Shown one piece after another: positions 1 through 26,062 of a stretch of 26,062 nucleotides of DNA. A program made the position numbers and the translations under genes. Where the stretch lies: the IMG/VR virus record IMGVR_UViG_3300044949_001780, positions 1-26,062 of that record, one strand, 5' to 3'. Each line of letters starts with the position of its first letter. Position 1 is the first letter of the stretch. The notes under the pieces were generated by a model. The model had not been told where the DNA came from. It was given only the letters and a program-made list of their open reading frames with translations, and made no database searches. The stretch comes from a virus.

Positions 1-141
1 GAGCGATGTTACCAGGCCGCCGCTGGTTGTGATAGTCGCCGCGTCTAGCGGATTGATGAATAGCTTACGCGCCGATGTTGGGATATTGGCCGGGGTCCAC
101 AACACCGGATCGAGCATGGAGGAATTACCCCACCATTCCAC
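1..141 (-). CDS. Partial virion protein, lectin/tail-fibre-like N-terminus
   Basis: Only the first 47 codons lie in the window; the gene continues past position 1. The reading frame opens at a GTG (141-139) that overlaps the TAG stop of the fibre gene by one base. An AGGAGG ribosome-binding site lies 8 nt upstream, which favours this start over the in-frame ATG at 117. The peptide (MEWWGNSSMLDPVLW at the start, then a segment rich in Ala, Thr and Ser around LDAATITTSG) resembles the N-terminus of phage virion proteins that carry a concanavalin A-like lectin domain; this is pattern memory, not an alignment. It is the last gene of the head/fibre run here, so a structural or receptor-binding role is inferred. 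The function cannot be settled from this fragment. Confidence 0.6.
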   Translation of the reverse strand, partial: MEWWGNSSMLDPVLWTPANIPTSARKLFINPLDAATITTSGGLVTSL

Positions 142-1550
142 TAGCTGGCCCTCCTGCTAGGCAGCGCCACTTTCAACCCGGCGCCTGCAACCGTGGCGCC
201 AATCTGCGTGCAGTGGAAGCTGACCGATGACCCTAGGGCGAATGTGTAGCCGCTCGAAATGAAGGCCGCCGAGAACACCGCGGGCGTGGCTGCTGTGGCG
301 GTGCTGATCTCGGTGGCGTCAATGGTCGGCAGGGTGGCGAAGATCGATGTTCCGCCAATCCGGATGTCGAACTGTGCCACGCTGCCGGTTGGGGCAGTGT
401 TGACCATGAAGATCGGAAGCGCCGTCAGCACTCGCGTTTCCGGCCAGTAAGGCACGGTGACCAGGGTCGCATTCGTCAGGTTCACCGCTTCCCCGGTAAG
501 CGGGATCACAAGCGTGCTCAGCGCCCGCAGCACAGTTCCATCGATCAGCAGCGCGCTATCGGTGCTCAGATGGGTCAGGCTGCCTGCTGAATCGTCCCAG
601 AACAGGATCCGATCGCCGCCAGGGTCATCAGCCCCGAGCACCTGGCCGGACATGCCCAGCACTCCCGACACACTGGCCCCGAGGGTGACCGGATCATGCA
701 CGCTGGCCAGCGGGGCATAGGCTGAACTCCCCTCGGCTGGCGTCAGGTAGCCAGGGTGAGGATCAGCGGCTGCAGCGTGCATCGCCACTGCAGCCGCGGC
801 CGTGCCGGTCGGATCAGCGCCAACGTCTCCAGCGGCTAGGGTCTTGTTCTTCCACTGGCCATCAGCAGCCAACGCCAGGACCTGCCCGGTTGCTGCGCCG
901 CTGATCAGCACGTCATGCAGTTCTTCCAGCTCCTGGCCATTGATCACATTGACGTAGAGAATCCCGCTAGTGCCTGGCCCTTGCTTGATGCAAAAGCCCA
1001 TAAACACACCATGGGCTGGTTGTGTCGGTCGCGTTGATGTAAGCTGTCCGGCTGTTTCGCTCAGCCATGTAATCTGCCCCTCTGTCAGCAGTGGAGTGGT
1101 GACTCCTGCTAGAAGTCCATGGGTGATAACTATGCCGTCGCTGTTGTGCGCGGCGGTTGCATACATCAGTCCTATAGTCCGCGCCGCTGTTGCCTCGGTA
1201 GATGCGTCTGCCGCCGCGACAGTTGGACTAGTGCCAGAGCTTCCAGTCACATAGACCGCCGTGCCAATCGCCAGGGCTCCCCCGCTGTTGTTGCGCACAG
1301 CCAGCAACGTAGGGACCGGCGCACCTATCGCAACCTTGCCGGCCAGAGCCGTGGCCGTCGCCGTGCTGATCGGCTTGTTCGCGTCGCTGGTGTTGTCGAC
1401 GTTCGACAGACCTACCGTCGTCTTCGTCGCCAGGCCAGCAATAGCAGAGGCCGCGGCATCAACTGTGACGCCGGCCTGATCCATTGGCACCCGTTCGGTG
1501 CCGGTCAGCGCTGCTGCGTTGGGTAGACCTGTGATCGTAACGTCTGCCAT
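141..1550 (-). CDS. Phage fibre-like structural protein (head or tail fibre)
   Basis: This 469-aa protein is very rich in Ala, Thr, Ser and Gly, as fibrous virion proteins are. Residues about 45-62 (GLSNVDNTSDANKPIS) match a motif that recurs in many phage tail-fibre proteins. A second segment (HAAAADPHPGYLTP, about residue 258 onward) is also typical of fibre shafts. The C-terminal about 120 residues look like a separate beta-rich domain. The start ATG at 1550 has an AAGGA ribosome-binding site and lies 4 nt after the stop of the head-tail joining gene. The position right after head-completion genes, with no tail tube or tape-measure gene in between, makes a capsid (head) fibre as possible as a tail fibre. 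Adhesion or receptor binding is inferred; the exact virion location is unknown. Confidence 0.7.
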   Translation of the reverse strand: MADVTITGLPNAAALTGTERVPMDQAGVTVDAAASAIAGLATKTTVGLSNVDNTSDANKPISTATATALAGKVAIGAPVPTLLAVRNNSGGALAIGTAVYVTGSSGTSPTVAAADASTEATAARTIGLMYATAAHNSDGIVITHGLLAGVTTPLLTEGQITWLSETAGQLTSTRPTQPAHGVFMGFCIKQGPGTSGILYVNVINGQELEELHDVLISGAATGQVLALAADGQWKNKTLAAGDVGADPTGTAAAAVAMHAAAADPHPGYLTPAEGSSAYAPLASVHDPVTLGASVSGVLGMSGQVLGADDPGGDRILFWDDSAGSLTHLSTDSALLIDGTVLRALSTLVIPLTGEAVNLTNATLVTVPYWPETRVLTALPIFMVNTAPTGSVAQFDIRIGGTSIFATLPTIDATEISTATAATPAVFSAAFISSGYTFALGSSVSFHCTQIGATVAGAGLKVALPSRRAS

Positions 1551-1554
1551 GTCC

Positions 1555-2217
1555 TTAGGTTAGGGTGATCAGATTGCGACCATCGAGCGTCACCAGGTGC
1601 AGACCGCTCAGCGTGGTCAGATAGGTAAAGCCCTCCACCTTCGCCAGCGGCACCCGACACAATGCGCCATCATCAAACAGCATAGGCTGTTGTTCGGCTT
1701 TGTAGTTGCTACCATCTACAGTAATTGAATCGCCGTAGTTCAATCCACCGAATAGCTGTGTTGGCACGGTCAGCAGGTAGTCGATCATCACCACCTCCCC
1801 GCCCATCACAACCTCGCTGTCTACGTCTAGGATACCCACCCCCGACGTTGCGCCGGCTGTGACGGGAACGCCGAACCCCTGCAGATCCAGGAAGACCGAC
1901 AGATCATCCTTGCCCAGGATCGGGATACCATCGGGCCTGGACAGTTGGATGGTGCAGAATGCGCCATCATCCAACCGCGATGGCTCGCGCTCGACCGTAT
2001 AGCTATTGCCGTCAACTACGATGGCATCGCCATACTTCAGGTTGCCGAACAATGCAGTTTGCACCGTTAGCACATAGCGGATCATCACGGCATCGCTGCC
2101 GAGGATCATCTCGCTGTTTGCATCAGGGATCCCCACGCCAGAAACGGCCCCGGCTGTCACACTGACGCCGGGGCCGCTAAGGTCGAGGAAGGCCGTCAGG
2201 TCCTCGGCAAAGGCCAT
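1555..2217 (-). CDS. Head-tail joining protein, two tandem gpFII-like domains
   Basis: The 220-aa product consists of two copies of one domain of about 97 residues (1-97 and 98-194), followed by a short tail of about 25 residues. By eye roughly half of the aligned positions are identical, including VTAGA.SGVGI, VMI.Y.LTV, LFG.L.YGD and the DDGA segment. Each copy has the layout of the lambda gpFII family: a start such as MAF.EDL..FLD, then a beta strand pattern ending in GD.I.VDG..Y. These proteins cap the head connector and provide the tail attachment surface. Normal family members are about 100-120 aa with one domain, so this is a duplicated form. The ATG overlaps the stop of the preceding 55-aa gene by one base. 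Position after the capsid gene fits the assignment; the family is inferred from pattern. Confidence 0.65.
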   Translation of the reverse strand: MAFAEDLTAFLDLSGPGVSVTAGAVSGVGIPDANSEMILGSDAVMIRYVLTVQTALFGNLKYGDAIVVDGNSYTVEREPSRLDDGAFCTIQLSRPDGIPILGKDDLSVFLDLQGFGVPVTAGATSGVGILDVDSEVVMGGEVVMIDYLLTVPTQLFGGLNYGDSITVDGSNYKAEQQPMLFDDGALCRVPLAKVEGFTYLTTLSGLHLVTLDGRNLITLT

Positions 2218-2384
2218 CAGTCCTTCGGATCGGGCTTGCCTTTTTGGACGGCTGCAACCAGCTCGACCACTCCAAGTGCCACCAGGACGGCGGCGGCTTC
2301 AGGTGGCAGAGTTACTTCGTCGCCGTCCTGGTAACGGGTCCCGTCGTGATCAACGGGACCGAGAACCACAACATGCCGGGCCAT
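2217..2384 (-). CDS. Small conserved phage protein after the major capsid gene (55 aa)
   Basis: This short gene fills the space between the major capsid gene (stop ends at 2387, 2 nt away) and the joining protein (one-base overlap), so translational coupling on both sides supports it. The product begins MARHVVVLGPVDHDG and continues with an acidic turn (RYQDGDEVTLPPE), an Ala/Val-rich helix, and a Lys-rich C-terminus ending KGKPDPKD. Small proteins of this shape are common directly after capsid genes in phages. They are proposed to help head completion, but I cannot name a proven function. No membrane segment or catalytic motif is visible. Confidence 0.65.
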   Translation of the reverse strand: MARHVVVLGPVDHDGTRYQDGDEVTLPPEAAAVLVALGVVELVAAVQKGKPDPKD

Positions 2385-2386
2385 GA

Positions 2387-3349
2387 TCAGGCCACCACGT
2401 TGGAGAACAGGTAGCCGACATCAGATGCCGCGACGATCTCATTAACCGATTCGCCCACTCTGACCCGCTGAGCACCGCGAAGACCCACCTCAGGGGCGGG
2501 AATGGTGCCGCTAACTCGGCTGCCATATTCGGCGGTATAGCCAAAGCTGATCGCGTTGCCGCGAATGCTGGCGATCGGGTTTAGGTGCATAAAGGCCATG
2601 TGCTTACCCCATACCCTGCTCAGGGTTGCAGTCTGACCGGGCTTGGCGGTGTTGATCCAGCTTTCGCCCACCAGAATCTGGTCAAGCTCCAGCAGATCAG
2701 CCAGGGCCTGCACGGTCGCCGGAGCGCCTGCAGAATCCACGGTGCCGCTGTTACCAGCGCTAGAAGGCGCCAGCGCTGCGGTGATCTTGGGATGGACCCG
2801 CAGCTTGGAAAATGCCAAACGGCCAATAACACCAGTTTTTGGACGCACTAGCATTCCATCAAGCGCAGCCATGATGGCGCTATAAGGGTCGGAGTTGGTA
2901 TAGTCCGACCATTGAGAAGTACCGCTTAATGTAGCGCGATTGGCGACCGGATAGGTGCTGGAATTAAACACCAAATCCGCTACACGCTTTTCGCGGTCCA
3001 ATGCGATCAGCTCGGTGAGACCTTCAACAGCACGCCCCAGCGGATCGTAACCAGGAGGCGCCGAGTTGATGTCTTCGTTCGGAACCACATCATCAAGGCC
3101 GTAATCCTTGACGAAACCGGCCACCTCAGTCCCGCCAAACTGGACCTCGTTTGGCACGCCCTTACGGCCTACCATGGTTTCAGGGACGGTGAACATCTCG
3201 TCCTTGTTGAATTGCAGCCATTTGAACTCACGGCTGCCAACAGGGATGCGAGGCAGGACTAGATCGGCAATGTAGGCGCGGTTGGTGTAGGCAAGCGCGA
3301 TTGCCGTCAGCTCTTGCTGTACGGGAAATGGAAAGTTCTGGAAGGCCAT
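2387..3349 (-). CDS. Major capsid protein (HK97-fold type)
   Basis: This 320-aa protein has the features of a widespread phage major capsid family: an N-terminal segment on entry into the particle (LVLPRIPVGSREFKW, about residues 30-45), a conserved VGRKG.PNEV stretch near residue 61, a DYGLDD.VP segment near 82, TLSGTSQWSDY near 139, and RVWGKHMAF near 245. It forms the icosahedral shell. The start ATG has a GAGGAT ribosome-binding site 7-8 nt upstream. It sits between the decoration protein and the 55-aa gene, the expected lambda-like position. There is no long N-terminal delta domain; scaffolding may be supplied by the C-terminal part of the S49 protease gene product. Capsid identity is confident, but the exact subfamily is from recognition, not a search. 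Confidence 0.85.
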   Translation of the reverse strand: MAFQNFPFPVQQELTAIALAYTNRAYIADLVLPRIPVGSREFKWLQFNKDEMFTVPETMVGRKGVPNEVQFGGTEVAGFVKDYGLDDVVPNEDINSAPPGYDPLGRAVEGLTELIALDREKRVADLVFNSSTYPVANRATLSGTSQWSDYTNSDPYSAIMAALDGMLVRPKTGVIGRLAFSKLRVHPKITAALAPSSAGNSGTVDSAGAPATVQALADLLELDQILVGESWINTAKPGQTATLSRVWGKHMAFMHLNPIASIRGNAISFGYTAEYGSRVSGTIPAPEVGLRGAQRVRVGESVNEIVAASDVGYLFSNVVA

Positions 3350-3371
3350 GGGTTAATCCTCAGGTGATAGG

Positions 3372-3752
3372 TCAGCCCTGGAACGATCCAGGAACGAGAA
3401 GCACAGGGGCTTTGTCCCCTGAAACAGCGGAAGTCAGGGCGATCCCGGCAGTCCGCACGTTTGCGCCGGCCGATGCAGTCGCAGCAATGGCACGACCGCT
3501 TGAATCGCTGATCACCAATCCGCCGCGGGTGACGTTGCCGCCGAACTCGACGGTGGCAATCTCGGTGAGCACCACATCCAGCCGCTCGCCGGAGGCGCAT
3601 CCCACATCATCGGAAACACCGACAATGGAATCAGCCGCGGCGGCGCCTTGAATCACGGTGCGATCATCGGCGCCAAACTTGATGAACCGGTTGGGGCTGA
3701 TAGCGGCACCAGCCAGAAAAGCCTTGATTAAACCTTGGTTGCGGAGAGTCAT
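3372..3752 (-). CDS. Head decoration (capsid cement) protein, DUF2190/gpD-like
   Basis: This is a 126-aa small beta-rich protein. The N-terminus (LRNQGLIKAF..GAAISP.RFIKFGADD) and the segment NVTRGGLVISDSSGRAIAAT (about residues 73-92) are typical of the DUF2190-type cement proteins that bind the outside of expanded capsids and stabilise them after DNA packaging. It lies between the S49 protease and the major capsid gene, the same place as lambda D between C and E. No strong ribosome-binding site precedes the ATG. An alternative would be a generic small head protein, but motif and position agree. Confidence 0.75.
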   Translation of the reverse strand: MTLRNQGLIKAFLAGAAISPNRFIKFGADDRTVIQGAAAADSIVGVSDDVGCASGERLDVVLTEIATVEFGGNVTRGGLVISDSSGRAIAATASAGANVRTAGIALTSAVSGDKAPVLLVPGSFQG

Positions 3753-3763
3753 GGCAGAATCCG

Positions 3764-5092
3764 TCAGTTGGAAAGTTGACGCCGTGCTTGTGCCACAGCA
3801 TCGGTGGCGGAGATCGTTCGACCTTCGGCGCGGGCTTTGGCGGTGATCTCGCGAGCGGTTTTGGCCAGTTCCTGCGCGCTTAGTTCAGGCTTGCTGGAAG
3901 CGACGGCCTCAATCTGAGCCTCTGGCGCCGGGGCATAGGCCACCGGTGCAGGCGCCTCAGTCAGCCTTACGGCTGCTTGATTGGCGCGGATCTCACGCTC
4001 AGCCGCGACCACGGCTACAGCAGCTTCAGGGCCGGTGGTGCGACCATCGGCGGCCAGCTGCTCGATCAGCGCCTCATGGCCCGGCATCGCCTGAGACCTG
4101 ACGGCAGCAATCCGATCGCGCTCGGAAATGGCGCCCTCAGCACGCAGCACCGCCGCGGCTTCAGGATTGGCAGACGCCCATTCCTGGGCCTGCTCGATTG
4201 GGGTTTGGGGAGAATCCATGGAGAGGATGGCGGAGGATACGGAGCGCCCAACAGGCGAGGCGCTGGAATTGAGCAGGCTAATGATCTCTTCCATGCTAGC
4301 AATACGATCCGCTAACCCAGCGTCTACAGCTTGCTGGCCAATGAACATTCGCCCATCTGCCATCCGCTCCAATACATCAGCCTGGGAAGTGCCGCGATTG
4401 GCGGCAATGTCTTCGACAAATTGAGAATAGAGATAATCCACCTGGTCTTGAATGACTGCCTGTCCTGTTTCAGTCAGTGGCCCATATTGGCTGGCGGCGC
4501 GTTTGAACTTGCCTGCCACGATCTCCGTGGTCTTGATGCCCATAGCCTGCTCGCGCTGGCTTACATCCACGTGGGTTGCAACGACGCCAATACTGCCAGC
4601 CTGGGAAGTCCCCGAATCCAACACCACCAGATCGGCAGCCGTGCCGATCCATGCCCCAGCGCTTGCCATCATGCCCTGGATCAGCGTAGCGATCGGCTTT
4701 ACGCCTCGCACTGCTCGAACTGCAGCGGCGGCGGCTTGTGTTCCTGCAACGGTTCCGCCTGGTGTGTCGGCCAGGATCAAAATGGACTTTACCGCTGGAT
4801 CTGCTGCAGCGGCCCTCACATCGCGGGCGAACAGCTCGGTCGAAGTGCCGCCGCTCATGTTGGCCATTAGGTTCATGCGCTGTCCCAGCACGCCCCGCAA
4901 TGGAATCAGCGCGGTTCCATTGCGCACCTCATAGGGTTCCGACTCGTTGGCCAACGGCCGGCCTATACGTGCCTCGATCGCTGGAATGTCCAGTTCGTCA
5001 CCGCGGACTCTGGCAGCGTAGATCGCTTGGATTTCTTCCAGTCGATTGGGCACGATCGCCCATGGTGAATTGAGAACGTCGAGAATGCTCAT
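3764..5092 (-). CDS. S49/ClpP-like capsid maturation protease with scaffold-like C-terminus
   Basis: This is a 442-aa protein of the SppA/lambda gpC family. Residues about 60-275 form the ClpP-like fold: a beta strand and helix unit (SILILADTPGGTVAG, 103-117), the nucleophile in MMASAGAW (Ser144), a conserved turn (SQAGSIGVV, 163-171), and the general-base lysine in AGKFKRAAS (Lys197). It cleaves capsid-assembly proteins inside the procapsid. From about residue 290 the sequence changes to Ala-, Glu- and Gln-rich, probably helical, resembling the lambda C/Nu3 arrangement where the C-terminal part is the scaffold. An internal Met292 could be a separate scaffold start, but no good ribosome-binding site precedes it. 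The ATG overlaps the portal stop by 4 nt (ATGA), implying coupled translation. Confidence 0.85.
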   Translation of the reverse strand: MSILDVLNSPWAIVPNRLEEIQAIYAARVRGDELDIPAIEARIGRPLANESEPYEVRNGTALIPLRGVLGQRMNLMANMSGGTSTELFARDVRAAAADPAVKSILILADTPGGTVAGTQAAAAAVRAVRGVKPIATLIQGMMASAGAWIGTAADLVVLDSGTSQAGSIGVVATHVDVSQREQAMGIKTTEIVAGKFKRAASQYGPLTETGQAVIQDQVDYLYSQFVEDIAANRGTSQADVLERMADGRMFIGQQAVDAGLADRIASMEEIISLLNSSASPVGRSVSSAILSMDSPQTPIEQAQEWASANPEAAAVLRAEGAISERDRIAAVRSQAMPGHEALIEQLAADGRTTGPEAAVAVVAAEREIRANQAAVRLTEAPAPVAYAPAPEAQIEAVASSKPELSAQELAKTAREITAKARAEGRTISATDAVAQARRQLSN

Positions 5093-6744
5093 GGCGTCAG
5101 GGTAGCAACAGACGGCAATGGAGCCGCCGCGGCCGAATCGGGAGGCGCAGCGCCTAACGGCAGTGGCAGCTGTTGAGCTGTGGCAGCATCAGCCGGAGGG
5201 GGAACAGGCGCTGCGCCAGGCGCTGCACCGATCGGAGCCTGCAAGCCATCACGCACGCGATCACCAACCTCTCGCGCTCGCTGGCGGTGCTTCTGCTCCC
5301 AATCGCCACCGTCATAGGCCACGATCTCCTCTGCCAAGGTCGTTTGGCCTAGCTCGATGCGCTTGCCTGCTGCCATGGCTTCCTTCATCGGATCGAGAGC
5401 GCCGGGACCATCGCCACACCAAGTAGCACCGCACCAGGCCGCACGAATGAAAGGATCAGAGAAAAAGCCAGGCGCCTGGATAATACCCAGTGCTACAGCG
5501 TCAGCTAGCCACTCTTCATAGATTGGCTGGCACATGCGGCGCGCTAGCCATGCACGTTCAATCTTCCATGTGCGCCATGCGTCCATCAATGCTGCACGGC
5601 TAGCAGAATAGGAAGCGTTGAAGGCTTTGGCTAACACCTCCTTTGGCATGTTTAAGCCCATGCTGCAGATATTCAGCATGGCCCCAAAAAAGGGGTCGAA
5701 GTTGGGATTTGGTCTGCCTGGGGTGGGGCTGCTGATGCTTTCGCCTGGCATCAAGTTGATAGCCTTTCCGCTGTCAATTGCGCCATCCCATTGGCTGGCG
5801 GAGGCGATTACTTTTTTACGTTCATCATCGGTAAGAATATCGTTGAACGCTTCAGCGTCCATGGTCAAAAACAGCGCCATTGCTGCGCTATTTACTGCCG
5901 CGTCTACCTCAGCATCCGAGTAACGGGTAAGCTGCTTAATGGTGGCAATAATCGGCGCAAGGATTGGCGTTCCCCTTGTCTGCCCTGGCCGTTTTTGTTT
6001 TTTCAAGTGCAGCACGTTGCGCCGACCAGACTCGCCTCGAATCTCTACAGTCGTCCACTTGTTAGACGGGCCTGAGATAATCCTGCCCGGATGGTATCGG
6101 GAAACGTGAATCCGCACCGGCTCGCCGTCTTCGGCTCGTTCTACGCCATCAACTAGCGTACTGGTATTGGATCGATTGTCAGGATTGCTGACCCGATGCG
6201 CTTCTATGATTTGCGTTGCAAGTCTAAACGGCCAACCATCACGCGATTTGCCGCTAAGCAATACGAACGAATCACCAGAAACGTCATGGCTTCTTAGCGC
6301 TAGTTCCTGCTGTTCATAAAAGTCCAGTTCGCCATGCGCATCGGCATACGGTGAACCGGCCCACATCGCAAACCGTCGTTCTGTGAACGATTGCCATGTG
6401 CTAGCCTCTTCATCGCTTAGCCCCAATTCCTCCGCATCGATCCGGCTTTGGAGGCTTAGGCCGGTTCCGACAATGTGAGAAACGCGAGTAGCAATTGCTC
6501 CAGTCGCTACCGGTGCTGTGCGCTCTAGGTCGCCAGAGAAAGCCCGAAGATCGGCTAGTTCATACTGTGCGACGCCATCGGCATCTAGCGACTGCGGGCG
6601 CCACAACGCAAACCGCGGCGATTGCGCCATCTGGCTGGCGCCTGTCATGCCACCAAACCCTAGCGCCATCGATTCCCCCATGGCCAGGCGGTTAACCTCA
6701 GCAGGCAAGGGCTGCCGTTTTGCTGGCTTGCGACGTTTGCCCAT
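5089..6744 (-). CDS. Portal protein, lambda gpB family
   Basis: The 551-aa product forms the dodecameric ring at the capsid vertex through which DNA enters and leaves. Lambda-portal hallmarks are visible: a conserved N-terminal region (LADLRAFSGDLERTAPVATGAI), the SGDSFVLL strand, the wing and stem region, and the signature FNASYSASRAALMDAWRTWK at about residues 375-395. The C-terminal about 55 residues are Pro/Ala-rich and disordered-looking. I chose ATG at 6744 because it has GAGG 8 nt upstream; an in-frame GTG at 6753 would overlap the preceding stop and lacks a site. It follows the gpW/DUF6148-like gene and overlaps the protease start by 4 nt. Length is close to lambda gpB (533 aa). Confidence 0.88.
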   Translation of the reverse strand: MGKRRKPAKRQPLPAEVNRLAMGESMALGFGGMTGASQMAQSPRFALWRPQSLDADGVAQYELADLRAFSGDLERTAPVATGAIATRVSHIVGTGLSLQSRIDAEELGLSDEEASTWQSFTERRFAMWAGSPYADAHGELDFYEQQELALRSHDVSGDSFVLLSGKSRDGWPFRLATQIIEAHRVSNPDNRSNTSTLVDGVERAEDGEPVRIHVSRYHPGRIISGPSNKWTTVEIRGESGRRNVLHLKKQKRPGQTRGTPILAPIIATIKQLTRYSDAEVDAAVNSAAMALFLTMDAEAFNDILTDDERKKVIASASQWDGAIDSGKAINLMPGESISSPTPGRPNPNFDPFFGAMLNICSMGLNMPKEVLAKAFNASYSASRAALMDAWRTWKIERAWLARRMCQPIYEEWLADAVALGIIQAPGFFSDPFIRAAWCGATWCGDGPGALDPMKEAMAAGKRIELGQTTLAEEIVAYDGGDWEQKHRQRAREVGDRVRDGLQAPIGAAPGAAPVPPPADAATAQQLPLPLGAAPPDSAAAAPLPSVATLTP

Positions 6745-6746
6745 TG

Positions 6747-6974
6747 TCACCACCTCGGGCTAGGGGTCAAGGACCGACCACGGCCGCTGTTGCTGGCAGA
6801 CAATTCCTTAACCCGGCGGTTCCATAGATCGATGCCGGCCTGGACCTCTGCCAGGTCAGCCAGCCGTAGCTTACGGCCTGCGATCACATATTCCTGTTTC
6901 GCTAGGATCGCCGCCTCAGCGTCTAGGTAGAGCTGAAGGCGTGCGGTAGCGGTGCTCAGATCGATTCCTGCCAT
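6747..6974 (-). CDS. gpW/DUF6148-like small head-tail connector protein
   Basis: The 75-aa product starts MAGIDLSTATARLQLYLDAE and contains an AGRKLRLADLAEVQAGIDLW segment, the pattern of DUF6148 proteins that occupy the lambda W position between large terminase and portal. In lambda, W stabilises the filled head and is needed for tail attachment. I chose ATG at 6974 because homologous proteins begin with this MAGI-type helix and it lies 13 nt after the terminase stop; a TTG at 7013 would extend into the terminase gene without a ribosome-binding site. The C-terminus is basic (SGRGRSLTPSPRW). The family name is from recognition; the role is inferred from position. Confidence 0.7.
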   Translation of the reverse strand: MAGIDLSTATARLQLYLDAEAAILAKQEYVIAGRKLRLADLAEVQAGIDLWNRRVKELSASNSGRGRSLTPSPRW

Positions 6975-6987
6975 GCTCTCAGCATAC

Positions 6988-8874
6988 TCAGGAGAACCGG
7001 CCACTCGCCGCAAACCTGGTCCCCTCGGCAGTCGCGGGCTGGTTGTCGGTGGCTAGCTGCGCCTCAAGCTGGTCCCACATCGTGGCCGGGTTCCTCGATC
7101 TGGCGAACAGCAGCAGCGCAGCGTAGGCGTACCGCGTGCAGTCGCCTCCTTCGTCGTGCTCACCCTGCGGAAGGGTCCAGTCGTACTGCGTGAAGCCCTT
7201 AACCATTCGCGCCTTGCGCTTCCACGGGAACAGCTCCGCTACGAACTGATCCGTTGCAGCCTCCCCTAGGTGCAGGTACCCCGGCCCCGGTACGTCATTC
7301 CGTAGCCGGCCCTGCAGGTGGGAGATGCTGGTATCAGTCCCGATCAGATACAGCAACACTGCCCGCTTGCGCATCGGCTGGTTCTTCCGGTTCACGTCAA
7401 CCGGTGAACCCTTGCCCACGATGGCCTTACCTCGCTGGCTGCTGCCTTTCACTGGAATCCACCTCTGCCGTGTCCGGCAGTAATCCCTCACCCGATGGGT
7501 TGCCATGCCACCATCATCAATGGCACCCTGCGCGATCACCAGCTCTCGGCCATCATCCCGCCGCCAACGGGTTTCACTGATCCGGTCCAGCTGCTCCCAC
7601 ACCTCGTCTGCCTGAGGGTCGCCGTGGATCTCGAAGTGCCCCAGATGCCACGCTTCCTCACCGCGGCCCCAGCCCCATAGCGTCACCACCAACCGCTCGC
7701 CAACCGATCCGCCGCCGCCCTGCACATCGACGCCGGCCGTGATCACCAGCACCCCAGCAGGCACGCTGCCCACCGGATAGCCGTTGCCGGCTGCCGTGTC
7801 CTGCCTGCGCTTCGTCAACCCCTCGGCATTGAACGCATTCTCGATCGCATCGCGCCATGCCTCAGCCGCCCGCTTGTTGATCCACCCCTTCAGCAGCAGC
7901 CGATCGTTCTGTGCCCTGACGAACTGATCCCGGATCTCGCCCCAGCTGATCCAGCCCAGTGGCGCATACCACCCAGGCAGGTGGAATCCTGCCGTCATGC
8001 CATCACCTGCAGCGCTAGGAACCCAGATCCCACCCGGCAGGAAACGGGCCTTGTGCCGTTCCTCGAAACGCTCGCCACAGTGGACACACTCATAGAGCAC
8101 CTCATCATCGGGCCGGTCCCACTTGAACTGAGGCCACACCAGCCGTTGCCGCTCACCACATGCCGGGCACGGCACATGGTACCGCCGCTGATCTGATCGA
8201 GCTTCGAACTCCTTCGTAACCCGGCACGCCTCAGCATCGCCAGGCGTACTGGTGATCAGCGTCTTCCCCCTCGGGAAGTTGGCGGTCCTTGCCTCGAAGT
8301 TCTCGAGCGGGTCGCCCTTATCATCCACCTCCATCGGGTAGCTGCTCACCTCATCCGCGAACAGGTTCGCCGCCGGCATCGACTGCGCAGCGCTGCCGCT
8401 GTTCGCACCGGTCAGCACGAATAACCCGCCGGGGAACAGCTTCAGAAACGCCGTGTTGCCGCTGTCCCGCGACCGCGGCGGAGGGATCCGCTCAGCGATC
8501 ACCGGCGTATCCCTGATGAACGGCTCCAGGCGCTGGCGGTTCAACCGCTTGGCCATCTCGATCGTGGGCTGCACCAGCAACGTCGGGGCCGGCCGCCAGT
8601 GGATCACATACCCCAGCCAGTTCAGGCCCGCTTCGGTCTTCCCCAGCTGGCTGCCGAACATCAGCACAACTCGCCTGGTGCGGCTGCTAGCGCTCAGCTC
8701 GCGCATCGGTTCCCTCAGGTATGGCGTCCGGTCCGTCCGCCATGGCCCCGGTTCCGGGCAGCCGATCCCACCCAGCACCCGGTAGGCATCGGCCCACTCG
8801 TCCACCGTGCCCAGCCGCTCCGGTCGCAGGCCATCACAGAACGCCTGCCGGTAGATCACCGCCGCGTCAGCCAT
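6988..8874 (-). CDS. Terminase large subunit, GpA family
   Basis: This 628-aa packaging motor subunit binds the portal and couples ATP hydrolysis to DNA translocation; its C-terminal nuclease cuts concatemers. The ATPase has a Walker A-like GSQLGKTE (74-81) and Walker B LFADE (171-175), followed by a coupling motif (ITSTPGD, 207-213). A zinc ribbon typical of GpA-type enzymes follows (CPACG 236-240 and CVHCG 263-267). The nuclease half starts with AGVDVQ (Asp383), then AIDDGG (451-456) and a late acidic HDEGGD segment. The start overlaps the small-subunit gene by 8 nt. Length is close to lambda gpA (641 aa). The GpA family fits a cos-type packaging mechanism, though no cos site is proven here. 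Confidence 0.93.
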   Translation of the reverse strand: MADAAVIYRQAFCDGLRPERLGTVDEWADAYRVLGGIGCPEPGPWRTDRTPYLREPMRELSASSRTRRVVLMFGSQLGKTEAGLNWLGYVIHWRPAPTLLVQPTIEMAKRLNRQRLEPFIRDTPVIAERIPPPRSRDSGNTAFLKLFPGGLFVLTGANSGSAAQSMPAANLFADEVSSYPMEVDDKGDPLENFEARTANFPRGKTLITSTPGDAEACRVTKEFEARSDQRRYHVPCPACGERQRLVWPQFKWDRPDDEVLYECVHCGERFEERHKARFLPGGIWVPSAAGDGMTAGFHLPGWYAPLGWISWGEIRDQFVRAQNDRLLLKGWINKRAAEAWRDAIENAFNAEGLTKRRQDTAAGNGYPVGSVPAGVLVITAGVDVQGGGGSVGERLVVTLWGWGRGEEAWHLGHFEIHGDPQADEVWEQLDRISETRWRRDDGRELVIAQGAIDDGGMATHRVRDYCRTRQRWIPVKGSSQRGKAIVGKGSPVDVNRKNQPMRKRAVLLYLIGTDTSISHLQGRLRNDVPGPGYLHLGEAATDQFVAELFPWKRKARMVKGFTQYDWTLPQGEHDEGGDCTRYAYAALLLFARSRNPATMWDQLEAQLATDNQPATAEGTRFAASGRFS

Positions 8875-9457
8875 CGGCCAGCACCCTCAGCGCCGTCAGC
8901 ACCTCAGCCTCTAGCCGTTGCTCGATCTCGAATGGATCGGCCAGCGCTGCTAGGTCTGCGCTGATCCTTGGCACGATCGCAAGCATCCCCTCTCGCACAG
9001 CCTTTGCCAGCGCGAACGCTTCGCGCTTCATATCGGCGATCGATCCCACCTGCTCGCGCTCCTTCAGCACCTGCACCTTGGCACGCTCCGCTAGGTAGTG
9101 CTCCTTCCTTGCCTCGCTCTCGACGATCGAGGGGATCGCATCCTCAGGCAACCCCTGGACAATCTCTAGCAGCTGCTGAGCCGTGGGCAGCGGCGGCGAG
9201 CTCGAGGGCTCAGCCCTGCTCACCCGTGGCGTCGGTGGTGCCGGGGGGGGCGCCCCCGGTGGTGTCTTCGGCAGGTTGCCGCCTCGCCGTCGCCTCGTGT
9301 TCCTCGCCCACAGCTCATCCGCCAGCTTCTCATCGATCAGCACCCTGCCATCCCTCACCACCTCCGCCGCCTTGATCCGGTCACGCCTCGCCGTGCTGAC
9401 CGCTGCCTCGCTGCAGCCTCGCCGCTTCGCGTACTCCGACTGGGTGACCAGGGCCAC
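8867..9457 (-). CDS. Terminase small subunit (Nu1-like)
   Basis: The 196-aa product begins with a helix-turn-helix (QSEYAKRRGCSEAAVSTARR, about residues 6-25), followed by a predicted basic linker (RNTRRRRGG), a Pro-rich hinge (about 65-90), and a helical C-terminal half rich in Glu, Lys and Ala. This layout matches Nu1-type small subunits, which recognise the packaging site and bring in the large subunit. The start is GTG at 9457; only a weak AGG lies upstream. The first of three phased palindromes begins at 9459, directly in front of the start, so the protein may bind its own upstream region. It overlaps the large-subunit gene by 8 nt. Confidence 0.8.
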   Translation of the reverse strand: MALVTQSEYAKRRGCSEAAVSTARRDRIKAAEVVRDGRVLIDEKLADELWARNTRRRRGGNLPKTPPGAPPPAPPTPRVSRAEPSSSPPLPTAQQLLEIVQGLPEDAIPSIVESEARKEHYLAERAKVQVLKEREQVGSIADMKREAFALAKAVREGMLAIVPRISADLAALADPFEIEQRLEAEVLTALRVLADG

Positions 9458-9458
9458 G

Positions 9459-9513
9459 GCTTAACCTAAGCGGCTGCAGGCTTAAGTTAAGCACTGGCAG
9501 GCTTAAGTTAAGC
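9459..9513. promoter_or_regulatory. Three phased palindromes upstream of the small terminase gene
   Basis: Three 13-bp near-palindromes start at 9459, 9480 and 9501, exactly 21 bp apart (two helical turns). The second and third are identical (GCTTAAGTTAAGC, arms of 6 bp around one base) and share an upstream GCAG; the first keeps 5-bp arms (GCTTA/TAAGC). Equal spacing on one face of the helix is the mark of a multi-site protein target. The place matches lambda cosB, where small-terminase sites lie beside nu1. A repressor operator is the main alternative, since the first copy abuts the GTG start. Confidence 0.55.
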
Positions 9514-9522
9514 CTGGGCAGG

Positions 9523-9549
9523 GGTCGGCTTGCCCTCCAGAGGCCGACC
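9523..9549. other. Inverted repeat / hairpin between terminase and upstream gene
   Basis: GGTCGGC at 9523-9529 is the exact reverse complement of GCCGACC at 9543-9549, with a 13-nt loop. There is no T-run on either side, so a rho-independent terminator is unlikely. It sits beside the phased palindromes and may belong to the same protein target or be a transcript structure. Confidence 0.35.
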
Positions 9550-9642
9550 TTAAACGGTCCTGAGGCCTGGCGCTAGCGATCGGACGCCGTTCGAATACAC
9601 CCACGAAAGGGACCGCCAGGAAGGACCCGCGACGATCGATCA

Positions 9643-10422
9643 TTAGCCTGCACGCCGCGACTGCTCAGCGAGCAGAGCGCGGCGAAACTCACCGGGGAAG
9701 GTGCGTCTGTACTCTTCCCATGCGATCTGGTGAACGTTAAACTTTCGTTCGTAGTTCGGTTGGTCGGTGATGAACAGAGCGGGAACGAATCCGCGATTGC
9801 CTACGCGCTTGGCGATGTAGAGCGCGCCTTGTCCTAGCTCACCGTAGCGAATGAAGTAATCCGATGCTGCACGCTTCGCCCTGGATCGCTTGCTGGTTGA
9901 GGAGCTGGCATCGTAGCCAGGGCCAGAGGCTGCCTTGACGCGGGAGAGGATGCGGCGATATTCGGAGCCTGGCAGGTTGCCCTGTGGGTCGAGGGTAACG
10001 CCTGAGGATGCTGGGGTGATGAACTGATCGGAGCGAATCAGGCCAGCATTCCGCATCGATAGCTCAGTTGATTTGGGTTTGCGATCACCACCGCGGGACT
10101 GGATGCCCATGTAGCGGCCGGATGGCGTACCGCGACCCTTTGGTGTAAATCCAATATCTGTAGGTGAGTTGTCGCCGTAGTTCCAACCAACGGCAGAGAC
10201 GAGCCGATCCCGATCGGCTCGCCAGTATCGAAGGCCGCGAACGGTCCATTGTGCGGGGCCGCCAGCGATGCGAGGCAGAACGGTGGAGGCTAAGCGGTCC
10301 TTGGCCTTGGCCGCGGCCCTGGTCATGCCGATAGCCGAGATCTTGTCAAGCTTGCCGAGGGCGATTGCTGCGGCGCGCTCGAGGCGTGGGATCTCGCTGG
10401 CGTCAGCTTCCAGGCGGATCAT
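9643..10422 (-). CDS. Conserved phage structural protein (minor tail / tail-completion type)
   Basis: This 259-aa basic protein has the pattern of a phage virion family in which a helical N-terminus (IGMTRAAAKAKDRLAST) is followed by a WTVRGL segment, a short strand region, then GRYMGIQSRGG..KPKSTE, a variable LR..GLI stretch, a LDPQGNLPG turn and a YRRILSRV helix. I recall this pattern in proteins often annotated as hypothetical structural or minor tail Z-like proteins. The C-terminus (HQIAWEEYRRTFPGEFRRAL) is helical. Its position before the terminase genes, rather than after the head genes as in lambda, is unusual. Start ATG overlaps the stop of the 54-aa gene (ATGA). The exact virion role is not known. 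Confidence 0.5.
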   Translation of the reverse strand: MIRLEADASEIPRLERAAAIALGKLDKISAIGMTRAAAKAKDRLASTVLPRIAGGPAQWTVRGLRYWRADRDRLVSAVGWNYGDNSPTDIGFTPKGRGTPSGRYMGIQSRGGDRKPKSTELSMRNAGLIRSDQFITPASSGVTLDPQGNLPGSEYRRILSRVKAASGPGYDASSSTSKRSRAKRAASDYFIRYGELGQGALYIAKRVGNRGFVPALFITDQPNYERKFNVHQIAWEEYRRTFPGEFRRALLAEQSRRAG

Positions 10423-10583
10423 GCCTGCCGGATCGGGCGAACCATGGTCACGATAGAGCCTGGGTGGAGTTGTCGGTAGAGCCAGCCAGCGGACCAGAGG
10501 GTAGGCGCTGTGATGCGCTGATCTGCAGTCTGGCCGGGGCCGGTCTGCACCGTGATCCAGAACTGACTTAGGTGTTGAGACAT
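10419..10583 (-). CDS. Small protein of unknown function (54 aa)
   Basis: The ORF begins at ATG 10583 inside the end of the PD-(D/E)XK gene and ends in an ATGA overlap with the next gene, so it sits in a coupled chain, which supports it. A GTG at 10601 is an alternative start. The product (start MSQHLSQFWITVQTGPGQ, with a later WSAGWLYRQLHPGS segment) has several Trp residues and may be a small beta-rich protein. Short beta proteins of this sort occur near phage neck genes, but I do not recognise the family. Confidence 0.5.
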   Translation of the reverse strand: MSQHLSQFWITVQTGPGQTADQRITAPTLWSAGWLYRQLHPGSIVTMVRPIRQA

Positions 10584-10903
10584 CTGACGTAACGGGCCCA
10601 CTGTTCAGGCGTCAGGACGACGCGCCAGGAGCCGCCGCGGAAGCGAACGAGGGTAGCGGCATGGCTGACAGCGGCATTGTGGCGCTGGTGTTCGGCCTCG
10701 GGGGGCTTGATGCGAGCGGCGGCGGCTGTGTCTGCCCAGTTGGCCACCTGAATGATGTGATCAGGCACGCCGTCGAGGTCGCCGGAGTCATCTTGCCGGC
10801 CTGCGCCGAGCTTGCGCCGAACTGGGACGTTGAGCAACTGGGAGAGAAGCTCAGCGGCCTCCAGTTCGGCGCGGTCTCCCTTGGCCTTCTGCGGATTGGC
10901 TAT
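10568..10903 (-). CDS. Small PD-(D/E)XK-type endonuclease-like protein with a probable ATA start
   Basis: Read from 10903 the frame gives 111 aa beginning (I/M)ANPQKAKGDRAELEAAELL, then VPVRRKLGAGRQDDSGDLDG (about 32-51), IIQVANWAD (56-64), and a C-terminus ending TPEQWARYVRCLNT. The first helix with its glutamate and the GDLDG segment match phage PD-(D/E)XK proteins related to Holliday-junction resolvases; QVAN stands where EVK-type residues usually are, so activity may be weak or the site variant. The only ATG/GTG/TTG start in frame is TTG at 10837, which would delete the conserved first helix. At 10903 an ATA overlaps the preceding TAG stop (ATAG) and has GGGGAGG 6 nt upstream. I therefore prefer ATA. 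The role is probably DNA processing. Confidence 0.65.
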   Translation of the reverse strand: MANPQKAKGDRAELEAAELLSQLLNVPVRRKLGAGRQDDSGDLDGVPDHIIQVANWADTAAAARIKPPEAEHQRHNAAVSHAATLVRFRGGSWRVVLTPEQWARYVRCLNT

Positions 10904-11124
10904 CGGTGGCCTCCCCAGCTGAGACGCTGGAAGTTGTCGGGTGCGCTGCGGCCACGGTGGAGGGGAGGCCCCCAGCCGCCAAGGGGCTGAAGGGAGACGA
11001 GGCTAGTCCCTAGGCCTGGAGTGACGCGATAGCGGCGCCCGTTGGGTGCTAGCCATACGTCATTCAGGCGGAAGCGATCGGCTGGTGGTGCCCCGTGGTC
11101 TAGGGCAGTGAAGGGATCGATCAC
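10900..11124 (-). CDS. Small protein of unknown function (74 aa)
   Basis: The product starts MIDPFTALDHGAPP and has a likely small beta-barrel core (DVWLAPNGRRYRVTPG). The start is GTG at 11124, overlapping the TGA of the upstream gene (GTGA). The stop TAG overlaps the ATA start proposed for the next gene. The C-terminal part is basic (HRGRSAPDNFQRLSWGGHR) and encodes the GGGGAGG sequence that serves the next gene as ribosome-binding site. I do not recognise a family; its membership in the coupled chain is the main support. Confidence 0.55.
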   Translation of the reverse strand: MIDPFTALDHGAPPADRFRLNDVWLAPNGRRYRVTPGLGTSLVSLQPLGGWGPPLHRGRSAPDNFQRLSWGGHR

Positions 11125-11384
11125 GGCTCAACCCACTGGGCTAGATCACACGGTCTAGCAGTGGTTGGGATTTTCGAGCAGTCGCCCCGCAGGCCGGAGC
11201 AGTTGCCCGACAGGCCGGAGCAGTTGCCCCGCAGGCCGGAGCAGTTGCCCCACAGGTTGGTGCAGTCGCCCCACAGGCCGGAGCAGTCGCCCAACAGGTT
11301 TGGGTTTGGGCCGGTATTTTTTGTATTATCCAAAAACCAATAAAGGGTTAGTTTGGTAATGCGTTTAAATGGATACTGGTTCAT
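11121..11384 (-). CDS. Heptapeptide-repeat protein, G(D/N)C(S/T)GLx repeats
   Basis: The 87-aa product has a basic N-terminal segment (MNQYPFKRITKLTLYWF), then six tandem 7-residue repeats from about residue 31 to 70, each of the form G-(D/N)-C-(S/T)-(G/N)-L-x, and a short C-terminus ending in AQWVEP. The repeats are encoded by six 21-bp units (11177-11302). Such repeats are expected to stack as a small beta-helix, with the Leu and Cys residues facing inward. I recall similar Leu/Gly/Asp repeats in phage proteins of unknown role. Cysteines at the same place in every repeat could form a ladder. The ATG overlaps the preceding stop (ATGA). Function is unknown. Confidence 0.6.
   Translation of the reverse strand: MNQYPFKRITKLTLYWFLDNTKNTGPNPNLLGDCSGLWGDCTNLWGNCSGLRGNCSGLSGNCSGLRGDCSKIPTTARPCDLAQWVEP
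11177..11302 (-). repeat. Six tandem 21-bp repeats coding for heptapeptides
   Basis: Six units of 21 bp run end to end (unit starts 11177, 11198, 11219, 11240, 11261, 11282). They share a core CCGGAGCAG and an A-CAGG end, and differ mainly at bases that change the variable residue. The period is a multiple of three, so copy-number change would keep the frame. Confidence 0.85.
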
Positions 11385-11635
11385 GGTTTTTGGGTAAGGA
11401 TCTGACGAAGCTGTTGAAGGCTGCGGCAGCCTTCAGTGAGGGTGAGGATCTCTTGTCGCTCATCATGCCGGCCCTGGTGGTAGAGGGCTGCAGAGGGGGC
11501 ATCGAGTGATGCCCTGGCCATGTCGCGGGATCGTTCCTGCTGAAGGCCAACTTCGGCGGCGGCGGCGGCGATCAGTTCGGCCAGGGGAGGGCGAGGGTAG
11601 CGGCGACGCTCCATCGACTGGAATGGCGTGCTCAT
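11381..11635 (-). CDS. Small protein of unknown function (84 aa), probably helical
   Basis: The product (MSTPFQSMERRRYPRPPL at the start) is mostly helical by composition, with an Ala-rich segment (ELIAAAAAEVGLQQE) and a C-terminal Gln/Leu-rich helix ending in LTQKP. It overlaps the next gene by ATGA and is itself overlapped at its start by the gene ending at 11632 (ATGA-type). I do not recognise the family. Coupled spacing and a codon pattern like that of its neighbours support it as a real gene. Confidence 0.5.
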   Translation of the reverse strand: MSTPFQSMERRRYPRPPLAELIAAAAAEVGLQQERSRDMARASLDAPSAALYHQGRHDERQEILTLTEGCRSLQQLRQILTQKP

Positions 11636-11982
11636 TGCTTAGGTGGCTTGATGGTCCAATAGGGAGCGCCAGTGGAGGCAGTGGCGCTGCCGTCGCCCTG
11701 CGCGGCCGACTGGGCGGCTTTGAGCTTTTTCTGCAGGGATGAAACGGATTCGGGATAGGTCCATGTGCGCTGGCCTGGGGACCAGCTGAAAGACCAGTCG
11801 TTGAAGCTGAAACCGCCCTGATCCACCTCGCCGTCTTCGGCGAGCTGATCGAGGCGATCGAGCAGGGCAGCGTCGGCGGCTGCTACGGCCTTGGCATGGA
11901 GCCGTAGTTGGGTGAGGTTGTGAAGAACCTCATCGGCCGACATTGCGGCGATGGAGTCGATAGTGGTGAGTTCAAACGGCAT
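11632..11982 (-). CDS. Conserved small protein with WSFSWSPGQRTWTYP motif, function unknown
   Basis: The 116-aa product begins MPFELTTIDSIAAMSADEVL, has an N-terminal helical half (about 10-50), a conserved aromatic centre (FNDWSFSWSPGQRTWTYPES), a charged helix (LQKKLKAAQSAAQ), and ends in PYWTIKPPKQ. This aromatic motif and the PYWTI ending recur in small proteins I associate with cyanobacteria and their phages, mostly annotated as hypothetical. I chose ATG 11982 because it overlaps the end of the small membrane-protein gene by 11 nt; a longer frame to 12099 would add a low-complexity N-terminus. Function is unknown. Confidence 0.6.
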   Translation of the reverse strand: MPFELTTIDSIAAMSADEVLHNLTQLRLHAKAVAAADAALLDRLDQLAEDGEVDQGGFSFNDWSFSWSPGQRTWTYPESVSSLQKKLKAAQSAAQGDGSATASTGAPYWTIKPPKQ

Positions 11983-12070
11983 GGGAAACGATCGCAGCGA
12001 AGAAGCCGGTGAAGAAGATCCAGAGCAGCCAATCTCCGGCCTGCTGGCTGGTGAAACGTGGAATGTGCAT
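11972..12070 (-). CDS. Small single-pass membrane peptide (32 aa)
   Basis: The peptide begins MHIPRFTSQQAGDW and continues as one hydrophobic helix (LLWIFFTGFFAAIVS, residues 15-29) before ending HAV. The short polar N-terminus and single helix suggest an inner-membrane microprotein, but there is no strong ribosome-binding site. Its stop lies 11 nt inside the next gene, so it could couple translation. It may be a regulatory or lysis-related peptide; nothing proves that. Confidence 0.45.
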   Translation of the reverse strand: MHIPRFTSQQAGDWLLWIFFTGFFAAIVSHAV

Positions 12071-12134
12071 GGGGTGAGCGGTGGCGGCCGGTTGGCCACG
12101 GCGGGATCTTAGCGGGTCGGCAAGATCCGCGCAA

Positions 12135-12854
12135 CTAGAACGGCGGGGGCTCGCGGTTCCATGTGCGCCAGGTGGCCCATGCCGCGGCCCATGCTGTGAG
12201 GCACTCAGAGCGGCCGTAGAGGCCGCTGAAGGTGGTTTGGCCTGGCCTGGCCCATAAGGTCTGCCCGAAGTCATACCAAAGGCCGTGGGAGGCCTCCAGG
12301 GCCATGTAGCCGCCGAGCTGGGCGGCGGTGCTGTAGGTGCTGCCGTTGGGCCCGAGGCTCTTGAGATCGGCCAGCACGCGGGCCGGCCCGGTGACGCCGG
12401 CGGGGCGGCCTGGGGGGAGGGGCAGGGCCGGATCCAGGTGGGCGCAGTCGAACGTTCCGGCGACGCGCCGCCGGACGCAACAGGTGGGCCGCTCGCTGGC
12501 GATCACCTCGATCTGGCTCCAGCGATCGTGGGACAGCAGGGGGCCGATCCAGTCGGCATAGGGGCCCTGCTCCAGATCGTGGAGCTCTCTCAGGTCAGCT
12601 GGGGTGAATGGCACATGCTCGCTGTAGCGGCCTGCTAGCCACAGCTCCAGCGCCCGATGGCAGCCGTTGCCGCGGGGTTTCCAGGTGGCGCGGGTGGCCT
12701 CGATGCGATCCATGGCGTAGTCGGACTTCAGGACGGACAGGACGCCGGTGACGGAGACGGGGAAGTCCATCTTCCCGAGGTAGTAGCGGTGCTCCGGGTC
12801 GCGGCGATGAAGGCCTGGGATGGGCGGGAGCCAGGTGGCAGCGGTGCTGGTCAT
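12135..12854 (-). CDS. PD-(D/E)XK nuclease, RecB/Cas4-like
   Basis: The 239-aa product shows the residues of the RecB/Cas4/exonuclease VIII type nuclease fold: GNGCHRALELWL with His66, AGTFDCAH with Asp136, LADLKSLG with Asp163 and Lys165, and AQLGGYMA (Gln179, Tyr183). These residues hold the two metal ions and cut DNA ends. In phages such proteins work in recombination or end processing, often beside an annealing protein or SSB. Here the primase-helicase lies upstream across a repeat-rich gap, and an SSB-like gene is present further right. The start ATG at 12854 follows a 320-bp gene-free stretch, so this gene probably has its own promoter there. Ends 64 bp before the small membrane peptide gene. 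Confidence 0.75.
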   Translation of the reverse strand: MTSTAATWLPPIPGLHRRDPEHRYYLGKMDFPVSVTGVLSVLKSDYAMDRIEATRATWKPRGNGCHRALELWLAGRYSEHVPFTPADLRELHDLEQGPYADWIGPLLSHDRWSQIEVIASERPTCCVRRRVAGTFDCAHLDPALPLPPGRPAGVTGPARVLADLKSLGPNGSTYSTAAQLGGYMALEASHGLWYDFGQTLWARPGQTTFSGLYGRSECLTAWAAAWATWRTWNREPPPF

Positions 12855-13174
12855 GGTTGGCGGCTGGGGGGGGGGGGTACTACCAAAGGGCGGGAATCGG
12901 GAAAAATTCCGGCAGACGCCTTACGGCGCAAGGCTTCTCAGGGTTTGGAAATCGGGAATTCAGCGGGAAAAGCGGGAAAACGGGCGGGATCCATCGAAAG
13001 CAGCTGGGTGTGTGGCTCCGGATCCATTCCCGCGAATTCCCGCGATTCCCGCGAATTCCCGCCGAATTCCCGATTTCCAATCCGCCAAACCCCTTGCACT
13101 GCAAGGTATTACAAGAAAAAATTCCCGATTCCTTCTTTCTTTAGGGGGGGAGAGTGTGGGGCTGTGGTTGGGTT
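12855..13174. other. Gene-free repeat-rich region, candidate replication origin
   Basis: This 320-bp stretch holds at least ten copies of the hexamer CGGGAA or its complement. The left half has CGGGAA at 12891, 12898, 12953, 12964 and 12973; the right half has TTCCCG at 13027, 13037, 13046, 13056, 13067 and 13122. The run at 13027-13072 is spaced 10, 9, 10 and 11 bp, about one helical turn. A tract AAGAAAAAATTCCCGATTCC and a following TTCTTTCTTT give the most AT-rich part. A run of 12 G lies at 12866-12877. The region follows the primase-helicase gene. A role as origin is inferred from iteron-like structure and context; no coding frame is convincing. Confidence 0.5.
12945..13080. repeat. Perfect 17-bp inverted repeat flanking the motif array
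   Basis: TTGGAAATCGGGAATTC at 12945-12961 is the exact reverse complement of GAATTCCCGATTTCCAA at 13064-13080. After one mismatch the similarity continues inward for 7 more bases (GCGGGAA/TTCCCGC). The 102-bp spacer holds further CGGGAA and TTCCCG copies, so the whole unit could extrude as a cruciform. Confidence 0.8.
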
Positions 13175-15412
13175 TCATGTGACCCATGGGTTGGCGGCCC
13201 CCTGCTTGATGAGAGTGAGAGCCCTTCGGCCCTTGTTGGTCAGCTTCCAGGCGGTTCCTGCCTTGGCGACCAGGCCGCGCTTGCGTAGCCATGTGAGGTT
13301 GTTGCGGATGGTGCTCTCGGAGACGCCGAACAGCTCGGTTACGATCAGAGGCGTCTGGGTCGGCAGTCCGCCTGCCAGGCGAAGCTCCAGGCAGTCGAGG
13401 ATGTCCGTCCGGGCGTTTCCGGTGATCTCGCCTTTTGTCACTTCGAAGCCGTCTTCTGTGAGTCGGTAGGTGAACTCTCGAGACTGGCTGCCCCGGAGCT
13501 TGTGAACCGACCACTCGTTGACGGGCCCGCGTTCACTGACGGTGCGGGTCAGCTGGTGAACGCCTGAGGGGATCTGGTTGATGTTCTGGCTTCCTGCGGC
13601 GGCCTGCAGCCCCTTCCCTGCCGCCTTGCCGCCTGTGGGGTGGTGGAGCCAAAGGAGCGAGCAATGGCGGCCCACAAGGGCTTGCAGGAACCGCAGCAGT
13701 GTTCCGACGGGGCCGATACCGAAATTGATGCCGGCCAGCTCCAGCACCGCCTTAAGGGAATCGATCACCACCAGGGCATAGCCGCCCTGCTCCAGCTCTT
13801 CCTTTAGCTCCATCAGCCCGCGAGGTGAGCAAGACCAGGCGGGCACCTTGTCGCTGCCTTCAGCGGTCCAGATCGTGAACCCGTCGATCACGTCGGGATC
13901 GTCAGCGACGCCTAGATCCTCCAGGTATTCGGCGACCATGGCGCGGGCACCCTCGCCGCCATCGCTGCCGATCCAAAGGATCCGGCCGGTCCGATCGGGA
14001 GTGATCTGCTGATCTAGGAACGGCTGGCCCTTGATGATCGACACACCCATAGCCGCGGCTGCCAGGGTCTTACCGGAGCCACCGGCACCGAAGAGCACGT
14101 GATCCCGACGCCAGAGCAGGAAACCGGTGAGGAGGTCTTCTGCTGGTGAGTCGAGGGGATCGGCGATGGAACGACCGCGCCGTGCGCCGGCATGGCCAAC
14201 CGCAAGGGGCAGCCCCCAGCGTTCCGCCAAGGCGTGCATCAGGCGATCATCGATTGCGTCACCACGAACGCCAAGGTTCCATAGCTCCGCGCGGGCGGCC
14301 TGCTGCTTTGCCCAGGGGTCGCCTGGATCGAGGTGGAGGTCTAGGAGGTGATCCAGGAGGTTCTGGATCTGCTGATCACGGGGCAGCTCCTGCGGCTGCT
14401 GGGGCGTGGCGTCAGGAGTGACTGGCGGCGCCTGGTGGTTGTTGGAGGCGCCGCCTGGGGGCTTTCCCCGCAGATCGTGGCGCTTGATGTCAATGCCGAA
14501 TTGATCGCGAAGGAATGGCCAGGTACTGCCGGGGCTGATCCCGCTGGGGGGGGAGACGAAATAGGCGTCTAGGTCGTTGATCTGGGAGGCGCAGGTTTCG
14601 CGGAGGATGTTGATTGCCTCCTGTTTGCCCAGGTCAACAAGCAGCCGCCGCGCGAGGCCTAGGAGCAGTGGGTACTGTCCCTGCTGTGGCACGAACGGCG
14701 GCACCTGCTGGAGCGCCTCGCGGAACATCCACAACGGCCTAGGGGGAAGGTCGGAGGCGTCCCGTAGGGGAATACCCTCAAACGGTGCAGCTGCGGGCTG
14801 TGGGGCGGGATCCGGGGCAGGTTGAGGAATGGCAGCTAGCCAGGCCTCTATCTCTTCCACGTCGTAGCGATTGGCGGTACTCGAGTGGATAAGCGACTGC
14901 CCCGAGGGTTTTCCGTCGGGGCCGATGTAGAAGGCGCCAGGGAGGCGCATCACCCGCGACGGGTTGCGGTTGACCGGATCGGCGCCGGTAACGGCGATCA
15001 GAGCGGCCTGGATCGGCAGCCAGCGATCAGGGGGGATCGGTTCGGTGAGCACCCAATAGAGGTGGGCGGACTTGCCGCCGGTGGTGATCGAGATGGTCGG
15101 CTCACCCAGCCCGTAGTGCTGCCAAGCGGAGAGCTGCCAAGGAACGGGCCGGTTGTCCCATTCCAGGAAGAAGGCGCGGCAGGCGGTGATCTGAGAGTCG
15201 GTATCGCCGCCGTCGTTGATGACGAGGTAGACGCCGCGGCCGTCCTGCTGCCAGCGGCTGGCGGCGGCAAGGTCATAGGTGCCCTTGCGTGCCTTGATGC
15301 TGTTGGAGTTCTTGCGATGGGGGAAACCGCGAAGGCGAGCGGTTGCGGGATCCTTGCCTAGGAGGGCAAGGAACCGATCCGCCTCGGCCGCATCAATGGG
15401 AGAGGTGCTCAT
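13175..15412 (-). CDS. Primase-helicase replication protein (RepB-type primase + AAA/RecA helicase + winged helix)
   Basis: The 745-aa protein has three parts. Residues about 25-195 look like a RepB/AEP-type primase: YLVINDGGDTDSQITACRA, FLEWDN (82-87), the TTGGKSAHLYWVL segment (110-122) and NPSRVMRLPGAFY (150-162). Residues about 410-640 are a RecA-like helicase domain with Walker A GAGGSGKT (442-449), Walker B ALVVIDS (546-552) and a LLWLHHPTGGKA segment (587-597). The last about 55 residues form a winged helix (VTELFGVSESTIRNNLTWL, 691-709). It would start and unwind at the replication origin and make primers. The start overlaps the ribbon-helix-helix gene stop (ATGA). Similar fused proteins occur in phages and plasmids. 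A dedicated origin in the 320-bp gap downstream is likely but unproven. Confidence 0.8.
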   Translation of the reverse strand: MSTSPIDAAEADRFLALLGKDPATARLRGFPHRKNSNSIKARKGTYDLAAASRWQQDGRGVYLVINDGGDTDSQITACRAFFLEWDNRPVPWQLSAWQHYGLGEPTISITTGGKSAHLYWVLTEPIPPDRWLPIQAALIAVTGADPVNRNPSRVMRLPGAFYIGPDGKPSGQSLIHSSTANRYDVEEIEAWLAAIPQPAPDPAPQPAAAPFEGIPLRDASDLPPRPLWMFREALQQVPPFVPQQGQYPLLLGLARRLLVDLGKQEAINILRETCASQINDLDAYFVSPPSGISPGSTWPFLRDQFGIDIKRHDLRGKPPGGASNNHQAPPVTPDATPQQPQELPRDQQIQNLLDHLLDLHLDPGDPWAKQQAARAELWNLGVRGDAIDDRLMHALAERWGLPLAVGHAGARRGRSIADPLDSPAEDLLTGFLLWRRDHVLFGAGGSGKTLAAAAMGVSIIKGQPFLDQQITPDRTGRILWIGSDGGEGARAMVAEYLEDLGVADDPDVIDGFTIWTAEGSDKVPAWSCSPRGLMELKEELEQGGYALVVIDSLKAVLELAGINFGIGPVGTLLRFLQALVGRHCSLLWLHHPTGGKAAGKGLQAAAGSQNINQIPSGVHQLTRTVSERGPVNEWSVHKLRGSQSREFTYRLTEDGFEVTKGEITGNARTDILDCLELRLAGGLPTQTPLIVTELFGVSESTIRNNLTWLRKRGLVAKAGTAWKLTNKGRRALTLIKQGAANPWVT

Positions 15413-15585
15413 CGGGGCCGCGCCTGCTGATCAGCGGCCTGTTCGGCCTGCATGAAGGCCTCGATGGCGAGGATGATGATTGCGTTGATCGCGAGACCGC
15501 GGGCCGTGCGCTGCTGGCGAAGCCAGGCGAGCTGAGCGGCTGTGGGTCGAATGGAGATCGGATGGCGGCTAGGCGGTGAGGCCAT
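15409..15585 (-). CDS. Ribbon-helix-helix DNA-binding protein (58 aa)
   Basis: The product shows a short beta strand (HPISIRPTAAQLAWL) and two helices (AQLAWLRQQRTARG, LAINAIIILAIEAF), the layout of CopG/Arc-type dimeric repressors. I chose ATG 15585; an earlier GTG-type extension to 15609 adds only eight residues and has no ribosome-binding site. It is the first gene of the minus replication operon, facing a plus-strand operon across about 100 bp, so it could control both promoters. The stop overlaps the primase-helicase start (ATGA). Confidence 0.6.
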   Translation of the reverse strand: MASPPSRHPISIRPTAAQLAWLRQQRTARGLAINAIIILAIEAFMQAEQAADQQARPR

Positions 15586-15681
15586 GGCGGGCTGCAGTGG
15601 CTCCGCCAATGTAGCCGCAGAGGTTCTGATCTGCTACGGTGAGCAGGAAGCGCCGCCGAGGCGCCTGCCCCCTGTCACACC
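15586..15681. promoter_or_regulatory. Divergent promoter region between the two operons
   Basis: This 96-bp gap separates the minus replication operon from the plus pentapeptide genes, so it must hold start sites for both. On the plus strand TGCTACGGT (15632-15640) looks like an extended -10, without a good -35. On the minus strand TACATT (15613-15608) is a possible -10. Both are weak by eye; the divergent layout is the stronger evidence. Confidence 0.35.
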
Positions 15682-16152
15682 ATGGACTCGGTTCATCTAC
15701 CGGCCATCCTGGCCAGTCATGCCAAGTGGCTGGCTAATGAGGATGGAGGCGAGCGCGCCAACCTGCGCAACGCCGACCTGACCGACGCCAAGCTGATCGA
15801 CGCCAACCTGTTCGGAGCCGACCTGACCGGAGCCGACCTGACCGGCGCCGACCTGACCGACGCCAAGCTAATCGGCGCCGACCTGACCGACGCCAAGCTG
15901 ATTGACGCCAACCTGTTCGGAGCCGACCTGACCGGAGCCGACCTGACCGGCGCCGACCTGTTCGGCGCCAAGCTGATCGGCGCCAAGCTGTTCGGCGCCA
16001 AGCTGATCGGCGCCAAGCTGATCGGCGCCAACCTGACCGGCGCCGACCTGTTCGGCGCCAAGCTGTTCGGCGCCAACCTGAGCGGCGTCAACCTGACAGG
16101 CGCCAACCTGGCCGGCGCGGTCGGCCTGTCGCCAGATGTCAAGCCAGCTTGA
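15682..16152 (+). CDS. Pentapeptide-repeat protein A (156 aa)
   Basis: Residues about 25-146 consist of tandem A(D/N/K)LxG-type pentapeptides (for example ADLTGADLTGADLTDAKL), which build a right-handed quadrilateral beta-helix. The N-terminal segment ([19 protein letters not shown]) is a typical start for such proteins in cyanobacteria and phages, and the C-terminus [12 protein letters not shown] may cap the helix. Members of the family such as Qnr and MfpA mimic DNA and bind gyrase; this role is possible here but not shown. The leader CTGTCACACCATG is also found before the next gene. The two genes are clearly paralogues in tandem. A 15-bp DNA period underlies the repeats. Confidence 0.9.
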   Translation: MDSVHLPAILASHAKWLANEDGGERANLRNADLTDAKLIDANLFGADLTGADLTGADLTDAKLIGADLTDAKLIDANLFGADLTGADLTGADLFGAKLIGAKLFGAKLIGAKLIGANLTGADLFGAKLFGANLSGVNLTGANLAGAVGLSPDVKPA

Positions 16153-16171
16153 GCCCCCTTTCTGTCACACC

Positions 16172-16486
16172 ATGAACTCGATTGATCTATTGGCCGTCCT
16201 TGCTAGCCATGCCAAGTGGCTGGCTAGTGAGGATGGCGGCGAGCGCGCCAACCTGATTGGCGCCGACCTGTTCGGCGCCAACCTGTTCGGCGCCAACCTG
16301 TTCGGCGCCAACCTGGCCGGCGCCAACCTGGCCGGCGTCAACTTGCGCAACGCCGACCTGGCCAGCGCCGACCTGTTCGGCGCCAAGCTGTTCCGCGCCA
16401 ACCTGAGCCGCGCCGACCTGAGCGGCGCCAACTTGACCGGCGCGGTCGGCCTGTCGCCGGATGTCAAGCCGACCCAATCTGCATAA
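16172..16486 (+). CDS. Pentapeptide-repeat protein B (104 aa)
   Basis: This is a shorter paralogue of the preceding gene. It starts [20 protein letters not shown] and shares the DGGERANL stretch, the pentapeptides ([18 protein letters not shown]), and the C-terminal [11 protein letters not shown] chose ATG 16172 because the CTGTCACACC leader before it is the same as before gene A; an upstream in-frame extension to 16136 lies over the end of gene A. There are fewer coils than in A, so copy number of repeats has changed between them. Function is likely the same type of protein-protein or DNA-mimic role; target unknown. Confidence 0.88.
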
Positions 16487-16522
16487 GTCCCTTGCCACTG
16501 CCACTTCTTCACACCCCCACCC

Positions 16523-17278
16523 ATGTCATTGCCACAAGAGACGATTGCCTGGCTGCACCAGGCGGCCCGATTAGAGCAGGCCGGAGCGCTGGCGGACCTT
16601 GACGCCATCGCGCGGCTGGATGCGCTGGAGGCGCGCGTAGCGCTGCTAGAGCCTGCCGAGGCAGACGAGCCCGACGACGAAGCGCAGACCTTGCACACCG
16701 ATGCCCTGCGCATCGTCGATACCACCTTGGCGCTGCTGGGAGTGATTCCGGAGATCCGGGGCACCCTCCGCCGGGCGATCCTTGAGCCGATGGAGCCCGC
16801 AGCCGCCGCGGCCCCGGTGGCCACGGATGACGAGCTGACGCAGGTCTGCGATACTTACCACCTATGGCGAGATTCCCGCCGCGCCATCTACAACCTGGGC
16901 CGCCAGCACGGCACTCCGCCGTCGGTGGTGGTGGCGCTGCAGAAGGCTGAAGCGGCACTGGCTAGGGCGGGCCGATCAGGTAGCAGTCAAGCTCTCGACG
17001 CCCTTCCGGCGGTCTGTGCCGCCCTTCTGCTGCTAGACAAGCCAGCCCCTGCAGCCGCTGTGGAGCCGATCGAACCGGAGGCGCAGCCGGCAGAGGATGC
17101 GGCGCCTGCTGGGGGGCTGGTGGAGAAGATCGGCTTTACAGCCGGCTGCGGAAACGGAACCTCCCGCGCCGTGATCCTGGAGGTAGCGGCATGGCTGGAT
17201 CGCCGCGGCCACTTTGGCTGTTCGCTATGGCTGCGCGAGCAGTGCCTCATCAGCCAGGAGGGCCAGGCCAATGGCTGA
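16523..17278 (+). CDS. Conserved protein of unknown function (251 aa)
   Basis: The product is Ala/Leu/Glu-rich and mostly helical. The first about 70 residues look like a coiled coil ([15 protein letters not shown]). A middle part ([18 protein letters not shown], then [14 protein letters not shown]) and a C-terminal part ([19 protein letters not shown] then CSLWLREQC) are separated by Pro/Ala-rich linkers. The C-terminal segment is of a type I recall in cyanobacterial hypothetical proteins. Start ATG follows a 36-bp gap after pentapeptide gene B. The 3' end carries an AGGAGG that serves the next gene, with an 8-nt overlap. Confidence 0.6.
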
Positions 17279-17495
17279 ACCCTTCTCCCCCGGTGCGCAG
17301 CCAGCACAGCCCATCCAAGCGCTTGATCCCAACCGGCTGTGGGTTGCGATGCACCAAGCCCAGGAGCGCGAGCTCGCCGATAACCACTTGGCCGATCATG
17401 CCGAGGTCTACAGCGCCATGATCCGCGCCGTAGCCGACTGGCTAGACGACGATAAAGACGCTGCCGGCAGGCTGCGCGTGGAAGCCGACCGATGA
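17271..17495 (+). CDS. Small protein of unknown function (74 aa)
   Basis: The product begins [18 protein letters not shown] and then forms a charged helix (RLWVAMHQAQERELADNH) and a second acidic/basic helix (DWLDDDKDAAGRLRVEADR). ATG 17271 is supported by AGGAGG 9 nt upstream, inside the end of the previous gene. It overlaps the next tiny gene by ATGA. No known family recognised; likely soluble and helical. Confidence 0.6.
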   Translation: MAEPFSPGAQPAQPIQALDPNRLWVAMHQAQERELADNHLADHAEVYSAMIRAVADWLDDDKDAAGRLRVEADR

Positions 17496-17566
17496 CCGAG
17501 CTCCTCGCCATCGCCGCCGAACTGGAGGGCGGCGCCAACTCAACCACGCCACAGGAGGCACAATGA
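17492..17566 (+). CDS. Tiny coupled ORF (24 aa)
   Basis: The ORF (MTELLAIAAELEGGANST..) starts in an ATGA overlap with the preceding gene and ends in another ATGA overlap with the next one. Its coding sequence carries the AGGAGG that serves the following start. It is probably either a coupling peptide or a very short protein. No function is claimed. Confidence 0.35.
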   Translation: MTELLAIAAELEGGANSTTPQEAQ

Positions 17567-18288
17567 GCACCGACTTCCGCGCCCTGTGCGCTGAGCTGCT
17601 GCAGCCCCTGGTCGAATACGACGACAACGACAACAACCCGTTTCACAAGCACCACGAATTGATCAGGCGCGCCGAGACCGCCCTGGATCAGCCCCCAGCC
17701 GCCGGACCGACCGCGGCCGACTTCCACGCCTGGTGGCGTGAACGGGCCCACGCGGGCACGGCGCCATCGCCCTACCTGGAGCAGACCGCCATGGCTTGGG
17801 CTGCGTTCTGCCTCGATCGCTGGGGCCGCCCTGCTGTGGTGCCGGTGCCGGTGAGTGAGCGCCTGCCGCCTGCCCTGCCGCCTGCCCTGGTGGCGGAGCT
17901 TGACGTCCAGGCCGCCGGGCTGATCCAGCGCGCTAACGCTGCCTTGGCTCAGCTGAAGTTCCAGCGGTCGGTGCGCCTGGATGAAGGCCGCGTCCAGCGT
18001 GGCAACGGAAGCGGCGGCCCCAGCGCCCCCAAGCCTGCGCTCGTGCCCCAGGGGATCAGCTCCCCTCGATCCGATGGCAGCTCCCCTCGATCCGATGGCA
18101 GCTCCCCTCGATCCGTGACGCCAGCCCCCCTCGATCGCTGTCCCGGCGAGGGCCATTGGGAGGGGGATGAGTTTCAGTGGATGGATGGCTGCGACGACTG
18201 CCGCCGCCGCACCGCAACCGAGGGGCCGGTAACCGTCAGGCCGCCGCAGATCATCATCTTCGAATGTCCCTACCGAATCGAACCATGA
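17563..18288 (+). CDS. Conserved protein of unknown function with SSPRSDG repeats (241 aa)
   Basis: The N-terminal half (MSTDFRALCAELLQPLVEY, later DFHAWWRERA) is helical and resembles short N-termini I recall in cyanobacterial phage proteins. A central AELDVQAAGLIQRANAAL helix follows a Pro-rich stretch. Residues about 165-186 repeat SSPRSDG three times, coded by 21-bp direct repeats. The C-terminal part has two cysteines close together (GCDDCRRRT) and ends IIIFECPYRIEP. AGGAGG lies 4 nt before the ATG. It overlaps the next gene by ATGA. I do not recognise a function; the cysteines suggest a possible metal site. Confidence 0.55.
   Translation: MSTDFRALCAELLQPLVEYDDNDNNPFHKHHELIRRAETALDQPPAAGPTAADFHAWWRERAHAGTAPSPYLEQTAMAWAAFCLDRWGRPAVVPVPVSERLPPALPPALVAELDVQAAGLIQRANAALAQLKFQRSVRLDEGRVQRGNGSGGPSAPKPALVPQGISSPRSDGSSPRSDGSSPRSVTPAPLDRCPGEGHWEGDEFQWMDGCDDCRRRTATEGPVTVRPPQIIIFECPYRIEP
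18058..18117 (+). repeat. 21-bp direct repeats (two full and one partial copy)
   Basis: The unit AGCTCCCCTCGATCCGATGG plus C repeats at 18058 and 18079, with a third copy from 18100 that is identical up to CGATCCG and then diverges. The period keeps frame and codes for SSPRSDG. A recent slippage expansion is likely. Confidence 0.8.
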
Positions 18289-18533
18289 TGCCTGATTCTA
18301 TCTGCTGGGCAGCGCTATCCTATACGGTAGTGCTATTCACTATCCTGCTCATTGTTATATGGTTATCGGCTTGTTGGGTTTCGGCTAACGCATGGCGTGC
18401 CGTATGGCGTGCACCGCATCCCGCCCGTCGTGGCAGCAACCCACCAGCCCCCGCCCGCAAACCAGCCCCTCCGCTGGGGCCACCTGCCAAATCACAGCCC
18501 CACGGTGGGCGGTTACAAGGCCCCTGGCTGTGA
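18285..18533 (+). CDS. Small single-pass membrane protein with Pro-rich tail (82 aa)
   Basis: The product starts MMPDSICWAALSYTVV and has one strong hydrophobic helix to about residue 31 (LSYTVVLFTILLIVIWLSA). The rest is basic and Pro-rich (PARRGSNPPAPARKPAPP) and would face the cytoplasm or periplasm. The start ATG overlaps the previous stop (ATGA), and the stop overlaps the next ATG (TGATG). It could be a holin- or spanin-like protein or an unrelated membrane adaptor; there is no neighbouring lysin to support lysis. This stretch is more AT-rich than its surroundings. Confidence 0.5.
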   Translation: MMPDSICWAALSYTVVLFTILLIVIWLSACWVSANAWRAVWRAPHPARRGSNPPAPARKPAPPLGPPAKSQPHGGRLQGPWL

Positions 18534-18979
18534 TGGCGCCCGATGACCAGCCGCCGCCGCGGCCATCCCATGACGCTGTGGCGGCTGCGCTGCTGCGCGT
18601 CGCGGGGGGAGAGGCGTTCCTGGCTGATCTGCTGCCAGACGAGACCGACCACGGACTGCAGCGCCTCTCCACCGTCAGCGGCTGGCAGCTGGCGATCTGG
18701 TGGCAGCGTGGCGCCATGGGGCCCCTCCATGCCGCGACGGATCCCGAAGGGTTGCAGTGGTGCTACGGCTGCGGCAGGTGGCCTGATTGGGATGCGGGGC
18801 CTGACGCGGTGGTGTTGGATCCGATCCGGCACCTGTTGACCGACGACCAGCGGGACCAGCTCCGTGAGGTGCTGCTGGCAGCTGTGTGCTGGCCCCCCCC
18901 TCCGCCGCTGCCTGTGCCGCCGGTGGCACCACTGCCGGCTTGGACTGATGACGAACTACTCAACCTGATTCCTTCCTGA
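18533..18979 (+). CDS. Conserved protein of unknown function with WCYGCGRW motif (148 aa)
   Basis: The product begins MAPDDQPPPRPSHDAVAAAL and contains a helical segment (LLRVAGGEAFLADLLPDE), a conserved stretch (VSGWQLAIWWQRGAMGPLH), and a CxxC in WCYGCGRWPDWDA that could bind a metal or nucleotide ring. The C-terminus is Pro-rich then acidic (PAWTDDELLNLIPS). ATG at 18533 overlaps the preceding stop by one base. The gene ends 2 nt before the dCTP deaminase start, so it is in the same operon. Function is unknown. Confidence 0.55.
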   Translation: MAPDDQPPPRPSHDAVAAALLRVAGGEAFLADLLPDETDHGLQRLSTVSGWQLAIWWQRGAMGPLHAATDPEGLQWCYGCGRWPDWDAGPDAVVLDPIRHLLTDDQRDQLREVLLAAVCWPPPPPLPVPPVAPLPAWTDDELLNLIPS

Positions 18980-18981
18980 TC

Positions 18982-19494
18982 ATGCGACTCCCAGACCATG
19001 AGATCCGCCGGCTGTGTGAGGCTGGCATGATTGCACCATTTGAACCGGCATTGATCAATCCTGCTTCGCTTGATGTGAGGCTAGGGGATAGCCTGCTGAT
19101 CGAATCGGCAGAGTCTCCAGAGATGGTGCCGTATCCATTGGCAGACCACAGCAGGGAACGCCCGTATCTGCTGGTGCCGGGGCAGTTCGTGCTAGCTCAG
19201 ACGGTGGAGACGTTCAACATACCGGATGATATATCGGCTCAGTTCATGCTGAAGAGTAGCCGAGCACGCGAGGGGTTGCAGCATCTAATGGCTGGCTACT
19301 GTGATCCAGGATGGCATGGTTCAGTATTGACGCTGGAGCTGGAGAATGTGCGTCAGCTTCATCCTGTGAGGCTATGGCCTGGGATGAAGATAGGTCAGAT
19401 CGTGTTTACCAGAATGGAATCAGCGCCAGAGCGATCGTATGCCGTGACTGGCAGGTATAACGGCGACGCCACCGTTCAGGGTTCGAAGGGCTGA
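18982..19494 (+). CDS. dcd: dCTP deaminase
   Basis: The 170-aa enzyme deaminates dCTP to dUTP; some members also split dUTP to dUMP. Family motifs are in order: LINPASLDVRLG (24-35), FMLKSSRAREGL (88-99), AGYCDPGWHGS (104-114), TLELEN with catalytic Glu119, GMKIGQIVF (134-142) and the C-terminal QGSKG (166-170). The SSRAR segment and the Glu fit a dCTP deaminase rather than a plain dUTPase. In a phage, the enzyme would feed dTMP synthesis or change nucleotide pools during DNA replication. Length is normal for the family. It is 2 nt after the previous gene and 3 nt before the next, so it is co-transcribed. Confidence 0.85.
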   Translation: MRLPDHEIRRLCEAGMIAPFEPALINPASLDVRLGDSLLIESAESPEMVPYPLADHSRERPYLLVPGQFVLAQTVETFNIPDDISAQFMLKSSRAREGLQHLMAGYCDPGWHGSVLTLELENVRQLHPVRLWPGMKIGQIVFTRMESAPERSYAVTGRYNGDATVQGSKG

Positions 19495-19497
19495 GCG

Positions 19498-19902
19498 ATG
19501 GCTGGAATTGCTGGCTGGCTGCCCTGCCCATCGTGCGGGGCGGATGGGCAGTCTGAGGTGGTGCTATCGCGCCGTGTGAAGGCCCGGTCTATGGGCTCTG
19601 TGAATTTGTCCATTGTGCGCCGTCATCGTTGCATCTGTGGCCATCGATGGTGGACTCAGCAAATGTCGCCTATGGTAATACCTTCAACACGTGTGCGATG
19701 GTCAAACCATACGGTTGGCTTGGCTCCGCTTGATTGGCGCATACGTTGCATTGATACGGGGCAAATATGGTCAAATTGCAGATCAGCGGCTGTGGATTTA
19801 AATGTTCACCGAAGTACGATCGGGAGATCAATTCGTTCGGGTAGGCCGGTGCCATCGCTAGGCCTACGTTTTGAGCGGTTGCCGCGGGTATTGGCGCCAT
19901 GA
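19498..19902 (+). CDS. Zinc-ribbon plus NUMOD1-like DNA-binding protein (134 aa)
   Basis: The N-terminal part has CPSCG (10-14) and later CICGHRWW (about 45-52), a zinc ribbon-type pair. The C-terminal about 53 residues (DWRIRCIDTGQIWSNCRSAA, then LNVHRSTIGRSI and GLRFERL) match the NUMOD1 modular DNA-binding pattern of intron- and phage-encoded homing endonucleases. The next gene carries the same C-terminal domain. No nuclease motif such as GIY-YIG or HNH is visible, so this could be a free DNA-binding protein or a decayed homing element. The second half of the gene is more AT-rich than the next gene. The stop overlaps the next start by 4 nt. Confidence 0.6.
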   Translation: MAGIAGWLPCPSCGADGQSEVVLSRRVKARSMGSVNLSIVRRHRCICGHRWWTQQMSPMVIPSTRVRWSNHTVGLAPLDWRIRCIDTGQIWSNCRSAAVDLNVHRSTIGRSIRSGRPVPSLGLRFERLPRVLAP

Positions 19903-20525
19903 ACAGCCCCCGATGGTCAGCCGCTGAGCTGACGTATCTGCACCAGCTGGCAGGAGAGCATCCGTTCCCGGCATTGCTTAAGCGCATGAAGATGCGAGCG
20001 CTGATCGAGGGATGGCCGGTTCGGTCCAGAAAGGCAATTGCCAATCGCCTGGCCCATTCCAACGAGCGCTGCCGCGCTCGCGTGGGCGGCTGTACGACCA
20101 CCTACGGCGCCGCCGAAATCCTTGGGGTATCGGGGCACCGCGTAAGAGCCTGGCTGCGGGATCCGGCGATCCTGGCGATCCTGGCCCCGCGGGTCTTTAC
20201 CAGCATCCGGTACATCGATCGGCGGGGCTGGCGCCGGCTGGCGCGGGAACGGCCGGAGGTGTTCGGCGGCATCCCCGCGGATCGGCTGTTCCTGCTACTG
20301 GAGGATCGAGAGATGGCCGATGGGATCGCCGCGGCCCACCCCTGCGGGCGGGCTGATTGGCGGGTCCGGTGCGTGGAGACGGGGCAGGTCTGGGCCAGCT
20401 GCAAGGAGGCCGGCGCAGCGCTGAACGTGCATTCATCGACGATCTCGAAGGCGCTGCGCGAGGGCCGGGCGGTGCCTGCTGTGGGGCTGCGATTCGAGCG
20501 GCTGCAGCAGCAGGGGAAGGGTTGA
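19899..20525 (+). CDS. SANT/HTH plus NUMOD1-like DNA-binding protein (208 aa)
   Basis: The N-terminus (RWSAAELTYLHQLAGEHPF, then RSRKAIANRLAHSNE) resembles a SANT/Myb-like helical DNA-binding domain. The middle (TTYGAAEILGVSGHRVRAWL, about 66-86) is a MerR/excisionase-like helix-turn-helix. The last about 50 residues (DWRVRCVETGQVWASCKEAG, LNVHSSTISKAL, GLRFERL) repeat the NUMOD1-like domain of the gene before. Three DNA-binding units in one small protein suggest a regulator or a piece of a homing endonuclease system; no nuclease residues are seen. It is the last plus gene before the minus cassette. Confidence 0.6.
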   Translation: MNSPRWSAAELTYLHQLAGEHPFPALLKRMKMRALIEGWPVRSRKAIANRLAHSNERCRARVGGCTTTYGAAEILGVSGHRVRAWLRDPAILAILAPRVFTSIRYIDRRGWRRLARERPEVFGGIPADRLFLLLEDREMADGIAAAHPCGRADWRVRCVETGQVWASCKEAGAALNVHSSTISKALREGRAVPAVGLRFERLQQQGKG

Positions 20526-20653
20526 GCCTGGCCGGTAGCTGCAGCGGCTGGCCCCCCGGCTAGATGCTGCAGCGGCCCCATGGAGGGGCAGGCTAGGCCC
20601 GATCCCATGGTGCCATGAAGAAGCCCCAGCGGTTGGCCGGGGCGGGGGGGGAA
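20526..20653. other. Convergent intergenic region with hairpin
   Basis: The plus operon and the minus cassette meet here. Besides the hairpin at 20623-20643, a CTGCAGCGGC stretch occurs twice (20543 and 20571). No coding frame is convincing. Confidence 0.5.
20617..20643 (-). terminator. Hairpin terminator after the last minus-cassette gene
   Basis: GCCCCAGC (20623-20630) pairs with GGCCGGGGC-side bases to 20643, giving an 8-position stem with one mismatch and a 5-nt loop. On the minus strand it is followed by CTTCTT (20622-20617). It is downstream of the gene ending at 20654 and is one member of a repeated hairpin family. Confidence 0.6.
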
Positions 20654-21058
20654 TCAGATCACTTCTTGCCTTGACTTTTCTTCAAGTCCGTTTCGGTAAC
20701 CATCTCGCCATGCTTGGCTTTGGCGTTCAAAGTAGCTATTTGAGCACTTACGCTTTCCTTTGTAACCTCGCTCAATTCCTGCCTTGTATTGATCGTGAAA
20801 CTCTTCATCAAATGTAACTATAAAATCTCTTAGGGTTTGATTGATGATTGTGCCAGCGAAATACTCGCCACCCGATTTAATGCACAGCAATCTGTCTCCT
20901 GTTATCATTCCGGAATGACGACCATCTTTCAGCATTCCATCTCCGTCTGTGGGCTTGAGTGCATATCTGGTTCTGACCCAAGCGCCCGGCATATCGTACG
21001 GTTCGTATCCTGAATGCCATATTCCATCTTGAATGAAGATTGATTGAGTGTCAGACAT
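20654..21058 (-). CDS. Protein of unknown function, AT-richer than its surroundings (134 aa)
   Basis: The product (MSDTQSIFIQDGIWHSGYEP at the start) has a beta-rich N-terminal half with an IKSGGEYFAGTIINQTLRDF stretch and a helical, charged C-terminal half (HDQYKAGIERGYKGKRKCSN, then SYFERQSQAWRDGYRNGLEE). I chose ATG 21058; a longer frame upstream would cross the promoter-like element and low-complexity sequence. The base composition is clearly more AT-rich than the neighbouring genes, hinting at recent transfer. It lies behind its own promoter-like element and has a hairpin at its end, like a phage moron. Function unknown. Confidence 0.6.
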   Translation of the reverse strand: MSDTQSIFIQDGIWHSGYEPYDMPGAWVRTRYALKPTDGDGMLKDGRHSGMITGDRLLCIKSGGEYFAGTIINQTLRDFIVTFDEEFHDQYKAGIERGYKGKRKCSNSYFERQSQAWRDGYRNGLEEKSRQEVI

Positions 21059-21096
21059 GGCTGGCTGGTGGTGGAGGGGCTCTCTCGCCCCCGATG

Positions 21097-21123
21097 CACA
21101 TACAGTAGCGCCCCGCGTGACAA
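21097..21123 (-). promoter_or_regulatory. Promoter-like element, copy 1
   Basis: On the minus strand TTGTCA (21123-21118) and TATGTG (21102-21097) are 15 bp apart. The element lies in a stretch of about 55 bp (about 21076-21133) that is almost identical to 22863-22920, upstream of another gene. The exact core spacing is shorter than the best sigma-70 spacing, so an operator role is possible. Confidence 0.45.
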
Positions 21124-21180
21124 GGGGGAGGGGATGGGCTGGCCGGTTCATCAGTCGTAACACTCCCGATTGGCGGGCAT

Positions 21181-21207
21181 GAAGAAGCCCCGGCGGTTGG
21201 CCGGGGC
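21181..21207 (-). terminator. Hairpin terminator downstream of the 85-aa gene
   Basis: GCCCCGGC (21187-21194) pairs perfectly with GCCGGGGC (21200-21207) around a 5-nt loop. On the minus strand CTTCTTC follows, so it fits a rho-independent terminator for the gene ending at 21237. Confidence 0.65.
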
Positions 21208-21236
21208 GGGGGAGAAGTGGATCAGGCGGCGCCCGC

Positions 21237-21494
21237 TCACAGCAGCGCCCCGCCTGACTGATTGGAAGTGATCCGCTGCGCTCGCTGCCGGGCCCTGGTT
21301 GCCCGGACGCGGGCCGCCTTGGCTGCGCGGCCCTCAAGGGTGATCTGCTCCCAGCAGCGGCGGCAGAGGCAGCCATAGAGGCCGCTGCAGCCACGACCGC
21401 AGGAGGCGACGCACAGCAGCCGCTGAGCTGGTGGCAGTTCGCCGGCCTGTCGTTGGCGCTGGCGCCGCTTGCGCTCGGCGGCGGTGTCAGGCAT
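21237..21494 (-). CDS. Small basic cysteine-containing protein (85 aa)
   Basis: The product starts MPDTAAERKRRQRQRQAGEL, a basic helix, then has six cysteines in LLCVASCGRGCSGLYGCLCRRC (about residues 27-47), and a basic C-terminal helix (RAAKAARVRATRARQRAQRI). The cysteine spacing suggests metal binding, and the charge suggests nucleic-acid binding. The ATG overlaps the end of the preceding 119-aa gene by 8 nt. I do not recognise a family. Confidence 0.55.
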   Translation of the reverse strand: MPDTAAERKRRQRQRQAGELPPAQRLLCVASCGRGCSGLYGCLCRRCWEQITLEGRAAKAARVRATRARQRAQRITSNQSGGALL

Positions 21495-21846
21495 GGGCGG
21501 CCTCCCTGCGCAAGGTCCGCTCAGCCGCTCGGTGGCGGCGCTTCATGCCTGCCACGGCGATGCGGGCGTCGCTACCTCGATACCGATCCCCAATCCCCAG
21601 GTCGTTGTCGAGGCACTCCGCCAGGTCGCCAAAGCTGTAGCAGTCCAACAGGTCATTGGCGACCACAAGGCAGGACCCGCACGTCTTGTGGGTTGACCAC
21701 TGGCCATCCCAGAGGCCGCGGCTTTCGTGGTAGGCGGTGCCTGGCTCGATCAGGCCCCGGCACTCGCCGCAGCGGTGCCGCTTGCAGGCCCGTCGGGTGA
21801 CCTGCTGGAAGACCGCGGGGCGGTCGTAGTCGTCGCAATCACACAT
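21487..21846 (-). CDS. Conserved zinc-binding phage protein (119 aa)
   Basis: The product starts MCDCDDYDRPAVFQQVTRRA and holds a metal-binding set: Cys21, Cys26 and Cys29 (ACKRHRCGECRG), then Cys56 and Cys59 (KTCGSC). The segment LIEPGTAYHESRGLWDGQW between them and the later DLLDCYSFGDLAECL are of a type I recall in many phage and prophage proteins of unknown role. The C-terminus is basic. ATG 21846 overlaps the preceding gene by 8 nt. Its wide presence suggests a real accessory function, but none is named here. Confidence 0.65.
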   Translation of the reverse strand: MCDCDDYDRPAVFQQVTRRACKRHRCGECRGLIEPGTAYHESRGLWDGQWSTHKTCGSCLVVANDLLDCYSFGDLAECLDNDLGIGDRYRGSDARIAVAGMKRRHRAAERTLRREAAHA

Positions 21847-22075
21847 CGGCCTGCTCCTCCCACGGCTCGCCCATGCTTGGGTCCAGGAAGCTGAAGCTGT
21901 CGATTTCATCGAGCATGATGCCCCTCGGCAGAGGCGCACCACCCGCCCGCACGCGCGCGAAGGTTTGCCGGGCCAGCCAGCTGCCGCCGACGTAGGGCGG
22001 GTTTTGCCTGGCCTCGATGCGCCGCCCCCTGGCGCGGCGCGCGCGGCGCTTGCGGCCGATGGTGGAGATTGTCAT
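21839..22075 (-). CDS. Small basic protein of unknown function (78 aa)
   Basis: The N-terminus is strongly basic (MTISTIGRKRRARRARGRRI), then comes PPYVGGSWLARQTFARV and an acidic C-terminus (MLDEIDSFSFLDPSMGEPWE). This bipolar charge is typical of nucleic-acid-associated small phage proteins. The ATG at 22075 sits 28 nt downstream of a hairpin element; the stop overlaps the next gene. No family is recognised. Confidence 0.55.
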   Translation of the reverse strand: MTISTIGRKRRARRARGRRIEARQNPPYVGGSWLARQTFARVRAGGAPLPRGIMLDEIDSFSFLDPSMGEPWEEQADV

Positions 22076-22103
22076 GGCGTGGGTGGTGATGGTGTGGTGG
22101 TTT

Positions 22104-22125
22104 GCCCCGGCTGCTGCGCCGGGGC
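22104..22125 (-). terminator. GCCCCGGC hairpin between two cassette genes
   Basis: GCCCCGGC (22104-22111) and GCCGGGGC (22118-22125) form an 8-bp stem with a 6-nt loop. No U-run follows on the minus strand; instead the sequence AAACCACCACACCATC leads to the next ATG. It may be a weak terminator or a leader structure of the next gene. Confidence 0.5.
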
Positions 22126-22139
22126 GGGGGAGACTGAGG

Positions 22140-22559
22140 TCAGCTGCAGTAGCTGCCACCCTCCCGGATCTGCCGCCAGTGGTAGCGGTCGGGTTGATCC
22201 CGTTCCGCCGGGATTGTCACCCGGTAGGAGGGGGCTGGCACCTCATTGGAGCACTTCTGGCCCGGATAGCCGGGTGCGGGCTCAGTGCCGAACTCACGGT
22301 GCTCGATGATCTCGAACTCCGTCTCCGATGTGGTCCTGTACCACCAGCGCATGGCGCCGCTGTTGTCGCTGGTGTCCATGAACAGCTCGCTGTGGCACAG
22401 CGAGCTGAAGGGGTCAAACCGGCGCCGCGCCTCGAATGAGGCAATGGCGGCCCACAGCTCGGGGCCCTCTACGTTGGGCAGGTTGGCAAACCTGCAGAAC
22501 TGACCGCGGGTCAGCTCGTAAGGCTGGCCAGCAACGTGGCCCGGGAAGATGTCGGACAT
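22140..22559 (-). CDS. Protein of unknown function (139 aa)
   Basis: The product starts MSDIFPGHVAGQPYELTRGQ and continues with FCRFANLPNVEGPELWAAIA, a basic segment (EARRRFDP), then RWWYRTTSETEFEIIEHREF and a C-terminus ending in REGGSYCS. It looks like a soluble alpha/beta protein. I chose ATG 22559; the longer frame passes through a hairpin leader. It is framed by the hairpins at 22104 and 22589. I do not recognise a family. Confidence 0.55.
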   Translation of the reverse strand: MSDIFPGHVAGQPYELTRGQFCRFANLPNVEGPELWAAIASFEARRRFDPFSSLCHSELFMDTSDNSGAMRWWYRTTSETEFEIIEHREFGTEPAPGYPGQKCSNEVPAPSYRVTIPAERDQPDRYHWRQIREGGSYCS

Positions 22560-22588
22560 GGCGTGGGGTGGTGTGTGTGTGGTGGCTT

Positions 22589-22610
22589 GCCCCGGCTGCT
22601 GCGCCGGGGC
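22589..22610 (-). terminator. GCCCCGGC hairpin between two cassette genes (second copy)
   Basis: GCCCCGGC (22589-22596) pairs with GCCGGGGC (22603-22610) around the 6-nt loop, with the same stem and loop as the copy at 22104. The minus-strand sequence after it (AAGCCACCACACACAC) resembles that copy, so hairpin plus leader were duplicated together. Confidence 0.5.
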
Positions 22611-22627
22611 GGGGGAGGTGGGGTGGG

Positions 22628-22825
22628 TCAGGCTCCAGTGGAGCTGACATAGATCGAGGGTGACCAGATCGGATCGGCTTGGACAGCTCCAGTCGCCTTG
22701 ACCCATGCGCGGAAGTCATCCAGTTCAGCGCGATGCGCGCATGCCTGGCAGGTGGGGCCCTCAACCTCGCCGCAATAGAGGCTGCGGCAGTTGATGGGGT
22801 AGCGGCGTTTCGTGGCGGTGGTCAT
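22628..22825 (-). CDS. Small zinc-finger-like protein (65 aa)
   Basis: The product starts MTTATKRRYPINCRSLYCGE and has four cysteines: Cys13 and Cys18 (CRSLYC), then CQAC near residues 25-28. The rest is a charged helix (AHRAELDDFRAWVKATGA). The pattern fits a single small zinc finger with a helical tail. I chose ATG 22825, about 50 nt below the promoter-like element; an upstream in-frame start crosses that element. Function unknown. Confidence 0.55.
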   Translation of the reverse strand: MTTATKRRYPINCRSLYCGEVEGPTCQACAHRAELDDFRAWVKATGAVQADPIWSPSIYVSSTGA

Positions 22826-22883
22826 GGCTGTGTGTGTCGGTGGCGTGGTGGTGGTGGGGCGGAGGCTCTCTCGCCCCCCGATG

Positions 22884-22910
22884 CACATACAGTAGCGCCC
22901 CGCGTGACAA
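22884..22910 (-). promoter_or_regulatory. Promoter-like element, copy 2
   Basis: On the minus strand TTGTCA (22910-22905) and TATGTG (22889-22884) are 15 bp apart, the same as in copy 1. The surrounding about 60 bp (22861-22920), including GGCTCTCTCGCCCCC and the G-rich right end, is nearly identical to the first copy. It would drive the 65-aa gene and perhaps the next ones. Confidence 0.45.
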
Positions 22911-22939
22911 GGGGGGAGGGGGCGGGCAGACGGTTCACA

Positions 22940-22952
22940 GATTGTCGCAATC
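22940..22952. promoter_or_regulatory. Operator-like palindrome
   Basis: GATTGTCGCAATC is a 13-bp palindrome with 5-bp arms and a 3-bp centre. It lies about 30 bp upstream of promoter copy 2 (minus direction). A repressor or activator could bind here; the first copy of the promoter element has no equal palindrome. Confidence 0.3.
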
Positions 22953-22985
22953 CGACCCGGTAGGCTGGCTGTGGTGTGCTGGTGG

Positions 22986-23017
22986 TCCCCGGCTGCAGTG
23001 ACTGGCCGGGGATTTTT
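22986..23017 (+). terminator. Rho-independent terminator on the plus strand
   Basis: TCCCCGGC (22986-22993) and GCCGGGGA (23005-23012) form an 8-bp stem with an 11-nt loop, followed by TTTTT (23013-23017). The structure directs plus-strand transcripts to end here. No plus gene ends nearby, so it would stop antisense transcription entering the TM-HTH gene region. On the minus strand only an A-run lies upstream, so it is a poor terminator there. Confidence 0.65.
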
Positions 23018-23209
23018 CTATGTCCGCACCAGCAGCCGCCGGACGCGATGGCGGGAGCAACCCAGCCGCTGAGCGATGGCGCGCTGGCTGAGGCCGCGGC
23101 GGTGCCAGCGGCGGGCTCGATCGCCGTCGGATTCCAGGGCCCAGGCCAGCAGGAGGGCAGGCAGGAGCAGCAGGGCGAGAGCCCATGCAACGAGGCAGGT
23201 AGCGGTCAT
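23018..23209 (-). CDS. Membrane helix plus helix-turn-helix protein (63 aa)
   Basis: Residues 5-25 form one hydrophobic helix (CLVAWALALLLLPALLLAWA). Residues about 38-62 are a resolvase/Hin-like helix-turn-helix (RGLSQRAIAQRLGCSRHRV). A basic linker (RARRWHRR) connects them. The combination suggests a small membrane-anchored DNA-binding protein, either a sensor-like regulator or a remnant of a larger one. I chose ATG 23209; a longer frame to 23470 overlaps the divergent gene and its promoter. It faces a plus operon across about 130 bp and could control it. Confidence 0.5.
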   Translation of the reverse strand: MTATCLVAWALALLLLPALLLAWALESDGDRARRWHRRGLSQRAIAQRLGCSRHRVRRLLVRT

Positions 23210-23263
23210 GGTTGCGAATGCTGTGTGGTGGCCAGGGGGCAGCGCCCGCGCCTGACGAGGGGA

Positions 23264-23292
23264 ACGGTAGCAGGGCCGATCGCCTATTGCCA
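23264..23292 (-). promoter_or_regulatory. Possible minus-strand promoter of the TM-HTH gene
   Basis: On the minus strand CTGGCA (23293-23288) and TACCGT (23269-23264) are about 18 bp apart, with a TG before the -10 (TGCTACCGT). It overlaps the plus-strand -35 at 23287. The match is modest. Confidence 0.25.
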
Positions 23293-23315
23293 GGGTCTTA
23301 GCGAGGGGGTAAGAT
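23287..23315 (+). promoter_or_regulatory. Sigma-70-type promoter for the 23343-26062 operon
   Basis: TTGCCA (23287-23292) and TAAGAT (23310-23315) are separated by exactly 17 bp. A transcript would start near 23322, about 20 nt before the ATG at 23343. It would drive the replication and sigma-factor genes downstream. Confidence 0.65.
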
Positions 23316-23342
23316 CCCGATGTGCCACGCACGCCACCACAC

Positions 23343-24074
23343 ATGCACGGATTTAACGACCCCCCCGAGCTGAGGGTTCGACGCTTCGAGGCAGAGGCTG
23401 CCTTCTCTGAGCACCTCTGTTCACTGCAACAAGCCACCGGCCTAGAGGCCACGACAGCAGACCTGCTCAAGGCTGCGAATCAGCACGGCTTTTCGTGGCA
23501 GTTCATGGCTGCAGAGCCTCCCTTCGTAGAGGTGCTGCTGCGACACGGTGAGGGCGGGATGGCCCGCGCCACTGGCACCCATCCCACAGCCGTTCTGCTG
23601 GGCCTGCTGGGCTGCCTGCCGCCTGATCTGGTGCCCTCGTGGATGCTGGAGCAGGAACGGCAGGGAACGCCCGAGGCGGCCCGCTCCGTCGTTGTCACGC
23701 CCGAGCCTGAGCCGGCCCCTGCTCCATCGCTCGAGGCTGAGCCAGCGCCGGCCCCAGCGCCAGACTCTGCCCCGGTGGCAGCCGCTGTGGTGGCTGCTGC
23801 TGAATCGCTCGCCGCGGCCACAGCCGGCGAGGTGATCTCAGAGCCTGCTGATCGATCGGCAGAGGATCCGCTGACCGATACCGAGAAGGCCACCGCCAAA
23901 GCCATGATCAAGGGCATGGCAGCAGACCAGCGGAAGGCTTTTACGATCGCGTTCCGCCATGCCTTCAGGGTGCCGGCGGAGCAGACCGCTATCGCGCCAT
24001 TGATTCAACAATTCCGGCATTTGGAATTCATTGATCGTTTCACCGGCGAGGCCGCCGGGCTGGTGCGGCCATGA
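23343..24074 (+). CDS. Protein of unknown function with Pro/Ala-rich linker (243 aa)
   Basis: The N-terminal domain (MHGFNDPPELRVRRFEAEAA, then LKAANQHGFSWQFMAAEPPF to about residue 105) and the C-terminal domain (LTDTEKATAKAMIKGMAADQ, then FRHAFRVPAEQTAIAPLIQQF) are joined by about 55 residues of Pro, Ala, Glu repeats (EPEPAPAPSLEAEPAPAPAP). I chose ATG 23343, because a GTG at 23322 coincides with the likely transcript start. The C-terminal segment is helical and might be a protein-binding or DNA-binding module. It is the first gene of an operon that ends in SSB and a sigma factor, which hints at a replication or regulation role. Not recognised. Confidence 0.55.
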   Translation: MHGFNDPPELRVRRFEAEAAFSEHLCSLQQATGLEATTADLLKAANQHGFSWQFMAAEPPFVEVLLRHGEGGMARATGTHPTAVLLGLLGCLPPDLVPSWMLEQERQGTPEAARSVVVTPEPEPAPAPSLEAEPAPAPAPDSAPVAAAVVAAAESLAAATAGEVISEPADRSAEDPLTDTEKATAKAMIKGMAADQRKAFTIAFRHAFRVPAEQTAIAPLIQQFRHLEFIDRFTGEAAGLVRP

Positions 24075-24340
24075 ACGACATTGCCACCCGCGCCGTGCTG
24101 CGCGATGCGTTGTCCCAGCTGCAACGGGTCAGCGATGCCCACCAGTTCGAGCTGAACATCCTGGCCTCTGATGCTGGCCAGAAACAGCTAGGCCCCCGTG
24201 GCATCGGCCGCCTGCTCTCCCTCAGCCGGCAGGTCGAGACACTAGAGCGGCTCAGCCGTGAGCTAGCCGAACTGCTGGGGGTGCCGCCCCCGCCGCGTCA
24301 CCTGGCGCCAGTCCCGCCGCGTGAGACCACCGCCGCATGA
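24071..24340 (+). CDS. Small helical protein of unknown function (89 aa)
   Basis: The product (MNDIATRAVLRDALSQLQRV) is almost entirely helical. Charged heptads (LSLSRQVETLERLSRELAEL, about residues 48-67) suggest a coiled coil, followed by a Pro-rich C-terminus. The start overlaps the previous stop by ATGA and the stop overlaps the next start the same way. Function unknown. Confidence 0.5.
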   Translation: MNDIATRAVLRDALSQLQRVSDAHQFELNILASDAGQKQLGPRGIGRLLSLSRQVETLERLSRELAELLGVPPPPRHLAPVPPRETTAA

Positions 24341-24597
24341 AGCGCCAACCGCCCGAACCATCGAAGCGCAAGCGGCGGCGGCCCAGCCTGCCGGCGCCTA
24401 CCTCCCCTCCGAAGGTGATCTATGGCGCGGCCCAGGCCCCAGCCGCTCGATCGTCGGTGGTCGTGGTGACGCTACGGCCTGACGCCGCTGCAGCCGTCAT
24501 GGCACTGGTGCAGTCCCACGGGCTCAGCCGTTCCGGTGCGGCCCATCATCTGATCCGCCTCGGTGCGGGTCTCCCCCCCCTCCCCCCTCTCAACTGA
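24337..24597 (+). CDS. Ribbon-helix-helix-like DNA-binding protein (86 aa)
   Basis: The first about 38 residues are basic and disordered (KRQPPEPSKRKRRRPSLPAP). The rest (SVVVVTLRPDAAAAVMALV, then QSHGLSRSGAAHHLIRLGAG) has a strand followed by two helices, as in CopG/Arc repressors. It may act as an operon regulator or DNA-binding partner of SSB. The ATG overlaps the previous stop and the SSB-like gene begins 2 nt after the stop. Confidence 0.5.
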   Translation: MKRQPPEPSKRKRRRPSLPAPTSPPKVIYGAAQAPAARSSVVVVTLRPDAAAAVMALVQSHGLSRSGAAHHLIRLGAGLPPLPPLN

Positions 24598-24599
24598 TC

Positions 24600-25163
24600 A
24601 TGCCTGAAACCTTCTACTCACCCAAAGCCCCGGTGCGCTACGTTCACCTTATTCAAGCCGATGAATACAAAGGGAAATGGTCTTATTCGGTTGAAGTGAT
24701 TCTCGACGAATCCAACCAAGCCCATAAGACATTCTTAGCAAAACTTGAAACCGAATTTGCAGCTCAGCATGGCGCCAAGAAAAAACGAGCGCCGCATGGT
24801 GCGCCATGGGCGCCAATCGATGGGCAGCCTGGCAAAATCCGGGTTAGGTTCAAAGCAAACCGATTCCAGAATGACGATGGCACCTACACCAAGGGGCCAA
24901 AGTTGGTTGATGCCAAGAAGCAGCCGTGGAACGGCGCTGAGATTGGCAATGGCTCTGAAATGATCATTGGGTTTTCTATCCGAGGATGGGACGGAGAAGA
25001 AGGCTGTGGCATTACTTTATTACCTAAGGCTGGCCAGGTTCTATCTTTTGTTCCCCGCGAGGATGCCGGCGATAAAGTCGCCGAAGGATTCGAGGAGCAA
25101 GATGGCTTCAGCGTGGCCGACCCCAGCGGCTACGTGGATGAGTTCGGCGAGGAACCGTTCTGA
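24600..25163 (+). CDS. Single-stranded DNA-binding protein (gp2.5/DUF2815-like)
   Basis: The 187-aa product has an OB-fold-like pattern: PVRYVHLIQADEYKGKWSYS near the N-terminus, a Lys-rich loop (HGAKKKRAPHGAPW), KIRVRFKANRFQ, a segment NGAEIGNGSEMIIGFSI and a final beta region before an acidic C-terminus that ends DEFGEEPF. An acidic tail ending in Phe is a shared feature of SSB and T7 gp2.5, used to bind replication partners. It would protect single-stranded DNA made by the primase-helicase and by the nucleases encoded elsewhere in the window. The base composition is more AT-rich than its neighbours. Assignment comes from pattern and tail; exact family could be DUF2815. Confidence 0.7.
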   Translation: MPETFYSPKAPVRYVHLIQADEYKGKWSYSVEVILDESNQAHKTFLAKLETEFAAQHGAKKKRAPHGAPWAPIDGQPGKIRVRFKANRFQNDDGTYTKGPKLVDAKKQPWNGAEIGNGSEMIIGFSIRGWDGEEGCGITLLPKAGQVLSFVPREDAGDKVAEGFEEQDGFSVADPSGYVDEFGEEPF

Positions 25164-25300
25164 TGTCACACCTCGAACGCCTGGCCGCTGCGGTCGCCCT
25201 TGCAGTCATGGCCTTTGCAGTGGCGATCCTCACCCATGGCGGTGATCCCTTGGTTCCCATCATGCTTGCAGTTGGGGCCCTTACCATGGCTGCGCTGTAG
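25163..25300 (+). CDS. Small two-helix membrane peptide (45 aa)
   Basis: The ATG overlaps the SSB stop (TGATG), and the TAG lies 2 nt before the sigma factor start. The product begins MSHLERLAAAVALAVMAFAV and holds two hydrophobic helices (about 7-24 and 31-45) joined by a HGGDP turn. It is a hairpin membrane peptide by this layout; a holin-like or sigma-associated role could be imagined, but nothing proves either. Confidence 0.5.
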   Translation: MSHLERLAAAVALAVMAFAVAILTHGGDPLVPIMLAVGALTMAAL

Positions 25301-25302
25301 CC

Positions 25303-26062
25303 ATGAGAAACGATGCCGTCACCTTCTGGCATAACAAGGCCGGCCGGCATCCGCTGCTAACACCTGCCGAGGAAATCAACCTCGGCGGCATGGTTCGCGC
25401 CTGGCAGGATCATCCTGCCGGGCCTGACCTGGCACCGGATACAATCCGCCGCCGCGGCCTCAGGGCCAGAGAAAGGATCATCAACGGCAACCTAAGGTTG
25501 GTGATCAATGCAGCCAACAAACAGCGCCGCGGCCTCGGCTCACACGTTACCGATGCTGATCTGCCGGACATCCTGCAGGCTGGTGCACTAGGGCTGGCCC
25601 GTGCTGCTGAGAGATTCGACCCCACCCTAGGTTACAAGTTCTCCACCTATGCTTATTGGTGGATCCGGCAGGGCATCAACCGCTGGCGGGATTCATCAAG
25701 TTATGCTATCCGGCCGCCGTCCCAGCTGGCGGATGTGAAACGAAAGGTTTGCCGGATGCAGCAACAGCTAACGACTGAACTAGACCGGCAACCGACACAG
25801 CTAGAGCTAGCGACAGCGCTAGAAATGAAGCCGGAAGACCTGGGCCGGTTGCTGGTGATGAACGCCCCGGTAGGGAGCCTCGATGCACAGGTAGGCGGGC
25901 CGGAATCATCACCGCTCGTTGATCTGCTGGCAGCCCCGGAACCGGAGGAATCGAGGGTAGGCGATCTGCTGGCAGCAGTCGATCGGCTACCGGATGATCA
26001 GCGCGGTCTGATCTGCCGCTACTACGGACTCGATGGCCATGATCAGCTGGCACTCAAGCCGC
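25303..26062 (+). CDS. Phage-encoded sigma-70 family RNA polymerase sigma factor (partial)
   Basis: The frame is open to the window end, giving 253 residues. It begins with region 1.2 (AVTFWHNKAGRHPLLTPAEE, about residues 5-24), then region 2 with NGNLRLVINAANK (61-73), DLPDILQAGALGLARAAERF (86-105) and YKFSTYAYWWIRQGINRW (111-128), the promoter -10 recognition helix. Region 3 (PPSQLADVKRKV onward) follows, and region 4 begins with LLAAVDRLPDDQRGLICRYYG but is cut. No long region 1.1 is present. The N-terminal part resembles cyanobacterial primary-like (group 2/3) sigma factors. It would redirect host RNA polymerase to phage genes, perhaps late ones. It is the last gene seen in the operon. 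Confidence 0.9.
   Translation, partial: MRNDAVTFWHNKAGRHPLLTPAEEINLGGMVRAWQDHPAGPDLAPDTIRRRGLRARERIINGNLRLVINAANKQRRGLGSHVTDADLPDILQAGALGLARAAERFDPTLGYKFSTYAYWWIRQGINRWRDSSSYAIRPPSQLADVKRKVCRMQQQLTTELDRQPTQLELATALEMKPEDLGRLLVMNAPVGSLDAQVGGPESSPLVDLLAAPEPEESRVGDLLAAVDRLPDDQRGLICRYYGLDGHDQLALKP

Follow-up and report, generated by a model that had tools for sequence, protein, structure and literature searches.

A two-armed hexamer array behind a primase-helicase gene as a probable replication origin of a cyanophage

The region at 12855-13174 of the window is proposed to be a cyanophage replication origin that is read by the C-terminal winged helix of the adjacent primase-helicase. The window is the whole stretch of virus DNA analysed, 26,062 nucleotides (IMG/VR record IMGVR_UViG_3300044949_001780, positions 1 to 26,062). 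From sequence comparison, we give this reading a probability of roughly 0.8. What the sequences themselves show is how the array is built, that it is conserved, that it is always linked to the helicase gene and that its hexamer covaries with one residue of the recognition helix. The features of the region are as follows.

12855..13174, no strand: proposed origin region, complete; the whole 320-bp intergenic gap between the primase-helicase gene and an exonuclease-like gene
12866..12877, plus: bounding poly-G tract of 12 G, the longest G run in the window
12891..12896, plus: outermost left CGGGAA hexamer
12898..12903, plus: outer left CGGGAA hexamer, exactly 55 bp to the first inner hexamer (12953)
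12919..12933, no strand: dyad CCTTACGGCGCAAGG in the left 55-bp spacer, CCTTGC..GCAAGG type
12945..12961, plus: perfect 17-bp inverted repeat, left arm TTGGAAATCGGGAATTC
12953..12978, plus: left inner iterons, CGGGAA at 12953, 12964 and 12973, 11 and 9 bp apart
12991..13026, no strand: central segment between the arms, 61% GC
13027..13072, minus: right inner iterons, TTCCCG at 13027, 13037, 13046, 13056 and 13067, spacings 10, 9, 10 and 11 bp
13064..13080, minus: perfect 17-bp inverted repeat, right arm GAATTCCCGATTTCCAA
13092..13106, no strand: dyad CCTTGCACTGCAAGG in the right 55-bp spacer, CCTTGC..GCAAGG type
13105..13121, no strand: A+T-rich element, in helicase sense TTTTTTCTTGTAATACC, beside the outer hexamer; candidate melting site
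13122..13127, minus: outer right hexamer; the last inner one (13067) is exactly 55 bp away
13144..13150, plus: bounding poly-G tract of 7 G

The initial annotation had described five CGGGAA copies on the left and six TTCCCG copies on the right pointing to a centre near 13013, and the exact positions bore this out: eleven exact hexamers lie within 237 bp, five forward and then six reverse, and the mirror centre of the long inverted repeat falls at about 13012.5. Its statements that five right-hand copies stand about one turn apart, that a perfect 17-bp inverted repeat surrounds the core and that the region lies behind the primase-helicase gene (the gap adjoins 13175-15412, minus strand) were likewise confirmed. 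The 55-bp outer spacing, an extra degenerate left copy (CGGGAT, 12985-12990), the spacer dyads and the poly-G bounds were absent from it.

When the 320-bp region was shuffled 2000 times with dinucleotides preserved, the mean count of CGGGAA was 0.82 and the maximum was 6. Outside the region, any 240-bp stretch of the window held at most one copy. The hexamer orientation was perfectly segregated, and the convergent order has a chance of 1/462 given five and six copies. The dyad of the right spacer keeps a TTGnnnTG-like core in aligned relatives, and the A+T-rich element is the AT-richest 16-mer in most relatives. Poly-C or poly-G tracts of variable length flank the array in most close relatives. 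The tract length was 11-14 among near-identical phages (L025, L032, L029 and L011 inspected), and whether the far bounding tract was C-type or G-type depended on the clade.

The 17-bp repeat is part of a 51-bp inverted repeat of 78% identity (12919-12969 / 13056-13106). The region could be read as a structured stem-loop of RNA or DNA, either a pRN1-style origin or an RNA regulator, in which the long repeat matters and the hexamers do not. The window strand indeed folds as DNA far better than its shuffles (z -7.9), and the pRN1 origin needs an intact stem-loop (PMC4234260). However, the folding excess in relatives ranged from z -0.5 to -10 and was small in L057, L058 and L059. Consensus folding gave 18 pairs with a covariation term of only -0.43, and the spacer pairs were often broken. 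Rfam returned only miRNA models far below their gathering scores, a trivial effect of the inverted repeat. The conserved features are the hexamers and their spacings, not the pairing, and we regard a stem-loop function as very unlikely.

The genes around the array, and the part of the primase-helicase that is predicted to contact DNA, are listed below.

12135..12854, minus: exonuclease-like gene (PHROG 298), downstream; not constant beside the array
13175..15412, minus: primase-helicase, 745 aa; S-2L-like AEP primase, AAA_25 RecA-fold helicase and C-terminal winged helix; proposed initiator
13280..13318, minus: predicted recognition-helix codons (aa 699-711), including Ser700, the residue that switches with the hexamer class
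15409..15609, minus: ribbon-helix-helix (RHH)-like protein, 66 aa, overlapping the primase-helicase start; likely operon repressor

The helicase domain was assigned to AAA_25 by Pfam, and a fold search with it returned RecA-fold ATPases. Among the top matches was the RSF1010 RepA helicase (1olo; E 8e-6, 20% identity), the query model having a mean pLDDT of 69. The winged helix at the C-terminus was modelled by AlphaFold2 with pLDDT about 77-94. No match to the helicase part was found among 50,697 phage records, in which known phages matched the primase end only, and a search of plasmids gave one weak match. The window also encodes its own terminase large subunit (6988-8874) and a tail protein. 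Other frames in the window include a sigma-70 family factor with regions 2 and 3 matched, cut by the contig end (25303-26061), a dCTP deaminase-like gene (18982-19494) and, by eye, pentapeptide-repeat type frames on both sides of the replication genes (11121-11384 and 15682-16486).

The linkage between array and helicase gene was examined from both directions. Helicase-first scans of viral contigs, whose protein or alignment queries do not select for the array, gave 35 hits on overlapping contigs, and the array was found directly behind the gene wherever the sequence extended past the stop codon. An independent scan with the array pattern gave 25 loci, and the helicase gene adjoined the array in 16 of them. 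Many of the loci from these scans are near-identical or share a contig, and about ten distinct sequences underlie them. The nine pattern matches lacking the helicase (e.g. L013, L021, L022) may be chance or unrelated arrays. They include two divergent CGGGAA triplets 268 bp apart in L021 (12-37 and 280-305) and arrays at 3749 in L013 and 4273 in L022.

The geometry of the arms was kept among the relatives. On the helicase-proximal side, outer and inner hexamers were exactly 55 bp apart in all relatives whose outer hexamer is an exact match; the distal distance was 54-56 bp with the sole exception of L004 (63). Inner hexamers were typically spaced 9-12 bp apart with some positions skipped, and the centre varied from 0 to 68 bp. 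With their fixed spacing the arms resemble rigid assembly sites, and the centre, being variable, resembles a free linker. A homologue of 34% identity (L072) showed the 55/11 register again, with CGTGAA as its hexamer. When viral contigs were searched for close relatives of L072, L083 and L068, none were found.

On the other hand, the neighbours of the array were exchanged. The primase domain was of the S-2L-like AEP type in the window, L004, L036 and L057; of the Prim-Pol plus PriCT_2 type in L005, L007, L047, L059 and others; and of a zinc-finger/TOPRIM-like type in the L023 and L025 group (by motif) and in L102 (Pfam-supported). Within the window clade alone, the kind of primase changed at least four times. 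The array layout was retained despite primase exchange, loss of the exonuclease neighbour and a different downstream gene, and the only large part that always accompanied the array was the helicase with its winged helix.

This turnover bears on the possibility that the array controls transcription of the downstream gene, as a promoter/operator or terminator. In the window the exonuclease gene does start right past the array in the same direction. However, the downstream genes are unrelated between clades, and in L070, L071 and L072 the next gene is convergent while the array still stands behind the helicase. A scan for promoters and intrinsic terminators found no such site, and transcription control appears most improbable. 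A packaging (pac/cos) or recombination site was also considered, since packaging proteins can bind repeat arrays and the dyad element recalls recombinase sites. The terminase large-subunit gene, however, lies 4-6 kb off, no tyrosine-integrase match was found in 12 phage contigs, and in the Cyanobiaceae assembly copies the arrays are likewise behind the helicase, so that we give this explanation almost no weight.

An alignment query found five copies of the helicase in Cyanobium and Synechococcus assemblies, and a single-protein scan of genome contigs for host or prophage copies found none. These copies may be prophages, plasmids or contaminating phage. Their presence in the two genera indicates that the hosts are most likely freshwater picocyanobacteria.

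Several short elements were noted beside the arrays. In L060 and L061, additional copies of the spacer element (CTGTTGCAGGGCAGTGGATCTCACGGAATC) precede the array within the first 230 bp past the helicase stop, unaccompanied by hexamer rows. The sequence ATTGNTATGACT was considered as an origin-specific element and dropped; it also occurs by tRNA/integrase sites elsewhere and was thus not used as evidence. The 12-mer ATTGSTATGACT was seen in many arrays across distant homologues, downstream of L007, L008, L023, L025, L016, L067, L130, L137 and L139, and also beside tRNA/integrase sites and at other places in host genomes; it was noted in L142 and L144 too.

As to which protein reads the hexamers, the initial annotation had left both the RHH protein and the primase-helicase open. 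The hexamer itself differs between clades. L047 and L058-L061 have the same array layout with GATGAA and CGTGAA, and distant homologues (27-48% identity; Cyanobiaceae genomes and viral contigs) have other words downstream. These are either of TGA type, namely CGTGAA (L072), GTGAA (L079, L082, L102) and GTGA[TC] (L103-L108), or of GGGA type, namely GGGATT (L070, L071) and GGGAA (L083, L137, L139). The classes were assigned by 4- and 5-mer counts against shuffles together with inspection, L047 being counted in the TGA class because of ATGAA. Enrichment of single words over shuffles was weak in L067, L068, L071, L078 and L140. Downstream of the Q-type homologues (L073, L074, L076, L077) and of four K-type homologues (L132, L134, L136, L138), no such array was found.

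Among 373 comparable alignment columns, one separated the two classes: fragment position 366, which corresponds to Ser700 of the window protein. It had already stood out in a subset, ahead of the full test. This position was Gly in 12/12 rows of the GTGA/ATGAA type, and Ser, Ala, Lys or Asn in 20/20 rows of the GGGA type. In the AlphaFold2 model it is the second residue of helix 365-377 in the C-terminal winged helix. L130 and L131 have the Gly, and no array could be assigned downstream of them. On a tree built from the helicase core alone, leaving out the DNA-binding domain, the array class switched three times, and Gly changed alongside in 3/3. When three of 15 clades were relabelled, a single-residue column in the recognition helix appeared in 4/455 relabellings, the true one included. 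The tree sign test on the hexamer switches gave p 0.25, and it cannot reach significance because there are only three independent switches. The covariation of one residue with the hexamer is thus good but not decisive evidence for the helicase as the reader.

The array might instead be an operator or centromere-like site bound by the RHH protein at the operon head, serving repression, copy control or partition and not initiation. Repeats in inverted or direct orientation, spaced by about one turn, are common targets of RHH proteins, and the RHH-like gene overlaps or precedes the primase-helicase gene in every complete window-clade locus examined, the RTGAA clade included. However, RHH proteins were only 29% identical among CGGGAA holders though the hexamer is invariant, and their outward strand residues varied widely (PSRT, PQRT, TTRT, PPRT, PSST, STRP, PRRA). 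In the same holders, identity was 76% in the helicase core, 93% in the recognition helix and 44% in the preceding part of that domain, indicating that the invariant hexamer probably matches the frozen recognition helix and not the drifting RHH protein. Moreover, the covarying residue sits in the helicase, the array lies at the far 3′ end of the RHH and primase-helicase genes, away from their promoter, and the RHH fold of the 66-aa protein is plausible with modest support. Binding by the RHH protein as the function of the array therefore seems unlikely, and the evidence favours the primase-helicase as binder.

A further protein may read the same hexamers. In L088, a gene close downstream of the primase-helicase (1016-1741, minus strand) encodes a protein in which a KilA-N domain (Pfam E 1e-18) is joined to a winged helix, and genes for KilA-N proteins were also found at L038 4289-5011, L039 4023-4745 and L053 2228-2950. 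The recognition helix of the KilA-N protein, STVRNNVTWLR, matches that of the primase-helicase. It might act as a regulator or as an origin-directed factor, the latter role being comparable to that of ICP1 Odn (PMC8263062).

A mechanism can be proposed from these features. Within each of the two mirror-image arms, hexamers stand in a row at intervals of one helical turn, and an outlying hexamer lies five turns away. On each arm, several protomers would contact the hexamers through their winged helices, all on one DNA face, and the outer hexamer would be brought in by bending over five turns. Each arm could then seed one RecA-fold helicase ring, and the two rings would be oppositely oriented. 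Between the inner and outer sites, the spacer that contains the A+T-rich stretch and the dyad would bend or melt. Given the 61% GC of the centre, melting would most likely start at the A+T-rich stretch 13105-13121. First primers would come from the fused primase, of interchangeable type, and two forks would depart in opposite directions. Repression of the operon, comparable to that by ORF56 in pRN1, is the most likely role of the RHH-like protein. GC-skew minima were no more than about 4 kb away from the array in the window, G007, G009 and G010 and not in G008 and G013, a measure confounded by gene strand.

The proposed system was compared with known ones. In SaPI/PICI elements, the origin directly follows pri-rep on its 3′ side, and its AT-rich region is always bordered by two sets of iterons (PMC6092414). 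A passage of PMC7581432, citing Ubeda et al. 2007, states that the C-terminal domain of SaPI Rep reads the iterons, and the Rep helicase families named there are DUF927 or Primase_Cterm/D5. In both, the origin (here a proposed one) lies immediately 3′ of an initiator-helicase gene, the helicase may carry a fused primase, and short iterons in two sets surround a centre. That the C-terminal domain of the helicase reads the iterons is, for the present system, a prediction from the winged helix and the covariation. However, the centre here has 61% GC in the window and is 0-68 bp long in relatives, with the AT-richest stretch in the spacer of one arm, whereas it is AT-rich in SaPI/PICI. The helicase is a RecA-fold AAA_25 protein and not of DUF927 or D5 type, the arms are inverted with an outer site fixed at 55 bp, and the genome belongs to a tailed phage that encodes structural proteins itself, not to a satellite.

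In pRN1, orf56 and orf904 encode a repressor and a primase-helicase with a C-terminal winged helix, followed downstream by the origin; the helicase is SF3, and the origin is a stem-loop stated not to have iteron structure (PMC4234260). The gene order, with a small putative repressor, a primase-helicase-winged helix protein and a downstream origin, is the same here. In contrast, the helicase here has the AAA_25 RecA fold, and the origin has iterons in fixed register and no consistently conserved stem-loop. By analogy, the system may work like SaPI/PICI and be organised like pRN1. Since it matches neither the AT-rich centre of SaPI/PICI nor the helicase family of SaPI/PICI and pRN1, it is not a member of either.

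Two more systems share parts of this design, as far as they are described within PMC4234260: the phage P4 alpha protein combines primase, helicase and winged-helix origin binding in one polypeptide, and RSF1010 RepA/RepB'/RepC are three separate polypeptides of which RepC reads the iterons. By this description P4 alpha resembles the present protein as a single polypeptide with three functions, and some relatives here have a TOPRIM-like primase. The P4 helicase, generally placed in SF3, differs in family from the one here. RSF1010 is alike in its iteron origin with primase-dependent start, and RepA is among the top fold matches to the helicase domain, but there RepC reads the iterons, whereas here the data favour the winged helix of the helicase itself. 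The PrimPol of cyanophage S-2L (6zp9; PMC8065100) has a homologous N-terminal primase domain (phmmer 7e-34, 39% identity over 182 aa) and no sequence match over the helicase part. In the 360-bp gap downstream of the S-2L PrimPol gene, the sole candidate is a possible CGGGGAA triplet, which is too weak a signal to be claimed.

The idea that this is a new type of phage replication origin thus stood in part. Linkage, geometry and covariation support an origin, but two iteron sets 3′ of an initiator-helicase were already known from SaPI/PICI (PMC6092414), and the gene order from pRN1 (PMC4234260). Judged against the open literature, what is new relative to the closest designs is the RecA-fold helicase, the lack of an AT-rich centre, the register fixed at 55 bp and the occurrence in tailed phages. 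We consider the chances even that phages and chromosomal elements of picocyanobacteria have here an origin class of their own, in which a RecA-fold helicase reads its own two-armed iterons in 55-bp register through a fused winged helix with a one-residue specificity switch, the primase is swapped freely between unrelated superfamilies, and in some phages a KilA-N protein with the same recognition helix acts there too.

To our knowledge, the replication origins of most environmental phages are unknown. For a lineage in which the helicase part matched none of 50,697 phage records, the array and its helicase offer a concrete candidate for the origin and for the initiator, together with a predicted DNA-reading residue. 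They point to replication modules in which the origin-helicase pair is constant while the primase is exchanged, and to origin signatures that would be searchable in metagenomes.
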